DNA from: Dyella dinghuensis
GTDB taxonomy: Bacteria > Pseudomonadota > Gammaproteobacteria > Xanthomonadales > Rhodanobacteraceae
Length of the DNA: 64,000 nucleotides
Assembly (NCBI RefSeq): GCF_003977615.1
Contig: NZ_RYZR01000005.1
Coordinates: 496,001 to 560,000, forward strand
Direction: 5' to 3'
This document shows, in pieces, positions 1 to 64,000 of this stretch (the first letter of the stretch is position 1; every line of letters begins with the position of its first letter). A program made the position numbers and the translations under genes. The notes beneath the pieces were generated by a model, which was not told where the DNA came from, did not search any database, and saw only the letters and a list, made by a program, of their open reading frames with translations.

Positions 1-633
1 TCGGACTGGAACAAGCCCGATGGCTTGTATGTCATTCGTCCGCATCAGATTGAAGCGTTTCTCGCGCCACTGGCGGTCAATCGGCTGCCTGGTGTCGGCA
101 AGGTGATGGAAGCAAAGCTGGAAGCGCTCGGCATCAAGACTGTAAGTGATCTGCGCCGGATGACGCTTGCCGATCTGGAAATGCGTTTTGGCCGCTGGGG
201 CCGGCGCCTGCACGAACTTTCGCTCGGCATCGACGAACATGCGGTGCAGCCGGACCGGCCGACGCTGCAAGTTTCTGCGGAGGACACGTTCGAACACGAC
301 ATCACGCTCGACGAACTCGAGCCGCATATACGCCGCCTCGCTGAGAAAACGTGGGCGGCGCATCAGCGCGAGACGGGTCGCGTCGCACGCACCGTCGTGC
401 TGAAACTCAAGACATCGGATTTTCATACGCTGACACGCAGTTTCTCACCTGCCGTGCTTCCGGGTTCTGCTACGGAACTCGCTGATCTGGCGTGTGCGCT
501 ACGCGAGCGCGTGGAACGGCCGGCGGATAGCCGTTATCGTCTGGTTGGCGTGGGCCTGTCCGGCTTCGTGGATCAGGATAGTTTCATCGCGCAACGCGAT
601 CTTTTCGACAACGCATCGGCACATCAGACATGA
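1..633 (+). CDS. dinB: DNA polymerase IV (Y-family), C-terminal part, cut by window start
   Basis: This is the C-terminal 210 residues of a Y-family translesion polymerase; the catalytic palm lies outside the window. The frame is open from base 1. The visible part begins in the thumb with a helix-hairpin-helix-like stretch (RLPGVGKVMEAKLEALGI) followed by SDLRRM, as in DinB. The little-finger domain follows, with the DEHAVQPDRP and SAEDTFEHDI segments that contact the primer-template. The stop codon overlaps the ATG of the GH67 gene as ATGA, so the two are probably co-transcribed although their functions are unrelated. Identification is firm. Confidence 0.95.
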   Translation, partial: SDWNKPDGLYVIRPHQIEAFLAPLAVNRLPGVGKVMEAKLEALGIKTVSDLRRMTLADLEMRFGRWGRRLHELSLGIDEHAVQPDRPTLQVSAEDTFEHDITLDELEPHIRRLAEKTWAAHQRETGRVARTVVLKLKTSDFHTLTRSFSPAVLPGSATELADLACALRERVERPADSRYRLVGVGLSGFVDQDSFIAQRDLFDNASAHQT

Positions 634-2804
634 ATGCATTCATCCGTACACTCGGTTCGCTTGTATTCCTGATTGCCACGCTTCTGTGCGCAGCGCCAAC
701 CCATGCCGAAGATGGATACGATCTATGGATGCGCTATCACCTGCTCGCACCCGAACAGGTGAAACGCTATGACAGCCATGCCTCGCAGTTGATCATCGGC
801 TCCACCACACCGACACAGACGGCTACTCGCGACGAATTGCAGCGCGGGCTCAACGGATTGCTCGGCCACGCTCCGCTGCTTTCAAACGACATCAACCGCA
901 ATGGCGCCATCATCGTCGGCACACCATCATCTTCGCCGCTCATCGCGCGATTGAAACTCGATACGACAAGTTTGGGAAATGAGGGCTATCTGATCCGTAG
1001 CGTCGCGGTAGACGGCCACACCGCAACAGTCATCGTCGCCAACACGGATGTGGGCGCACTGTATGGCGCGTTCCATTTCCTACGCCTGCTGCAAACCGAG
1101 CAATCCGTCGATCACCTCGATATACATGAATCGCCACGCTTGAAGTTACGCGTGCTCGAACACTGGGACTATCTCAATGGCCAGGTGGAACGCGGTTACG
1201 CCGGCGCATCGATCTGGGATTGGTGGAAGCTCCCGGATTGGCGCGCCCCGCGCTACACCGACTACGCGCGCGCGAACGCGTCGATCGGTATCAATGGAAC
1301 GGTGCTCAACGACGTCACCGATGGCGCCACCATTCTGACGCCCACGTACCTGCAAAAAGTCGCTGCGCTGGCCGACGTGTTTCGACCCTATGGTATTCGC
1401 GTCTATCTCAGTATTCGCTTCAGCGCGCCGATTGAAATCGGCGGATTGAAGACTGCCGATCCCCTTGATCCGCAGGTACAACGCTGGTGGCGCGAGAAAG
1501 CCGATGAGATCTACCGGATCATTCCAGACTTCGGCGGCTTTCTCGTGAAGGCCAATTCGGAAGGTCAACCCGGCCCGGAAGATTACGGCCGTACGCACGC
1601 CGATGGCGCGAACGTGCTCGCCGATGCAGTTGCGCCGCATGGCGGCATCGTTATGTGGCGCACATTCGTTTATTCGCAGAACAATCCGGATGATCGTGCG
1701 AAGCAGGCTTACGAAGAATTCAAACCACTCGACGGCCGCTTTCGCTCTAATGTGATCTTGCCGGTGAAGAACGGCCCTATCGATTTTCAGCCGCGCGAAC
1801 CGTTCCATCCGCTCTTCGGTGCGATGCCGAAAACGCCGCTGATGATGGAATTTGAAATCACCAAGGAATACCTCGGCTTCGCGACGCACCTTGTTTATCT
1901 GGGACCGCTCTATGAGGAAGTGCTCTCTGCCGACACCATGGTGCACGGGAAAGGCTCAATCGTAGCGAAAGTGATCGACGGTTCGCTGGAGGGCCATACG
2001 TTAACGGGCATGACCGGCGACTCGAACATCGGCACCGATCGCAACTGGACCGGATCGGATTTCAATCAGGCCAACTGGTACGTGTTCGGCCGATTGGCGT
2101 GGAATCCTACGCTCTCATCGCGCGCGATTGCCGACGAATGGGTACGCATGACGTTCACGAACAACAACGCGTTCGTCAAACCCGTTGTCGACATGATGAT
2201 GGGCTCGCGTGAAGCAGTGGTCGATTACATGACGCCGCTTGGTTTGGTTCACCTGATGGGGCCGGGCCACCATTACGGACCCGCGCCGTGGGATGCGAGC
2301 GAATCGCGCGCGGATTGGCGTCCCGTCTACTATCACCGCGCCGATCATGAGGGCATTGGCTTTGATCGAACCAGCACGGGCAGCGATGCCGTTGCGCAAT
2401 ATGCACCGCCGGTCGCGGAACAATTCAACGATCTGAAACAGACGCCCGAGCAATTTCTGCTCTTTTTCCATCACGTGCCATGGGATTACCGGATGCGTTC
2501 GGGCCAGACGCTGTGGTACGAACTGGTGGCACATTACTCGCAAGGCGTCGACGACGTAAAACAGATGCGCGAAACGTGGCGTCATATGGACGGCTATATC
2601 GACGATCAGCGTTATCAGCAAGTCGCCTCCTTCCTCGCTATCCAGCAAAAAGAGGCGCAATGGTGGCGCGATGCGTGCATCGCTTATTTCCAGAGCATCT
2701 CGGGGCTGCCATTGCCACCGGGCTATGCGCCGCCAGAAAAGTCGCTCAAATACTACGAATCGCTCACCTTCCCCTTCGTTCCGGGCTATTCGTCGTGGCA
2801 ATAA
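630..2804 (+). CDS. aguA: secreted GH67 alpha-glucuronidase
   Basis: A 724-residue glycoside hydrolase family 67 enzyme that removes (4-O-methyl)glucuronic acid from the ends of xylo-oligosaccharides. Residues 1-26 form a signal peptide ending THA before EDGYDLW, so it should act in the periplasm or outside the cell. The core has the family segment GFLVKANSEGQPGPEDYGRT; Glu311, Asp385 and probably Glu413 (in TKEYLG) line up by spacing with the catalytic acids of the Cellvibrio enzyme, which is an inference made without an alignment. Length matches the family. The start overlaps the dinB stop by 4 bases. No other xylan gene lies in the window, which is odd for this enzyme. Confidence 0.93.
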   Translation: MNAFIRTLGSLVFLIATLLCAAPTHAEDGYDLWMRYHLLAPEQVKRYDSHASQLIIGSTTPTQTATRDELQRGLNGLLGHAPLLSNDINRNGAIIVGTPSSSPLIARLKLDTTSLGNEGYLIRSVAVDGHTATVIVANTDVGALYGAFHFLRLLQTEQSVDHLDIHESPRLKLRVLEHWDYLNGQVERGYAGASIWDWWKLPDWRAPRYTDYARANASIGINGTVLNDVTDGATILTPTYLQKVAALADVFRPYGIRVYLSIRFSAPIEIGGLKTADPLDPQVQRWWREKADEIYRIIPDFGGFLVKANSEGQPGPEDYGRTHADGANVLADAVAPHGGIVMWRTFVYSQNNPDDRAKQAYEEFKPLDGRFRSNVILPVKNGPIDFQPREPFHPLFGAMPKTPLMMEFEITKEYLGFATHLVYLGPLYEEVLSADTMVHGKGSIVAKVIDGSLEGHTLTGMTGDSNIGTDRNWTGSDFNQANWYVFGRLAWNPTLSSRAIADEWVRMTFTNNNAFVKPVVDMMMGSREAVVDYMTPLGLVHLMGPGHHYGPAPWDASESRADWRPVYYHRADHEGIGFDRTSTGSDAVAQYAPPVAEQFNDLKQTPEQFLLFFHHVPWDYRMRSGQTLWYELVAHYSQGVDDVKQMRETWRHMDGYIDDQRYQQVASFLAIQQKEAQWWRDACIAYFQSISGLPLPPGYAPPEKSLKYYESLTFPFVPGYSSWQ

Positions 2805-2808
2805 AAAC

Positions 2809-2837
2809 AAAAGGGCCCGGATAATCCGGGCCCTTTT
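2809..2837. terminator. bidirectional rho-independent terminator between aguA and lpd
   Basis: A 13-bp perfect stem (AAAAGGGCCCGGA / TCCGGGCCCTTTT) with a 3-base loop. A run of A precedes it and a run of T follows, so it can serve both converging genes. Confidence 0.9.
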
Positions 2838-2860
2838 GCATCTGCATAACGCTACAAGCG

Positions 2861-4702
2861 TTACTTCTTTTTCGGCATATACAAATCGGTGATGGTGCCC
2901 TCGTAGGCTTCCGCCGCCATGCCCACCGATTCGCTCAAGGTCGGATGCGGATGGATGGTGAGGCCGATATCCGCCGCTTCGCTGCCCATTTCGATGGCGA
3001 GCGCGACTTCGGAAATCAGATCGCCCGCGTGCGGACCGATGATGGCGCCGCCGACGATGCGATGCGTTTCTTCGTCGAAGATCAGCTTGGTGAAGCCTTC
3101 GGTGCGATCGATGCCGATCGCGCGGCCACTGGCGGCCCACGGGAATTTGCCCACGCCGACCTTCAAGCCTTTCTCTTTCGCCTCGCGCTCGGTGACGCCG
3201 ACCCATGCCACTTCCGGATCGGTGTACGCGACGGACGGAATCACGCGCGCGTCGAAATAGCTCTTCTGACCGGCGACGACTTCGGCGGCGACTTTCGCTT
3301 CATGCGTGGCTTTATGCGCCAGCATCGGCTGGCCGACGATATCGCCGATAGCGAAGATGTGCTTCACGTTGGTGCGCATCTGCGTATCGACGTCGATGAA
3401 GCCACGATCCGTGACGGCAACACCCGCTTTCTCTACACCGATCTTCTTGCCATTCGGCGTACGGCCCACGGCGACCAAGACGCGATCGAACACGGTGGTC
3501 GCAGGAATGTTTTCGCCTTCGTAGCTGACTTCGATGCCTTTCTTTGTCGCCTTCGCCTCGACCACTTTGGTCTTGAGGTGAATACCCTTGAGCTTGCCGC
3601 CCAGACGTTTGGCGAGCGGCTTGATCAGATCGGCATCGGTGCCCGGAATGATCTGGTCCATGAATTCGACCACGGTCACTTCGCTGCCGAGCGCGGAGTA
3701 CACGGTCGCCATTTCCAGACCGATGATGCCGCCACCGACGACCAGCAGTTTCGCCGGCACGTCCTTGATTTCCAGCGCGCCGGTGGAATCGACGATGCGA
3801 TCGTCGTCCCACGGGAAGGCAGGCAGCTTCACCGACTGCGAGCCCGCCGCGATGATGGCGTATTCGAAGCGGATGAGTTTCTTGCCGTCGGCGGTTTCCA
3901 CTTCCAGTTCGTTCGGCGACACGAAGGTACCGACACCCTGCACAACGCGCACTTTGCGCTGCTTCGCCATGCTGGCGAGACCGCCAGTGAGCTGGCCGAC
4001 CACCTTGGTCTTGAAGCTGCGCAGCTTGTCGATGTCGATCTTGGGTTTGCCGAAGGTGATGCCGTGTGCGGCCATCGCATCGGCTTCGTCGATCACGGCT
4101 GCAGCGTGCAGCAATGCCTTGGACGGAATGCAGCCGACATTGAGGCACACACCGCCGAGCGTGGCGTGGCGTTCAACCAGCACGGTGTCGACGCCAAGAT
4201 CGGCCGCACGGAAGGCAGCCGTATAGCCGCCCGGGCCGGAACCCAGCACGACGAGTTTGCATTCGATATCGGCGGCTCTTCCCGTTGAAGTCGCCGCTTG
4301 CGGCGCCTTTGCCTCCTCTCCCCTCTGGGGAGAGGATTGAGGTGAGAGGGCAGCGCTTGCGGGAGACGGGCTAGTGCCACTCGCTTTCGTGGAAGTACTT
4401 GGCGAGGGCAACCCCTCACCCCGGCCCTCTCCCCGTGGGGGAGAGGGAGTGTTGGCTTCGGCGGACGTTTCAAGCACCGCAATCACGGCACCTTCGGAAA
4501 CCTCATCGCCCACCTTGAGCTTGAGTTCCTTGATGACACCCGATGCGCTGGCGGGAATTTCCATCGTCGCCTTGTCGGATTCGAGCGTGATCAGGCTTTG
4601 CTCTTTCTCGACCTTGTCGCCGACTTTCACCAGCACTTCGATCACCGGCACGTTGTCGTGACCGCCGATATCGGGGACTTTCAATTCAATGGTATTGGCC
4701 AT
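2861..4702 (-). CDS. lpdA: dihydrolipoyl dehydrogenase (E3) with N-terminal lipoyl domain
   Basis: E3 of the pyruvate dehydrogenase complex; it reoxidises dihydrolipoamide and passes electrons through FAD to NAD+. Residues 1-80 are a lipoyl domain with Lys44 in ESDKATME. A linker of about residues 81-145 follows, then the FAD site GSGPGG at about 154-159, the redox disulfide Cys186/Cys191 in GGVCLNVGCIPSK, an NAD site (VVGGGIIGLE) and the C-terminal His586/Glu591 pair in HPHPTLSE. At 613 residues it is longer than plain E3 (about 475) because of the lipoyl domain. The linker is translated through two inverted REP-like palindromes, which give the low-complexity segments PSPPRGEGRGEG and SPQSSPQRGEE. 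It starts 14 bases after the aceF stop, as an operon. Confidence 0.97.
   Translation of the reverse strand: MANTIELKVPDIGGHDNVPVIEVLVKVGDKVEKEQSLITLESDKATMEIPASASGVIKELKLKVGDEVSEGAVIAVLETSAEANTPSPPRGEGRGEGLPSPSTSTKASGTSPSPASAALSPQSSPQRGEEAKAPQAATSTGRAADIECKLVVLGSGPGGYTAAFRAADLGVDTVLVERHATLGGVCLNVGCIPSKALLHAAAVIDEADAMAAHGITFGKPKIDIDKLRSFKTKVVGQLTGGLASMAKQRKVRVVQGVGTFVSPNELEVETADGKKLIRFEYAIIAAGSQSVKLPAFPWDDDRIVDSTGALEIKDVPAKLLVVGGGIIGLEMATVYSALGSEVTVVEFMDQIIPGTDADLIKPLAKRLGGKLKGIHLKTKVVEAKATKKGIEVSYEGENIPATTVFDRVLVAVGRTPNGKKIGVEKAGVAVTDRGFIDVDTQMRTNVKHIFAIGDIVGQPMLAHKATHEAKVAAEVVAGQKSYFDARVIPSVAYTDPEVAWVGVTEREAKEKGLKVGVGKFPWAASGRAIGIDRTEGFTKLIFDEETHRIVGGAIIGPHAGDLISEVALAIEMGSEAADIGLTIHPHPTLSESVGMAAEAYEGTITDLYMPKKK
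4313..4447. repeat. inverted pair of REP-like palindromes inside the lpdA coding sequence
   Basis: Two hairpin elements in opposite orientation. One has stem CCCTCTCCCC / GGGGAGAGGG at 4425-4447, preceded by CCCCTCACCCCGG. The other has stem CCTCTCCCC / GGGGAGAGG at 4315-4335, followed by ATTGAGGTGAGAGGG, the near reverse complement of the first flank. Such C-rich palindromes normally lie between genes in proteobacteria. Here both are read in frame as roughly residues 86-130 of the E3 linker. Confidence 0.8.
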
Positions 4703-4716
4703 GACGACGCTCCCTG

Positions 4717-6087
4717 TCAGAGCAACAGACGACGAATGTCGCCCAGCTGCGTGGCGAGGAAGGACGCAAAGCGCGCGGCAAGTGCACCGTCGATGACGCG
4801 GTGGTCATAGCTGAGCGAGAGCGGCAGGATCAGGCGCGGCGCGAATTCCTTGCCGTTCCACACGGGCTTGGTCTGCGCTTTGGACACACCGAGGATGGCC
4901 ACTTCCGGCGCGTTGACGATCGGCGTGAACGCCGTGCCGCCGATGCCGCCGAGCGAGGAGATCGAGAAGCAGCCACCCGACATGTCGTTCGGACCAAGCT
5001 TCTTGTCGCGCGCCTTCTTGGAAATCTCGCCCAGTTCAGCGGCCAGATCCAGCAAACCTTTCTTGTCGCAATCGCGAATCACCGGTACGACCAGACCATC
5101 GGGCGTATCGACGGCAATACCGATGTGGAAGTACTTCTTGAGCACCAGCTTCTCGCCGCTCTCATCAAGCGACGCATTGAACGTCGGGAATTTCTTCAGC
5201 GCCGCGACGACTGCCTTGATCTGGAACACGAGCGGCGTGACTTTCAGATCCTTGTTCTCTTCGCCGAGCTTCTTGCGGAAGGCTTCCAGCTCGGTGATGT
5301 CGGCATCTTCGTGCTGGGTGACGTGCGGAATCATCGCCCAGTTGCGCGCAAGGTTCGCGCCGGAAATCTTCTGGATGCGCGACAACTGCTTTTCTTCGAT
5401 CTCGCCGAACTTGGCGAAGTCGACTTTCGGCCACGGCAGCAGATTGAGACCGCCACCCGATACAGCGCCACCGGAAACCGGACGCGCACCGGAAGCGAGC
5501 GCATGCTTGACGTACGCGGTGACGTCTTCGCGCACGATGCGGCCGCCACGGCTGCTGCCCTTCACCTGATGGATATCCACGCCCAGTTCGCGAGCGAAGG
5601 CGCGGATGGCAGGACTGGCATACGGTGCGTCGCCCGGCATGACGAGTTTGGCGTCGATCGGCGGACGCGCCTGCGGCGATGCATCACCTTCGGGCACATT
5701 GCCAGGCAGGACGCTGCGGCCGCCTTGCGGTGCGGGTTCTTCCTTCACCTGCGGCGCGGGCGCCGGGACTGGTGCGGGTGCCGGCGCTTTTTTCTCGGCA
5801 GCCGGTTCGCTCTTGGCGGGACTGGGTGCCGGTGCGGCAGCGGCGTCTTCGGCTTCGATCATGGCGATGACGGCGCCTTCGGACACTTCGTCACCCACCT
5901 TCAATTTGATTTCCTTCACCACGCCGGCGAACGGCGCGGGGACTTCCATCGTCGCTTTGTCCGACTCCAGGGTGATCAGGCTTTGATCTTTCTCGACTTT
6001 GTCGCCGGGCTTGATCAACACCTCGATAACGGGAACGTCGGCGTTGCCACCGATATCGGGGACGCGGACTTCTTTCAGGTCAGCCAT
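4717..6087 (-). CDS. aceF: pyruvate dehydrogenase E2, dihydrolipoamide acetyltransferase
   Basis: The 456-residue core of the pyruvate dehydrogenase complex; it moves acetyl groups from lipoamide to CoA. It has a single lipoyl domain (1-80, Lys44 in ESDKATME), a long Ala/Pro-rich linker (about 85-145) and a peripheral subunit-binding domain (about 152-188, [16 protein letters not shown] to GRIVREDV). The C-terminal catalytic domain carries the DHRVIDG motif, with catalytic His429 and Asp433. E. coli E2 has three lipoyl domains; here one is on E2 and another on E3. Its E1 partner, aceE, lies about 16 kb away. It is probably transcribed with lpdA from a promoter near the palindrome at 6205-6218. 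Confidence 0.97.
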
Positions 6088-6204
6088 GATTTCTCCTGCA
6101 AATCCAAGGCGACCGCGATGGGGGAGGCGGGGGCGGCCGCAAGGCTTCCATCATAGCAACCGACGCCCAACTCGGACATGGCAAATCGGCCCAAATAGGC
6201 CATG

Positions 6205-6218
6205 CGCATACGTATGCG
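6205..6218. promoter_or_regulatory. 14-bp palindrome upstream of aceF-lpdA, candidate operator
   Basis: CGCATACGTATGCG is a perfect palindrome 118 bases upstream of the aceF start. The 12-mer CATACGTATGCG occurs identically upstream of aceE, and the core ATACGTAT occurs again directly before maeB. The role as an operator is inferred from this sharing. Confidence 0.5.
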
Positions 6219-6228
6219 GGGGTTTGAC

Positions 6229-7065
6229 CTACTCGTGCGCCACGGATTTGCCGACGATATGCACGTCGCGCTGCGGGTACGGAATGCTGATACCGGCCGC
6301 ATCGAAGCCCTCTTTCAGCGCGCGCAGGAAGTCGGTCTGCGCGGGCCAGAAATCGGTGGTTCGCGTATAGGCGCGTAACAAAAGATAGACGGCGCTGTCG
6401 CCCAGGCTGTCGGTCCACACCGTGGGCGCGGGGTCTTTCAGGATGCGTGCGTCGGCTTCGAACAGCCTGTTTGCCACCGCGATGGCTTTGCCGATGTCAT
6501 CGCCATAGCCGATACCCACGCGCAACTCGAAGCGCCGCGTGCCGCGCCGATTGAAATTGATGATGGCGTCACCGCCGATCTTCGCGTTCGGCACCACCGC
6601 TTCGCGGTTGTCCGACATCACGAGCTGTGTGTGCATCAGGTTGATGCTTTCTACGCTGCCTTCCACGCCGCCCGCGCGAATGAAATCGCCGACGCGGAAC
6701 GGGCGGAAGATGATCAGCAGCACACCCCAGGCAAGATTGCTCAGCGAACCCTGCAAGGCCAGGCCGATGGCGATACCGCCAGCACCGAGTGCAGCGAGCA
6801 AGGGCGCGCCCGGAACGCCCGCCGTCTGCAGCACCATGACGGCCAGCACGATCAGCAGCACGCCATACATCAGATTGCGCAGGAATCCACTGAGCGTGGG
6901 ATCGACTTGCGCACGCTGCATCGCTCGTTGCAGCAGATTCGCCAGCCGTGCCGACAGCCACATGCCGATCAGCAATACGATCAGCGCACCTAGCCACTTG
7001 GGACCGTGCTGCTTGAGAAGCGCCGATAGGTCGTCGAGGGAGAGCTGCAGAAGATGATCGAACAT
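6229..7065 (-). CDS. mscS: MscS-family small-conductance mechanosensitive channel
   Basis: A 278-residue inner-membrane channel that should open under hypo-osmotic stress to release solutes. The N-terminus has three hydrophobic helices (about 22-42, 62-84 and 88-110). The third is Gly/Ala-rich (LLAALGAGGIAIGLALQGSL), the pore helix pattern of MscS. It runs into the beta-domain signature FRPFRVGDFIRAGGVEGSVESI and NAKIGGDAIINFN. Size and layout are close to E. coli MscS (286). It lies in the same direction as aceF but 141 bases upstream of it, so it may or may not share transcription. The subfamily cannot be fixed by eye. Confidence 0.93.
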   Translation of the reverse strand: MFDHLLQLSLDDLSALLKQHGPKWLGALIVLLIGMWLSARLANLLQRAMQRAQVDPTLSGFLRNLMYGVLLIVLAVMVLQTAGVPGAPLLAALGAGGIAIGLALQGSLSNLAWGVLLIIFRPFRVGDFIRAGGVEGSVESINLMHTQLVMSDNREAVVPNAKIGGDAIINFNRRGTRRFELRVGIGYGDDIGKAIAVANRLFEADARILKDPAPTVWTDSLGDSAVYLLLRAYTRTTDFWPAQTDFLRALKEGFDAAGISIPYPQRDVHIVGKSVAHE

Positions 7066-7123
7066 GACGCAATCCGTCGCGGAACTGCCTAAAGCCTAGC
7101 AGCCTGCGAGTAAACCGGTAGGC

Positions 7124-7151
7124 AAAAAAAAGCCCGGCTGGGAACCGGGCT
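7124..7151 (-). terminator. rho-independent terminator of the first DUF2884 gene
   Basis: Read on the minus strand, AGCCCGG / CCGGGCT forms a 7-bp stem with a 7-base loop and is followed by eight T. It lies 46 bases after the stop of the DUF2884 gene. Confidence 0.88.
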
Positions 7152-7196
7152 CACATGACTGTCCATGCTGGGGGAAAGCATGGTCGCGGGGGGTCA

Positions 7197-8000
7197 CTAG
7201 CGTTGGGCGTATTGCCTTGCCTTGTCGAGACGGTCCGTGTCCGAAGAGAGAAGCTGAAGCCGCTCGCCATGGGCGAGACGGAACTGGAATTGCTGTTGCA
7301 GGCGATCGAGATCGGTCAGGCGCGGGCACACTTCCTGTGCGCGCTGCGCGAGCTGTTCGGCGGGTTCGGTGAGTGCTTTTTGCAGGGAGTTTTCCAGTGA
7401 GCTCGTGCGTGCCTGCAAGCTGGCCATCCGGCTGGAGTCGCCGCTGAGCGCGTCGGCTACGACGTTGCGCATCACGTCACCCGTCATGTCGGCGACGGTT
7501 TGCTGCATGTCGGCGCCGAACGCACGATCGTCGTCATCGGCTTTCCACTCGCCCTTGTCGAGGCCGTTTTCGATCATTTGCAGCGCGACGACTTCTTTTT
7601 CGTGGAGCGATTGCTGATAGCGCAGGCGTTCATCGCTGTTTTCCGCAAACGTCGCCACCACGGTGGAAAGTGCCGAGTAACCGATGTTCACGCCATCGCG
7701 CGCAATCGCTGCGATGGTGGGTACGAGTTCGCGCACCTGTTGTTCGTAATCGCGCAGACGCGCTGCGTCGGCGCTGGACACTGCCACGTCCCGTCCGTCG
7801 ACGCGCAATTGTCCGTTGTGCATGAAGACATCGCCCGGCGTGCCATGGTCGCGCGTAAAGGCAATGCCATCGGGTTTGATCTGCACGTCGTACTGAGTGT
7901 TGTAGGTGCACTGAAAGCTTGCGTGCGTATCCGCAGCCTGCGCGCCGCACGTCGCGGCGAGGCCTGCAACCGCGGCAACAAAAATGACATGACGATGCAT
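7197..8000 (-). CDS. exported DUF2884 (YggN-like) protein
   Basis: A 267-residue protein with a signal peptide (MHRHVIFVAAVAGLAATCGAQA, cleavage before ADTHAS). The mature part begins with a Cys-containing beta segment (FQCTYNTQYDVQIKPDGIAFTRD), then VDGRDVAVSSADAARLRDYEQQVRELVP and a long helical C-terminal half ending in EVCPRLTDLDRLQQQFQFRL. This is the pattern of DUF2884, whose function is unknown. I chose the ATG at 8000 because a GGAGGG motif lies 8 bases upstream; the longer reading frame uses an unconvincing TTG. A paralog with the same layout sits at 12421-13173. It is transcribed alone between a divergent gene and its own terminator. Confidence 0.85.
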   Translation of the reverse strand: MHRHVIFVAAVAGLAATCGAQAADTHASFQCTYNTQYDVQIKPDGIAFTRDHGTPGDVFMHNGQLRVDGRDVAVSSADAARLRDYEQQVRELVPTIAAIARDGVNIGYSALSTVVATFAENSDERLRYQQSLHEKEVVALQMIENGLDKGEWKADDDDRAFGADMQQTVADMTGDVMRNVVADALSGDSSRMASLQARTSSLENSLQKALTEPAEQLAQRAQEVCPRLTDLDRLQQQFQFRLAHGERLQLLSSDTDRLDKARQYAQR

Positions 8001-8226
8001 GAGCGACTCCCTCCTCAAGGCACACGAATGGGTCCTAACGCGTGCTTGGATGCGTCCCGACTTGCATAGGGTTTAACACCGGAGTGCATCGCAGCATGGG
8101 CCGTACGTCATCCCCGTGCCATCGGTCATAGAGCAAGCGTTTTGCCCGATGGCGCAGCGCACATAGGAAAACGGCCGGGCGCGCGATAAGTTGGACTACT
8201 GGGACGCGGACAGGGGCGACACACAC

Positions 8227-9882
8227 ATGCAATCCACCGATGCCATTGTGGTCGGCGCTGGCCTGGCAGGCCTTGTGGCCGCGACAGAGCTCGCCGATGC
8301 CGGCAAACGCGTGCTCGTGGTCGATCAGGAGCCGGAACAAAGCCTGGGCGGCCAGGCGCATTGGTCGTTCGGCGGCCTGTTTTTTGTGGATTCGCCCGAA
8401 CAGCGCCGGATGGGCGTGCGTGATTCGCATGCGCTCGCACTGGCGGACTGGATGGGCACGGCGGCGTTCGACCGCCCGGAAGATCATTGGCCACGCAAAT
8501 GGGCCGAAGCCTATGTCGACTTCGCCGCTGGCGAAAAGCGTGCATGGCTGCATGGCATGGGCATGCGCTGGTTTCCGGTAGTCGGCTGGGCCGAACGCGG
8601 AGGATATGGCGCAATCGGGCACGGTAATTCCGTGCCGCGCTTCCATGTGACGTGGGGGACAGGCCCCGGCGTGCTGGAACCGTTTTTGCGGCGCGCACGT
8701 GATGCGCAATCGAAAGGTCTGTTGCAGTTTGCGTTTCGACATCGTGTCGACGAGCTGATTGTCGACAACGGTCATGTTGCTGGCGTGCGCGGCGTCAAAC
8801 TCGCGAACGACAACATGGAACGCGGCAAACCCAGCTCGCGCGACGTCGTCGGTGATTTCGAACTTCGCGCACAAGCGGTGATCGTCGCGTCGGGCGGTAT
8901 TGGCGGCAATCACGAGCTGGTGCGCAAGAACTGGCCGGAGCGTCTTGGTCCGCCGCCGAAGCACATGCTGTGCGGCGTGCCTGCGCATGTGGACGGTCGC
9001 ATGCTTGGCATCAGCGAAACTGCGGGTGCGCGACTGATCAATCGCGATCGCATGTGGCATTACGTGGAGGGCATCGAGAACTGGAATCCGATCTGGCCGA
9101 TGCATGCGATCCGCATTCTGCCAGGGCCCTCATCGCTGTGGTTCGATGCACGCGGACAGCGTTTGCCGGGGCCGTTGTGGCCGGGTTTCGACACCATGGG
9201 CACGCTGGAGCATTTGCGTCGTACCGGTTACGACTACAGCTGGTTTGTATTGGATCAGCAGATTATCCGACGCGAATTTGCGCTTTCCGGTTCCGAGCAA
9301 AATCCCGATCTCACCGGCAAGAGTTGGCGACAAGTTGCCAAGCGCGCGATCGGCAAAGGCGCACCCGCTCCGGTGGAAGCGTTCAAGAGTCACGGTCGCG
9401 ATTTCATTGTGCGGGACAATCTGGACGATCTTGTTGCGGGCATGAATGCGCTGGCCGGCAATGCACTACTCGATGTGGCGAAGCTGCGCGAAGAGATCGA
9501 GGCACGCGATCGCGAGTTCGACAATCCGTTTACCAAAGACAGTCAGGTGATGGCCATCCACAATGCGCGCCGCTATCGCGGCGATCGACTGGTGCGTGTG
9601 GCAAAACCGCATCGCATGCTCGATCCGGCCAATGGTCCGCTCATTGCAGTGCGTTTGAACATTCTCACGCGTAAAACGCTCGGCGGTCTTGAAACGGATC
9701 TGCAGGGGCGTGTGTTGGGACACGATGGTCAGCCGCTGGAAGGTCTGTACGCTGCCGGTGAAGCGGCCGGTTTCGGTGGCGGCGGATTGCACGGTTATCG
9801 CGCATTGGAAGGCAGCTTTCTAGGCGGCTGCCTGTTTTCCGGGCGCGTCGCCGGACGCGCGGCAGCGGCGGCTGTCACATGA
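8227..9882 (+). CDS. FAD-binding dehydrogenase, COG3573 type (KstD/fumarate-reductase fold)
   Basis: A 551-residue flavoprotein. The N-terminus has the Rossmann FAD motif VVGAGLAGLVAATELADAGKR, with the ribose-binding acid in VVDQE. The C-terminus has the second FAD segment, GEAAGFGGGGLHGYRALEG. It resembles the FAD_binding_2 group (3-ketosteroid dehydrogenase, fumarate reductase flavoprotein) and most closely the uncharacterised COG3573 oxidoreductases. The substrate is unknown. The ATG at 8227 is preferred over an in-frame TTG at 8191 because AGGGG lies just upstream. Its stop overlaps the next gene's start as ATGA, so the two products may work together. Confidence 0.85.
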   Translation: MQSTDAIVVGAGLAGLVAATELADAGKRVLVVDQEPEQSLGGQAHWSFGGLFFVDSPEQRRMGVRDSHALALADWMGTAAFDRPEDHWPRKWAEAYVDFAAGEKRAWLHGMGMRWFPVVGWAERGGYGAIGHGNSVPRFHVTWGTGPGVLEPFLRRARDAQSKGLLQFAFRHRVDELIVDNGHVAGVRGVKLANDNMERGKPSSRDVVGDFELRAQAVIVASGGIGGNHELVRKNWPERLGPPPKHMLCGVPAHVDGRMLGISETAGARLINRDRMWHYVEGIENWNPIWPMHAIRILPGPSSLWFDARGQRLPGPLWPGFDTMGTLEHLRRTGYDYSWFVLDQQIIRREFALSGSEQNPDLTGKSWRQVAKRAIGKGAPAPVEAFKSHGRDFIVRDNLDDLVAGMNALAGNALLDVAKLREEIEARDREFDNPFTKDSQVMAIHNARRYRGDRLVRVAKPHRMLDPANGPLIAVRLNILTRKTLGGLETDLQGRVLGHDGQPLEGLYAAGEAAGFGGGGLHGYRALEGSFLGGCLFSGRVAGRAAAAAVT

Positions 9883-10892
9883 AAGCTCGTCCGCGCATCG
9901 CCATCTATGGTGCCGGGATGATCGGCAACTATCTGGGTGGCCGGTTGCACGACCATGCGCATGTACGTTTCATCGCACGTGCGAATGTCGCGGCGACGCT
10001 GAAAGAACACGGGCTGCGTATCAGCGATTTGCACGGACACGACAAGCACATTCTTCCGGACGCGCTGGATATTCACACTCGTCCTGACGCGGTACGCGAC
10101 GTGGATCTTGTGCTGGTGACTGTGAAATCGGCCGCGACGATGGATGTGGCGCATGAACTGTCCAACGTGCTTGCATCCGGCGTTCCCGTGATCAGCTTTC
10201 AGAATGGCATCCGCAATGCGGCCGAACTGCGCGCTTCGTTGTCGGGACATAGCGTGTTGTCGGGCGTTGTACCTTTCAATGTTACTCAACCTGATGCCGG
10301 ACATTTCCACCAGGGTTCGTCCGGCGAGTTGAAGGTGGAACGTTCGCCCGTATTGGAACCCTTTCTTCCGGCGTTTGCTGCTGCGGGCATTCCCCTGGAA
10401 CAGCACGACGATATGCAAGCCGTGCTATGGGCGAAGCTGTTACTCAATCTAAACAACCCACTGAACGCTCTGAGCGGCCTGCCGTTGCGCGAAGAATTGT
10501 CGCGACGCACATGGCGGCGCTGTCTGGCGCTGCTGCAACGCGAAGGGTTGCGTGTGCTGGATGCAGCAGGCATTCGCCCGGCGCAACTCACCACCGTACC
10601 CGCGCGCTGGGTGCCGAATGTGTTGTCGCTGCCTGACATGCTGTTCAATCGTGCCGCTTCGCGCATGCTCGCCATTGATCCACTGGCCCGATCGTCCATG
10701 TGGCAAGACTTGCAGGCCGAGCGCCGGACCGAGATCGATTACATCAATGGCGAAATCGTCGCGTTGGCCGCGTCGAAGGGGCTTACCGCGCCGGTCAATG
10801 CGCGTATCGTCGCGCTGATTCGCGAAGCCGAGAAGTCGTACGAGCCCTGGAGCGGCCGCGCGTTGCTGGAAGAACTACGCGAGCTTCGCTGA
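9879..10892 (+). CDS. ketopantoate reductase-like protein (PanE/ApbA family)
   Basis: A 337-residue NADP-dependent reductase of the PanE family. It has the Rossmann motif IAIYGAGMIGNYLGGRL, then VKSAATMD and the FQNGIRNA segment (family QNG motif), AVLWAKLLLNLNNPLNAL (the catalytic-lysine region) and a C-terminal RRTEIDYINGEIVAL segment. E. coli PanE reduces 2-dehydropantoate for CoA synthesis. The overlap with a COG3573 flavoenzyme, and the existence of many PanE paralogs with other 2-oxoacid substrates, make the pantoate assignment uncertain. It converges on the DUF2845-like gene with only 6 bases between stops and no visible terminator. Confidence 0.85.
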   Translation: MKARPRIAIYGAGMIGNYLGGRLHDHAHVRFIARANVAATLKEHGLRISDLHGHDKHILPDALDIHTRPDAVRDVDLVLVTVKSAATMDVAHELSNVLASGVPVISFQNGIRNAAELRASLSGHSVLSGVVPFNVTQPDAGHFHQGSSGELKVERSPVLEPFLPAFAAAGIPLEQHDDMQAVLWAKLLLNLNNPLNALSGLPLREELSRRTWRRCLALLQREGLRVLDAAGIRPAQLTTVPARWVPNVLSLPDMLFNRAASRMLAIDPLARSSMWQDLQAERRTEIDYINGEIVALAASKGLTAPVNARIVALIREAEKSYEPWSGRALLEELRELR

Positions 10893-10898
10893 CCGCGA

Positions 10899-11225
10899 TC
10901 AGCGTGCCACATCGTCGATGTGCGTGACTTTGCCATCGGCCATGACGAAGGTGGTGGTGTGGCCGTTGCGGCGATATACCCACTTTTCGCCCTTGGTCTT
11001 GTCATTGGATTGAACCTGCACGCCGCCCTTGCGGTGGCTCGATCCTTTCTTCGAGCTGGCACTCTTGCCGCTGCTTTTGGAGCGAGAGCTGGGATTGCCC
11101 AGCATCTCTTTCACCTTGGCCGAGCTATCGCCGACAACGATCAATTGACTGCCGATGCGGATGCTCTCCATCGCATGAACGTTGCACACGCAGAAAAGCA
11201 AAACGATCGCGAAATAACGGCGCAT
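10899..11225 (-). CDS. small exported DUF2845-like protein
   Basis: A 108-residue protein with a short signal peptide (MRRYFAIVLLFCVCNVHA). The mature part reads MESIRIGSQLIVVGDSSAKVKE, then MLGNPSSR, a Ser/Lys-rich loop (about 50-72) and EKWVYRRNGHTTTFVMADGKVTHID. The pattern 'G..lv.vGD....V...LG.P....W.Y......f.....g.V..I' is that of DUF2845/SmpA-OmlA-like small envelope proteins. The assignment is by eye. The function is unknown. It may be co-transcribed with the upstream DUF924 gene, whose stop is 51 bases away. Confidence 0.7.
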   Translation of the reverse strand: MRRYFAIVLLFCVCNVHAMESIRIGSQLIVVGDSSAKVKEMLGNPSSRSKSSGKSASSKKGSSHRKGGVQVQSNDKTKGEKWVYRRNGHTTTFVMADGKVTHIDDVAR

Positions 11226-11276
11226 GACATACTCCTTGTCTTCATCAGGCCAACATCCTTGGCCATGCGTTGCGTA

Positions 11277-11864
11277 TCAGGAAAAGCCGGAACCGGGCTC
11301 GGCGAGATACGCCTTTTCTTCCGGCGTCGTCGCCCGGCCAAGCACGGCGTTTCGATGCGGAAAGCGACCAAAACGCGCGATCACCGATTCGTGGCGGCGA
11401 GCATAGTCGAGAAAGTCGGTGTAGTGATCACGCTCATTTGCCGGCGCGCTGTTGCACAGGTCCCCGAACAATTGGACACAGCGATGCTGCAACCCAATGT
11501 CTTCAGCGTGTTGCAGCGGCATGTAAGCGAACACGCGCTGGATCGGCGGTAACTGCCGGTCGAAATCTTCATCAAGACCGGACACAACCATCTGCTGCGC
11601 GCGAAGATCCTGCCGCCATGCGCGTGGATCGTTGCGATAGATATTGCGGGGGAACTGATCGAGAACGATCAGCAACGCCAGCCAGCCGGAGGGCGTTGTC
11701 AGCCAGTGATTCAAACGGCCTGCTGCGGCTGCATCAACGTGATCGCCGAATTGCTCGCGAATCTGCGCATCGAACGCAGGATCGCTTTGGAACCATTTGG
11801 CCGTATGGGCAGGATCGAACCAGAACGCCAGCACCGAAAGCGCTTCGGGTGGCGTACTCGTCAC
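11277..11864 (-). CDS. DUF924 family protein
   Basis: A 195-residue helical cytosolic protein with the DUF924 landmarks: VLAFWFDP near the start, ALLIVLDQFPRNIYRNDPRAW, VFAYMPLQHAEDIGLQ, and HYTDFLDYARRHESVIARFGRFPHRNAVLGR near the end. The family has a TPR-like fold and no established function. The start is a GTG three bases after the upstream gene's stop, so translation is probably coupled. Confidence 0.88.
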   Translation of the reverse strand: MTSTPPEALSVLAFWFDPAHTAKWFQSDPAFDAQIREQFGDHVDAAAAGRLNHWLTTPSGWLALLIVLDQFPRNIYRNDPRAWRQDLRAQQMVVSGLDEDFDRQLPPIQRVFAYMPLQHAEDIGLQHRCVQLFGDLCNSAPANERDHYTDFLDYARRHESVIARFGRFPHRNAVLGRATTPEEKAYLAEPGSGFS

Positions 11865-11867
11865 CCG

Positions 11868-12311
11868 TCAGTGCCCTACGGCTTTGGCAAGGCTGTGCAT
11901 GTCCAGATGGATGGACTGCAGGCGTGCAAGCTGACGATGCAAGGTCGTAGTCAACTCGTCGGGCGCGATGCGGTTCAACGCACGCTCGAATGCGAACAGC
12001 AGGCTTTCTTCATGACGTGCAAGCAGGCGGATCCATGCGTCGTCGCTGCGTGGCATGCCGCGCAAGAGCAACGCATCCAGCCGTTGACGCGCACGTTCGA
12101 TAAGGCGGCTACGCGTGGCCGGCGCGATGGCGTGGTTGCGCAACTGCGTCTGCAAGGCGCTGATCACTTCCGTAAGCGACAACGCTTCCTCATGGAGCAC
12201 TGTCCGCAGCCCCGGCTCACTCACTTGCGCAGCGGCGTGACGATACAGCGCACGCAGCTCAAGGCTACGGCGGATCAACGCATTGCACAGATGTTGGGAT
12301 TTGAGCGACAC
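11868..12311 (-). CDS. hypothetical helical protein, possibly DUF2383/PA2169-like
   Basis: A 147-residue all-helical protein without signal or membrane segments (LIRRSLELRALYRHAAAQ, LHEEALSLTEVISALQTQLR, WIRLLARHEESLLFAFERAL). The spacing of four amphipathic helices and the final LARLQSIHLDMHSLAK resemble ferritin-like DUF2383 proteins, but I cannot confirm this. It starts at GTG, supported by a strong AGGAGG 7 bases upstream. It is the first gene of a compact pair with the DUF924 gene. Confidence 0.7.
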   Translation of the reverse strand: MSLKSQHLCNALIRRSLELRALYRHAAAQVSEPGLRTVLHEEALSLTEVISALQTQLRNHAIAPATRSRLIERARQRLDALLLRGMPRSDDAWIRLLARHEESLLFAFERALNRIAPDELTTTLHRQLARLQSIHLDMHSLAKAVGH

Positions 12312-12420
12312 GGGGTCGCCTCCTGCTGCAGCTCAGCTGACGGTGAGTGCATGTTGCCGGACAAGCACTTAGCCGCGGATTAACCTGCCTACGCTAGCAA
12401 TCGGCCGCTCAGCTGGCGTT

Positions 12421-13173
12421 TCATTGACCGATCTGAACGAGGTTCAGCGGGCGCCCGTTGCTGGCCCGCAGGCCTTCCTGGAGCTGCGAAAGACGCTGGA
12501 TATCCGGGCACAACGCCTGAATCTCGGGCCGGAGGGCCTGTAGACGCCCTTCCAGCCGAGGCTGGAAATTCGTGGCGACGTTGCTGGCCTGGTCGCGAAG
12601 CGTGCCCGCCTGCTGCAAATCGCCCGTCATGGCCGCATTCAATGCTTGCTGACCAAGCGAGGAAGCCACTAGCGGCGTGATGTCGCTCAGGATCTGATTG
12701 GCGTAGTTATCGGCGGCATCGCCGTGCCAGTCGTGGGTGCTGTGGCTGTCGGCGATGCGTTGACGCAAATCGGCGGCGTGCGCGGCAAGGCGGCGATCGA
12801 GCTCGGCGCGCGTGTCCTGATCGAGATCGAGGCTCGCCGATTCATCATGAATGGTTTGCATGGTGATCGCCACGCCGTGCTGCGCCACGCTTTTCACGCG
12901 CGGCATCAAGGCACGCAGATCGCGTTGGAACACGTCGATGCGATCCTGATCTTCATCGCTCAACGCTACCGGCTGACCATCGGTCTGCAAGCTGCCGGCG
13001 CCAAGCACGACACGGGTGGGTGCAGGCGCATCGCGATCGAATATCAGGCGATCCGGCTCTACCGTCACATCGTAGCTGCTGGTCGCGTGGCAGACCTTCG
13101 CCAGATCCTGGGCGTGCACGCTGCCGCAGACAGCCAGGAGCATGCAAACAGCAAGCAAGGGATGGGAACGCAT
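12421..13173 (-). CDS. exported DUF2884 (YggN-like) protein, second paralog
   Basis: A 250-residue protein with a signal peptide (MRSHPLLAVCMLLAVCGSVHA). It is laid out like the protein at 7197-8000: an N-terminal Cys and beta segment (KVCHATSSYDVTVEPDRLIFDRD), TDGQPVALSDEDQDRIDVFQRDLRALMP, a helical middle, and ALCPDIQRLSQLQEGLR near the C-terminus. The reading frame stays open for 147 codons upstream, but that part is Arg/Ala-rich shadow sequence over an adjacent gene, and the signal peptide fixes the start at 13173. Sequence identity between the two paralogs looks low. The function is unknown. Confidence 0.82.
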   Translation of the reverse strand: MRSHPLLAVCMLLAVCGSVHAQDLAKVCHATSSYDVTVEPDRLIFDRDAPAPTRVVLGAGSLQTDGQPVALSDEDQDRIDVFQRDLRALMPRVKSVAQHGVAITMQTIHDESASLDLDQDTRAELDRRLAAHAADLRQRIADSHSTHDWHGDAADNYANQILSDITPLVASSLGQQALNAAMTGDLQQAGTLRDQASNVATNFQPRLEGRLQALRPEIQALCPDIQRLSQLQEGLRASNGRPLNLVQIGQ

Positions 13174-13256
13174 GGGCAAGACCTGAGTGTCAGCCAGAGT
13201 AGGCACTGGCCGACATCGATAAAGCCCTGCGCGGGAACTGCCGCTGAATCGCCGGA

Positions 13257-13811
13257 TCAGAACGACCGCGAACGAAATTGCAGACGCACCGCCGGCTGGC
13301 CGAGCTGCCAGGCGAGCCAAAGAAGCACTACCGTGGCGACTACGCCCACGCCTGCGCTGATCAGCAATAAATGCTGCATGTGCTGTGCTTCTGCGGCCTG
13401 CTCGGGTGTGGAATGCCCCGCTGCCACAAGCACTGGAGCGATGACCGTAAGCATGTGCCACTGATACCACGCTACGACGGCGCGATACGCCGCCCACACG
13501 GCCAAACCGAGCGACAGCACACGCAATACCGGCCGCGCCCACGCCTGTCGCAGGATGCAACCCGCGCTGACAACGATCACCGCAAACGCGACGGCAAAGT
13601 ATCCCGCGTCCCACGCCAGCATGGCGTGCACCTGGTCGATGTCGCTATCGCCGGCCGGCAGCGTCTGCAACACGCCCCACAACTGCTGCACATGCCGGAC
13701 GTATTGCACGCAACCAAAACCTGCCGCCAGCAACAATACCCAGGCGATCATCCGCCACCACGCGAATCCTGCCTTTCTCCTGTGGCCCAGATCAGAACGG
13801 GAAATCAGCAT
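13257..13811 (-). CDS. hypothetical inner-membrane protein
   Basis: A 184-residue protein with four predicted membrane helices: about 19-39 (MIAWVLLLAAGFGCVQYV), 66-86, 92-112 and 146-168. The loop between helices 1 and 2 contains acidic PAGDSDIDQVHAML, and the C-terminus is Arg-rich. I do not recognise a family. Its ATG shares one base with the stop of the peroxiredoxin gene (TGATG), so the two are translationally coupled. The link suggests an envelope role, but no function can be assigned. Confidence 0.72.
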   Translation of the reverse strand: MLISRSDLGHRRKAGFAWWRMIAWVLLLAAGFGCVQYVRHVQQLWGVLQTLPAGDSDIDQVHAMLAWDAGYFAVAFAVIVVSAGCILRQAWARPVLRVLSLGLAVWAAYRAVVAWYQWHMLTVIAPVLVAAGHSTPEQAAEAQHMQHLLLISAGVGVVATVVLLWLAWQLGQPAVRLQFRSRSF

Positions 13812-14359
13812 CAGTGGGTCGCCTTTTTCATGGCAGCAATATCGGTAAGCACGTCGGCGGAATTTTTCTCGGGATCCACGTCGCGGTAAATCTTGACGAT
13901 CTTGCCGTTCGGATCGATCAGGAACGTGGTGCGTTTTGCGAAATGGATGCCGACCGCAGACGTCAGCACGCCGTAGCTGGTGGCGACCTGCCGATTGGCA
14001 TCGGAAAGCAACGGGAACGGCACGTGGTATTTGGCCGCAAATTCCTCGTGCGATTTGACATCATCCAGACTCACGCCCACCACGACGGCACCCTGCTGAC
14101 GCAGCTTGGCGACGTTGTCGCGAAACGTGCATACCTCGGTGGTGCAGCCGGGAGTGAAATCCTTCGGATAGAAGTACAGCACCAGCCACTGACCCTTGTA
14201 GTCAGCCGGCGAATGCCAATGACCGTTTTGATCCTGCAGATGAAAAGCAGGCGCAACCTGACCCACTTGCGGATCGCCCAACTTCACCGCCGCCGACACC
14301 GGCATGGCCAGAAAACCCAGCAGGCAAATCAGCGCAGGCACGATCGAAAAACGGCGCAT
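13811..14359 (-). CDS. exported peroxiredoxin, BCP type
   Basis: A 182-residue AhpC/TSA-family thiol peroxidase. A signal peptide (about 1-24, ending PVSAA) suggests export to the periplasm, whereas classical BCP is cytosolic. The domain has VGQVAPAFHLQDQNG, LVLYFYPKDFTPGCTTEVCTFRD with peroxidatic Cys72 and a resolving Cys77 five residues on, and RTTFLIDPNGKIV. This is an atypical 2-Cys arrangement, so a periplasmic thiol reductant would be needed. It is the first gene of a two-gene unit with the membrane protein at 13257-13811. Confidence 0.92.
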   Translation of the reverse strand: MRRFSIVPALICLLGFLAMPVSAAVKLGDPQVGQVAPAFHLQDQNGHWHSPADYKGQWLVLYFYPKDFTPGCTTEVCTFRDNVAKLRQQGAVVVGVSLDDVKSHEEFAAKYHVPFPLLSDANRQVATSYGVLTSAVGIHFAKRTTFLIDPNGKIVKIYRDVDPEKNSADVLTDIAAMKKATH

Positions 14360-14410
14360 GGACGCAACTCCGGAAAAGAAGCGGGACGAGTATACGCTGC
14401 CCCAGAAAAG

Positions 14411-14436
14411 CGAAAGGCGCCATGCGGCGCCTTTCG
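14411..14436 (-). terminator. hairpin terminator after the secreted protein gene
   Basis: An 11-bp perfect stem (CGAAAGGCGCC / GGCGCCTTTCG) around a 4-base loop, followed on the minus strand by CTTTTC. It lies 21 bases beyond the stop at 14458. Confidence 0.78.
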
Positions 14437-14457
14437 TCGATCACCCGTATGAGGATC

Positions 14458-14916
14458 TTATTGAACCGGCTTGATGGTGAAACCGTCGACAGCCACGCCG
14501 AGGTTCACGCCTTCGCCCGTACCCGTCAGCGCGATCGACACGGTGCCCTTGGTCAGCACCTGAGCCGTACCGCTCTGAACGACACCAGCCGAAGCGCCGG
14601 CCTGGGCGTAATCGCCGAACACGTCCTTGATGCCATACACATTGCTGATATCGCCATGTCCGGTGACGCGGAACTTGCCTGCCGTCAAACCACCGCCGTG
14701 CAGGCTGATGGTGACTGCCGCGCGCTGACCGTTGTCGCAGGTGACATGGCCACTGCCGGTTGCATGCTGATAAATCGCCGACCAGCCGGCCATGCTGTAC
14801 GTCAGGTGGCACTTGATCGGTGCCGTCGCCGCGTGGGCCGCCGTCATGGGGAGGCTAAACAGTCCGCCAGCACAAAGCGCCAAGGCGGCGGTAATACCAA
14901 GAGTACGCTTGCTCAT
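14458..14916 (-). CDS. hypothetical secreted protein
   Basis: A 152-residue protein with a clear signal peptide (MSKRTLGITAALALCAGGLF to AAHA, cleavage near residue 29). The mature part is beta-rich and Gly-rich, with one cysteine pair (Cys36 in IKCHLTYS and Cys60 in VTCDNGQ) that could form a disulfide, and repeated short strands (GKFRVTGHGDISN, GTVSIALTGTGEGVNLGVAVDG). I do not recognise a named family. It is monocistronic between a divergent universal stress gene and its own terminator. Confidence 0.75.
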   Translation of the reverse strand: MSKRTLGITAALALCAGGLFSLPMTAAHAATAPIKCHLTYSMAGWSAIYQHATGSGHVTCDNGQRAAVTISLHGGGLTAGKFRVTGHGDISNVYGIKDVFGDYAQAGASAGVVQSGTAQVLTKGTVSIALTGTGEGVNLGVAVDGFTIKPVQ

Positions 14917-15143
14917 CGGTGGGTCTCCTTACGTTGCGTTTACGGACGTCAATGCCGTTGCGGAAGTGTCCGATTTGGAGTCTGAACAAAGCGGCAAGGG
15001 CGCCTCGGGCCGTTCAGCATCGGCAAGTTCTTGTGATGAGACCGTGAGTTCGTATCTGTCGCTTTCCCGCCAGTTGATGCTTAACTAACAGTACGCCGCG
15101 CACACTGATCCCGAGGCGGCCGCCTCCCTGCCATGGAGCCTAC

Positions 15144-15560
15144 ATGCTCAAGTATTCGCTGGTCGGCTATGACAGTTCGGATTCCTCGCAGCGTGCCTTT
15201 CGCTTCGCTATCGACCTGGCACGCGCAGGTGGCGGCCGTGTGCGGGTGGTCTCGGTACTGCAGGTCGCCCAGGGCGGCGCCGATGCCTGCTGCCTGATGA
15301 TGACCGACTCGGCCACCCAGCGAACCAACGAACTGTTGCAGGAACTGCGTGGTATCGCCGAAGACGCCGACAAGCTCGTGGATCTGGAAATCACTCACGG
15401 CAGCCCGGGCGACGTGCTGCTGACCCAGGTCCGTAGCTACCCCATCGATCACATCGTGATCGGTCATACCGCACGCGGCACCCTGGGCCGATGGCTGCTG
15501 GGGTCGGTCTCCGACGACGTACTGGCCGGCTCGCATGTGCCGGTAACGGTCGTCCGCTAA
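15144..15560 (+). CDS. universal stress protein (UspA family)
   Basis: A 138-residue single-domain UspA protein. It begins LKYSLVGYDSSDSSQRAFRFAIDLARAGGG and ends with the ATP-binding signature GHTARGTLGRWLLGSVSDDVL (G-x2-G-x9-G-S type) and PVTVVR. Nucleotide-binding USPs of this type act in stress survival, but the client is unknown. The ATG follows GGAGCC by a few bases. The next gene, a diiron protein in the same direction, starts 113 bases downstream. Confidence 0.93.
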   Translation: MLKYSLVGYDSSDSSQRAFRFAIDLARAGGGRVRVVSVLQVAQGGADACCLMMTDSATQRTNELLQELRGIAEDADKLVDLEITHGSPGDVLLTQVRSYPIDHIVIGHTARGTLGRWLLGSVSDDVLAGSHVPVTVVR

Positions 15561-15673
15561 GCCCTTGCGCTATCCCGGGTGGGCTGGCATTAATCCGCCG
15601 CAGCGTTCACCACTTATGCTGTTGTCCCCGATCTGTCATGGATCGAGTCGCCTTTTTGCACAGGAAACGCCGC

Positions 15674-16498
15674 GTGGACTACAGCTCCTCTGCCCTGCCA
15701 TGGACTCTGGAAAGCCTGAACTTCGCCGACATCGACATCGCTCGCGTCAGGCATAACGAAGATCTCTTCCTGTTGCTGTGCAGCGCATCGTTCGTGGAAA
15801 GCGGCTCGGACCTCTACACGCACAACCTCATCGCACACTTCGATGGCGACCTCGAATTGCAATCCTGGTTGCGCGAGCACTGGGAGCACGAAGAGATGCA
15901 GCATGGCCGGGCATTGGCTGGCTATGTGCGCCATGTGTGGCCGGAGTTCGACTGGGATACCGGCTTCCAGGCTTTCTGGAACGACTATGGCGCCTTGTGC
16001 ACGAGCGAGCAGCTCGAACCCTCCCGCGGCCTGGAGCTGGCTGCGCGCTGCGTAGTGGAAACGGGTACGGCCAGCCTTTATCGCGCGTTGAACGACATCG
16101 TCGACGAGCCCGTGCTCAAGCAACTCACCAACAACATCAAGAGCGATGAAGTGCGGCACTACAAGCACTTCTACCAAGCCTTCGTGCGCTATCGCGAACA
16201 GGAACGCCTCGGGCGTTACAAAATTTTCCGCGCCGTCTTGCGGCGCGTGAACGAAATTCGAAACGAAGATAGCGACATTGCCCTGCGCCACGTCTTCAAC
16301 CAGTGCTACCCGCAACACAAGGACGACAAGGCGGAATTCCAGAAAGTCGCCGGTCCTGCGCAGGCACTTCTGCGCCGGCACATTCCTGCAGAAATGACGG
16401 TGAAGATGCTGCTCAAGCCACTGAGCTTGCCGCCACGCTTGCAGCAGTCGCTGGAAAAACCGCTGGCGCGAATCAGTGAAAGATTGTTCTTGAACTGA
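15674..16498 (+). CDS. ferritin-like diiron protein of unknown substrate
   Basis: A 274-residue helical protein with a complete diiron ligand set in ferritin-like order: Glu42 (SFVESGSDLY), Glu74/His77 (EHEEMQH), Glu129 (CVVETGTASLY) and Glu159/His162 (SDEVRHYKHF). This is the E, ExxH, E, ExxH arrangement of ferritin-like oxygenases, desaturases and rubrerythrins. I assign no substrate. The GTG at 15674 is chosen because AGGAAA lies 7 bases upstream; an ATG at 15638 would add 12 residues but lacks a ribosome site. The adjacent universal stress gene hints at an oxidative or iron stress role, which is only inference. Confidence 0.78.
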   Translation: MDYSSSALPWTLESLNFADIDIARVRHNEDLFLLLCSASFVESGSDLYTHNLIAHFDGDLELQSWLREHWEHEEMQHGRALAGYVRHVWPEFDWDTGFQAFWNDYGALCTSEQLEPSRGLELAARCVVETGTASLYRALNDIVDEPVLKQLTNNIKSDEVRHYKHFYQAFVRYREQERLGRYKIFRAVLRRVNEIRNEDSDIALRHVFNQCYPQHKDDKAEFQKVAGPAQALLRRHIPAEMTVKMLLKPLSLPPRLQQSLEKPLARISERLFLN

Positions 16499-16554
16499 TC
16501 CAGCGCCACACATGCTGCACGCATGTGTGGCATATGGTTACGTGCTGATCGCTA

Positions 16555-17016
16555 TCAACCGCCCGCTGCGGGCGATGCACTCGCCGAATCACGCGGCTGT
16601 TCGTTCACGTCGCGATGCGCGGCTTGGTCGATCTTCAGCTGCACCAGATTGATCGGGCGAATTTTCATGATCGGGCATGGTGCATAAGGGCCGCCTGTCA
16701 GGACCTTATCGAGATTGGACGACACCTCATGAATGCTGGAGGTGAGACCAATCGCCTGGGTCCACTCCAGATTGGGGCATCCCCAGACATCCAGTAGGTA
16801 GGCGGTCCTCGCATTCGTGTACACCACCAATTGGGAATCGGAAAGCGGCTCCCACGACCACATCGGCCCCAGATAACGGAAGCTGGGTACGGGCGCACCC
16901 GCTGCAGCGTTAAAGGCCGCCTGCCGCGCCTGCATGCGTTGCGCGGAAGGTACGGTAGAACAGGCGGCGAGAAGCGCTCCAAGGACAACCGCGCCGGCGA
17001 CTTTCATTTTCAACAT
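16555..17016 (-). CDS. DUF6491-type lipoprotein, copy 1
   Basis: A 153-residue predicted lipoprotein: the signal peptide ends in a lipobox (LLAAC), with the acylated cysteine at about residue 19. The mature part has FNAAAGAPVPSFRYLGPMWS, then WEPLSDSQLVVYTNARTAYLL, DVWGCPNLEW with a cysteine, and a terminal segment (MKIRPINLVQLKIDQAA). The pattern fits DUF6491 proteins of Xanthomonadales, from memory of the family. Function unknown. A clear paralog sits at 17386-17862 with a zinc-ribbon gene between them. Confidence 0.8.
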   Translation of the reverse strand: MLKMKVAGAVVLGALLAACSTVPSAQRMQARQAAFNAAAGAPVPSFRYLGPMWSWEPLSDSQLVVYTNARTAYLLDVWGCPNLEWTQAIGLTSSIHEVSSNLDKVLTGGPYAPCPIMKIRPINLVQLKIDQAAHRDVNEQPRDSASASPAAGG

Positions 17017-17109
17017 GGCACAAACTCCGGATCATCTGTCATGCGATAACGCATGTGCACCGCGCCGGGTGCACATCGGGCTCGCAGGGTTCATACGGAT
17101 TTTGACCGT

Positions 17110-17382
17110 CTAGCCCGAGGAAGGTTGCTCGGTTTCCCGCGTGCATTCGTCCTGATGGGTTTCCGATTCAGGCCAGTGATACCAGTCCTTGTGCAGCGAA
17201 AACCGCTTGCACGCCAGACAGGCGGTAATTTCCCAGCGGTAACCGCAACCGGGACATACACCGCCCGTCCAGAACGTATTCCAGCAGGTGCCGCAACCGC
17301 CCATCTGCTGCGTGCAAAGCCAACGGCTGGTGCCCAGGGGACGCCAGGTGCAATGCGGACAATAGATGTCCGGTTCGCTCAC
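17110..17382 (-). CDS. small double zinc-ribbon protein
   Basis: A 90-residue cysteine-rich protein. Cysteines at 8/11 (CPHC), 23, 30/33 (CGTC), 43/46 (CPGC) and 55/58 (CLAC) give paired CxxC knuckles able to hold two or more metal ions. It is rich in Trp and His with an acidic tail. It has no signal peptide. It starts at GTG three bases after the stop of the upstream DUF6491 gene, so it is probably coupled to it. I do not recognise a specific family. It may act in metal or nucleic-acid binding. Confidence 0.72.
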   Translation of the reverse strand: MSEPDIYCPHCTWRPLGTSRWLCTQQMGGCGTCWNTFWTGGVCPGCGYRWEITACLACKRFSLHKDWYHWPESETHQDECTRETEQPSSG

Positions 17383-17385
17383 CGC

Positions 17386-17862
17386 TCAACCGCTGGTAGA
17401 CGCCGGCGCCGGTGCATTGCCACCGTTGTCGCGCGGCATGCTGTCGACCTGCCGCTGGTTTTCCTTTTCCAGCTTGAATTGCGCAAGGTCGATCGGGCGA
17501 ATCTGCTTGATCACGCACGGAATGTAAGGACGCCGCGTCAGCACCTTGTCGAAGCCGGTCTGCACCGTTCCGGCGAAACTGGTCAAACCAATCGAGGTGG
17601 TAATGGTGAGATTGCTGCAGGGCCAGACATCCAGCAGGTAGGCGCGATTGGATAGTGTGTAGACCACCAGCTGGGTGTCGCTGAGCGACTCCCAGGAATA
17701 AATTTGTGATCCGAATACCAGGCGAAAACTGCGAACAGGCGCGCCGGCAGCGGCGTTGTATGCCTGCTGGCGTTGCTGCAAACGTTGGTTATAAGGCTGG
17801 CTTGCACATGCCGCCAGCAACATCCCCATGAACACTGCAGATAAGACTTTCATCTTCGACAT
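17386..17862 (-). CDS. DUF6491-type lipoprotein, copy 2
   Basis: A 158-residue paralog of the protein at 16555-17016. Shared landmarks are the lipobox (MLLAAC), the YNAAAGAPVRSFR segment, SWESLSDTQLVVYT, AYLLDVWPC, GLTS, LDKVL/FDKVLT, PYIPCVIKQIRPIDLAQ and an acidic/Pro tail. The ATG at 17862 has GGAGGA 7 bases upstream; the longer frame to 17919 lacks a signal. Two cysteines besides the lipid-linked one are conserved in both copies and could form a disulfide. Function unknown. Confidence 0.8.
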   Translation of the reverse strand: MSKMKVLSAVFMGMLLAACASQPYNQRLQQRQQAYNAAAGAPVRSFRLVFGSQIYSWESLSDTQLVVYTLSNRAYLLDVWPCSNLTITTSIGLTSFAGTVQTGFDKVLTRRPYIPCVIKQIRPIDLAQFKLEKENQRQVDSMPRDNGGNAPAPASTSG

Positions 17863-17923
17863 GGCACTTCCTCCGTGATCGGATAAGCAGCCAAACGCGC
17901 CAGCGCGCGGCCCGTGCACAACG

Positions 17924-18667
17924 CTACTTCTTACCTACTTCGCTCCACTTGCCCGGATCGTAACCGCCCACCTCGAACACCAATTTTTGCTTGCCACCGT
18001 CCTGCAATTCGACGTTCATGGTAATGCGCTTGGTCTTCTCCATCGCATCGATAAAGCCCTTATCGTCGCGAATAAAGATGGCCGGCTCACCGGTGGTCGG
18101 CAGGAACGCGCGCAGCGGATGCGGCTTACCGTCGAAATCGGCCTGGATCGTGCAATTGCCCTTGCACACAAAACCATGGCCGGGGCCGAACATGAAGACG
18201 CTCTGGCCCCACTTCGTATGACGACGCAAGACCAGACGCACCTGGTTGTCGCCCGACGGGAAGGTCGTGAACAGGCTTGCCGTGGATTGCGTGCCGCCTT
18301 CCATCGGTCCGACCTGGTACGTCCACAACGCAGCGAGGCGGCGCTTCTCGGTCACGTCTTTCCAGCGCTGCTCGACCGCCGGCAAGGTCTGCTGCACTTC
18401 CTTGGCGGCATCGGTATTCGGGAAGCGTTTGACGATGTCATCGCCCACCTGCGAAGCCATCTCGTCGTTCTTCAACTGCAGCATTTTGCGATAGCTCTGC
18501 AGCTCGTCGTTCACCTGCGAGTTTTGCGGCGACGCCTGTGCATCGGAAGCACTGGCACTGGAGGCCGGCTGCGAGCTGCCCTGATCCTGTTGCGAACACG
18601 CCGCGAGCGAAAGCAAACCGCATGCGGCGACGAGGGTGACGGAACGGCGGAAAGGCGAGCGAATCAT
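17924..18667 (-). CDS. hypothetical lipoprotein
   Basis: A 247-residue predicted lipoprotein. The signal peptide starts MIRSPFRRSVTLVAACGLLS and ends in lipobox LSLAAC. A Ser/Ala/Gln-rich linker follows (about 24-48), then a helical part with charged heptads (ELQSYRKMLQLKNDEMASQVGDDIVKRF). The beta-rich C-terminal domain (about 110-247) has WTYQVGPMEGG, VRLVLRRHTKWGQSVFMF and a Cys pair (GFVCKGNCTIQADFDG). No family recognised. The longer frame to 18802 reaches into the LytTR gene and is not used. It lies 74 bases downstream of that regulator gene. Confidence 0.78.
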   Translation of the reverse strand: MIRSPFRRSVTLVAACGLLSLAACSQQDQGSSQPASSASASDAQASPQNSQVNDELQSYRKMLQLKNDEMASQVGDDIVKRFPNTDAAKEVQQTLPAVEQRWKDVTEKRRLAALWTYQVGPMEGGTQSTASLFTTFPSGDNQVRLVLRRHTKWGQSVFMFGPGHGFVCKGNCTIQADFDGKPHPLRAFLPTTGEPAIFIRDDKGFIDAMEKTKRITMNVELQDGGKQKLVFEVGGYDPGKWSEVGKK

Positions 18668-18741
18668 CGACGACACACCGGCAAAGGAAAGGCCTCTAGC
18701 TTGAAACGAGCCAGGGCACGGCGCAAGCCGTCCGGGCGAGG

Positions 18742-19614
18742 TCATGCGGTAGCGGCTTGCCCGAAGCGTTCGCGCAACGCAGCACGGTACCGGCGACTGC
18801 ACGGAATCTTGATGCCGTCGCGCATCAGCAGCCGCGCATCGCCTGTCTCCAGCGGCTCGATTTCCACCAGAAAATCCAGGTTGACGACGTAGCTGCGATG
18901 CACACGCACAAAGTGTTGCGCATCCAGCCGCGCCTCGATACCGGCCATGGTGGCGCGCAGCGGATAGTCGCGCTCGCGCACATGCAGGTTCACGTAATTA
19001 CCCGATGCCTGCAGCCATTCGATTTCGCGAGCGGCCAGCAGAAATTCCTTGCCGAGCTTGCGCACCAGAAAACGTTCGGGCTGCTCCACCGGTTCCAGGG
19101 GCGGCCCGACATCCGGTTCGTCAAGCAAACGTGCCTCGCCCTGCAAACGCATCACCCAGAAACGATAAAAGCTGATGCCTGCAATGATGGAAAAGTAAGT
19201 GCGGACGTCCTTGAGATATTCGTAGCCGAAGCGAACCCACCAGTGCCCGAAATCGTAATGATCGCCTTCCACGATATAGGCAAGCTTGCGCAACAGCACC
19301 ATGCCTTCGACGTGGATTAGGCTGAAAACAATGCTGCACAGCACATGACGTGGTACATTCTGCTGCCAGGTCTCCCAGCCAATCGGCCAGCGTCGCAACG
19401 CCGCTATCAGCGCCGGTAACAAAGCCAGGATCATGATCGTGCTGCTCACCTCCCAGACCCAGGGAGCCCAGGGCGGAATGCTGCGATTGTCCATCTGCGC
19501 GATGACGCCGTTGAACGCGGTGTTCACCACCGCAAAGACCGGCCAGAAGCCGAGCTCGAACGGACGTCGCCAGCGTTGAAAACTTTCGTATGTGAAACGG
19601 CGCTCTATACCCAT
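18742..19614 (-). CDS. membrane-anchored LytTR transcriptional regulator
   Basis: A 290-residue protein with about four N-terminal membrane helices (roughly 20-40, 53-75, 88-110 and 135-155) and a C-terminal LytTR DNA-binding domain (about 190-285). LytTR landmarks are EIEWLQASGNYVNLHVRERDYPLRATM, FVRVHRSYVVNLDFL and IPCSRRYRAAL. There is no receiver domain, so the membrane part may be the sensor. It is divergent from the MFS gene with 78 bases between starts, and upstream of the lipoprotein gene at 17924; either could be a target. The ATG at 19614 is chosen because the longer frame adds unlikely residues. Confidence 0.85.
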   Translation of the reverse strand: MGIERRFTYESFQRWRRPFELGFWPVFAVVNTAFNGVIAQMDNRSIPPWAPWVWEVSSTIMILALLPALIAALRRWPIGWETWQQNVPRHVLCSIVFSLIHVEGMVLLRKLAYIVEGDHYDFGHWWVRFGYEYLKDVRTYFSIIAGISFYRFWVMRLQGEARLLDEPDVGPPLEPVEQPERFLVRKLGKEFLLAAREIEWLQASGNYVNLHVRERDYPLRATMAGIEARLDAQHFVRVHRSYVVNLDFLVEIEPLETGDARLLMRDGIKIPCSRRYRAALRERFGQAATA

Positions 19615-19692
19615 GATCCGGATTCTACACAGCCCCATCCAGCCGACACGCTGCCCAAGCGGCATAATGCGGCGTCACGTCAAGGATTGAAC

Positions 19693-20958
19693 ATGTCCTC
19701 TTCCCCAACGCCAGGTTCGGCGGACTCGCTTTTTCAACACCGCGCGTATATCGCGTTCTGGTGCGCGCGCACTGCCTCCAGTTTCGGCTTCCAGATGCTT
19801 TCGGTGGCGGTGGGCTGGCAAATCTATGCGATGACAGGCCGGGCGTTCGATCTCGGCCTGATTGGTCTGGTGCAATTTTTTCCGTCCGTGTTGCTGGCAT
19901 TGCTGGCGGGACATCTTGCCGATCAGTTCGATCGCCGGCGCATCGTGCTGATCGGGCAGATCGTCGAATGGATTGCGATCGTGCTGCTCGCGACGTTGAC
20001 CTTGCTGCATGCGATCAATGAAGTAGGCATTCTGTTGCTGATCTTCACGATCAGCACCGCTAAAGCGTTCGAATCGCCGTCGATGCAATCGATGGTGCCT
20101 GCATTGGTTCCGCCATCGCTGTTGCCGCGCGCCATGGCGGTGAACGGTTCGGCGATGCAAGCGGCGATGATCATGGGGCCTGCACTCGGCGGCTTTCTCT
20201 ACGTCGCGGGTCCCGGTGTCGTGTACTCGGTCTCTGCCGTGTTGTATCTGATCGCAGCCACGATGGTGGCTCAGTTGCACTACGAACAAGCGCCGCCGAA
20301 GCGCGAGCCGGCAACACTGAAAACCTTGTTCGCGGGCGTGCATTTCATCCGCGAACGCAAAGACGTACTCGGCGTGATTTCGCTGGATCTTTTTGCCGTA
20401 TTGCTGGGTGGTGCGACGGCGCTTTTGCCGATCTTCGCCAAAGACGTGCTGCACACCGGTCCCTGGGGCTTGGGTCTGTTGCGTGCTGCGCCCGCTGTCG
20501 GCGCGCTGTTGATGTCCTTCTGGCTGGCGCGTCACAGCATGGAACGTCGCGTGGGCATGACTATGTTCGCCTGCGTTGCAGGTTTCGGTGTCGCGACGCT
20601 GGTGTTCGCACTGTCGAAAGTAATCTGGCTGTCGTTGGTGGCACTCTTCGCGCTGGGTGCTTTTGATATGGTCAGCATGGTGATCCGCGGCTCGCTGGTG
20701 CAATTGGATACACCTGATGCGATGCGCGGCCGTGTCAGCGCGGTGAACGCGATTTTCATCAATACATCCAACCAGCTCGGCGAATTCGAATCGGGCATGC
20801 TGGCTGCATGGTTGGGCGCCGTGGGATCGGCCGTGGTGGGCGGCATCGGCACGCTGGTCGTGGTCGGCTTGTGGATGATGATGTTTCCCACCTTGCGTCG
20901 GCGCCAACGATTGCACGTGGAGCCGGTGCCCGATGAAGCAAGTTCGCAAACGATCTAG
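19693..20958 (+). CDS. MFS transporter, EntS/MFS_3-like
   Basis: A 421-residue inner-membrane transporter with about 12 hydrophobic segments. After helix 2 it has the MFS loop motif GHLADQFDRRRIVLIGQ. It also shows FESPSMQSMVPALVPPSLLPRAMAVNG and MRGRVSAVNAIFINTSNQLGEFESG, which are typical of the EntS-like MFS_3 group of exporters. The substrate is unknown. The start at 19693 (ATG after GGATTGAAC) gives a short cytosolic N-terminus; the longer frame would run through the promoter of the divergent LytTR gene. Regulation by that LytTR protein is possible but not shown. Confidence 0.88.
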   Translation: MSSSPTPGSADSLFQHRAYIAFWCARTASSFGFQMLSVAVGWQIYAMTGRAFDLGLIGLVQFFPSVLLALLAGHLADQFDRRRIVLIGQIVEWIAIVLLATLTLLHAINEVGILLLIFTISTAKAFESPSMQSMVPALVPPSLLPRAMAVNGSAMQAAMIMGPALGGFLYVAGPGVVYSVSAVLYLIAATMVAQLHYEQAPPKREPATLKTLFAGVHFIRERKDVLGVISLDLFAVLLGGATALLPIFAKDVLHTGPWGLGLLRAAPAVGALLMSFWLARHSMERRVGMTMFACVAGFGVATLVFALSKVIWLSLVALFALGAFDMVSMVIRGSLVQLDTPDAMRGRVSAVNAIFINTSNQLGEFESGMLAAWLGAVGSAVVGGIGTLVVVGLWMMMFPTLRRRQRLHVEPVPDEASSQTI

Positions 20959-21037
20959 ATCGATGATGGCGTTGACGCGACGCCGATTCACAGCGCGTTA
21001 CCTTGTCGCCTGATTTTTCGCTAAAAGGATTGCCGCC

Positions 21038-21709
21038 TTGATCATCGTTCACCATCTCAACAACTCACGATCGCAGCGCATTCTGTGGCTGCTTGAAGAG
21101 CTGAGCCTGCCGTACGAGATCAAGCGATATCAGCGCGATCCGAAAACCATGCTCGCACCACCGGAGCTGCGCGCCGTGCATCCGCTCGGCAAATCGCCGG
21201 TGATTACCGATGGCGATCTGACGCTGGCCGAATCGGGAGCGATCATCGAATATCTCGCTGACCGATACGGTGCCGGCTCGCTTATTCCCACAGCCGGCTC
21301 GCGGGAGAGATTGCGCTGCAATTACTGGCTGCACTACGCGGAAGGCTCGGCCATGCCACCGCTACTGCTGAAACTCGTGTTCCGCCGGGTTGAAACGGCA
21401 CCCGTACCGTTCTTCGTGCGGCCGGTGGCGAAGGGGATCGCGGTGAAGGTGCAACACGGTTTTGTCGATCCGCAGATCGCTTTGCATTTGTCTTACCTGG
21501 AAGGCGAGCTGACAAAAGCGGAATGGTTCGGCGGCAACGATTTCGGCGTCGCGGATATCGTCATGAGTTTCCCACTGGAAGCGGCATCGGCACGCGGCGG
21601 CCTGGACCGCTATCCTCATCTACAGGGATTTTTGCAGCGGATTCACGTGCGACCTGCCTATCAGCGCGCCCTGGAACGGGGCGGCGAATACAGCCTGTTA
21701 GGTAGCTGA
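21038..21709 (+). CDS. glutathione S-transferase
   Basis: A 223-residue GST. The N-terminal thioredoxin-like domain (1-80) has SQRILWLLEELSLPYEI and the glutathione-site segments VHPLGKSPVITDGDLTLAESGAI. The helical C-terminal domain (about 90-215) includes WFGGNDFGVADIVMSFPLEA. The helix-1 start has HHLNNSRSQR, so the usual catalytic Ser/Cys position is one of the two serines. It begins at TTG, supported by AAAGGA 8 bases upstream. Substrate unknown. Confidence 0.92.
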   Translation: MIIVHHLNNSRSQRILWLLEELSLPYEIKRYQRDPKTMLAPPELRAVHPLGKSPVITDGDLTLAESGAIIEYLADRYGAGSLIPTAGSRERLRCNYWLHYAEGSAMPPLLLKLVFRRVETAPVPFFVRPVAKGIAVKVQHGFVDPQIALHLSYLEGELTKAEWFGGNDFGVADIVMSFPLEAASARGGLDRYPHLQGFLQRIHVRPAYQRALERGGEYSLLGS

Positions 21710-21788
21710 ACGCACGGAGCGGCGGTTAACGCCCCGCTCACGCAGGCACTGGCAACGTCATACCTCTGGACAGCGGTGGAGCATTTTC

Positions 21789-22106
21789 ATGAGCAGGCAA
21801 ACCGATATCGAACGACGACTGGACGACCTCAGCGACCGCGTGCGGCACTACTCCAATGGTGTCTCCGACACGGCCGACGGTTTGCTGACACGCGGCAAGC
21901 GCGTCGTGAGCAAGTTCAACCGCCGCGATGCAACCAAGCGCGTTTCTCAGGCAGCCGAGGACTTCGCGGACGAAGCGAACTATCAATACCGTCGCCTGCG
22001 CCGCCATGTGAATCGTCACCCGGTCGCTACGGTAGCGATCGTGGCGGGCACCATCGGCGCGTTCCTGCTGCTGCGCAAGGCGTTTCGCAGCGACGATGAC
22101 GATTGA
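21789..22106 (+). CDS. small helical membrane-anchor protein (YqjD/DUF883-like)
   Basis: A 105-residue protein: a charged coiled-coil part (DIERRLDDLSDRVRHYS to RRHVNRHP, 1-75), one membrane helix (about 78-98, VATVAIVAGTIGAFLLL) and a C-terminal acidic tail of four Asp. This layout is that of ElaB/YqjD-type ribosome-associated inner-membrane proteins, though the usual conserved motif is not distinct here, so the assignment is tentative. It ends before a bidirectional terminator. Confidence 0.7.
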   Translation: MSRQTDIERRLDDLSDRVRHYSNGVSDTADGLLTRGKRVVSKFNRRDATKRVSQAAEDFADEANYQYRRLRRHVNRHPVATVAIVAGTIGAFLLLRKAFRSDDDD

Positions 22107-22133
22107 TCTTGTCGCAACCGTTCCGACGGCCAT

Positions 22134-22168
22134 AAAAAAGAACCCGCCGATTGGCGGGTTCTTTTTTT
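22134..22168. terminator. bidirectional rho-independent terminator
   Basis: A GAACCCGCC / GGCGGGTTC stem with a 4-base loop, six A before and seven T after. It separates the converging small membrane protein gene and aceE. Confidence 0.93.
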
Positions 22169-22174
22169 GCGACA

Positions 22175-24868
22175 TTACACCGACTGCGGATTCGGCTTAT
22201 CCGGATCGAGCTTGTACTCGCGGATGGCGCGCGCGACGTCCTTGGCGTTGACCTTGCCGTCCTTCGCCAGTGCGGCAAGTGCGGCGTGCGCGATCCAGTA
22301 GCGATCCACTTCGAAGAAGTTGCGCAGGTGTTCGCGTGTATCCGAACGGCCAAAACCATCGGTGCCCAGTACGGTGAAACGCATCCCATCCGGCATGAAG
22401 GCGCGGATCTGATCGGCGTATTCGCGCACGTAATCCGTTGCGGCAATCGCCGGACCCTGATGACCTTGCAGCAAGCCGGTGACGTACGGCACGCGCTGTT
22501 CGGATTCCGGATGCAGGCGGTTCCAGCGTTCGGCGTCGAAACCGTCGCGACGCAATTCGCTGAAGCTGGGCACGGACCAGATGTCGGCGCTGACGCCGAA
22601 ATCTTTCTCAAGCAATTCGGCTGCAGCGATCACTTCGCGCAGGATGGTGCCGGAGCCGAGCAACTGCACGCGCGTGTCGCCCTTCTTCGCCTTGCCGCCG
22701 TCCTTGAACAAATACATACCCTTGATGATGCCCTCTTCCACGCCTTGCGGCAGGTCGGGGTGGGCGTAGTTTTCGTTCATGACCGTGAGGTAGTAGTACA
22801 CATCCTCCTGGTCTTCGAGCATGCGGCGCGTGCCGTCCTGCAGGATCACGGCCACTTCGTAGGAGAAGGTCGGATCGTAGGCGCGCACGTTCGGGATCGC
22901 ACCGGCGAGCAGGTGCGAGTGACCGTCTTCGTGCTGCAGGCCTTCACCGTTCAACGTGGTGCGTCCGGCCGTACCGCCGATCAGGAAGCCGCGCGAGCGC
23001 ATATCGCCTGCCGCCCACGCGAGATCGCCGATGCGCTGGAAGCCGAACATCGAGTAGTAGATGAAGAACGGCAACATGGGTGTGTTGCTGATGCTGTAGC
23101 TGGTCGCCGCTGCCATCCATGCGGCCATGCCGCCGGCTTCGGAAATACCTTCCTGCAGCACTTGGCCCTTCTGGTCTTCGCGGTAGTACAGCAACTGGTC
23201 GGCATCCTGCGGACGGTACTTCTGGCCGAATGGCGCATAGATACCGATCTGGCGGAACATGCCTTCCATACCGAACGTGCGTGCTTCGTCGGCGACGATC
23301 GGCACCACACGCGGACCGATGGCCTTGTCACGCAGCAACAGATTCATGCCGCGCACGAGCGCCATGGTGGTGGAAATTTCGCGGTCGCCGGTGCCCTTGG
23401 TGATCTGTTCGAATCCGGCCAGATCCGGCGCCTTGAGCTTGACGTCGGTATGACGGCGACGCTGCGGCAGGAAGCCACCGAGTTCCTTGCGGCGCTCGAG
23501 CATGTACTGCACTTCGGCCGAATCCTTGCCGGGGTGGTAGTACGGCACATCCTTGAGCTTGTCGTCGGTCACCGGAATATTGAAGCGGTCGCGGAAGTGA
23601 CGCACGGCTTCGTCGTCCAGCTTCTTCTGCTGGTGCGTCGGGTTCTGCGATTCGCCTGCGGCACCCATGCCATAGCCCTTCACCGTCTTGGCGAGGATCA
23701 CGGTGGGCATGCCCTTGGTGTTCACCGCCTGGTGGTAAGCCGCATAAACCTTGTGCGGATCGTGACCGCCGCGGTTCAAGCGCCAGATGTCGTCATCGCT
23801 CAGATTGGTGACCATCTCGCGCGTCTCCGGATATTTCCCGAAGAAATGCTCGCGTGTGTATGCGCCACCGAAGGCTTTGCAGGCCTGGTATTCGCCGTCG
23901 ACGGTTTCCATCATCAGCTTGCGCAGGACGCCCCTGGTGTCGCGCGCGAGAAGCGGGTCCCAGTAGCTGCCCCACACCACCTTCAGTGCGTTCCAGCCGG
24001 CGCCACGGAACACACCTTCCAGTTCCTGGATGATCTTGCCGTTGCCGCGCACGGGACCGTCGAGACGCTGCAGGTTGGCGTTGATCACGAAGATCAGGTT
24101 GTCCAGCCCTTCGCGGCCGGCCAGCGCGATAGCGCCGAGCGATTCGGGTTCGTCCGTTTCGCCGTCGCCCATGAAGCACCAGATCTTTCGATCGGACTTC
24201 GGAATGAGGCCACGGTGTTCGAGGTATTTCCAGAACTGTGCCTGATAGATCGCCTGGATCGGACCCAGGCCCATCGATACCGTCGGCACCTGCCAGTAAT
24301 CGGGCATCAGCCACGGATGCGGGTACGAGGACAGGCCGCGACCGTGACCGGCGACTTCCATGCGGAAGAGATCGAGCTGATCTTCGCCAATGCGGCCTTC
24401 GAGGAACGAACGCGCGTAGATGCCGGGGCTGGAATGGCCCTGATGGAACACGAGATCGCCCGGATGATCGGCACTCGGCGCACGCCAGAAATGATTGAAA
24501 CCGACGTCATAAAGCGTCGCCGACGAGGCGAAGCTGGCGATATGACCGCCCAATTCGCCAGGCTTGCGGTTGGCGCGCACGACCATCGCCATCGCGTTCC
24601 AGCGGATCAGCGTGCGGATGCGCCATTCCATCGCGGCATCGCCGGGCATCTTCGCTTCCAGATGCGTAGGGATGGTGTTGACGTATTCGGTGGTCGGATC
24701 GAACGGCAAATAGCCGCCCGAACGACGTGTGGAATCGACCAGCTTTTCCAGCAGGAAATGCGCGCGTTCGGTGCCTTCGCGATTGATGACGGCACTGAGC
24801 GATTCAACCCATTCCTGGGTTTCGGTAGGGTCGAGGTCCTGGTGGAGGATATCGTCGATCTGATCCAT
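22175..24868 (-). CDS. aceE: pyruvate dehydrogenase E1 component, homodimeric
   Basis: An 897-residue thiamin-diphosphate enzyme that decarboxylates pyruvate and acetylates the lipoyl group of E2. It begins MDQIDDILHQDLDPTETQEW, as E1p does. The ThDP/Mg motif is at about 230-266 (GDGETDEPES to NANLQRLDG), the GYGMGAAGE loop is mid-chain, and the transketolase-like C-terminal domain contains YEVAVILQDGTRRMLEDQEDVYYYLTVMNENY. Length fits E. coli AceE (887). The start at 24868 is supported by a GGAGA motif upstream; the longer frame adds 35 Arg-rich residues. It stands alone here, about 16 kb from aceF-lpdA, and shares an upstream palindrome with that operon. Confidence 0.97.
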   Translation of the reverse strand: MDQIDDILHQDLDPTETQEWVESLSAVINREGTERAHFLLEKLVDSTRRSGGYLPFDPTTEYVNTIPTHLEAKMPGDAAMEWRIRTLIRWNAMAMVVRANRKPGELGGHIASFASSATLYDVGFNHFWRAPSADHPGDLVFHQGHSSPGIYARSFLEGRIGEDQLDLFRMEVAGHGRGLSSYPHPWLMPDYWQVPTVSMGLGPIQAIYQAQFWKYLEHRGLIPKSDRKIWCFMGDGETDEPESLGAIALAGREGLDNLIFVINANLQRLDGPVRGNGKIIQELEGVFRGAGWNALKVVWGSYWDPLLARDTRGVLRKLMMETVDGEYQACKAFGGAYTREHFFGKYPETREMVTNLSDDDIWRLNRGGHDPHKVYAAYHQAVNTKGMPTVILAKTVKGYGMGAAGESQNPTHQQKKLDDEAVRHFRDRFNIPVTDDKLKDVPYYHPGKDSAEVQYMLERRKELGGFLPQRRRHTDVKLKAPDLAGFEQITKGTGDREISTTMALVRGMNLLLRDKAIGPRVVPIVADEARTFGMEGMFRQIGIYAPFGQKYRPQDADQLLYYREDQKGQVLQEGISEAGGMAAWMAAATSYSISNTPMLPFFIYYSMFGFQRIGDLAWAAGDMRSRGFLIGGTAGRTTLNGEGLQHEDGHSHLLAGAIPNVRAYDPTFSYEVAVILQDGTRRMLEDQEDVYYYLTVMNENYAHPDLPQGVEEGIIKGMYLFKDGGKAKKGDTRVQLLGSGTILREVIAAAELLEKDFGVSADIWSVPSFSELRRDGFDAERWNRLHPESEQRVPYVTGLLQGHQGPAIAATDYVREYADQIRAFMPDGMRFTVLGTDGFGRSDTREHLRNFFEVDRYWIAHAALAALAKDGKVNAKDVARAIREYKLDPDKPNPQSV

Positions 24869-25058
24869 GGAACGTCTCCGCGGCGCCCGGCGCCGCCTTG
24901 CGGTGGATGCGCGTCGCTGGGGAGGCGACGAAACCGTTGCATCGGTTCGGCGGCAACGTGCCGGCACGGACAAGACCGCGTGGCGAGGGCGCCGCTGGAC
25001 GAGCTAAGACTTCTGATTCTAGCTGTCGCGCGGCGATCTAGCCAATTGAAAAGCACTA

Positions 25059-25070
25059 CATACGTATGCG
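25059..25070. promoter_or_regulatory. palindrome upstream of aceE, candidate operator shared with aceF
   Basis: CATACGTATG (25059-25068) is a perfect palindrome, and the 12-mer CATACGTATGCG is identical to that upstream of aceF. It lies 191 bases upstream of the aceE start, beyond the end of maeB. Function is inferred. Confidence 0.5.
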
Positions 25071-25114
25071 CACGGCTGAAGTCCTTCTCTCACGGAGAAG
25101 TAGGCAGCCGTGCG
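25069..25114 (-). other. long stem-loop between maeB and aceE
   Basis: An outer 10-bp perfect stem (CGCACGGCTG / CAGCCGTGCG) encloses an inner 6-bp stem (CTTCTC / GAGAAG) with a 5-base loop. It lies 26 bases after the maeB stop and abuts the candidate operator. There is no T-run, so it may be a 3' end or processing structure of the maeB transcript rather than a classical terminator. Confidence 0.6.
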
Positions 25115-25139
25115 GTAGGTCTGCCGCAATGCACAACGA

Positions 25140-27431
25140 TCAGCTGGCGCGCTCGCTTTGTGCCGCACGAATCTGTGCGTCCACGGCGGCAATGGCCGTC
25201 ATGTTGATGACACGACGTACGGTCGATGAGGGGGTAAGGATATGAGCCGGCTTGTCGACGCCCATCAGGATCGGCCCGATCGCCACACCGTCGGTCATGA
25301 CACGCACCATGTTGTACGTGATGTTGGCGGCATCGAGGTTGGGCATCACGAACAGATTGGCGCGACCGCTCAGCGTCGTATTGGGGAAGATGCGTTCGCG
25401 CAGCACTTCGTCCCATGCCGTATCGGCCTGCATTTCACCGTCCACTTCGAGCCGCGGCGCACGCGCCCTGAGAATCTTGTAGACCTCGCGCATCTTGGCT
25501 GCGCTGGCATTCTCATGACTGCCGTAGTTGGAGTGCGACAGCAACGCCACCTTGGGCTCGACACCAAACAGCTTGAGACGATACGTAGCCTGCAAGGTTG
25601 CCTCGGCAATCTGCTCGGCGGTGGGATCGCACTGCACATGGGTATCGAGGAAGAACCAGGTGCCCTTGTCGTTGATGACGCCACTCATCGCCGAGGTGCA
25701 TGACACACCCGGATCGAGACCGAACACGCTGCGAATGTAGCCGAGCTTCTTGTGATAACGGCCGACCAGGCCGCAGATCATTGCGTCGGCTTCGCCACGC
25801 TCCACCATGATCGCGGCGATGAGCGTCGTGCGCGAACGCAACAGGTTTTTCGCGGCAGCGGGCGACACACCGCGTCGCTCGGTTAGTGCGTGATAGGTCT
25901 GCCAGTACTCGTTGAATCGCGGATCGTCGTTGATGTTGGTGAGTTCGAAATCGACACCCGGACGCATGCGCAGGCCCAGGCGCTCGATACGGTTTTCGAT
26001 AACGTCCGGGCGGCCGACCAGAATCGGATAAGCGAGCTTTTCGTCGATCACCGTTTGCACGGCACGCAACACGGTTTCTTCTTCGCCTTCGCCATACACC
26101 ACGCGCTTGCGGTCCGCGCGTGCGCGCTCGTACACCGGCTTCATGATGAGACCGGTGCGATAGATGAACTGCGCGAGTTTCTCGACGTACGCGTCCATAT
26201 CGTTGATGGGACGCGTCGCGACACCCGAATCCATCGCGGCGATCGCCACGGCCGGCGCCAGCATCACCAGCAGGCGCGGATCGAAGGGACGCGGAATAAG
26301 GTATTCGGGGCCGAATGTCGGCGGCTCACCGCCGTAGGCACCGGCGAGATCGCCCGATTCCATCCGCGCCAACGCAGCAATCGCGCGCACGCAGGCGAGC
26401 TTCATCGCCTCGTTGATGCCGGTCGCGCCGACATCGAGCGCGCCGCGAAAGATGTAGGGAAAGCACAAGGCGTTGTTGACCTGGTTCGGGTAATCCGAAC
26501 GGCCTGTCGCGATGATGCAATCCGGGCGCACCTTCTTCGCTTCTTCCGGCAGGATTTCCGGCGTCGGATTGGCAAGGGCCAGGATGATCGGCTTGTCCGC
26601 CATCGTCGCGACCATCTCCGGCTTCAGAATGCCGCCGGCGGACAGGCCGAGGAAAATATCGGCACCATCGACAATCTCGGCCAGCGTGCGTGCCTTGGTG
26701 TCGCGCGCGTAACGTTGTTTGTCGGGATCCATCTGGTCCCGTCCGGTATACATCACGCCTTCGCGGTCGTACGCGAGAATGTTTTCCGGTTTCAGTCCGA
26801 GCGCCACCAGCATGTCCAGGCACGCAATGCCCGCCGCGCCCGCACCGGCCGTGGCCAGCTTCACGTTCTGGATTTTCTTGCCGACGATTTCCAGCGCATT
26901 GAGAACCGCCGCACCCACGATAATCGCGGTGCCATGCTGATCGTCGTGGAATACCGGAATCTTCATCCGTTCGCGCAGCTTGCGCTCGACAATGAAACAC
27001 TCCGGTGCCTTGATGTCTTCCAGGTTGATGCCGCCGAACGTCGGCTCCATCGAGGCGATGATGTCGACCAGCTTGTCCGGATCGCGCTCGGCCAGCTCGA
27101 TGTCGAACACGTCGATGCCCGCGAATTTCTGGAACAGCACACCCTTGCCTTCCATCACCGGCTTGCCGGCGAGCGGGCCGATATCGCCCAGACCCAACAC
27201 CGCGGTGCCATTGGTGATGACGGCGACCAGATTGGCGCGTGCCGTCATCTCGCTGGCGGCCTGGGGATCTTCAACGATAGCCTCGCACGCGTAGGCCACA
27301 CCCGGCGAATACGCCAGCGACAGGTCGCGCTGGGTCAGCAGCGAGGTGGTCGGCGAGACCTTGATCTTGCCCGGGCGCGGGTAGCGGTGGTAATCGAGTG
27401 CGGCTTTGCGGAAGTCGTCGGAATGAGCCAT
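25140..27431 (-). CDS. maeB: NADP-dependent malic enzyme with C-terminal phosphotransacetylase-like domain
   Basis: A 763-residue fusion of the MaeB type, which converts malate to pyruvate, CO2 and NADPH. Residues 1-about 430 are the malic enzyme: [45 protein letters not shown] and the dinucleotide site [15 protein letters not shown]. Residues about 430-763 are a phosphate acetyltransferase-like domain ([59 protein letters not shown]). In E. coli MaeB this domain mediates allosteric control by acetyl-CoA and has no PTA activity. The ATG at 27431 fits the family N-terminus. A 14-bp palindrome ends 9 bases upstream. Confidence 0.96.
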
Positions 27432-27439
27432 CGGATGCG

Positions 27440-27453
27440 TCGATACGTATCGA
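27440..27453. promoter_or_regulatory. 14-bp palindrome overlapping the maeB translation start region
   Basis: TCGATACGTATCGA is a perfect palindrome whose near edge is 9 bases from the maeB ATG. It shares the ATACGTAT core with the palindromes upstream of aceE and aceF. No other Shine-Dalgarno is obvious here, so a bound protein here would affect initiation directly. Function inferred. Confidence 0.45.
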
Positions 27454-27560
27454 AAGAGGGGAATTCGGTTCGCCGGAGCGAGATTGGCGCATGGTAGCAC
27501 CCGCCCGCCTTCGCCACGGGCGCCTTCCGCTGTAGGCGAGGGACGTCGTAAAGCGCGGAT

Positions 27561-28844
27561 TTACACCCCGGCGGACAGGGTCTCTGCTTCTACTTTCGAC
27601 ATGCGTATACGATTGATGAAAAGCGAGAACGCCAGCTTGCCTGCCAGACCGTGTACGTGCTGCATCCACGGCGGCAGCCATCGCGGTGCAACAAGCGCGC
27701 CGGAGAGAAAGTGCGGTTCCAGGTTCATCACGTCCTGCAAGGTGAGCTTGCCCGCGAACAGGTAACGCAGCAGATCCATGCGGCGCTCTTTCAGCGCCCA
27801 GCGAAAGAAGGTGTGGACGTCGAGCAAGCCGGACAGATACACGTTGTCCTTGGCGAACGCCGAGCCGCCGGTCAGCGGTACCCCGCGGAAGACACGTTGT
27901 GCGGAGTGAAAACTATCTCCCACGCTTTGACCACAGCGGTTGAAGAAGCGATAGACCTCGACGAAATCCGCACCGTTGAGCGCCATGTCGATGGCCAGAA
28001 TGCGCAGGCTGATACGTTTGAGCCGCGCGATATCGATTGCGCCTGACATCAGTTCGGCGAATACGGCCAAACCTTCCTGCGTCGCCGTGACGCGTGGCGA
28101 CGTGCGCGCAAGCGAAGCGAGCAGCGGCTGGGCGCGCCCATTCAACGCCGTGAGCGAATGCACGTAGGCTTCGTGATTGAGCAGCTGATAACGGTCGTAC
28201 TGGCTGAAGCGCATGCCGCCACGCAGGCGAATGCGTGTCGCACCTGCCGCCGCTTTCGCCGTGAGATCGTTGTCGACTTCGACGGAAATCACACCGGCGC
28301 CGAAGAAGCTATCCAGCGCGGTCGAAAGGTCGGCACGCAACACGTCGGAGGGAATGTTGGCCGTGATGTCGTCGTCTTGCAGATCGGCACCCAGTTCGTC
28401 GGAGAGTTCGACGAAATACTTCGCGGCATCGAGATTGCTGCGATCGCTGCCCGGAATCGAATCGCCCGGGCGTCCGTACAGCTGGATGGACGGCGCGGTG
28501 ACGCCTTCCGTACCCACGGCCTCAAGCATTTCCGCAGCGATACGCCACGATTCAGCGGTGCGGCGCAGATACTCGCCAAGCGGGTCGCCGTCGCTGGCTT
28601 CCGCTTCGATCGCTTGCAGTTCCTTGCGCACGTCGGAAAAATCGGGAACCTTGTAGCTCACTTCCGGCAACGCGTACTGCCCTCTGCCGTATTCCTCGAT
28701 CATGCGGTCTTCGAGCGACGCCGGCCAGCTCACCGTCGACAGGATATTGATGCCGCGCACGGCCGCGAGTAGTCGTTTGTCGAGCGCGGCATAGCATTGC
28801 AGTTCGGGGGGAATGGCAGCAGGTGCGTCGGCGGAGGTATTCAT
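27561..28844 (-). CDS. DUF1704 / MATCAP-like metallopeptidase
   Basis: A 427-residue protein of the DUF1704 family (bacterial members are often named 'flavohemoglobin expression-modulating QEGLA motif protein'). It has a HExxxH zinc motif, His224-Glu225-x3-His229 (NHEAYVHS), followed by the QEGLA motif at 256-260, where Glu257 is the likely third ligand. This matches the eukaryotic tubulin carboxypeptidases MATCAP of the same family. The bacterial substrate is unknown. No signal peptide is seen, so it is probably cytosolic. Its ATG overlaps the stop of the upstream membrane-protein gene as ATGA. Confidence 0.87.
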   Translation of the reverse strand: MNTSADAPAAIPPELQCYAALDKRLLAAVRGINILSTVSWPASLEDRMIEEYGRGQYALPEVSYKVPDFSDVRKELQAIEAEASDGDPLGEYLRRTAESWRIAAEMLEAVGTEGVTAPSIQLYGRPGDSIPGSDRSNLDAAKYFVELSDELGADLQDDDITANIPSDVLRADLSTALDSFFGAGVISVEVDNDLTAKAAAGATRIRLRGGMRFSQYDRYQLLNHEAYVHSLTALNGRAQPLLASLARTSPRVTATQEGLAVFAELMSGAIDIARLKRISLRILAIDMALNGADFVEVYRFFNRCGQSVGDSFHSAQRVFRGVPLTGGSAFAKDNVYLSGLLDVHTFFRWALKERRMDLLRYLFAGKLTLQDVMNLEPHFLSGALVAPRWLPPWMQHVHGLAGKLAFSLFINRIRMSKVEAETLSAGV

Positions 28845-29323
28845 GATGCGGATGTCCGTAAAGCATCGATGCGACTGGTGAGTTCCGTCGCGATCGGATC
28901 GGGTTTGAAGCTGTAGGTGAAGCTAACTGATTCGACCGCCGGCATGAAAGTAATGCGGCGCCCCCAGCGCGTATCGCTTCGCAGCGTTAGCGTGATGCGA
29001 CGCGGATTCGTCATGGTGCTTGCGTTCACGTCCGTCACGTCGCGCAGCGGAATTTTCGCCAGCTCATCGCGATTCTTCACGATGATCGCGTCGCCTTCCA
29101 GCCAGACTTCGTCGACCATGTCTGCGACAAGATTGCGGTAAAGCGCATAGCCGATCACAGCCATCAGCAGCGGGAAAATAAGGAACATCGAGGCGCCTTG
29201 TTTGCCGGCATGGACAAGCACCCAGGCCACCACGGCAACGATCATGACAGCGCCGCACCAAATGACCGGAAAGGTCTGCTTGTAGAACGACGTCAATCGC
29301 GAAGAGATACGGCGCATCTCCAT
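28841..29323 (-). CDS. hypothetical two-helix membrane protein with PH-like tail
   Basis: A 160-residue protein. Two membrane helices (about 19-38, VIWCGAVMIVAVVAWVLVHA, and 43-62) are followed by a cytosolic beta-rich domain (DEVWLEGDAIIVKNRDELAKI, PLRDVTDVNASTMTNPRRITLTL) resembling bacterial PH-like domains. The ATG at 29323 has AAGGTG 8 bases upstream. The frame stays open to 29413 only by reading a 15-bp tandem repeat as VDQGV units, so I exclude that part. It is coupled by ATGA to the DUF1704 gene; a functional link is likely but undefined. Confidence 0.75.
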   Translation of the reverse strand: MEMRRISSRLTSFYKQTFPVIWCGAVMIVAVVAWVLVHAGKQGASMFLIFPLLMAVIGYALYRNLVADMVDEVWLEGDAIIVKNRDELAKIPLRDVTDVNASTMTNPRRITLTLRSDTRWGRRITFMPAVESVSFTYSFKPDPIATELTSRIDALRTSAS

Positions 29324-29336
29324 AGGTCTGGCACCT

Positions 29337-29396
29337 TGATCGACTACACCCTGATCGACTACACGTTGATCGACGACACCCTGATCGACTATCGGA
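29337..29396. repeat. four tandem copies of a 15-bp repeat
   Basis: Units TGATCGACTACACCC, TGATCGACTACACGT, TGATCGACGACACCC and TGATCGACTATCGGA stand head to tail in the gap between rsgA and the membrane-protein gene. Being a multiple of three, the array keeps frames open on both strands, which creates a false N-terminal extension. Confidence 0.9.
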
Positions 29397-29399
29397 TCG

Positions 29400-30455
29400 T
29401 TATTCCCTCTCACGTGAACCGCGCGGACTGTGTGGCTTGGTGGCGGGTCGTCCGCCGCGCTGGCGACGGAGGCGGGATTCGAGCATGGCGGCCTGCTCTT
29501 CGCGTTCGTCGCGAAGCTTCAGGTAATTGCGCCAGCGTTCTTGCGAGAGTTCGCCTTCGTCCAGCGCGGCTTGCACGGCGCAGCCGGGTTCGCTGCCGTG
29601 ACCGCAATCGGCGAAGCGGCATTTTTCGGCCAGCGCTTCGATGTCGGCGAAGAGATCGAGATTTTCTTCGCCGGTAAGTTTAAGTTCGCGCATGCCGGGC
29701 GTGTCGATCAGACAACCGCCGCTCGGCAGCTGCAGCAGCGCGCGATAGGTCGTGGTGTGACGGCCGCGGCTGTCATGTTCGCGCACGGCACTGGTGGCCA
29801 TGTGCTGACTGCCCAGCAGTGTGTTGGTGAGCGTAGACTTGCCCGCGCCGGACGAACCCACCAGCACCGCGCTGTCGCCCAGCTTCAGATAAACCGACAA
29901 CGTTGCGACGCTTGCGGCATCCTTGCCGTTGATCGCATGAATCGGCGTGCCGTTAGGCAACCGGCTACGCAGCTCTTCCAAACGCTCCGCGGCGCCGTCG
30001 TTGAGATCGAGCTTGCTCAGGATGATCACCGGCTGTGCACCGGAACCTTCCGTAAGCGAGAGATACCGCTCGATGCGCGCGGGATTGAAATCGCCATCCA
30101 GACCGGTCAGCACCAGCACGTAGTCGATATTGGTCGCGATGACCTGCCGCTCGTAACGTTCGCCCGCCGCCGCACGCGACAGCACGGTGCGTCGCGTTTG
30201 CACGATCGTTATATGCGGCGGCTTGCCCGGTTCGATCTCGACAAAATCGCCGACGGCCGGCCGCTCTGCCGGATCGAGGCCGCGCTTGAGAAAGTGACCG
30301 GCGGGCTGGGCGCCGAAGGTCTGGACACCGTCATGCAGCTCGTAACCCGCGCGGTGCTGTGCAACGACACGCGCCAGTCGCCGTCCTTCACCCGGCAACG
30401 ACTGGCCGCGCCAACCGATATGCCGGAGTTGTTCGATGGTTTGGGCATCGCTCAT
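29400..30455 (-). CDS. rsgA: ribosome small-subunit-dependent GTPase A
   Basis: A 351-residue circularly permuted GTPase that tests and matures the 30S subunit. It has an N-terminal OB-fold (about 30-100), then G4 (LSKLDL) ahead of G1 (GSSGAGKSTLTN) and G3 (DTPGMREL), which is the permuted order. It ends with the zinc knuckle CRFADCGHGSEPGC and an Arg-rich tail. The ATG at 30455 begins MSDAQTIEQLRHIGWR; an ATG at 30470 would add five residues and cannot be excluded. It is divergent from the aminotransferase gene. Confidence 0.96.
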   Translation of the reverse strand: MSDAQTIEQLRHIGWRGQSLPGEGRRLARVVAQHRAGYELHDGVQTFGAQPAGHFLKRGLDPAERPAVGDFVEIEPGKPPHITIVQTRRTVLSRAAAGERYERQVIATNIDYVLVLTGLDGDFNPARIERYLSLTEGSGAQPVIILSKLDLNDGAAERLEELRSRLPNGTPIHAINGKDAASVATLSVYLKLGDSAVLVGSSGAGKSTLTNTLLGSQHMATSAVREHDSRGRHTTTYRALLQLPSGGCLIDTPGMRELKLTGEENLDLFADIEALAEKCRFADCGHGSEPGCAVQAALDEGELSQERWRNYLKLRDEREEQAAMLESRLRRQRGGRPATKPHSPRGSRERE

Positions 30456-30530
30456 AGTCCGATTATGCATGTGTAAGGGCCTGTCCGTCGTCTGCCATGT
30501 TTAGAGCCCACGGACGCCTCCCACGGGCCG

Positions 30531-30576
30531 GCTAACGCTGTTAGCATCCCGTTGAACCGGCGGATGCCGGGTTTTT
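30531..30576 (+). promoter_or_regulatory. two hairpins in the leader of the aminotransferase gene, possible attenuator
   Basis: Hairpin 1 is GCTAAC-GCT-GTTAGC (30531-30545). Hairpin 2 is CCGGC-GGAT-GCCGG (30557-30570), followed by G and five T. The second looks like a rho-independent terminator placed about 25 bases before the TTG start. Attenuation is an inference. Confidence 0.4.
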
Positions 30577-30599
30577 GCGAATGAAGAAGGACGTACCCG

Positions 30600-31847
30600 T
30601 TGGCCCCGATCAAACCCAGTGCGCATCTGGCAGAAGTGCGCTACGAAATCCGTGGCGCGCTGACGCGCCGCGCTCGCGAGCTGGAGGCTGCCGGTCAGCC
30701 GATCATCAAGCTCAATATCGGCAACCCGGCCCGCTACGGTTTCACCGTGCCCGATCACTTGCGCGAAGCTATCGCCGCGCATCTGCATGAGAGCGAAGCG
30801 TACGGCCACGAGCAGGGTCTGGAAGAAGCGCGTGAAGCCATCGCCGCGCAACAGCGCGCGCGTGGCGCGCAACATGTGGAAGTCGAACGCATCTTTATCG
30901 GCAACGGCGTCAGCGAGCTGATCGATCTGAGCCTGCGCGCGTTGTTGCAGCAAGGCGACGAAGTGCTGCTGCCGAGCCCGGATTATCCTTTGTGGAGTGC
31001 GGCGACCATTCTCAACGGCGGCGTGCCGCGTTACTACCGCTGCCTCGCCGAACATCGTCACATGCCCGATCCGGAAGAGATCGAGGCGCTGATCACGCCA
31101 CGCACGCGAGCGCTGGTGTTGATCAATCCGAACAATCCCACCGGCGCGGTGTATCCGCGTGCGTTGCTGGAACAGATTGTCGAGATTGCCGCACGGCATC
31201 GTCTGCTGTTGCTGTGCGATGAAATCTACGACGAGATTCTTTACGACAACACGCCGTTCCAGCCGCTCGCCGAGGTGGCCGGCAGCGTACCGTGCGTGAG
31301 TTTCGGCGGATTGAGCAAGGTGCATCGCGCTTGCGGTTATCGCGTGGGCTGGCTGAGCCTGTCCGGCGATCCGATGCGCACGCACGACTATCGCGATGCC
31401 CTGCAATTGCTCGCCGCGTTGCGCCTGTGCGCGAACGTCACCGCGCAATGGGCGGTGATTCCCGCCTTGAAAGATACGCCGACCATCACCGCACTCACTG
31501 CGCCGGGCGGCCGCCTGCACACCGCGCGCAAGGCGGTGGTCGAAGGCGTCGCGGCGAGTAAGTATCTCGATCTCGTCACGCCCGGCGGCGCGTTGTATGC
31601 GTTCCCGCGCATCCGCAGCGATCGCATGGCGAACTTCAACGACGATGCGTTCGCCTTGCGTTTGCTGGAAGAAGAATCCGTACTCGTCGTTCCAGGCTCG
31701 AGCTTCAACGTGCCGAACAGCCGCCACTTGCGCCTCACGCTGCTGCCGCAACCGGCGCAGCTGAGTGAAGTGTTCGTGCGCATGGAACGCGTGCTCGAGC
31801 GCATGGCCACGGAAGAAACACCACGCGCTGCTGCTGCGCTCGCCTGA
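30600..31847 (+). CDS. alaA: AlaA-type alanine/pyruvate aminotransferase
   Basis: A 415-residue PLP-dependent class I aminotransferase. It shows KLNIGNPARYGF, the tyrosine and Asn segments (PSPDYPLW, NPNNPTGAVYP), CDEIYDEILYD with the PLP-contacting Asp and Tyr, and the Schiff-base lysine in FGGLSKVHRACGYRVGW. These closely follow E. coli AlaA, which makes alanine from pyruvate and glutamate. It starts at TTG, supported by AGAAGGACG 8 bases upstream. The SGNH hydrolase gene follows after one base, so they are coupled. The leader has terminator-like hairpins. Confidence 0.9.
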   Translation: MAPIKPSAHLAEVRYEIRGALTRRARELEAAGQPIIKLNIGNPARYGFTVPDHLREAIAAHLHESEAYGHEQGLEEAREAIAAQQRARGAQHVEVERIFIGNGVSELIDLSLRALLQQGDEVLLPSPDYPLWSAATILNGGVPRYYRCLAEHRHMPDPEEIEALITPRTRALVLINPNNPTGAVYPRALLEQIVEIAARHRLLLLCDEIYDEILYDNTPFQPLAEVAGSVPCVSFGGLSKVHRACGYRVGWLSLSGDPMRTHDYRDALQLLAALRLCANVTAQWAVIPALKDTPTITALTAPGGRLHTARKAVVEGVAASKYLDLVTPGGALYAFPRIRSDRMANFNDDAFALRLLEEESVLVVPGSSFNVPNSRHLRLTLLPQPAQLSEVFVRMERVLERMATEETPRAAAALA

Positions 31848-31848
31848 T

Positions 31849-32448
31849 ATGCCCTTTCACTATCTGGCGCTCGGCGACTCCTACACCATCGGTGAAGATG
31901 TCGCCGAAAAAGCGCGCTGGCCGGTGCAGTTGGTGGAAAAGCTGCGTAGTCACGGTGTCGCGATCGACGATCCACGCATCATCGCCGTGACGGGCTGGAC
32001 GACGGACGAGCTATCCGCCGCCATGGACAAAGCGCAGCTGGAGCCGGGTTACGACCTCGTCACGTTGCTGATCGGGGTCAACAACCAATATCGCGGACGT
32101 TCTGCGGGCGAATACCGCGTGCAGTTTCACGCACTGCTGATGCGTTCGATTGCGTTGGCGAACCATCACCCTGAACGGGTCATCGTGGTGTCCATTCCCG
32201 ATTGGGGCGTGACGCCCTTTGGGCATGCCAGCGGCCGCGATGTGGCCAAAATCAGCCATGAACTGGATGTTTTCAATGCGATCGGCCGGGACGAAACCAT
32301 CCGCGCCGGCGCTCATTTTGTGAATATCACTGGCATTTCCCGCACTCACCCCTGGTTCGTCGCCGCCGACGGCCTACACCCCTCGTCGGCTCAGTACGCC
32401 CTGTGGACGGACGCCATCGAACCAGTCGTGCGCGCCGCGCTGCACTGA
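31849..32448 (+). CDS. SGNH/GDSL-family hydrolase
   Basis: A 199-residue esterase or lipase of the SGNH superfamily. Block I is LALGDSYTIGED with nucleophile Ser10, block III is LLIGVNNQYRG with the oxyanion Asn, and block V is DGLHPSSAQY with catalytic Asp and His near residue 180. No signal peptide is present, so it is probably cytosolic. The ATG lies one base after the stop of the aminotransferase gene. Substrate unknown. Confidence 0.88.
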   Translation: MPFHYLALGDSYTIGEDVAEKARWPVQLVEKLRSHGVAIDDPRIIAVTGWTTDELSAAMDKAQLEPGYDLVTLLIGVNNQYRGRSAGEYRVQFHALLMRSIALANHHPERVIVVSIPDWGVTPFGHASGRDVAKISHELDVFNAIGRDETIRAGAHFVNITGISRTHPWFVAADGLHPSSAQYALWTDAIEPVVRAALH

Positions 32449-32556
32449 AAACGGCCTTAAATCCTCGACGGCAATCATCCTGCAACCATTTCGCCATCGC
32501 ACGGTGACGTTCGGGTACGAGACTGTGGTCCCGGCACATAACCGGGGAACAACGCC

Positions 32557-33414
32557 ATGGCCATCCTTCGCTGCCGAAGCGTTTTCATATCCGACGTCCA
32601 TCTGGGCACACCTGATTGCAAGGCTTCCTACCTGCTCGATTTCCTCCGAAATCTGCAGTGCGAAAAGCTATATCTGGTGGGCGACATCATCGATCTTGAA
32701 TCCCTGAGCCGCCGCCGCTGGTGGCATCCGGACCACGGCACCGTGATCGCCGAAGTGCTGGATATGGCGCGTCGCGGAGTGCAGGTGACCTACATTCCGG
32801 GCAACCACGATGCGGCCCTTCGCGGCATGGTGGGACAAACCATCTGCGGCGTGCGCATCGAACTGGACGCCATCCACGAAGGCGCCGACGGACGCCGCTA
32901 CCGCGTCAGCCACGGCGACGAATTCGATCCCGAGCAGATTGGCCGCAGCTGGATGCTGAACATCGGCGAGGCCATGCATCGCTTCATCTGCTGGAGCAAC
33001 CGCCGCGTGAACGCGTGGCGACGCCGCATGGCGCTGCCGTATCTGCCGCTGTCGATCATCGTCAAATCGCATATTGGCCAGGCATTGGCCTATATCCGCG
33101 CCTACGAAGACCGCGTGGCCGCCGATGCGCGCGAACGCGGATTCGATGGCCACATCTGCGGCCATATTCATTACGGACAGGTCCGCACGATCGACGGCGT
33201 CGTGTATCTCAACGATGGCGACTGGGTGGAACACTGCACCGCACTGGTCGAAGACGATATGGGCTCGATGGAACTGATCCATTGGAGCGAACAGCCCACC
33301 GCGCTGGGACGCGCCAGCCGCGAGCTGGTGATGCCCTCGCCCACCGCCGCCCTGGCGCTAGCGCCACTGGCCCGCTACAAGCGCGACGACGAAGACTTGC
33401 GCCCGGCAGCCTAA
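32557..33414 (+). CDS. UDP-2,3-diacylglucosamine diphosphatase-like metallophosphoesterase (COG2908)
   Basis: A 285-residue calcineurin-type phosphoesterase. Metal-site motifs in order are ISDVHLG, LVGDIID, PGNHD, SHGDEFD and CGHIHYG. It belongs to the LpxH/COG2908 group, but with its extra C-terminal 40 residues and RRVNAWRRRMALPYLPLS insert it is closer to the long LpxH-like paralogs than to the 240-residue LpxH of lipid A synthesis. A second, true lpxH could exist elsewhere. It stands alone and is followed by a repeat-rich gap. Confidence 0.85.
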   Translation: MAILRCRSVFISDVHLGTPDCKASYLLDFLRNLQCEKLYLVGDIIDLESLSRRRWWHPDHGTVIAEVLDMARRGVQVTYIPGNHDAALRGMVGQTICGVRIELDAIHEGADGRRYRVSHGDEFDPEQIGRSWMLNIGEAMHRFICWSNRRVNAWRRRMALPYLPLSIIVKSHIGQALAYIRAYEDRVAADARERGFDGHICGHIHYGQVRTIDGVVYLNDGDWVEHCTALVEDDMGSMELIHWSEQPTALGRASRELVMPSPTAALALAPLARYKRDDEDLRPAA

Positions 33415-33423
33415 GAGCACCTG

Positions 33424-33521
33424 CTCCCTCCCTTACGCGCAGGGGAGGGTTGGGGAGGGGCCAATCAACCTGGCGAAGAGCTACCCCCTCCCAACCTCCC
33501 CCTGCCTTGCAGGGGGAGGAG
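33424..33521. repeat. intergenic inverted pair of REP-like palindromes
   Basis: Element 1 at 33424-33460 has CCCTCCC and GGGGAGGG arms followed by TTGGGGAGGGG. Element 2 at 33483-33521 has CCCCCTCCCAACCT, then the stem CTCCCCCTGC / GCAGGGGGAG. They face each other like a BIME pair and resemble the pair inside lpdA. They fill the gap between the phosphoesterase and glutaredoxin genes. Confidence 0.8.
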
Positions 33522-33601
33522 CCAGAAACAAAACCTTGAACCCGCCTCCGCCGCCTGCATATCGACGGGATACAATGTCCGTCTTCCCCGGAGCCCTTTG
33601 C

Positions 33602-34525
33602 ATGTCCCTCGACACCCCCACCCGCGAACGAATCGAAACCCTGCTCAAAGACCACCGCGTGGTGTTGTTTATGAAGGGCACCCGTCATCAGCCGATGTGC
33701 GGTTTTTCCGCCGCAGCCACCAACACGCTCAACGAACTGCTGCCCGACTACCACACGGTCAACGTGCTGGAAGATCCGGAAATCCGCGAAGGCATCAAGC
33801 AGTTCGGCAATTGGCCGACCATCCCGCAGTTGTATGTCGACGGCGAACTGGTCGGCGGCGCCGACATCATTCACCAGATGTATGGCAGCGGCGAACTGCA
33901 TCAGCTGTTCGGTGCCGCAGCGCCGGATCGCACACCGCCGGAAATCACGATTACCGATAAGGCTGCCGAAGCGATCCGTCAGGGCACGGCCAATGCACAG
34001 GGTCTGGCACTGCATCTGGAAATCGGCCCGGACCACAGCGCCGGCTTCCAGCTTGCACCGGGTCACGATCACGATATCGTCGTCAACGCCAACGGCATCG
34101 AAGTGCATTTCGATCCGGCCAGTGCGCAGCGCGCGAAAGGCATCGTGATCGATTGGGTTTCCACGATGCAGGGCGAAGGCCTGAGCCTGAAGTTTCCCAA
34201 TGCCAACGAAATCCGTTCGATGAGCGTGCAGGAACTGCAGCAACGCCTCGCTGCGAAGAACATCACGTTGATCGATACACGTCCGGCACAAGGCCGCCAG
34301 ATCGCCGCCCCGCTCGCGCAGGCACGCGTTCTCGAAGAAGAAGGCTACGACGCACTCGCCGCGCTGCCGAAAGACACGCCGATTGCCTTCATGTGCCATC
34401 ACGGCATTTCCAGCCGCGGCGTGGCGGAGCGCTTCGCTGCACATGGTTTTACGCAGGTGTATAGCGTCGACGGTGGCATCGATGCTTGGGCTGCGGAAAT
34501 CGACTCGAGCATTCCGCGCTACTGA
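33602..34525 (+). CDS. three-domain monothiol glutaredoxin / A-type-like / rhodanese protein
   Basis: A 307-residue fusion. Residues 1-105 are a Grx4-type monothiol glutaredoxin with the CGFS motif at 33-36 and FGNWPTIPQLYVDGELVGG. Residues 112-203 resemble an A-type Fe-S carrier (ITDKAAEAIRQ, IGPDHSAGFQLAPG, VVNANGIEVHFDPASA, KGIVIDWV) but lack all three cluster cysteines of IscA. Residues 207-307 are a rhodanese domain with the active-site loop CHHGISSR (Cys265). A role in Fe-S or persulfide handling is likely. The ATG at 33602 has GGAG 9 bases upstream. It ends before a strong terminator. Confidence 0.9.
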   Translation: MSLDTPTRERIETLLKDHRVVLFMKGTRHQPMCGFSAAATNTLNELLPDYHTVNVLEDPEIREGIKQFGNWPTIPQLYVDGELVGGADIIHQMYGSGELHQLFGAAAPDRTPPEITITDKAAEAIRQGTANAQGLALHLEIGPDHSAGFQLAPGHDHDIVVNANGIEVHFDPASAQRAKGIVIDWVSTMQGEGLSLKFPNANEIRSMSVQELQQRLAAKNITLIDTRPAQGRQIAAPLAQARVLEEEGYDALAALPKDTPIAFMCHHGISSRGVAERFAAHGFTQVYSVDGGIDAWAAEIDSSIPRY

Positions 34526-34540
34526 AAACGCGCTGCTTTG

Positions 34541-34569
34541 AAAAAGACCCCGCATGGGGTCTTTTTTTT
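34541..34569. terminator. bidirectional rho-independent terminator
   Basis: Five A, then GACCCC / GGGGTC stem with a GCAT loop, then eight T. It serves the glutaredoxin fusion gene and can also serve the converging PKHD gene. Confidence 0.93.
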
Positions 34570-34630
34570 ACGTGTCATCAATGCATGCAACGGCCGCAGC
34601 AAAAGCCACGCGCTTATCGCGCAGCCTACG

Positions 34631-35305
34631 TCAGGTGTCCGCCCACATGCGAACCAGGTTCGCTCGCGACTTGCTGATCAGGTCGAACGCCGGGCTCTTG
34701 CCTTCGCGACTGAAAGTCAAACGCTTGGCGTTTTCCATATCCCACAATATTTCCCGCTGCGCAGGATCACGAATCTGGCTTTGCACCCAGATGATCGCCG
34801 CATCGCGCACACCGCGGGTAACCGGTGTGACGTGGTGCAACGTGTTGGCGGGATAGGCAATGGCGGAACCCGCCTCAAGCTTGAACTGACTGCTGATGCC
34901 GTTCATGAGTACGGTCAACTCACCGCCATCGTAACTTTGCGGGTCGGAGAGAAAAATGGTGATGGCAATGTCGCTACGTATCGCATTGCTCATAATCCCC
35001 ATGATCGGCGAATCGACATGAGGGCCGTATTCCATGCCCTGTTGATAGCGATTGAACAATACCGACGTCGCCGCCGCCGGCAGCAGTGCCGTCTGCAATT
35101 CACCGCTGCGCATAAAGGCTTCGCGCACGGTGCGTGCAATCTGCTCGTATTCGGGTGTACCCGACGTCACTTGCAGATTCCGCTTCACCTCACGCGCAGA
35201 CCAACCCGCCGTGTCGGCTCCATCGATAAAAGACGCACCCTGCAGTCTGGGCCGGATGGCAGCCAGCTCACCGGAGTTGAGAATAGCGGGGAAGCAGTAA
35301 ATCAA
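34631..35305 (-). CDS. PKHD-type Fe(II)/2-oxoglutarate dioxygenase (PiuC/YbiX family)
   Basis: A 224-residue non-haem iron hydroxylase. The metal triad is His96-x-Asp98 (YGPHVDSP) and His157 (NTLHHVTPVTRG), with Arg164 as the likely 2-oxoglutarate ligand. It also has the family start CFPAILNSGELAAIR, SVLFNRYQQGMEYG and YDGGELTV. Relatives are commonly next to TonB-dependent receptors and are iron-responsive (PiuC), which agrees with the receptor gene at 37108-40320. It appears to start at TTG, with AAGGG about 8 bases upstream. It is divergent from the TPR-sulfotransferase gene. The hydroxylated substrate is unknown. Confidence 0.92.
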   Translation of the reverse strand: MIYCFPAILNSGELAAIRPRLQGASFIDGADTAGWSAREVKRNLQVTSGTPEYEQIARTVREAFMRSGELQTALLPAAATSVLFNRYQQGMEYGPHVDSPIMGIMSNAIRSDIAITIFLSDPQSYDGGELTVLMNGISSQFKLEAGSAIAYPANTLHHVTPVTRGVRDAAIIWVQSQIRDPAQREILWDMENAKRLTFSREGKSPAFDLISKSRANLVRMWADT

Positions 35306-35455
35306 GGCCGTAACCCTTTATGAGGTCGCATGACGTCTTCCATGGTAATCGCACACCCCATCAAGCGGAACGTCTGCCGTCATGCGGCCACTCTTTATCG
35401 TGAAGAACATGCAAGACTTGGCATCGATTCTGAAACCATCCGCATCAGGTAACCC

Positions 35456-37018
35456 ATGCCGCCCACCTCCCTCTCCCCCGCAGCGCGCCAGTGGCTGAGC
35501 GAAGCCGGCAGAGCGTTATCCGAAGGGCGCGCTGATTTGGCCGAACAACCGCTGAGACGCGTGCTGGCCGAGGCGCCCGGCTTTGCCAACGCGCTGTTCC
35601 TGTATGGCATAGCTTGTCAGATGCGTGGCGACAGCATCACCGCCGCCGAGTACTTGCGCAAAGCCGCAAAGCAACGCCCGGATGACCCGAGCACCCTCAC
35701 GACTCTGGGGGGTGCCCTTTACGACTCTGGCGCAACCGATGAAGCATTTGTCTACCTGCGCCGAGCCACAGAACTGGCCCCCAAGCAGGCCTCAACTTGG
35801 TACAACCTCGGTAAAGCGCTGAAATTGCACTGGCAACTGGACGAGGCCGCAGATGCTTTGCAACGCGCCCTCAATCTGGACGAACGGCATATCGCTGCGC
35901 GCAACACGCTCGCAGACATTTTCACGATACGCGGCAACATCCCCGACGCGGTTGCCCAATACCGCAAATCGCTGGCCTTGCAACCCGATCAAGCGCAGGC
36001 CTGGCAGGGATTGGCCAATCTGAAAACCGAGCCACTAACGCTGGCGGATGCAGGACAGATCCACCACATCCTGCAAAACCAGCAGCTTTCAAACGACGAT
36101 CGCATATCGCTGGGTTTTAGTTTGTACAAAGCCCTCGAAGATCAGCGTGACTACGCCGGCGCCTTTCAGGCACTGCTAGAAGCCAATGCACTCAAACGCC
36201 AGCTGGTCCAATGGGATGCGGTGGCCGGGCATGGCCATGTCGATGCGATTGCTAACGTCTTTCGTGATCCGTCGCCAGTTCCGCTCGATCCGGTCCTGGG
36301 ACATGAAGTGATTTTCATCGCCAGTCTTCCGCGTTCCGGATCGACACTGGTTGAACACATTCTTGCTTCGCACCCGCTAGTGGAAGGTGCAAACGAGATC
36401 AGCGACCTCTCGCAGGTTCTCGATGAAGAATCGAAACGACGCGGCAAAGAGTTTCCCCATTGGGTGCCCGACGCCTCGGCGGAAGATTGGGCGCGACTGG
36501 GCAAAGACTATCTTGCCCGCACTGCCCGCTGGCGCACCAAGCGCCCTTATTTCACCGACAAGGGATTGCTGAACTGGCAGTGGGTCGGCGCGATTCGTGC
36601 GATGTTGCCGGGCGCCAAAATCATCAACTGTCATCGCGATCCGGTCGAAACCTGTTTTGCCTGCTACCGCCAGTTATTCAGCGAAGGCATCCACTTCAGC
36701 TACGACCTGGAGGACCTGGCCAGCTATTACAACGACTACCAATGCCTCAGCGACTACTGGCAGGAACGTTACCCGGATCAAATGCTCGATCTTGCCTACG
36801 AGACCCTGGTGCAAGAACCCGAAGCGCAGATTCGCCGCTTGCTTGCCTTCTGCCAACTGCCTTTTGATGTCGCGTGCCTCTCTCCGCATCAGACGCAGCG
36901 CGAGGTGCATAGCACAGCCAGTGCGGCGCAAGTGCGCCAGCCGATACGAGGCGATACGGCGCGCAGTCCGCGATATCAGGATTTTCTGAAGCCGCTCATT
37001 CAACGCCTCAATCGCTGA
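35456..37018 (+). CDS. TPR-repeat sulfotransferase
   Basis: A 520-residue protein. Residues about 10-200 hold five or six tetratricopeptide repeats (e.g. STWYNLGKALKLHWQLDEAA, ARNTLADIFTIRGNIPDAV). Residues about 280-520 are a PAPS-dependent sulfotransferase domain: the 5'-phosphosulfate loop is SLPRSGSTLVEHIL at about 289-302 and the 3'-phosphate site is CHRDPVETCFACYRQ at about 388-402. No signal peptide. Such TPR-sulfotransferases are found beside TonB receptors and PKHD hydroxylases in several proteobacteria; their acceptor is not established. It converges on the receptor gene. Confidence 0.9.
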   Translation: MPPTSLSPAARQWLSEAGRALSEGRADLAEQPLRRVLAEAPGFANALFLYGIACQMRGDSITAAEYLRKAAKQRPDDPSTLTTLGGALYDSGATDEAFVYLRRATELAPKQASTWYNLGKALKLHWQLDEAADALQRALNLDERHIAARNTLADIFTIRGNIPDAVAQYRKSLALQPDQAQAWQGLANLKTEPLTLADAGQIHHILQNQQLSNDDRISLGFSLYKALEDQRDYAGAFQALLEANALKRQLVQWDAVAGHGHVDAIANVFRDPSPVPLDPVLGHEVIFIASLPRSGSTLVEHILASHPLVEGANEISDLSQVLDEESKRRGKEFPHWVPDASAEDWARLGKDYLARTARWRTKRPYFTDKGLLNWQWVGAIRAMLPGAKIINCHRDPVETCFACYRQLFSEGIHFSYDLEDLASYYNDYQCLSDYWQERYPDQMLDLAYETLVQEPEAQIRRLLAFCQLPFDVACLSPHQTQREVHSTASAAQVRQPIRGDTARSPRYQDFLKPLIQRLNR

Positions 37019-37022
37019 AATG

Positions 37023-37055
37023 AAGAAGGCCGCCAGATAACCGGCGGCCTTCTTT
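37023..37055. terminator. bidirectional hairpin terminator
   Basis: A 12-bp perfect stem (AAGAAGGCCGCC / GGCGGCCTTCTT) around an 8-base loop, followed by TTT in one direction. It lies between the converging sulfotransferase and TonB receptor genes. Confidence 0.82.
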
Positions 37056-37107
37056 GTTGCTCCCGTTACCGGCGCCCTTTCGGGCACCGGTGAATGACGA
37101 TCGGGAA

Positions 37108-40100
37108 TTACCAGTCGAACTTCACGCTGAAGTCCACGTAGCGCGGAGCTTCCAGCGAGAGCGGGGTCTTGTAGACCGGGTTGTAAGCGCCCTGGCCATT
37201 GGTGACGGTCTGCATATAGCCCGAGACATACAGCAGGGCATTCTGCTCGTTGAGCAGGTTATGAACCATCGCCTGGAACGTAAGGTGCTTGTTGCCCCAT
37301 ACCGGTATGTACGTCAGCGCCAGGTTGATCTGATGGATCCACGGCGTGTGACCACTCGCTCCCGGAGGCGATGGCAAGCCACCATAACCGACGCCGGTTG
37401 TCGAATTGCCCGCGGGTACGCCACCACAGAAGTGCTGGTAAGAACCACCATATTCATCCGGATCAATGATATCGCCGTAACCGCTCAAGCATTCGTTCGG
37501 CGCGCCAGACTGGATGATATAGGTGCCGCTTACGAGCCACTCGGGCGTGATGGAATACGCACCGAAGGCCTTCAGCGTGTGACGACGGCTGTTTGGCAGC
37601 TCGCCGTTGCTGTACTGCATCAGGTCGGGGAAGTCCCACTGCGCCGTGGTTGAACCGGAAAGACCACCCTGCTGTTTTGCAATCTGCGTCTGGTTCGAGA
37701 TCTGGCCGATCGCGGTGTCGGTCGGGCCCTCAGTCGTACCCCACGACTTCGAGAACAGGTAGTCGACCTTGCCGTACCACTTGCCGTCCCAGGTGTGTTC
37801 CAGATACGTCTCCAGACCGTAGTACTTACGCTCTGGCGTCGGGAATGTGCAGATATGATTGCAGAGAACGCCCTGCCCGGTGTTCGGATTCCACTCGACC
37901 AGCTGGTTGCCTTGCGGGATGTAGTTGGCCTTGCCTGGATTGACCAGGGCTCCAACGACAGCGTCCGGCAGTACGAGGTCGGTGTCATCGACGAAGTTGC
38001 TCACCTTTTGATAGGTGGCCGTCGTGCCGAACACCAGACCGGTATCGCCGAGGGTCTTCTGGAAACCAAGAACGAATTCATCCTGGTATTCGGCTTTCAG
38101 GTTGTTCGACGCGTAATCCTTGCCGTTGCCGATCACGCCATTCTCGCCATCCGGCGAGTAGAAACCTGGGTTGGTCACACCCGGGGCCAGAACCACCGGC
38201 ACCGGGGTCAGGCCTTGCGGAACACCGTTTGCACCGATGGACGTGTAGGTATAGGTCACTTCGCCATTCACGGTGCCAAAGGTCGAGTTGCGTGCAGCCA
38301 GACCCGTCGGCAACGCCAGATAGTAGCGACCCGCATTACCGAACAGCTTCGCCGTGCTGTCGCCGAAGATATCCCAGCTGAAGCCCAGACGCGGCGCCCA
38401 CTGCGGCTTGGTCTCGCGCACGTATTCCACGCCACCTGGCGCGCTATTGATGAACGAGTCGTTGCGTATGCCAAGGTCAAGCAGCAGGTTCGGCATGACC
38501 TGCCAACGATCTTCGATGTACTGCGCTTTTTGACGGACTGCCAGGTTGATATCCGAGCTATCGAGATTCTCCTGCACATACCGTCCGGCGACGGGCGTCG
38601 TGACGTAGGGCGCAGTGGTCGCGTAAATCGGAAGCGAGTTGCCGTCGTTGTAGACCCAGGCACCGCCACCGAGGGTGGTGAACCCGTCGTGATCGTCGTG
38701 GGTCTGCATGTTGTCGATACCGAACTTCAACTCGTGCGTATCCGTGATTTTCCAATCAAGGTCGATGCGCAGATTGTTGACCTTCGAGGTGTGATCCGGA
38801 TTGCCCTGCTGCGTCGGATACAAATTCGGGATCGAAGCCAGATTGGAGTAGCCCGGCGTGCTAGACGACAAACCCGGCGCATAAATCACCGGCTGAACAT
38901 TTCCGCCGGGTATCGTCACGTAATACTTGCCCTGCATCTGCCCGGCAAGAACTTCGAGTGTGAGGTCGTCGGTGATGTAGGACGTGTACTTGAGGACGCC
39001 GAGATTGAAATCGTTCTTGGTCAACAAGCCCGGGCCGTAGTAATTGGCGACGCTCTGGTTCGAGTAGTTGTAGTTGTAGTAGTTGTTGCTGTTGAGGTTG
39101 GAGTCGCTCTTGACACCCGTCAACTCAAGAATGTTGCTGTCGTTGATGTTCCAGTCCAGCTTGCCGTAAAGCTTGGGAGAGGACGTGGAGGTCGATTCCC
39201 AACCCGTCGGCGTCGTCAGACCGTTCTGCGCCACGCCGGCCTGATTGCTGTCGTGCTGCCATTCGGCGGTCAGGAAGAAAAACAGCTTGTCCTTGATCAG
39301 CGGGCCGCTGAGATAGGCGTCGTACACCGTTTCCCAGTCACTGTTCTGCCGCTGACCGTTTTCGATTTGGCCGTATCCGGCCGGGTAATTGGTCGTGCCC
39401 TGATGGCCGTTGAGGTAAGCGGTACCGGGTACTCCGCCGATTGTCGGCGTGGTGATACCCACTGGCGTGTTCGGATTCGAGTACGTGATGTTGTCGTAGC
39501 TGCTTTCCGCCCAGCTCGGACGGTAGTCGACGTACACACCCGCATGCCATTGGTTGCTACCGCGCTGACCAACCTGGCTGATCACGCCACCGGTCGAACG
39601 GCCGTACTCGGGGCCATAACCGGAGGTAATGGTCTGCTGCTCGGCAATCGCGAAATACGGCAGCGTGATGCCACCCGCGCCGCCGATCGGATCGGTGGTG
39701 TTGAAGCCGTTGAGGTAATAGGCATTTTCGACGACGGCGTTGCCGCCGATCGAGACCAGCGGCGCACCGTTCGGTCCCGTACCAAGGCTGGAACCACCGA
39801 AGGTCACGCCCGGCGCCAGAATGGCGATGGATTCCGCATTGTGCGCAATCGGCAGATCTTTCAACTGCTGCGAGGTCATCACCGCGCTTTGGCGCGTCGA
39901 GGTCACATCGATCTGCGGCACCGAATCGGCGGTCACCGTCACGGTGCCCAGATTCTTGGTTTCCTTGGACGAGGCAAACGGCACGGTAACGGCGCCGGCC
40001 ACGGTCACATGGACGTTTTCCTGCGAGGCGACCACCTGGCCATTGCTGACCAGCGACACCGTGTAGGTACCCGTCGGCAAACTGGCGGCGTAGTAACGGC

Positions 40101-40320
40101 CACTGGAATCTACCGGCACATCGCGCGAAAGGCCCGTTCCAACGTTTTGCAACCGGACGACTTCGCCTGCCTCGACTGGCGCGCTACCGGTGATCGAGCC
40201 TGTGGTGGCCTGCGCGTGTGCGTGTCCCGCGTAGCCGAAGCCCAGCGCAATCGCTAGGGCCAATGCGGTATGGCGCGTCTGCGTCGCCTTGGATGCAGGC
40301 ACGTGTTTTTTAACATTCAT
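37108..40320 (-). CDS. Oar-like TonB-dependent outer-membrane receptor
   Basis: A 1070-residue outer-membrane receptor. The signal peptide covers about 1-37 (MNVKKHVPASKATQTRHTAL to HAHAQA). A carboxypeptidase-regulatory-like beta domain follows (about 38-110, VRLQNVGTGLSRDVPVDSSGRYYAASLPTG split across two strands), then a plug with the PIAHNAESIAILAPGV and VVENAYYLNGFN segments, and a beta-barrel ending in an aromatic residue (DFSVKFDW). The N-terminal domain and length match the Oar group. The ligand is unknown; Oar relatives handle peptides, polysaccharides or secretion. The ATG at 40320 is preferred to 40383 because the signal peptide begins there. It is preceded by about 400 bases without a gene. 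Confidence 0.93.
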   Translation of the reverse strand: MNVKKHVPASKATQTRHTALALAIALGFGYAGHAHAQATTGSITGSAPVEAGEVVRLQNVGTGLSRDVPVDSSGRYYAASLPTGTYTVSLVSNGQVVASQENVHVTVAGAVTVPFASSKETKNLGTVTVTADSVPQIDVTSTRQSAVMTSQQLKDLPIAHNAESIAILAPGVTFGGSSLGTGPNGAPLVSIGGNAVVENAYYLNGFNTTDPIGGAGGITLPYFAIAEQQTITSGYGPEYGRSTGGVISQVGQRGSNQWHAGVYVDYRPSWAESSYDNITYSNPNTPVGITTPTIGGVPGTAYLNGHQGTTNYPAGYGQIENGQRQNSDWETVYDAYLSGPLIKDKLFFFLTAEWQHDSNQAGVAQNGLTTPTGWESTSTSSPKLYGKLDWNINDSNILELTGVKSDSNLNSNNYYNYNYSNQSVANYYGPGLLTKNDFNLGVLKYTSYITDDLTLEVLAGQMQGKYYVTIPGGNVQPVIYAPGLSSSTPGYSNLASIPNLYPTQQGNPDHTSKVNNLRIDLDWKITDTHELKFGIDNMQTHDDHDGFTTLGGGAWVYNDGNSLPIYATTAPYVTTPVAGRYVQENLDSSDINLAVRQKAQYIEDRWQVMPNLLLDLGIRNDSFINSAPGGVEYVRETKPQWAPRLGFSWDIFGDSTAKLFGNAGRYYLALPTGLAARNSTFGTVNGEVTYTYTSIGANGVPQGLTPVPVVLAPGVTNPGFYSPDGENGVIGNGKDYASNNLKAEYQDEFVLGFQKTLGDTGLVFGTTATYQKVSNFVDDTDLVLPDAVVGALVNPGKANYIPQGNQLVEWNPNTGQGVLCNHICTFPTPERKYYGLETYLEHTWDGKWYGKVDYLFSKSWGTTEGPTDTAIGQISNQTQIAKQQGGLSGSTTAQWDFPDLMQYSNGELPNSRRHTLKAFGAYSITPEWLVSGTYIIQSGAPNECLSGYGDIIDPDEYGGSYQHFCGGVPAGNSTTGVGYGGLPSPPGASGHTPWIHQINLALTYIPVWGNKHLTFQAMVHNLLNEQNALLYVSGYMQTVTNGQGAYNPVYKTPLSLEAPRYVDFSVKFDW

Positions 40321-40719
40321 GAATTGTGAGCCCCCAGCAGAAATAAGTTTTAGTCGGGGCAGAACTAGGCACGCAGATCCCATCTCGGCTGGGAAATCCC
40401 CGCACCGAGTCTGCGTATCGCCTTATCTCCCCGTCCCTTCCCCAACAGGTTGCCAATAGTCTTTCCCAGAATTTAGCGACTACCTAACAACCTGTAGGTC
40501 GACGTTACGGGGCTTCGTAACAAAAAGTCAATGGCTGACAGCCAAGCGACAGGTAGGTGTACGATGGGCGGCCGCCCTTAAATTAAGGCGTGGCCACGGT
40601 ATTCGTTGTTATATCGGCAGGCCGAGGTGCGGTCTTTGTGGGCACGGCGCCCCGGCATTGAAACGCACCGCAACCGTTCCAGTCCCGCGTGCCATGCCGG
40701 ACATTCAAGGCACGCTTTT
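40321..40719 (-). other. 399-bp gene-free region upstream of the TonB receptor gene
   Basis: It holds the 3' end region of the AMP nucleosidase transcript and the leader and promoter of the receptor, both read on the minus strand. A TTGACT hexamer (minus strand, 40531-40526) could be a -35 box, but the matching -10 is poor. An AT-rich inverted repeat CCTTAA-A-TTAAGG at 40576-40588 stands out from GC-rich surroundings. I see no small gene or RNA family. Confidence 0.5.
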
Positions 40720-41508
40720 CTATTCGTTGGGCTCGTCTTCGAAACGCAGATGCTTCACGCTGCGGCCATTGCGGCGCACCAGCTTCAACGCTTCGATACC
40801 GATGCGGATATGTGCATCCACATATTGCGAGGTGACAGACCGATCACTCAGTTCGGTCTTCACTCCTTCCGGAATCATCGGCTGATCGGACACCAACAGC
40901 AGCGCACCGCAGGGAATTCGATTGGCAAAACCGGCGGCGAAAATTGTTGCGGTTTCCATATCGACGGCCATGCATCGCGTACGGCGCAGGTATTCCTTGA
41001 ACGTTTCGTCGTGTTCCCACACGCGACGATTGGTCGTGTAGACCGTGCCGGTCCAATAGTCGCGACCCATGTCGCGAATCATGGTGGAGATACCGCGTTG
41101 CAATTGGAAAGCCGGCAGCGCAGGAACTTCCGGTGGCAGGTAGTCGTTGCTTGTGCCTTCGCCACGGATAGCGGCAATCGGCAGGATCAGGTCGCCAAGC
41201 TGATTCTTCTTTTTTACGCCACCGCATTTGCCGAGGAACAACGCCGCACTCGGTTCGATCGCGCTAAGCAAATCCATCACCGTCGCCGCATTGGGACTGC
41301 CCATACCGAAGTTGATCAGTGTGATGCCGTCGGCAGTAGCACTGGGCATCGGGCGATCGCGGCCCTGCACTTCCACCCCGTGCCATTCGGCAAACAGATC
41401 CACGTAGTGGCCGAAGTTGGTAAGCAGGATGTGTGGACCGAAGTGGTCGAGCGACACACCGGTATAACGCGGCAGCCAGTTGGTGACGATCTCGTGTTTG
41501 GTCTTCAT
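40720..41508 (-). CDS. amn: AMP nucleosidase, short form
   Basis: A 262-residue member of the nucleoside phosphorylase fold (COG0775). It has ITLINFGMGSPNAATVMDLL, PSAALFLGKCGGVKKKNQLGDLILPIAA, RCMAVDMETATIFAAGFANRIPCGALLLVSDQ and SDRSVTSQYVDAHIRIG. These match AMP nucleosidase, which splits AMP to adenine and ribose 5-phosphate. E. coli Amn (484) has an extra N-terminal domain absent here, as in other short forms. The ATG at 41508 follows GAGATGG. It is a single gene. Confidence 0.87.
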   Translation of the reverse strand: MKTKHEIVTNWLPRYTGVSLDHFGPHILLTNFGHYVDLFAEWHGVEVQGRDRPMPSATADGITLINFGMGSPNAATVMDLLSAIEPSAALFLGKCGGVKKKNQLGDLILPIAAIRGEGTSNDYLPPEVPALPAFQLQRGISTMIRDMGRDYWTGTVYTTNRRVWEHDETFKEYLRRTRCMAVDMETATIFAAGFANRIPCGALLLVSDQPMIPEGVKTELSDRSVTSQYVDAHIRIGIEALKLVRRNGRSVKHLRFEDEPNE

Positions 41509-41676
41509 GCCATCTCTTTCGTCAGGCACAGCGCAGTCTTCGCTGTGCGAAGCCGGCGACGCCACGCCGGCAAGATGCCAAATCGCATAGTCCTATATTA
41601 GAGCCTAGTGCCGCCATATTCGCATTCCCTTGAAGTGGCACACTTCACCATCGGCACCCCGATGAAGGAGAGTGGC

Positions 41677-44091
41677 ATGCTTGCCTGCGGCTGGATCGTT
41701 GCACTGATCGTGCTGTTCGGTTTTGCCTATATCGGCCGCGGCTGGCTGGCATGGGTTGGCGCACTCGCCGTGCTGTTCCTGACCTGGTACTTGTGCGGCA
41801 TCGATACGCCGATGCTGTTCACGCCGCTTTTGCTGGCATCGATACTGCTGGCCGTGGTGACCGGTTTTGCGCCATTGCGCCGCACGTTATTTGCGCGTGC
41901 GCTGCTTCCCGCGCTGAGCCGCGTGATGCCCAAACTCGGCGCCACCGAGCGCATCGCCCTGGAAGCAGGCACCGTTTGGTGGGACGCGCAAATTTTCACG
42001 GGTGCACCCGACTGGAAATATCTCGCCGATTTCCAATGCAAGCCGCTGAGCGACAAAGAGCAGGCTTTTATGGACGGCCCGGTGCATCAGCTATGCGCGA
42101 TGCTCGATGACTGGCAGGTCCAGCAAGATCGCGATCTCTCGCCGGAAGTGTGGGATTTCCTCAAGCGCGAACGCTTCTTCGGCATGGTGATTCCGGAAGA
42201 GTTCGGCGGACTTGGTTTTTCCGAGATCGGCCATTCGCGTGTGGTGACGCGCATCGCGAGCCGCTCCATTGCAGCAGCAGTCACGGTAATGGTGCCCAAC
42301 TCGCTGGGTCCGGGTGAACTGCTCGTGCATTACGGCACGGACGAACAGAAAAAACGTTATCTCGAACGCCTCGCTACCGGCCAGGAAATTCCGTGCTTCG
42401 CCCTGACCGGCCCCGAAGCCGGTTCCGACGCAGCGGCCACGCAATCGGAAGGCATTGTCGAACGTGGCACATGGAACGGCGAGCAAGTGCTCGGACTGCG
42501 GCTCAACTGGAACAAGCGTTACATCACCCTGGCGCCGGTCGCGACGCTGATCGGTTTGGCCTTCCAGTTGAAAGACCCCAATCATTTGCTCGGCGAGACG
42601 GTTGATCGCGGCATTACATGCGCGCTGATTCCGCATGATTTGCCTGGTATCGACATTGGCCGCCATCACGATCCGATGGGTGTGCCGTTCAACAATGGCC
42701 CCATCGTCGGCAAGGATGTCTTTGTGCCGCTCGACGCGATCATCGGCGGCACCGATCAAATCGGAAACGGCTGGCGCATGCTGATGGAATCGTTGGCGGC
42801 AGGCCGCTCGATTTCGCTACCCGCTCTCGCAGTAGGTGCTGCGCAAATGTCCACGCGTATTTGCGGCGCCTATGCGACCGTGCGCGAACAGTTCGACACA
42901 CCGATTGGCCGTTTCGAAGGCATCGAAGAGCCGCTCGCGCGCATCGCCGGTCTTACGTATTTGATGACGGCGACGCGCACGCTCACCTGCGGGGCATTGG
43001 ATGCGGGCGAGAAACCCGCAGTGATTGGCTCCGTCGCCAAGGCCTATCTCACCGACGCGATGCGCGAGGTCGTGAGCGACGCCATGGATATCCGTGCCGG
43101 CGCGGCCATACAACGCGGTCCGCGCAATGCGTTGTCGCGCATGTGGATGTCGGTGCCGATCGGCATTACGGTCGAAGGTGCAAATATCCTGACGCGCTCG
43201 ATGATCATTTACGGCCAGGGCGCGATACGTTGTCATCCGTGGGTGCCCAAACTCATCGATGCGATTGCCGACAAGAACCTGGTCAAGTTCGACGTCGCAA
43301 CCTTCGGCTACATCAATTTCGTTTTCACGCGCGGCGTGCGTGCGCTGCTGCTTGCGCTTACAGGAAGCCGCCTTGCACGCGTTCCCATCGATACGGAATT
43401 GAAGCGCTACTATCAGCACCTCACGCGCTATGCGTCCGCTTTCGCTTTCGTCTCCGACATGTGCATGGCCACACTCGGCGGTTCGCTGAAGCGGCGCGAA
43501 AAGATTTCCGGCCGCCTGGCCGATGCACTGGCGTGGCAATACCTCGCGGCCGCCGCGCTCAAGCGCTATCACGACGAAACCAAGTTCGCCTCCAACTACG
43601 ACCTGGCGCGCTGGAGCGTGACGACAGCCCTCTTTCGTACACAGGAAGCGTTGCGCGGGGTGCTGGACAATCTCCCCGGTCCGCTGGCAATCCTCGCCCG
43701 ATGCCTCGTATTCCCGCTAGGTGCGCACCGCCGTCCGCCGTCGGACCTGCTGGGTCAACGTGCGGCGCGCGCGATCCTCGAGGACCGCGAAGCCCGCATC
43801 AATCTGACGCCGGACATCTACGTCCCCGGCCCGGACGAACCTGGCCTGGGCCAGCTGGAAGCCGCACTGGAAAAAGCCGTGCGCGCCATTCCCGTCGAAA
43901 CCAAATTACGTGACGCCGTACGCGAAGGCCGGCTGGAACGGGCGCATAAGGACCAGCTCGACGAACTTGGCCTCGCTGCGGGTGTCATCACTAGGGAAGA
44001 GTACGAGGCCCTGGCCGAGGCGCAGGCAGCGCGTGATGAAGTAGTGCAGGTCGATGCGTTCGACACGAACACATACCGCACGCTGCGCTGA
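41677..44091 (+). CDS. fadE: acyl-CoA dehydrogenase, FadE type
   Basis: An 804-residue long-form acyl-CoA dehydrogenase for the first step of beta-oxidation, close in size to E. coli FadE (814). Two or three N-terminal membrane helices (about 2-60) anchor it. The dehydrogenase core includes FFGMVIPEEFGGLGFSEIGHS, CFALTGPEAGSDAAATQ, NWNKRYITLAPVATLIGLA, and RSISLPALAVGAAQ. An FadE-type C-terminal domain follows (GPLAILARCLVFPLGAHRRPPSD to the end). The ATG at 41677 is chosen because AAGGAG lies 6 bases upstream; two other in-frame ATGs are 15 and 69 bases earlier. The DegV gene follows after 80 bases. Confidence 0.95.
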   Translation: MLACGWIVALIVLFGFAYIGRGWLAWVGALAVLFLTWYLCGIDTPMLFTPLLLASILLAVVTGFAPLRRTLFARALLPALSRVMPKLGATERIALEAGTVWWDAQIFTGAPDWKYLADFQCKPLSDKEQAFMDGPVHQLCAMLDDWQVQQDRDLSPEVWDFLKRERFFGMVIPEEFGGLGFSEIGHSRVVTRIASRSIAAAVTVMVPNSLGPGELLVHYGTDEQKKRYLERLATGQEIPCFALTGPEAGSDAAATQSEGIVERGTWNGEQVLGLRLNWNKRYITLAPVATLIGLAFQLKDPNHLLGETVDRGITCALIPHDLPGIDIGRHHDPMGVPFNNGPIVGKDVFVPLDAIIGGTDQIGNGWRMLMESLAAGRSISLPALAVGAAQMSTRICGAYATVREQFDTPIGRFEGIEEPLARIAGLTYLMTATRTLTCGALDAGEKPAVIGSVAKAYLTDAMREVVSDAMDIRAGAAIQRGPRNALSRMWMSVPIGITVEGANILTRSMIIYGQGAIRCHPWVPKLIDAIADKNLVKFDVATFGYINFVFTRGVRALLLALTGSRLARVPIDTELKRYYQHLTRYASAFAFVSDMCMATLGGSLKRREKISGRLADALAWQYLAAAALKRYHDETKFASNYDLARWSVTTALFRTQEALRGVLDNLPGPLAILARCLVFPLGAHRRPPSDLLGQRAARAILEDREARINLTPDIYVPGPDEPGLGQLEAALEKAVRAIPVETKLRDAVREGRLERAHKDQLDELGLAAGVITREEYEALAEAQAARDEVVQVDAFDTNTYRTLR

Positions 44092-44171
44092 ACGTTGGCG
44101 CAGTGCCGCAATCACATGTCGTAGACGCATGCTATGTTGGCCGCGCGAACGAAAGTGGAAGGATTAGCTAC

Positions 44172-45116
44172 ATGCGAATGGGTCTGGCCATCGATGCCTC
44201 CTGCGACCTCCCGCAGGACTTTCTGCTCGAACACGACATCTCCGTCATGCCCATCGCGGTGCGGGTGAACGACTCCGTCTTCAAGGACGATCGCAATCCC
44301 GCCGAAATCGACCGCTTCCTCCGGCTCAAACTGGGCAGCCGCAGCCACTCTGCCGAGACCGAGCCATGCTCGGTGGAAGACGTACAGAAGCTGTTCCTGG
44401 AAAAGCTGGTGCTGGAAAAGGACTGCGTGTTCTGCCTGACCATCACCGCCACGCGCAGCCCGATCTACGATCATGTCGTGAAAGCCAGCTTCGGCGTGTT
44501 GAAAAACTATCGGCAGGTGCGCGAGCGCGCCGGCCTGACCGGTCCCTTTCTGATGCGCGTGATGGATACGCGCAGCCTGTTCGCCGGCACGGCGCCCTGC
44601 GTGGTCGAGGCGGCGCGGTTGATGAAGGCGAACGAGACGCCTGCCGCCATCCGCGAACGCCTGGCCTACATCGCGGAAAATTCCTACGGCTACATGCTCC
44701 CGCGCGACCTTTATTACTTGCGCGCGCGCGCCAAGAAAAAAGGCGATCGCAGCGTGGGCCTGTTCAGTGCGGTGCTGGGCTCCACGCTCGACATCAAACC
44801 CTTGCTGCGCGGCTACCGTGGCGAAACCAGCCCGGTCGGCAAAGTGCGTGGCTGGGAACACGGTTGCGAAACACTGTTTAGCTATGCCGCCGATCGCGTA
44901 CGCGCCGGCTTGCTGGTACCTGTCATGTGCGCGGCCTACGGCGGCGATCTGGCCGAGTTACCCAAATTGCCCGGTTACGACAAGCTGCAACAGGCCTGCC
45001 AGGAACATAACGTCACGCTGATGCAAGCACCCATGAGCATCACCGGCATGGTCAACGTCGGCGAAGGCGCGGTTTGCATCGGCTTTGCCGCCGAGGAACA
45101 CGACGTCGAGTTCTGA
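44172..45116 (+). CDS. DegV-family fatty-acid-binding protein
   Basis: A 314-residue DegV/EDD-fold protein. It starts LAIDASCDLPQDFLLEHDISVMPI and has VNDSVFKDD, LTITATRSPIYDHVV (the fatty-acid carboxylate-binding Thr/Ser region), LGSTLDIKPLL and GEGAVCIGF at the end. DegV homologs (FakB) deliver fatty acids to kinase FakA in Gram-positives; the proteobacterial role is unclear. Adjacency to fadE fits lipid handling. The ATG at 44172 has GGAAGGA about 9 bases upstream, so the longer frame is not used. Confidence 0.87.
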   Translation: MRMGLAIDASCDLPQDFLLEHDISVMPIAVRVNDSVFKDDRNPAEIDRFLRLKLGSRSHSAETEPCSVEDVQKLFLEKLVLEKDCVFCLTITATRSPIYDHVVKASFGVLKNYRQVRERAGLTGPFLMRVMDTRSLFAGTAPCVVEAARLMKANETPAAIRERLAYIAENSYGYMLPRDLYYLRARAKKKGDRSVGLFSAVLGSTLDIKPLLRGYRGETSPVGKVRGWEHGCETLFSYAADRVRAGLLVPVMCAAYGGDLAELPKLPGYDKLQQACQEHNVTLMQAPMSITGMVNVGEGAVCIGFAAEEHDVEF

Positions 45117-45156
45117 TCGACCGGCGTGGGTCACGTTTCACCACTAGAATCGATGC

Positions 45157-45780
45157 ATGAACCGTTTTGGCGTCGGCATGCTGTTTCTCTGTGGGCTGCT
45201 TCTGGGCAGCCTGACGATGCTCGCGCATGCACAGGACAACACCGTCACCGCCTACAAATGCATCTCGGCGCAGGGACAGGTGACGTATCAGGGCGCGCCG
45301 TGCAAGCACGACCAGAAACAACAGACCCTGCAGCTCGACGACAACGAGCCCGGAACCCCACCCGCTCAAGCGGATGAAAACGACACACAGCAGACCGCCG
45401 CAACACCCGCGCCACGGCCGCCTGTGCCAACTACGCCGCCGTCGTTGATGTATCGCTGCACGCGCGCCACCGATGGCAAGACGTACCTGAGCAACAACGG
45501 CAATCCGGCGCCGTATTACGCACCACTGGCGATGACTGGCATCATCCCGACGCCGCTCGGTCAGACATCACCCCGCGTCACGGCGAACGCCGCCATGGTC
45601 GCCAGCCACTACACGCAGGTGCAGGACCAGTGTCAGCCGATGTCGCCGCAGGACACGTGCTCCGAACTGCGTAGTCAATACGACGACACCGAAAAGAAGT
45701 TGTCGCGCGCCTTCAAGAGCGATCAACTGGCGTTGCAACAACGCGAGAGCGAACTGCTCGCCGAACTCAGCCACTGCTGA
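45157..45780 (+). CDS. exported DUF4124-domain protein
   Basis: A 207-residue protein. The signal peptide ends LAHA before QDNTVTAYKC. The N-terminal DUF4124 domain has YKCISAQGQVTYQGAPCK with its cysteine pair. A Pro/Gln/Thr-rich linker (about 68-92) leads to a second small domain that again has YRCTRATDGKTYLSNNG, and a C-terminal coiled-coil with CSELRSQYDDTEKKLSRAF. Function unknown; DUF4124 proteins are envelope proteins common in Xanthomonadales. It stands 40 bases after the DegV gene. Confidence 0.82.
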   Translation: MNRFGVGMLFLCGLLLGSLTMLAHAQDNTVTAYKCISAQGQVTYQGAPCKHDQKQQTLQLDDNEPGTPPAQADENDTQQTAATPAPRPPVPTTPPSLMYRCTRATDGKTYLSNNGNPAPYYAPLAMTGIIPTPLGQTSPRVTANAAMVASHYTQVQDQCQPMSPQDTCSELRSQYDDTEKKLSRAFKSDQLALQQRESELLAELSHC

Positions 45781-45881
45781 GTAAATTCTGCGCAATCTCA
45801 TGCAAGCCGTTGTTACATGGGCGCCGCACGAAGTTGTCCACAGGTTTGCTACCAACCTTTCCCCAAAAGCTGTGGAAAAGT

Positions 45882-45898
45882 ATTCGCGTGGCGCGAAT
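45882..45898. terminator. weak hairpin between converging genes
   Basis: ATTCGCG-TGG-CGCGAAT, a 7-bp stem abutting the stop of the SDR gene. It lacks a T-run. The same gap (45781-45897) also holds TTGTCCACA at 45834 and TGTGGAAAA at 45871, which weakly resemble DnaA boxes. Confidence 0.4.
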
Positions 45899-46680
45899 TA
45901 GAATCCGTAATGGAGAAAGCCGCCATCGACGGCCAACACGTGGCCTGTGATGTAACTCGCGGCAGGCAAGCAGAGAAACGCAATCGCTGCGGCCACTTCT
46001 TCCGGCTCGCCAATGCGGCGTAGCGGCGTGTGGTCGAGCACTTCGTCCAGATAATCGGCATCCGCCAGTGCAGGCTCGGAGCGTTGCGTGCGGATGTACC
46101 AGGGCGCCACCGCGTTGACGCGAATGCCGTCGATCGCCCATTCCGCCGCCAGATTGCGCGTGAGCTGGTGCAGCGCTGCCTTGGTCATGCCGTACGGCGA
46201 GCCGGTGCGCACATGCGTGATGCCGGACACCGATCCCACGTTGACGATGGCCGCATTGGCATGTTCGGTCAGATGCGGATGGGCAAGACGGCACATTTCA
46301 AATGCCGAAAACAGGTTCTGCTCGAAGATGAGGCGGTATTCGTCCTCTTCATAATCAAGCGTTGCCTTGGGCAGGTTGCCGCCCGCGTTGTTGATCAGGA
46401 GCGACACCGGCGCGTCCATGTCCGCGATCCAGTCGAACACCGCCAGACGATCCTCGGCTTCGCTGACGTCGGCAGCAAAAGCCAGTACGTCGATCTCGGG
46501 AAAATCGTCCGTCAGTTCGATACGAACCTGCTCGAGATAATCGTCGTCGCGCGCCACCAGCAGCAGGCTGGCCCCCATGCCGGCCAGCTCGCGCGCGACC
46601 GCATAACCGATGCCCTTGCTGGCACCGGTGATCAAAGCGGTGTGGCCCTGCAACTGCCAGGCGTCGATGCGGCTGTTCAT
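45898..46680 (-). CDS. short-chain dehydrogenase/reductase, tropinone-reductase-like
   Basis: A 260-residue classical SDR. It has the cofactor motif TGASKGIG (19-25), NNAG (97-100) and the catalytic Ser150, Tyr163 and Lys167 (GSVSGITHVRTGSPYGMTKAA). It ends with the family tail RIGEPEEVAAAIAFLCLPAASYITG and VLAVDGG. Arg44 (LLVARDD) after the second strand suggests NADPH. Substrate unknown; the closest named type is tropinone reductase-like oxidoreductases. The ATG at 46680 is divergent from a small lipoprotein gene. Confidence 0.9.
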   Translation of the reverse strand: MNSRIDAWQLQGHTALITGASKGIGYAVARELAGMGASLLLVARDDDYLEQVRIELTDDFPEIDVLAFAADVSEAEDRLAVFDWIADMDAPVSLLINNAGGNLPKATLDYEEDEYRLIFEQNLFSAFEMCRLAHPHLTEHANAAIVNVGSVSGITHVRTGSPYGMTKAALHQLTRNLAAEWAIDGIRVNAVAPWYIRTQRSEPALADADYLDEVLDHTPLRRIGEPEEVAAAIAFLCLPAASYITGHVLAVDGGFLHYGF

Positions 46681-46759
46681 GCGCAAAGCTTACACGATCG
46701 ACTTGTCCTGGGCGCCACGGCGCGGGACACTCTATCTCTCGCCGATCGAGGCCGATGCC

Positions 46760-46990
46760 ATGAAGATGACGATTGCTCCCGCACTGCTGTGCGCCCTGAC
46801 CCTCGCCGCATGCAGCGACAAACCGCCGCCGGCGCAATCGACTCCGGCCCCGGCCGCCACGAGCGCACAGACCAGCAATGCGCCGTGGAGCGCCATAAAG
46901 CAGGACGAGCAGCGCGCCAAAGATGTCGCGAAGCAGGCGAATCAGGCACAAGACAACGAACAGCAGCAAATTCAGCAACAAACACAATAA
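46760..46990 (+). CDS. small lipoprotein
   Basis: A 76-residue predicted lipoprotein. The signal peptide MKMTIAPALLCALTLAAC ends in lipobox LAAC with the modified cysteine at 18. The mature chain is low-complexity (Pro/Ala/Thr, then a charged Gln-rich helix ending QQQIQQQTQ). The longer open frame from 46610 lies over the SDR gene on the other strand and is a shadow. No family recognised. Confidence 0.7.
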   Translation: MKMTIAPALLCALTLAACSDKPPPAQSTPAPAATSAQTSNAPWSAIKQDEQRAKDVAKQANQAQDNEQQQIQQQTQ

Positions 46991-46995
46991 GCGTT

Positions 46996-47042
46996 CGACT
47001 TACAAAAGTCGTTTGGACGTCTGTACGTCCATCGCTTGTAAG
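46996..47042 (+). terminator. nested hairpins after the small lipoprotein gene
   Basis: CGACTT-ACAA-AAGTCG followed by TTT (46996-47014), and GGACGT-CTGT-ACGTCC (47015-47030). CTTACAA at 46999 can also pair with TTGTAAG at 47036. Terminator function is likely for the lipoprotein gene; the alternative fold is unexplained. Confidence 0.5.
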
Positions 47043-47071
47043 CATGGGCATTTGCAGGCATCGTTCATGGC

Positions 47072-47902
47072 ATGAATTCCGATAGCATGCCGCACCTCTC
47101 CGACGACGCCACCCCGTTGCTCGATATCACCGAAGCAAGCGTGATGCGCGGCGAGCAACTGATTCTGGACCGGCTGAGCCTGCACCTCGCCATGGGGCAG
47201 CACACCGCAATACTGGGACCCAATGGCTCCGGCAAATCGACGTTGATACGACTCATCGCGCGCCAGATCTATCCGCTGGCGCGCCGCGACGGCACGCCGG
47301 TCATCCGCATTTTCGGCCGTGATCGCTGGAACGTGAGCGAACTGCGCAGCCTGATCGGCATTGTCTCGCCGGCCGTTCAACTGGATTACACCAGCGACAC
47401 CCCGCTTGAAGTGTTCGATGCCGTGGTCTCCGGCTTTTTCTCCGCGCGCGGGCTGTGGGTCGATCATCAGGTCACCGCTTCGATGCGTGAACGTGCACAC
47501 GATGCGCTGGCGCAGATGGACGCCTCACATCTGGTTGGCCGCGAGATGGCAAGCCTTTCCACCGGTGAAGCGCGTCGCGTACTTATTGCACGCGCGCTAG
47601 TGCATCGTCCGCGCGCACTTCTGCTGGATGAACCCTGCGCCGGACTGGACCCTGCCAGCCGCCGGCGCTTTCTCGAAAGCCTGCGCCATCTCGCCCAGCA
47701 CGGCACAACGCTGGTGCTGGTGACGCATCACGTCGAAGAGATCTTGCCGGAGATCCAGCACGTCGTGCTGTTGCGCGAAGGCCGCGTGTTGCACGAAGGC
47801 AGCAAGATGGATGTCTTGACCGATGCGGCGCTCACCGCAGCATTCGGCATGCCCATTCGCACAACGCAACACGGCGGCTATTACAACGCCGCCGTGGATT
47901 AA
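47072..47902 (+). CDS. ABC transporter ATP-binding protein
   Basis: A 276-residue ATPase. It has Walker A (GPNGSGKST at 50-58), a Q-loop region, signature LSTGEARRV, Walker B LLLDEPCAG and the switch His in THHVEE. It resembles the ModF/YlmA group of stand-alone ATPases of unknown partner. No permease gene is nearby. A second ATG at 47087 could be the start. It converges on sppA with a GC-rich hairpin at 47915-47933 between them. Confidence 0.88.
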   Translation: MNSDSMPHLSDDATPLLDITEASVMRGEQLILDRLSLHLAMGQHTAILGPNGSGKSTLIRLIARQIYPLARRDGTPVIRIFGRDRWNVSELRSLIGIVSPAVQLDYTSDTPLEVFDAVVSGFFSARGLWVDHQVTASMRERAHDALAQMDASHLVGREMASLSTGEARRVLIARALVHRPRALLLDEPCAGLDPASRRRFLESLRHLAQHGTTLVLVTHHVEEILPEIQHVVLLREGRVLHEGSKMDVLTDAALTAAFGMPIRTTQHGGYYNAAVD

Positions 47903-47941
47903 TCTTTTGCGGCACGCGGCGCCAACCGCCGCGCCACATCG

Positions 47942-49822
47942 TCAATGCGCCGAGCAGAAGCAGTACGAATACACGTTCGGCTGACCCACGTGTGCCGTGC
48001 TCAACATCTGCAATTCCGGCGCCATCGCCGGCAGCTGCGCCACCCAACTGGGTAACCGCAGGCCGTACGACTGCAGACCATCCACCATCGCATTCTGGCT
48101 GAAGCTTACGAAGAAGCGCTCCAGCGTGCCGGTCGGCGGCTCCTGGTAGCGCACGGAGTAATCCTTGCCGAGCTTGGCCAGACCCGCTGCCTCGTTAACC
48201 GCTGCATCCAAGCCACCGAGCTGATCGACCAGGCCACGCTGTACCGCCTGATCGCCGGTCCACACGCGGCCCTGGGCGATGGTATCGATCGCGTCGTAAT
48301 TCTTGCCGCGCGCCTGCGCGACGCCACCGACGAAATCGCGATAACCCTTGTTGATGATCGACTGCATGACCTGCTGGATCTTCGGGTCGAGCGGACGGCT
48401 GATATCGAACGCACCCGCCAACGGTCCGGTGCCGACACCATCGCTGGTGATACCGATTTTGCTCAGTGTGTTGGGGATGGTGTAGTACATGCCGAAGATG
48501 CCGATCGAACCGGTGATCGTATCCGGCTCGGCATAAATCTTATCGGCATTCATTGAAATCCAGTAACCGCCGCTGGCCGCCACGTCGCCCATCGATACGA
48601 CGACAGGGATGCCTGCCTTGCGCGTCTGTTCCACTTCGCGGCGAATCTCTTCGGCTGCATAAACTTCGCCACCCGGCGAGTTCACACGCAACACGAGCGC
48701 CTTGGTGCGATCGTCTTCGCGTGCAGCGCGGATCAGCGCCGCGGTGGATTCACCACCAATCGAACCGGCCGGTTGATCGCCCGACGTGATTTCGCCTTCC
48801 GCGACAACGACGGTGACACCCGAGCCCAGCAGATTGTTGCGGTTCGACATGCTCGCCGTATAACGATCCATGCTGACCTGACGGAAACTGTGACCGTCCT
48901 TGCCTGCCGGCACACCCTGCGAACGCAGCATGCTGATCAGCTCTTCGCGCGTGGCGAGTCCATCGACCAGATGTTCATCGACGGCAAGTTTGGCCAGATT
49001 GCCCTGCGCCGTCATGATGCGATTGGGAAGATCGTCGATATCCGCGCGCACCACGGCTGGATCGAGCTTGCGCAGTTTCGCAACCTGATTGATGTAGCCA
49101 TCCCACAAACCGCCCATCCAGTAGCTATCCGCTTCCTTGGATTCGGGCGATGCGTGATCGAGGATGAAAGGCTCCGCAGCGCTCTTGTACTGACCAACGC
49201 GGAACAGATAGACATTCACGCCGAGCTTGTCGAGCAAGTCCTTGTAGAACAGTCGATAGTTCGACAGGCCTGTAATCATCAAACCGCCCTGCGGATCGAG
49301 CAGGATGCGGTCCGCATGCGCCGCGAGGAAATACTGGTACTGATCGAGCTCCGCGCCCCACACCAGCACCGGCTTGCCGGCGGCGCGGAAGCGATCGAGC
49401 GCTGCGCCCACTTCACTGAGCGCAGCGAAACCGCCACTCTGCAACTCATCGGGAATAAGCACGATGCGCGTAATGCGCGGATCCTTCGCGGCCGCATCGA
49501 TGGCGCTGGTCAAGTCGCGCAGTTGCACTTCGGTCGGCTGATTTCTGGAAAGTTTGGACAGCGCGCGTTGCAACGGATTAACGCTGAACTGTTCCACCAG
49601 TCTGCCCTGCGGCCGCAGCACCAGCACACTGTCTTCGCGGATTTCATTGACGTGGCTGCCCGCGCTGATACCCACGCAGAGCAGCAGCAGGAGAAAAAGG
49701 AATCCGAAAAATATCAGATTGATGATCACCAGCCGCACCACATTCAGGCCGCGCCCGAACACACGCAGGAAAGCCCAGAATCCATTGGACGGGTGTTGGT
49801 GCAAGGGCGGGGGTGTGCTCAT
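47942..49822 (-). CDS. sppA: signal peptide peptidase SppA, 67-kDa type
   Basis: A 626-residue serine-lysine protease that degrades leftover signal peptides at the inner membrane. It has one N-terminal membrane helix (about 27-55), a first protease-fold half (about 60-320) with the general-base Lys at about 216 (LFRVGQYKSAAEPF), and a second half (about 330-590) with the nucleophile Ser at about 417 in GDVAASGGYWISM. The spacing matches E. coli SppA (Lys209, Ser409). The MATE gene's stop is 54 bases upstream, in the same direction. Confidence 0.95.
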   Translation of the reverse strand: MSTPPPLHQHPSNGFWAFLRVFGRGLNVVRLVIINLIFFGFLFLLLLLCVGISAGSHVNEIREDSVLVLRPQGRLVEQFSVNPLQRALSKLSRNQPTEVQLRDLTSAIDAAAKDPRITRIVLIPDELQSGGFAALSEVGAALDRFRAAGKPVLVWGAELDQYQYFLAAHADRILLDPQGGLMITGLSNYRLFYKDLLDKLGVNVYLFRVGQYKSAAEPFILDHASPESKEADSYWMGGLWDGYINQVAKLRKLDPAVVRADIDDLPNRIMTAQGNLAKLAVDEHLVDGLATREELISMLRSQGVPAGKDGHSFRQVSMDRYTASMSNRNNLLGSGVTVVVAEGEITSGDQPAGSIGGESTAALIRAAREDDRTKALVLRVNSPGGEVYAAEEIRREVEQTRKAGIPVVVSMGDVAASGGYWISMNADKIYAEPDTITGSIGIFGMYYTIPNTLSKIGITSDGVGTGPLAGAFDISRPLDPKIQQVMQSIINKGYRDFVGGVAQARGKNYDAIDTIAQGRVWTGDQAVQRGLVDQLGGLDAAVNEAAGLAKLGKDYSVRYQEPPTGTLERFFVSFSQNAMVDGLQSYGLRLPSWVAQLPAMAPELQMLSTAHVGQPNVYSYCFCSAH

Positions 49823-49876
49823 AAATCGAAGAGTTCCTGGTGGTTTCCGCCAGCGTACCGGTTCACACGACGCAGG

Positions 49877-51283
49877 TCATGAGGGGATCGTGGCATCCGC
49901 CCTGTCTGACGCAACAGGGCCAAACGTCCCGGGTTGCTGCCGGTGCGAGCTGCGCCAGAAGCGGACGAACAGCAGCAACGCGGCCATGCTCAGTCCGGCG
50001 ATCAGGCCCATCCAGATACCGCGCGGCCCCAGCCCGGCGTGGAAGGCCAGCCACCAGCCCACCGGCATGCCGACCAGCCAATACGCGAACAGCGTGATGG
50101 CCATCGGCACCCGGGTGTCCTTCAAACCGCGCAACGCGCCATTGGAGGCGACCTGGATCCCATCGGAGAACTGGAACAGGCCGGCGAGCAGCAGCAACTG
50201 CGCCGCCAGCGCGATCACCGTTTGGTCATGGGTGTAAAGCGAGGCGATGGCGCGCGGGAATCCCAGCATCACTGCCGCCGAAACAACCTGCGTCACCAGG
50301 GTCAGGCCAATACCGCAGAACCCAGCATAGCGAACACCCGACGCGTCGCCTCGACCCACGGCATTGCCAACACGCACCGTGATCGCCATCGCCAATCCCA
50401 GTGGGATCATGAAGAACAGCGATGCCACATTGATGGCCACCTGATGACTGGCCACGGCATCCTCGCCCATGCTGCCAATCAGTAACGCCGCGGCAACAAA
50501 CAACCCTGCTTCGGCCAGTAGCGTGATGGCCATCGGCAACCCGATATGCACCAACGCGCCGATGCGCTGCAGATTAGGCCCTTCGAAACAGTCGAAGATC
50601 CCCAGCCCGCGATAGTTGCGATGGCAAAGCACGTAGATGCCGAACGCCAGCATCTCCAGCCACAGAACCGTCGCCGTCGCTATACCGCATCCGCGTGCGC
50701 CTTGCGGTGGCAAACCCAGCTTGCCGAACATGAAGACGTATCCGAGCGGCACCAGCAACAGCAATCCGCCGAAGCTGAAATACATCGACGGCCGGGTCAT
50801 GGACAGCCCTTCGGATAAACCACGCAGCGCGAAATAGCAGGTCAACGCAGGCGCGCCCCAACTGATGGCGCGAAGAAATTCGCCCACATCGATATAAAGC
50901 CCCGGCGACACGCCGATGAGCCGGATCAGAGGCTCGGCATGCCGCACCGCAAACCACAGCAATACGCCCATAGCCAAGGCCAGCCAGATGGCCTGGCGAA
51001 ACACCGAACCCGCTTCGTGACGACGCCCCGCGCCATCCAGCTGCGATATGGACGGGGGCACCGACATCATCATGCCGATGCCGCTGACAATCGCCAGCGA
51101 CCACACACTGGCACCCACCGCGACAGCGCCCAGCACATGCGCACTGACATGCCCTGCTAGAACAGCATCAATCACATTGCTGCCGATCGCAGCGAGCTGC
51201 GCCAGCATAAGCGGCAGGGCGAGGTGCACGGTGGCGCGAATCTCCCGCGATGCCCTGGCACGGTCGATGTGGATAAATGTCAT
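49877..51283 (-). CDS. MATE-family multidrug efflux transporter (NorM/MdtK-like)
   Basis: A 468-residue inner-membrane antiporter with about 12 helices in two six-helix halves. It has the start REIRATVHLALPLMLAQLAAIGSNVIDAVLAGHVSA, LGVLLWFAVRH, and the NorM-like middle RRIGALVHIGLPMAITLLAEAGLFVAAALLIGS split in order, then HQVAINVASLFFMIPLGLAMAITVRVGNAVG. Relatives export drugs with Na+ or H+. The ATG at 51283 fits the family start; the longer frame reaches into the divergent DUF3667 promoter. Confidence 0.92.
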   Translation of the reverse strand: MTFIHIDRARASREIRATVHLALPLMLAQLAAIGSNVIDAVLAGHVSAHVLGAVAVGASVWSLAIVSGIGMMMSVPPSISQLDGAGRRHEAGSVFRQAIWLALAMGVLLWFAVRHAEPLIRLIGVSPGLYIDVGEFLRAISWGAPALTCYFALRGLSEGLSMTRPSMYFSFGGLLLLVPLGYVFMFGKLGLPPQGARGCGIATATVLWLEMLAFGIYVLCHRNYRGLGIFDCFEGPNLQRIGALVHIGLPMAITLLAEAGLFVAAALLIGSMGEDAVASHQVAINVASLFFMIPLGLAMAITVRVGNAVGRGDASGVRYAGFCGIGLTLVTQVVSAAVMLGFPRAIASLYTHDQTVIALAAQLLLLAGLFQFSDGIQVASNGALRGLKDTRVPMAITLFAYWLVGMPVGWWLAFHAGLGPRGIWMGLIAGLSMAALLLFVRFWRSSHRQQPGTFGPVASDRADATIPS

Positions 51284-51374
51284 GGAATAAACGTCTCTGC
51301 GAACATCGATTGTACCCGAGCCTTTCCAGCCCAGCTGTGCCAAGATCGCACGCTGAAATGCAGGGGATTGAGCA

Positions 51375-52556
51375 ATGAAGGAACTGACCTCATTCGAAGG
51401 CCTCCAGTGTGCCAACTGCACGACGCCGCTGGAGGGCGAGTACTGCCATCACTGCGGTCAATCCGTGCACAGCGTGCTGCGGCCGGTGCACGGTTTGATG
51501 GAGGAATTCCTCGAGACGTTCCTGCATATCGACGGACGCATTTTTCACACGTTGCCGCCGCTGATGTTCAAGCCCGGTTTCCTCACGCTGGAATATTTCT
51601 CCGGCCGGCGCGTGCGCTACATCGCACCGTTCCGATTGATGTTCGTGATGTGTCTGCTTTCCCTGTTCGTGATTCACATCGACACGGACCTGATCACGAG
51701 TCGTTCTGCGGAGCAACGGCAACAGAAGTTGCTGATCGGTCAGAGCGGTTCTTTCGCGGACGATACGGACACCAGCGATGTCCAGCGGGATCTGAATAAA
51801 AAGCTGGCGATCCTGGAGGCCGCGCGCGCCGACAACACCGGCCCGACCGGCAACGCGACAATCGTGTCGCAAATCGACGCCACCGAGCAGAAATATCGCG
51901 ACGAGGCGAAGCAACGCCTGATCGACCTGGGCAAGTCGCCAGCGGCCGCTGCGTCCACGGCGTCAGCCCCGGTCCAGGCATCGGAACATGAAGACGGTTA
52001 TTCCAAGGCGACGGGACCCGTACACATCGGCTGGTTGCCGGACTTCGCCAATGAACGGCTGACCTTGCTGCGCATTCACATGGTCGAAAACATCAAGGCG
52101 CTATCCAGCGGCAGTCTTTCCTCCAGACGGGAAGCGCAGGAGCGTCTGATCACCAATCTCTTCGGCGCCCTGCCCGGCATCATGCTGGTGCTGATCCCCG
52201 TCTTCGCGCTGGTATTGGCGGTGTTTTATCTGTTCAGACGCCGGCTCTACATGGAGCACCTGATCGTCGCCCTGCACAGTCACGCCTTCATCTTCGCCAG
52301 CCTCTTGCTGTTTGCGCTGGCCGGGATGCTCCAAACCTGGCTTACCCCACATGCCCACTGGGTGATCTATGTGCTGGGCACGATCCAGGTCGCCCTGACC
52401 GTCTGGATCCCGATCTACCTGCTGATCATGCAAAAACGGGTTTACCGGCAGGGCTGGCCCATGACGATCGTAAAATATGGCTTCGTCGGCTGGATTTACA
52501 CGTGGTTGTTTGGCTTTGCCCTGGCCGCCGCCGGCATCCTGGGCCTGGCGCATTGA
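51375..52556 (+). CDS. DUF3667 membrane protein
   Basis: A 393-residue protein. It opens with a zinc ribbon (Cys12/Cys15 and Cys24/Cys27: CANC, CHHC). A conserved DUF3667 segment follows (EEFLETFLHIDGRIFHTL, PGFLTLEYFSGRR, RFLM-like helix at about 88-106). A soluble charged loop comes next (about 110-260), then four C-terminal membrane helices (about 270-393). Function unknown. It is divergent from the MATE gene, with 91 bases between starts. Confidence 0.88.
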   Translation: MKELTSFEGLQCANCTTPLEGEYCHHCGQSVHSVLRPVHGLMEEFLETFLHIDGRIFHTLPPLMFKPGFLTLEYFSGRRVRYIAPFRLMFVMCLLSLFVIHIDTDLITSRSAEQRQQKLLIGQSGSFADDTDTSDVQRDLNKKLAILEAARADNTGPTGNATIVSQIDATEQKYRDEAKQRLIDLGKSPAAAASTASAPVQASEHEDGYSKATGPVHIGWLPDFANERLTLLRIHMVENIKALSSGSLSSRREAQERLITNLFGALPGIMLVLIPVFALVLAVFYLFRRRLYMEHLIVALHSHAFIFASLLLFALAGMLQTWLTPHAHWVIYVLGTIQVALTVWIPIYLLIMQKRVYRQGWPMTIVKYGFVGWIYTWLFGFALAAAGILGLAH

Positions 52557-52958
52557 CTGTCATTTTTCGGGCCAACAAAGCACGGTTTTGCACAGCGTCA
52601 AGGGATTGAAATACTCGTGTACCCAGAATGTGACGGGCGTCGCAATACTTTTGAAGCAATCTTTCAACTTATTGATGCATATAATCTTTTTTGGTTGGTC
52701 AAAAGTTGAACAGCGCGTGCTCAAAGGCGATTTAAAGGGCATTTAGGCACCCTCTCCCAAGCACATCCACAGACTTATCCACAGCTCTTGTGGATAAGGG
52801 AAAAACCACGTTCCGTAGAGCCACTTAGCCGTTGTTCCTAGATGACAGGGCAGCAATCGCGGGCAAGCACTGATCGCAACATCTCTCGTCGTTTTTTCGT
52901 AGGGGCCGCGATCAGCTCGCGATACACTCGAACCGGTATCGGGGCCTACTTCCTATCC
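52557..52958. other. 402-bp gap upstream of priA, AT-richer than its surroundings
   Basis: The part 52560-52745 is clearly AT-richer than flanking genes and has TATAAT at 52680-52685 with T-rich sequence after it. No good -35 box lies at the right distance. A 60-codon minus-strand frame (52560-52742) has no signal, family or ribosome site. The part 52775-52797 holds inverted DnaA boxes. The priA promoter should lie in the last 150 bases. A small RNA here is possible but not shown. Confidence 0.5.
52775..52797. promoter_or_regulatory. perfect inverted pair of consensus DnaA boxes
   Basis: TTATCCACA (52775-52783) and TGTGGATAA (52789-52797) face each other across GCTCT. Both fit the strict consensus TTATNCACA. 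They lie 162 bases upstream of the priA ATG. Binding is inferred from sequence. Confidence 0.65.
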
Positions 52959-55133
52959 ATGCCATCCGTCCTTCGCGTCGCCTTACCGGTACCGCTGCCC
53001 ACGCTCTTCGACTACTTGCCGCCCGCCAGTGGCGAAGCGGTGGTTGGCGGTCGCGTACTTGTGCCGTTTGGGCGCGGCAAGGCCGTGGGCGTGGTGATCG
53101 AGGTCGATGTTCCGACGACGGTTGGCAGCGCGCGACTCAAGCGCGTGCTCAAGGTGCTGGATGAAACACCGTTACTCGATGCCGAACTGATGCAGACGCT
53201 GGCCTGGGCCAGCGACTATTGGCTTGGCGCGCCGGGCGAAGCCTACGCCAATGCGCTACCTCTGCTGCTGCGCGAAGACAAACCGTTGCCGGAAACCGGC
53301 GAACCGATCTGGCGGTTGACGATGGCCGGCGAGAGCGCACGCGATGCAGGCAGCCGCCGCGGCAGCAGTCGCGCCCTGTTGCAGGCATTGAGCGAGGGTC
53401 CGATGTCCGCCGCCGAGCTGGACATCTCCATTGCCGATTGGCGTGCCGCGGCGCGACGGCTTGTCGACGCGGGTTTGGTCGAGCGCGACGAGCGAGCGCA
53501 AACGTCGCATCTCGACTTGGTGACGAGCGCTCCAGCATTGCATCCAGAACAGGAAGCCGCTGTAGCCGCTGTCGCCAAGGCACTCGGCAGCTTTCAGGCT
53601 TTTCTGCTCGACGGTGTCACCGGCAGCGGCAAGACCGAGGTCTACCTTGCGCTGATCGCGCAGACGCTTGCACAAGGCAAACAGGCGCTCCTACTCGTGC
53701 CCGAAATCGGCCTCGCACCGCAAACCGTACGGCGGCTTCGCGAACGCCTCGGCGTGCCGGTTGAAGTACTGCATTCCAATCTCGCCGAAGGTGAGCGCGC
53801 ACGCGCGTGGCTGCGCATGCGCTCCGGCGAAGCGCGCGTCGTGTTGGGTACGCGCTCGGCCGTGTTTACGCCGCTACCGCACGCGGGCCTGATCATCGTC
53901 GATGAAGAGCACGACAACGCGTACAAACAACAGGAAGGCTTTCGTTATCACGCACGCGATCTAGCGCTGGTGCGCGCTCGGGCACTGAACGTGCCGGTGC
54001 TGCTTGGATCGGCGACGCCGTCACTGGAAAGTCTGGCCAACGTCGAAGCGGGCCGCTATCACGGTCTACATCTGCGCTCGCGACCCAGCGCAGCCCATCC
54101 GCCGCAAGTGCAGATCATCGACATGCGTGCGCAGCGGTTGGATCACGGTCTTTCACCGGCACTGATGCATACGATCGGCGAAACAGTGGCGCGCGGCGAG
54201 CAGGTGCTGGTATTCCGCAACCGCCGCGGCTACGCGCCGGTGCTGCTGTGTTACAGCTGCGGCTGGCACGCCGATTGCCCGCGCTGCGAACACCCGCTCA
54301 CGCTGCATGCCGCCCGGCGGCGATTGATCTGCCATCACTGCGATTACCAGACCGGCGTACCGGCAGCGTGCCCGGCGTGCGGCAGCACTGAGCTGAAACC
54401 GCAGGGTCAAGGTACTGAACGCCTGGAAGAAGCGCTTGTTGCGCAGTTTCCGCAAATGCCTGTATTGCGCATCGACCGCGAAACCACGCGTCACCGCGAT
54501 GCATTCGAAACGTTGCTCGACAATCTGCAATCCGATGCTCCCGCGATTCTGGTCGGCACGCAGATGCTGGCAAAGGGGCACGATCTACCCAACCTCACAC
54601 TGGTCGCCATTGTCGGCGTGGACGAAGGTTTGCTCAGCATCGACTTCCGCGCGGGCGAACGCCTCGCGCAACTGGTCGTGCAAGTTGCAGGGCGCGCGGG
54701 GCGCGCACGCAAACCCGGGCGCGTGCTGTTGCAAACCCATCATCCCGATCATCTGCTTTTGCGCAGCTTGCTCGCAAACGGATATGGTTTTGCAGCAAAA
54801 CAGTTGCTCGCAGAACGCAAGCAAGCCGGATTGCCGCCATACGGCCATCAAGTATTGTTGCGTGCCGAAGCGCATCAACGCCCTGTCGTCGATGCCTTTC
54901 TGTCGGAAGCGCGAGACGCATTGCCCGATGTGACCGAATGGCAGATCTCCGGGCCGATGCAAGCACCGATGCCGCTGCGCGCGGGGCGGCATCGCGGTCA
55001 ATTGCTGATCGAGTCGGCGACGCGCCGAAATCTGCATACGGCACTGCGGCCGTGGTGGATGCAGCTGTCGCAATTGCCCAGCGCACGCAAGGTGCGCTGG
55101 TCGATTGATGTCGATCCGGTCGATCTTTACTGA
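52959..55133 (+). CDS. priA: primosomal replication-restart helicase PriA
   Basis: A 724-residue 3'-to-5' helicase that reloads the replisome at stalled forks. The N-terminal DNA-binding domain (1-about 105) starts VLRVALPVPLPTLFDYLPP. The helicase core has Walker A (LDGVTGSGKTEVYL), DEEH box (VDEEHDNAYKQQEGFRYHARD) and SATPSLES. A cysteine-rich zinc domain follows (CYSCGWHADCPRCEHPL, CHHCDY, CPACGS, eight Cys), then VAGRAGRARKPG. Length matches E. coli PriA (732). The ATG at 52959 is chosen for the family start. Its stop overlaps the converging outer-membrane factor stop by 7 bases. Confidence 0.96.
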   Translation: MPSVLRVALPVPLPTLFDYLPPASGEAVVGGRVLVPFGRGKAVGVVIEVDVPTTVGSARLKRVLKVLDETPLLDAELMQTLAWASDYWLGAPGEAYANALPLLLREDKPLPETGEPIWRLTMAGESARDAGSRRGSSRALLQALSEGPMSAAELDISIADWRAAARRLVDAGLVERDERAQTSHLDLVTSAPALHPEQEAAVAAVAKALGSFQAFLLDGVTGSGKTEVYLALIAQTLAQGKQALLLVPEIGLAPQTVRRLRERLGVPVEVLHSNLAEGERARAWLRMRSGEARVVLGTRSAVFTPLPHAGLIIVDEEHDNAYKQQEGFRYHARDLALVRARALNVPVLLGSATPSLESLANVEAGRYHGLHLRSRPSAAHPPQVQIIDMRAQRLDHGLSPALMHTIGETVARGEQVLVFRNRRGYAPVLLCYSCGWHADCPRCEHPLTLHAARRRLICHHCDYQTGVPAACPACGSTELKPQGQGTERLEEALVAQFPQMPVLRIDRETTRHRDAFETLLDNLQSDAPAILVGTQMLAKGHDLPNLTLVAIVGVDEGLLSIDFRAGERLAQLVVQVAGRAGRARKPGRVLLQTHHPDHLLLRSLLANGYGFAAKQLLAERKQAGLPPYGHQVLLRAEAHQRPVVDAFLSEARDALPDVTEWQISGPMQAPMPLRAGRHRGQLLIESATRRNLHTALRPWWMQLSQLPSARKVRWSIDVDPVDLY

Positions 55134-56602
55134 GCTTTCTGCACTGTGTTCGCTTGCGCCGTCGCGGTGGCATCCATACCCGCCTGCTCGCGAGTCCAGC
55201 CGCCGCCCAGCGCACGAATCAAATCCACGCTTGCCTGCAGGCGGCGGGTACGAATGGTTTCCGCACTGCGCTCGGCCGACAACGCCGCTGTTTGCGCCGT
55301 GACCACTTCGAGATAGTTCACGATGCCTTCGCGATAACGGTTGTTGGCGATGGACTGCGTTTTCTGCGCGGCTTGAACGGCTTCGTCTTCCTGCCCCGCT
55401 TCGACGCCCAGATCGCGCAGCAACACCAGATCGTCCTCGACTTCGCGAAAGGCACCCAGCACCGTCTGACGATAGTCCGCCGATGCTTCGGCGAATTCCG
55501 CATGTGCTTCGCGTACTTTCGCGCGACGCAAACCGCCGTCGAAAAGGTCGAGTGTCGCCAACGGCCCGAGTGCCCAGAAGCGGTTGCCGATGGCCAGCAG
55601 ATTTCCAAGCCCCGTGTTCTGGAAACCGTAACTGCCCGACAAGCTGAGATCGGGGAAAAACGCCGCGCGCGCCACACCAATGCCTGCATTGGCTGAGTAG
55701 ACACGCCGTTCTGCGGCAGCGATGTCCGGGCGGCGCTCAAGCAAAGTCGATGGAACGCCGACCGGCGTTATCGGAACTTCAAGCTGTTCGCGCTGAGGTG
55801 CCAGCGAGAAGCTGGATGCAGGCACACCCACGAGCGCCGCGATCGCATGTTCGACCAACGCGCGTTGCGCCTGCACATCGGTGACTTGCGCTTGCGCGTC
55901 GTGCAACTGCGCCTGGGCTCGCGACACGTCAAGGCCCGAAGCGATGCCGCCAGCGTGACGATTCTCCGTCAACGTCAACGCGCGCTGATAAGCGTTCAAC
56001 GTATCGTCGAGAATGCCCGCTTGAATGTCGTAACCGCGCAGCCGTACGTAGTCGTCCGCCAGTTGCGCTTCAAGACTGAGTTTCGCGTTGGCAAGATCCG
56101 CCTTCGCTGCCTCGGATAAGGCACGCCCCTGCCCGACTTCATTGCGAATACGCCCCCACAGATCCAGATCGTAGCTCGCGCTCGCACCGACGGTATCGCT
56201 GTCGTACTCGTTGGGCTCGTTGCTGCCGCGCAGTGGACGATTGTCCGACTGGCGCGCGTGAATCGGATTGGCCATCACACCGAAATGCGGAAACAAGCCG
56301 GATTGGAGCTGGCTTTCATATGCACGCGCGGTGTCGTAACGCGCCAGCGCCGCTGCCAGCGATGGATTGTCCGCGTCGAGTTGGGATTCCAGCTTTGCAA
56401 GCGTGCCGTCGCTGTAAACCGACCACCAGTCGCCACGCGGCGCTTGATCAGCCGGCGATGCGACACGCCAAGCGGTGCCTGCTTCCTTGAACGTCGCGGG
56501 CATCGGCGGCAACGATGGCGTGTGATACGTGGGCGCCAGCGAACAACCGCCCAACAGCAGCGCTGCAGCGACACCGGCAAACAAGCGATCAGCGCGTATC
56601 AT
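55127..56602 (-). CDS. outer-membrane efflux lipoprotein (OprM/NodT family)
   Basis: A 491-residue TolC-like channel subunit with a lipobox (LLLGGCS, Cys21) so it is lipid-anchored. It has the NodT-family start LAPTYHTPSLPPMPATF, VGASASYDLDLWGRIRNEVGQ, GVPSTLLERRPDIAAAERRVYSANAGIGVARAAFFPDLSLSGSYG (read in pieces) and an LIRALGGGW tail. The ATG at 56602 has GGAGGA 8 bases upstream and lies 14 bases inside the adaptor gene. It forms the exit duct of the RND pump encoded just upstream. Confidence 0.94.
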   Translation of the reverse strand: MIRADRLFAGVAAALLLGGCSLAPTYHTPSLPPMPATFKEAGTAWRVASPADQAPRGDWWSVYSDGTLAKLESQLDADNPSLAAALARYDTARAYESQLQSGLFPHFGVMANPIHARQSDNRPLRGSNEPNEYDSDTVGASASYDLDLWGRIRNEVGQGRALSEAAKADLANAKLSLEAQLADDYVRLRGYDIQAGILDDTLNAYQRALTLTENRHAGGIASGLDVSRAQAQLHDAQAQVTDVQAQRALVEHAIAALVGVPASSFSLAPQREQLEVPITPVGVPSTLLERRPDIAAAERRVYSANAGIGVARAAFFPDLSLSGSYGFQNTGLGNLLAIGNRFWALGPLATLDLFDGGLRRAKVREAHAEFAEASADYRQTVLGAFREVEDDLVLLRDLGVEAGQEDEAVQAAQKTQSIANNRYREGIVNYLEVVTAQTAALSAERSAETIRTRRLQASVDLIRALGGGWTREQAGMDATATAQANTVQKAQ

Positions 56603-57806
56603 GGCTTGGATCCTCCGCAGCCGCCTGATGCAAGGCGGCACTGTCGTCGGGTGTTTCGTCAACGCGTACTTTGTCGCCATCCATCAGCGAATCCGGTGGA
56701 TTCTCGATGACGCGATCGGTGACCGTCAGCCCCTTGTCGATCTGCAAGGACGTGCCGAGATCCAGCGCGATGTGTACTTTGCGCAAACTGACGCGACCAT
56801 CGGAATCCAGCACGGCGATCTGCGGACCTTGCGAGCGGAAGATCAACGCACTCGCTGGAACGCTGACGAGGTTCGGATTGACGGAAAGATCGAGCCTTAC
56901 ATCCGCGTAATCGCCCGGCTTCAAGGCGCCGTCGCTGTTGTTCGCCTCGAACTGTGCGAGCAGGCTGCCGGAACTTTGGCTGATCGCTTCCGACGTACCG
57001 ATCAATGTCGCCTCGAATGTGCGTCCCGGCATCTCGGGTACGCTCAGTTCCGCCTTCATACCCGGTTTGATCGCACTCGCATCCACTTCGGGAATCGGCA
57101 CGTATAAACGCATGCGGCTAACGTCGGCTACTTCGAACAACTCCGGGCTGCTGGGGCTGTTTGCGGTAATCAAATCACCCACGTCGGTTCGGCGTGCGGT
57201 GACAGTGCCGGTGAAGGGCGCCGTAATGTTCTTGAACCCTTCCAGCGCACTCAGACGATCGACATCGGCCTTCGCTGCCAACACGGTGGCTTCGGCTGCC
57301 GCTGCTTCGCCGCTTTTTTCATCGGCTTCCTGTTTCGACACCGAATCGGAAGCGAGCAAATGCTGCCAGCGCTGCGAGGTAATGTTGGCGAGCTTGGCAT
57401 CGGCTTGCGCTTTTACCAGCACCGCCTTGGCTTGCTCCAGTTGCTGATCGAGTTCCGGTGTATCGATGCTGGCGAGCACATCGCCCGTCTTCACCTTGGC
57501 GCCGATGTCCTTGTACCAGCTCTTCAGATAACCATCGACACGCGCATGGATCGGCGCGGTGTACCACGCATCCAGATGACCGGGCAGCGTGATCGCGTGC
57601 AACTTTGCCGGATCGGAAGACGGCGCGAGCCGTACGCTGGGAATCAACTGTGCGTCCGTCCATTGCACCAACTCATGATGCTGGCGATAGCGGATAGCCA
57701 GACCTAGCACGACAGCAAGCACAGCCACTGTGACACCCACAATGGCGACGCCTTTCAGGCGCGGCGGCTTTTGCGACGACTGTATGGGCATGGAGTTATG
57801 CGACAT
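56589..57806 (-). CDS. RND efflux periplasmic adaptor (HlyD/AcrA family)
   Basis: A 405-residue membrane-fusion protein. One N-terminal anchor helix (about 20-40, GVAIVGVTVAVLAVVLGLAI) is followed by a lipoyl-like half (YLKSWYKDIGAKVKTGDVLASIDTPE), a coiled-coil hairpin (about 110-175), the second lipoyl half (ITAPFTGTVTARRTDVGDLI) and a beta-barrel with VPIPEVDASAIKPGMKAEL. It bridges the RND pump and the outer-membrane factor. The start overlaps the pump gene's stop by 11 bases. An ATG at 57818 is an alternative. Confidence 0.93.
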   Translation of the reverse strand: MSHNSMPIQSSQKPPRLKGVAIVGVTVAVLAVVLGLAIRYRQHHELVQWTDAQLIPSVRLAPSSDPAKLHAITLPGHLDAWYTAPIHARVDGYLKSWYKDIGAKVKTGDVLASIDTPELDQQLEQAKAVLVKAQADAKLANITSQRWQHLLASDSVSKQEADEKSGEAAAAEATVLAAKADVDRLSALEGFKNITAPFTGTVTARRTDVGDLITANSPSSPELFEVADVSRMRLYVPIPEVDASAIKPGMKAELSVPEMPGRTFEATLIGTSEAISQSSGSLLAQFEANNSDGALKPGDYADVRLDLSVNPNLVSVPASALIFRSQGPQIAVLDSDGRVSLRKVHIALDLGTSLQIDKGLTVTDRVIENPPDSLMDGDKVRVDETPDDSAALHQAAAEDPSHDTR

Positions 57807-60800
57807 GGGGAAGTCCATTGACTGGATCGGTAGACGATGCATGGTGTTCGCGCCCATGCACGATGCTGAAAACGACCGGCACAAACAGCAGCGTGGCAGC
57901 TGTAGCGAATAACAGGCCGCCGATCACCGCGCGGCCGAGTGGCGAGTTCTGTTCCTGGGACAACGCCATCGGCAACATACCGATGATCATCGCCAGCGCC
58001 GTCATGCAAACGGGGCGGAAGCGAGTGAAGCCCGCTTCGAGCGCCGCTTTTACGGCATCGCCGTGTTCGGCAAGGCGCTCGCGGCAGAAGCTCACCACAA
58101 GAATGGAGTTGGCCGTTGCCACACCCATGCACATGATGGCGCCGGTCAGTGCAGGCACGGAGAGCGTCGTGTGCGTGATGAAGAGCATCCACACGATACC
58201 GGCCAATGCAGCTGGGAGTGCCGTGATGATCACGAACGGGTCCATCCAGGACTGGAAGTTCACTACGATCAGCATGTAGATCAGCACGATCGCGCCAAGC
58301 AATCCGAACAGCAGGCCGGAGAATGCGACGTGCATCGCCGTCACCTGACCGAACAGTCCCACCGTGGAACCTTTCGGGCGATCTTTTGCTGCACCGTCCA
58401 GCACTTTCTGCACATCACCCGCGACGGCTCCAAGATCGCGGCCTTGCACCGCGGCGAAAATATCGTACGAGGGAGCGATGTTGTAATGCGTCACTACGGC
58501 AGCCGTTGAAGTGCGCTCGATGCTTGCCAGCGCACCGAGTGTCTGTTGCGCACCGGTACCCGATGCAGTCACGGGGAGACTCTGCAGCGCCGGCAACGTA
58601 TCCATGCGATATTGCGGGGTTTGCGCAACGACCGGATACGACACGCCGTTGCGCGGATTCAGCCAGAACGTCGGTGCAACCTGCTGCGTGCCGGCGAGCG
58701 ACGCCACCATGCTGTCAGTGACATCGCGTTCGGTGATACCGAGCTGATCGGCGCGCACGCGATCGACATTGACGTTCAACTGCGGTGCCGAGTTCGATTG
58801 CTGGATGCGCACATCGGCAATGCCGGGAATGGCCTGCATCTTGCGCAGCAGTTCAATCGCGTAGGCCTCGTTGGCTTCACCGTTGCGCCCCGACACTTTC
58901 ACATCCAGCGGCGCAGGCGCACCGAAGTTCAGAATCTGCGTGGCCATGTCCGCCGGCAGAAACGAGAACGTCGTACCGGGGAATTGGCGCGGCAGTACTT
59001 CGCGCAGTTTCCGCACGAATTCGGCACTCGGATCATGACCGGGATTGAGCAACACCTGGATATCGCCGTCCTGCGAACCGATGGTGCCGCTATTGCTGTA
59101 CACCATGTTGGTACCGCTCGAAGGCAAGCCGATGTTGTCGATGATGTTGTCCAGCTGCGACGGCGGAATCACGCGGCGGATGGCATTTTCAACATGATCG
59201 AACTCGGCCGCCGTATCTTCAATACGCGTACCCACCGGTGCGCGAACGTGAATCGCAATGGCACCTGCGTCGGTCGTCGGGAAGAAATCCATGCCGAGGA
59301 ACGGCACCAATGCGAATGACACGAGCACAACGGCGAGAAAGCCTATGACGAAGCGCCTGCGCGCTCCCAGTGCGAGCGACAGCGTGCCGTAGTAGGCATC
59401 GCGAATTTTCGCAAAACGATGCTCGAAATTCTGTTGAAACTTCACCAGCGCCAGGCGGATGCGGCCACGACGGATGACGGGATGCTGATCCCCCACGTGG
59501 TGATTGATGAAAGGATCTTCCGGATGATCGCCCGGATCGGCCTCCACCACATGCGGTTTCAGCAGGTACATTGCCAGTGTCGGCACCAGCGTGCGCGACA
59601 GCACAAAGGACGACACCATCGCAAAGATCACCGACAGCGCCATTGGCCGGAACAAGAAGCCCGCGATACCTTCGAGCATGAACATCGGCACGAACACGAT
59701 GCAGATGCAGAGTAGCGAAACAAAGGCGGGCGTTACGATCTGCTTGGCGCCATCCATGATCGCCGTATGCACATCCTTGCCCTGCTCCAGATGCCAGTTG
59801 ATGTTCTCGATCGTCACCGTCGCGTCGTCCACGAGAATGCCGACAGCAAGCGCAAGACCGCCAAGCGTCATCACATTCAAGGTTTGGCCGGTCGCGGCAA
59901 GCAGCGCAATGGCAGAAAGAATCGCAAGCGGAATCGACACGGCAATGATGACGGTGGAACGCCAGCTGCCCAGGAAGATCAAAATCATCAGCGACGTGAG
60001 GCACGCGGCGATGATGCCTTCACGCGCAACCGATGAAATGGCTTCTTTCACGAATACCGATTGATCGCCCAGTAATTTGATGTGCAGCGACGGCGGCATC
60101 GTTTCGTGGATCAGCGGCAGCAGCTTCTTGATGCCTGCCACCACCGCGAGCGTGGAAACACTGCCGCCCTTGAGCGCAGTCATCAGCACGGCACGATGAC
60201 CGTCTACGCGCACGACGTTTTCCTGTGGCGGCGAACCATCACGCACATGCGCCACCTGGCCGATGGTGATCGTTGCACCGTTGACGGTCTTGATCGGCAG
60301 ATTGTTCAAGTCCTGGATCGCCGTCGGACTATCGTTGAGCTGCACCGTGTATTCGTTATGCCCGATCTTGATCGTGCCCACCGGCACGATCTGGTTCTGC
60401 GCAGCGAGCGCATTACCCACGTCCTGCGCAGAAAGCCCCTCGGCGGCGAGCGCCTGCGGATCGAGATCGAGCATGACTTCGCGAATCTTGCCGCCGTAAG
60501 GCGTGGGAACCACGATGCCCGGCACGGTGACGAGCGTGGGACGCAGGAAGTTCTGCGCCGTATCGAGAATCTGTTGCTCGTTGAGCTTGGGGCTCGACAA
60601 CGCCATCTGCAGGATCGGCACCGTCGATGCGTTGTAGTTGATGATCTGCGGCGGCGTGATGCCTGCCGGCATCTGCTTGAGCACCGTCTGCGAAATCGAG
60701 GTGACCTGCGCGGTCGCCGTACGAATGTCCACACCGGGCTGGAAGAAAATCTTCACCACGCCGATGCCCGGCAGCGATTGCGATTCGATGTGCTCGATAT

Positions 60801-61032
60801 CGTTCACGCTGTTGGTGAGCTGACGCTCGTAGTAGTAGATGACACGGCCCGACATGTCGCTCGGCGACAAACCGTTGTACGTCCACACCACGCTGATCAC
60901 CGGAATGCCGATGTTCGGGAAGATGTCGGTAGGCGTGCGCAACGCGGCCAGCGGCCCGGCAATCAAAATGAAAAGCGCGAGGACGATGAAGGTATAGGGG
61001 CGCGCGAGGGCGATTCTGACTAATCCCAACAT
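57796..61032 (-). CDS. RND efflux pump, inner-membrane subunit
   Basis: A 1078-residue proton-driven pump with 12 membrane helices and two large periplasmic loops. Helix 4 has the proton-relay pair in GGLALAVGILVDDATVTIENI. Helix 1 is FIVLALFILIAGPLAALRTPTD and helices 7-12 start near FVIGFLAVVLVSFALVPFLG. It lacks the heavy-metal CzcA hallmark and is nearer to the YegN/multidrug-like HAE group; the substrate is unknown. It is the first pump gene after a regulator pair, with 128 bases separating it from the kinase stop. Confidence 0.93.
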   Translation of the reverse strand: MLGLVRIALARPYTFIVLALFILIAGPLAALRTPTDIFPNIGIPVISVVWTYNGLSPSDMSGRVIYYYERQLTNSVNDIEHIESQSLPGIGVVKIFFQPGVDIRTATAQVTSISQTVLKQMPAGITPPQIINYNASTVPILQMALSSPKLNEQQILDTAQNFLRPTLVTVPGIVVPTPYGGKIREVMLDLDPQALAAEGLSAQDVGNALAAQNQIVPVGTIKIGHNEYTVQLNDSPTAIQDLNNLPIKTVNGATITIGQVAHVRDGSPPQENVVRVDGHRAVLMTALKGGSVSTLAVVAGIKKLLPLIHETMPPSLHIKLLGDQSVFVKEAISSVAREGIIAACLTSLMILIFLGSWRSTVIIAVSIPLAILSAIALLAATGQTLNVMTLGGLALAVGILVDDATVTIENINWHLEQGKDVHTAIMDGAKQIVTPAFVSLLCICIVFVPMFMLEGIAGFLFRPMALSVIFAMVSSFVLSRTLVPTLAMYLLKPHVVEADPGDHPEDPFINHHVGDQHPVIRRGRIRLALVKFQQNFEHRFAKIRDAYYGTLSLALGARRRFVIGFLAVVLVSFALVPFLGMDFFPTTDAGAIAIHVRAPVGTRIEDTAAEFDHVENAIRRVIPPSQLDNIIDNIGLPSSGTNMVYSNSGTIGSQDGDIQVLLNPGHDPSAEFVRKLREVLPRQFPGTTFSFLPADMATQILNFGAPAPLDVKVSGRNGEANEAYAIELLRKMQAIPGIADVRIQQSNSAPQLNVNVDRVRADQLGITERDVTDSMVASLAGTQQVAPTFWLNPRNGVSYPVVAQTPQYRMDTLPALQSLPVTASGTGAQQTLGALASIERTSTAAVVTHYNIAPSYDIFAAVQGRDLGAVAGDVQKVLDGAAKDRPKGSTVGLFGQVTAMHVAFSGLLFGLLGAIVLIYMLIVVNFQSWMDPFVIITALPAALAGIVWMLFITHTTLSVPALTGAIMCMGVATANSILVVSFCRERLAEHGDAVKAALEAGFTRFRPVCMTALAMIIGMLPMALSQEQNSPLGRAVIGGLLFATAATLLFVPVVFSIVHGREHHASSTDPVNGLPHVA

Positions 61033-61099
61033 ACGGCAGCTTCCGGCGACACCACGTGGATGGCCGGGCGATTATCTGCCTGTGGGAATCGGGGGCCCT

Positions 61100-61137
61100 T
61101 TCATGGGCATGAAGATTGTTTCATTTAGGCCCAAATG
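61100..61137. promoter_or_regulatory. two palindromes between the sensor kinase and RND pump genes
   Basis: TTCATG-GG-CATGAA (61100-61113) and the near-palindrome CATTTAGGCCCAAATG (61122-61137) lie 68-105 bases upstream of the pump start. They are candidate operators for the pump genes, possibly for the response regulator encoded upstream. Inference only. Confidence 0.35.
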
Positions 61138-61160
61138 CACGGCCTCATTGGTTTTTTTGT

Positions 61161-62528
61161 TCAAGCGACGGGCTGCAGACGGATATCCATGCCGATGCGG
61201 GCGCCCGTCTCAGCGCTGTCGATATAAAGCTCGAAATCGTGCAGCTTGGCGATGGCCGCCACGATGCTCAGGCCCAGCCCATGGCCAGTGGTTTCCCGGC
61301 TGCCATCGCCGCGATAAAAGCGTTGCCAGACGGCCTGGCGCTGCTCTTGCGGGATACCGGGGCCGCTGTCGGCGACTTCCACGCGCGCTACGCCTAGCTC
61401 GATGCGCTTGGCGCTCAACGTGACCTGCCCTCCCGCGGGCGTGAACTTGATGGCGTTACCGACCAGGTTTCCAAGTGCCTCGAATAACAGATCGGGATCG
61501 GCCTGCGCGATCAAGCCCGGATCGGCGTGCAGCGCGAACTGCAATTGCTGATCCTCGGCCAACGGCGCGTACAACTCGTACACGTGTTGCAAGGTCTCGC
61601 CCAGATCGACGGCGACAAACCCTTCGCGCCGGCGACGGTCTTCCAGTTCGGAAATACGCAACAAGGCGCGGAAGCGTGCCAGCACGTCGTCCACATCGCC
61701 CACACAGCGCTCGATGAGTTCGGCGTGCGGATCGCTTTCTTCCATTTCCTGTTCGATGCGATACAGCTGCGAGCGCAAACGCGTCAGCGGCGTGCGCAGG
61801 TCGTGCGCAATGTTGTCGCAAACGCCTTTTACTTCACCCATCAAGCGTTCGATCTGATCGAGCACGTCATTGACGATGGCGGCAAGCCGGTCCAGTTCGT
61901 CACCGCGTCCGCTGATTGGTAAGCGCTGGCGAAGATCGCCGTGCATGATCGGTTGCGTCGCGCTTTCGATCTGACGAATGCGCCGGCGCGGCGCGCGATT
62001 GAGAATCAAACCGCCGAGCAGGCCCGGTACCAGCGTAAACGAAAGTCCCCACCACAAGGCGTGCCTGATGATGCCGCTGACGTGCGCCGTCACGCCGGTG
62101 GTGTGTGCCAATGCAAGCACGCGGTTGTCGTCCAGACGCGCTGCAATCACCGTCAGGTCCTGCACCGCAGGCAATGCATCGCGCGCAATGATGGTGTCGG
62201 CCTCTACGCGCATGGGATCGCCATCGACCTTGAGCGCCGGCGGAAGCTGGACGACATCGCCGGAGACCCAGTTGCCATGCGCATCAAACAGGCCCCATGC
62301 GTTGTAGTTGGCATCCTCCAGCAACACATAGTCGTCGAGCATCGTCGGCAAACGCGCAGGATCGATGTGTTTCAGATAGCTGATTTGCTGAATGAGGTCG
62401 CGATCCGTGCGCACCTCAAGATAATGAATGGTTTCCCAATAAATCGAACCGAGCAGCACGGTGCCCCAGATCACGAAGAACAGACCGTAGCTCAGAAGCA
62501 GGCGCGACGTGGTTGCACGCCAATGCAT
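61161..62528 (-). CDS. sensor histidine kinase
   Basis: A 455-residue membrane kinase. Two membrane helices (about 8-30 and 155-175) flank a periplasmic sensor region of about 125 residues. A HAMP linker is followed by the HisKA box (NIAHDLRTPLTRLR, phospho-His near residue 240) and HATPase motifs N (GNAIKFTPAGG), G1 (VADSGPGIP) and G2 (GHGLGLSIV). The ATG at 62528 lies 19 bases after the regulator's stop; a TTG at 62555 would overlap it. It should phosphorylate the response regulator just upstream. The stimulus is unknown. Confidence 0.92.
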   Translation of the reverse strand: MHWRATTSRLLLSYGLFFVIWGTVLLGSIYWETIHYLEVRTDRDLIQQISYLKHIDPARLPTMLDDYVLLEDANYNAWGLFDAHGNWVSGDVVQLPPALKVDGDPMRVEADTIIARDALPAVQDLTVIAARLDDNRVLALAHTTGVTAHVSGIIRHALWWGLSFTLVPGLLGGLILNRAPRRRIRQIESATQPIMHGDLRQRLPISGRGDELDRLAAIVNDVLDQIERLMGEVKGVCDNIAHDLRTPLTRLRSQLYRIEQEMEESDPHAELIERCVGDVDDVLARFRALLRISELEDRRRREGFVAVDLGETLQHVYELYAPLAEDQQLQFALHADPGLIAQADPDLLFEALGNLVGNAIKFTPAGGQVTLSAKRIELGVARVEVADSGPGIPQEQRQAVWQRFYRGDGSRETTGHGLGLSIVAAIAKLHDFELYIDSAETGARIGMDIRLQPVA

Positions 62529-62547
62529 GGACCAATCTTTGTTTCGA

Positions 62548-63222
62548 TTAGCCAAGGCGGTATCCCGATCCGCGCATGGTGCGAATCAACGAAGGTTCGC
62601 CATCGATATCCACCTTGCGGCGCAGGCGTGCGATATGCACATCGATCAGATTGGTGCCAGGATCAAAACGCAGGCCCCATACGCTTTCGAAAATCATCGC
62701 GCGTGTGAGTACCTGTCCCGGATAACGCATCAGGAATTCCAGCAGCCGGTATTCCGTGGGTAGTAGCGTCAATTCGCGATTACCGCGACGCGCGATACGC
62801 GTGATCATGTCCAGTTCCAGATCGGCGACACGCAAGCGCGTTTGCGCCGAGGGTTCCTGCCGATGTCGGCGAAGCAGCACTTCGATGCGCGCAGCCATTT
62901 CGTCGGGAGCGAAAGGCTTGGTGAGGTAATCGTCGCCGCCTGCACGCAAACCACGCACGCGTTCATTCACATCGCCCAGCGCGCTGATCATCAGCACCGG
63001 CGTTCGGATACCGCGCTCGCGCAATTGCGTGACGAGGGTGAGTCCGTCCATGCCGGGAAGCATGAGATCGAGCGTGATGGCGTCGTAGATGGGTTCCTGC
63101 GCGCGCTGCAATCCTTGCAGACCGTCGTTGACGCGATCCGCGCTGATGCCATGCGCAGCTAGCTCCAGCGCGATTTCGCGCGCGGTGATCTCGTCGTCTT
63201 CAATGACCAGAACGTGTGACAT
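62548..63222 (-). CDS. OmpR-family response regulator
   Basis: A 224-residue two-domain regulator. The receiver has acidic Asp9/Asp10, phospho-acceptor Asp52 (TLDLMLPGMDG), the switch Ser and Lys103 (LTKPF). The winged-helix DNA-binding domain (about 128-224) has ELTLLPTEYRLLEFLMRYPGQVLTR, VWGLRFDPGTNLIDVHIARLRRK and IRTMRGSGYRLG. It heads the run regulator, kinase, pump, adaptor and outer-membrane factor on one strand, so it probably controls the pump. Confidence 0.95.
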   Translation of the reverse strand: MSHVLVIEDDEITAREIALELAAHGISADRVNDGLQGLQRAQEPIYDAITLDLMLPGMDGLTLVTQLRERGIRTPVLMISALGDVNERVRGLRAGGDDYLTKPFAPDEMAARIEVLLRRHRQEPSAQTRLRVADLELDMITRIARRGNRELTLLPTEYRLLEFLMRYPGQVLTRAMIFESVWGLRFDPGTNLIDVHIARLRRKVDIDGEPSLIRTMRGSGYRLG

Positions 63223-63273
63223 GCATCAGCCGGCTCGGAAATCCACACGGACTTAAACACAGCGGACTCAAAC

Positions 63274-63303
63274 AAAAAAGGCCTCCGCAAGGGAGGCCTC
63301 TTT
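63274..63303 (-). terminator. rho-independent terminator of rpoH
   Basis: On the minus strand AGGCCTCC / GGAGGCCT forms an 8-bp stem with a 5-base loop followed by six T. It is 20 bases beyond the rpoH stop. Confidence 0.9.
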
Positions 63304-63323
63304 CCATCGCACGTCGGCGATGC

Positions 63324-64000
<677 letters not shown>

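Follow-up and report, generated by a model that had tools for sequence, protein, structure and literature searches.

Which regulator, if any, acts on the palindrome shared by the aceF-lpd and aceE genes of Dyella dinghuensis? Within the 64,000-nucleotide stretch of DNA that was analyzed (the window), a perfect 14-bp palindrome, CGCATACGTATGCG, was identified at positions 6205-6218, between the end of an mscS-like gene and aceF, and the related CATACGTATG at 25059-25068, between maeB and aceE. The initial annotation had reported an identical 12-mer upstream of aceF and aceE, and we confirmed both sites and found them conserved within the genus. The 12-mer CATACGTATGCG was identified at 2 places in the window, 6205-6218 (on both strands) and 25059-25070, with 0.03 expected from shuffles, and the 8-mer ATACGTAT at 3 places (6208, 25060, and 27443), with 0.16 expected and none of 100 shuffles reaching 3. 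The genes and presumed operators are as follows:

2861..4702, minus strand: lpd, dihydrolipoyl dehydrogenase with an N-terminal lipoyl domain, presumed target 3′ of aceF (TIGR01350, over cut-off)
4717..6087, minus strand: aceF, dihydrolipoyl acetyltransferase, presumed target (NCBIfam TIGR01348, over cut-off)
6205..6218, no strand assigned: presumed aceF-lpd operator CGCATACGTATGCG, about 120-130 bp 5′ of the aceF ATG, with ATACGTAT at this place in 16 of 16 genus genomes
22175..24868, minus strand: aceE, pyruvate dehydrogenase E1, presumed target (TIGR00759, over cut-off)
25058..25069, minus strand: presumed aceE operator, gene-strand reading GCATACGTATGT, about 200 bp 5′ of the aceE ATG, in 13 of 15 genus genomes
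starting at 27431, minus strand: maeB, named as in the initial annotation

The lipoamide dehydrogenase (2861-4702) has an additional N-terminal lipoyl domain resembling that of AceF.

The site had been described as distinct from the operator of PdhR, and this held, with the sole PdhR-type match in the window (up to 2 mismatches) at 17578, at neither operon. The PdhR operator consensus ATTGGTNNNACCAAT was not found upstream of aceE or aceF with up to 2 mismatches, which places neither gene in a PdhR regulon. A genome-wide count, which had been suggested as a check, gave 48 copies of ATACGTAT in 4.2 Mb, against 19 for the reversed control TATGCATA. Because 30 of the 48 fall within genes and 18 outside (by a crude gene caller), ATACGTAT alone is not diagnostic; the 8-mer is not rare, and conservation decides instead. 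Other noncoding copies lie near speE/speA, a MotA-like gene, a band-7 gene, and fimbrial genes. The gene maeB, also named as sharing the site, was rejected as a third regulon member, with an exact ATACGTAT within 300 bp in only 1 of 29 genomes, that of D. dinghuensis itself, and its site is probably due to chance.

Conservation of the aceF and aceE sites

Conservation in relatives, on which the original claim had been made to depend, was borne out within the genus. ATACGTAT was found at a fixed place, about 122-130 bp 5′ of the aceF ATG, in all 16 genomes, 15 of which had the exact GCATACGTATGC, and at a fixed place 5′ of aceE in 13 of 15 genomes, in all 13 as the gene-strand GCATACGTATGT, being absent from G008 and G012. 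Across the family, GCATACGTATGC with up to 2 mismatches was present at the same aceF place in 33 of 73 genomes, spanning 7 genera, and the aceE site was not found in 63 aceE regions from other genera and was seen in the Dyella genus only. The idea of a shared site is thus upheld by conservation at both operons but qualified by its unequal spread. Upstream regions of aceE were obtained from 78 of 80 genomes (none for G013 and G051) and those of aceF from 73 of 80, with no match at the E-value used in G016, G030, G039, G051, G063, and G073, and with G023 left out; second aceE or aceF copies (G015, G036, and G062) stand outside these counts. Contig C198 of G015 carries a second aceE and a second aceF together, both divergent (52% and 58% identity, respectively).

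Over 34 aceF regions from 7 genera, the site was the most conserved 12-column window, with 0.966 vs 0.88 for the ribosome-binding site; within the genus, the 2 tied. The aceE site was the fifth-ranked 12-column window within the genus (0.939).

Among named relatives, taken as the best 80 of at least 551 rows, 18 had a match within 400 bp of aceF with up to 2 mismatches, 12 of them at −128 to −145 and belonging to Dyella, Rhodanobacter, and one Lysobacterales MAG. Carriers in this set included Dyella lipolytica, D. nitratireducens, D. halodurans, D. amyloliquefaciens, and several Rhodanobacter. Absence was recorded, again among these 80, for Dyella EPa41, Rhodanobacter Root480, and one Rhodanobacter MAG (3 mismatches), and no match at the same thresholds was found in the Luteibacter, Xanthomonas, and Dokdonella rows. 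The 6 other matching rows of the 80 had the site at other distances (L401, Luteimonas; L408, L411, and L418, Stenotrophomonas; L417; and L419); L408, L411, L418, and L419, noted as 2 Stenotrophomonas and 2 MAGs, had one- or two-mismatch matches 91-184 bp 5′ of aceF.

A longer palindrome and a LacI-family gene

We identified 7 copies of a longer palindrome, the 14-mer TGMATACGTATKCA, in the D. dinghuensis genome and 0 of the reversed control. Six of them precede sugar or pyruvate kinase (pyk) genes, with 2 in the interval separating a TonB-dependent receptor gene from a GH13 glucosidase gene and 1 each 5′ of a GDE_C-like glycosidase, 67 bp 5′ of a sugar MFS transporter, 5′ of an alpha-amylase, and 378 bp (also given as −388) 5′ of pyruvate kinase; the seventh is at C9:28261. 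Outside the window, a LacI-family gene at 105206-106246 of contig C11 (genome G000) lies 7-16 kb from 3 of the 14-mer sites and adjoins a maltose/maltodextrin cluster including a TonB-dependent receptor, GH13, and other glycosidases. The encoded protein has an N-terminal LacI helix-turn-helix (PF00356; 58.6 bits vs a cut-off of 27) and a full-length architecture with a C-terminal sensor, its residues 7-340 matching PurR and 8-339 CcpA chains. It scores below the cut-off in each of the 17 NCBIfam families listed and is therefore no member of a named family; a FruR/Cra identity was rejected (NF008452, 72.7 bits vs a cut-off of 385). All 30 orthologues inspected carry the recognition helix VSQ[SA]TVSRALR, and 6 other LacI-family genes were identified in the same genome. 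No autoregulation site was matched in the regulator locus (L102) with up to 3 mismatches.

LacI-family operators are usually even palindromes with a central CG, and the 14-mer, which co-occurs with the orthologous regulator, has this form. In a test of 69 family genomes, where best matches to the gene had at least 64% identity, the exact 14-mer was present in 49 of 50 genomes with the regulator and 0 of 19 without it (Fisher 4e-16, uncorrected for kinship), the exception being G023, with the regulator present and the exact 14-mer absent. The 14-mer was found at 169 places in family genomes, vs 2 for the reversed control. Six genera hold genomes both with and without the regulator, and all agree (the regulator-less G051 is only 85% complete). 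Since 16 of the 19 regulator-less genomes carry other LacI-family genes, the 14-mer goes with the C11 protein and not with the LacI family at large. The distance from 14-mer to regulator gene was 2-36 kb in 19 of 21 genomes and 101 kb in 1, with the 2 on different contigs in the last; for a few of these genomes only part of the sites entered the count, and some lie on very long or single contigs, where a shared contig by itself says little.

At pyk, the exact 14-mer at −388 was rejected as a conserved site, its position not being conserved. A variant (TGCATWCGWWTGCA-like, up to 3 mismatches) was identified about 84 bp 5′ of the ATG in 10 of 16 genus genomes and at 51-90 bp in 4 of 14 others. 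The D. dinghuensis pyk (L098 4907 and upstream, C8:272906) is without the LacI-like palindrome at about 84 bp and has the exact operator at −388 instead, a possible case of site turnover. Against 200 permuted palindromes, the 14-mer with up to 2 mismatches was found in 14 of 30 genomes at pyk (control mean 0.09, largest 4) and in 29 of 73 at aceF (mean 0.3, largest 16); at aceE, with up to 3 mismatches, 14 of 78 genomes against a mean of 1.4 and a largest value of 13 is close.

From these sequence comparisons, we consider it reasonably probable that the palindromes are operators of one LacI/GalR regulator encoded beside the maltose cluster, likely activating, with targets that include pyk, aceF-lpd, and aceE. 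The C11 protein would recognize TGMATACGTATKCA and close variants and would most likely activate from sites just upstream of promoters that have a −10 but a poor −35. Its predicted targets would comprise maltose/starch genes, the sugar transporter, alpha-amylase, pyruvate kinase, aceF-lpd, and, in the Dyella genus only, aceE, and carbohydrate supply would thereby be coupled to pyruvate kinase and pyruvate dehydrogenase. The effector may be related to maltose or glucose, a guess from the gene cluster.

Promoter layout and the proposed regulator at the pyruvate dehydrogenase genes

The following presumed promoter elements were assigned:

6150..6155, minus strand: presumed aceF −10, TATGAT, with no good −35, conserved in alignments
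25016..25021, minus strand: presumed aceE −10, TAGAAT, ending 47-49 bp from the operator center
25040..25045, minus strand: presumed aceE −35, TTGGCT (TTGGCG in most relatives), from the genus alignment, including the 2 operator-less genomes

We counted 44 distinct, oriented maltose-type sites from 30 loci (one per genome, some with 2 sites, covering part of the 49 genomes with the 14-mer) and 3 D. dinghuensis loci, which include orthologous promoters and are non-independent; only sites reading TGAATACGTATGCA towards the gene were used, which excluded the sugar-transporter site with its opposite orientation. TANNNT ended 41-45 bp after the operator center in 39 of 44 (5, 25, 6, 2, and 1 cases at 41, 42, 43, 44, and 45 bp, respectively), with only 7 in all elsewhere between 21 and 100 bp. 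The 4 promoters of D. dinghuensis (amylase, GDE_C-like glycosidase, receptor, and GH13 glucosidase) had it ending at 41-43. The −35 region offered at best a 3-of-6 match to TTGACA in 38 of 39 cases, which does not exceed background. With a −10 ending at −7, the operator would be centered near −48, adjoining the −35, which is an activator's place; class II and class I activators such as CRP serve as the comparison.

At aceF, TAT[GC]AT ends 62-63 bp from the operator center in 29 of 33 site-bearing genomes, about 2 helical turns beyond the maltose-type spacing, and the remaining 4 sites, all of genus g18, have spacings of 71-76. At aceE, the presumed −35 matches TTGACA at 4 of 6 positions in 13 of 13 site-bearing genomes; because of this fair −35 and the other spacing (47-49), aceE need not depend on an activator. 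Because the sites lie upstream at a fixed distance from the −10, with a poor −35 at the maltose genes and aceF, we favor activation, with most weight on these and less on aceE.

The same LacI-family protein could bind these sites and repress, with a sugar as inducer, a reading that we regard as unlikely. Repressor sites usually overlap the promoter core, whereas the sites here keep a constant distance to a −10-like element and lie upstream of a −35 that does not rise above background. Most LacI-family members are nevertheless repressors with an inducer. At the Xanthomonas maltose locus, passages of one report likewise describe a "maltose transport gene repressor" and a maltose-induced receptor gene (PMC1790865).

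Three features around the aceE promoter were observed besides. CAATTGGC (25040-25048), adjoining the palindrome, persists in genomes from which the palindrome is missing; it is read here as the aceE −35 and could instead be the site of another protein. A hairpin with a perfect 9-bp stem (25070-25113) also adjoins the palindrome, is not conserved in the genus alignment, and could be the maeB terminator. The presumed aceE 5′ leader (24869-25015, about 150 bases from −10 to ATG) is strongly conserved in the genus and may hold further control elements.

We also compared the pyruvate dehydrogenase sites with the presence of the maltose-cluster regulator gene. Where the regulator is present, ATACGTAT was found within 500 bp upstream of aceE in 13 of 60 genomes and of aceF in 26 of 54; where it is absent, the counts were 0 of 18 and 2 of 19, respectively. 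The aceF site is present in 7 of the 18 regulator-bearing genera for which aceF data were available and missing from the other 11, so the co-occurrence of aceF alone with the regulator is weak. In G012, a member of the Dyella genus with the regulator absent, the aceE site is absent and the aceF site is kept with one change; in G013 (86% complete, regulator not found), the exact aceF site is kept. The link of the regulator to aceE and aceF is weaker than that to the maltose genes, and on sequence grounds we judge its assignment to be good for the maltose-type sites, fair for the aceF and pyk sites, and weaker for the aceE site.

A different regulator, either a LacI paralogue or a member of another family, might instead act at aceE and aceF, the likeness to the maltose operator being due to convergence or shared ancestry, and we hold this to be quite improbable. 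The aceF site kept in the regulator-less G012, the 6 other LacI-family genes of D. dinghuensis, and the 11 of 18 regulator-bearing genera without the aceF site all speak for it, as do the outer letters within the genus (CG..CG), which differ from those of the 14-mer. However, in other genera the usual reading of the aceF site is TGCATACGTATGCG, one letter from TGMATACGTATKCA, and no 14-mer was found in the 16 genomes having only other LacI-family genes. That the shared 12-mer is a coincidence or a structural element (terminator or repeat) with no regulator is very improbable, since its position is kept at aceF in 16 of 16 genomes and at aceE in 13 of 15 despite diverging flanks, it is the top-conserved window across the 34 aceF regions, and the hairpin adjoining the aceE site is not conserved, even though copies of ATACGTAT are not rare in the genome as a whole (48, of which the crude caller puts 30 within genes).

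The initial annotation had proposed a pyruvate or acetyl-CoA regulator different from PdhR. The difference from PdhR is supported, but the proposed type is not, as the site resembles the presumed LacI operator of the maltose cluster; the regulator at aceE and aceF thus looks like a sugar regulator.

Known systems and significance

Control of central metabolism by the LacI family is known for FruR in Enterobacteria, and passages of one comparative study predict PckR, GapR, and GluR in 3 alphaproteobacterial lineages (PMC4052901). As described there, all 4 (FruR also being called Cra) are LacI-family proteins with palindromic operators and targets in glycolysis and neighboring pathways, as the Dyella candidate would be; FruR and PckR act dually, GluR leaves its sites with glucose, and the mechanism of GapR is given as unknown (PMC4052901). 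The FruR and GluR regulons are described as grown from local ones, which is likewise proposed for the Dyella regulator, whereas PckR, GapR, and GluR belong to other lineages and are each stated to have their own motif (PMC4052901). The main text of that study contains neither "pyruvate dehydrogenase" nor "xanthomonad" (PMC4052901). AraQ and MalR1 of Bifidobacterium are also LacI-type and are reported to affect carbohydrate uptake genes and central carbon flux, but they belong to Actinobacteria and act on the bifid shunt, not pyruvate dehydrogenase (PMC6882875).

Two regulators of aceE and aceF described elsewhere share these targets and differ otherwise, according to excerpts of the respective reports: PdhR is of the GntR family, with its own operator and pyruvate as effector (PMC5343134), and RccR is HexR-like, with its own operator and KDPG as effector (PMC5489143). 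The maltose CUT locus of Xanthomonas campestris (XCC2469 region) is alike in gene content, combining a regulator gene with a TonB-dependent receptor, glucosidases, and a sugar transporter; maltose induces its receptor gene, but the passages describing it show no link to central metabolism (PMC1790865). No title or abstract listed from the open-access literature described a LacI regulator acting on pyruvate dehydrogenase in Dyella, Rhodanobacter, or Xanthomonas.

We raise, more tentatively, the possibility that a LacI activator, formerly of maltose genes and replacing, at constant spacing, a missing −35, took over pyk and pyruvate dehydrogenase stepwise in the Dyella-Rhodanobacter group, with aceF-lpd first and aceE later. 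The spread of the sites (aceF in 7 genera and aceE in 1) and the regulator-less G012 make such regulon growth directly testable. The LacI family is known mostly for repressors, and the arrangement described here would, if true, provide a clear activator layout within it. It would also add another proteobacterial lineage, beside those of FruR, PckR, GapR, and GluR, in which central carbon metabolism is under a LacI-type control of its own, here reaching pyruvate dehydrogenase. The match of the conserved palindrome to the presumed LacI operator at the maltose and starch genes suggests a link between sugar sensing and pyruvate dehydrogenase, which supplies the citric acid cycle.
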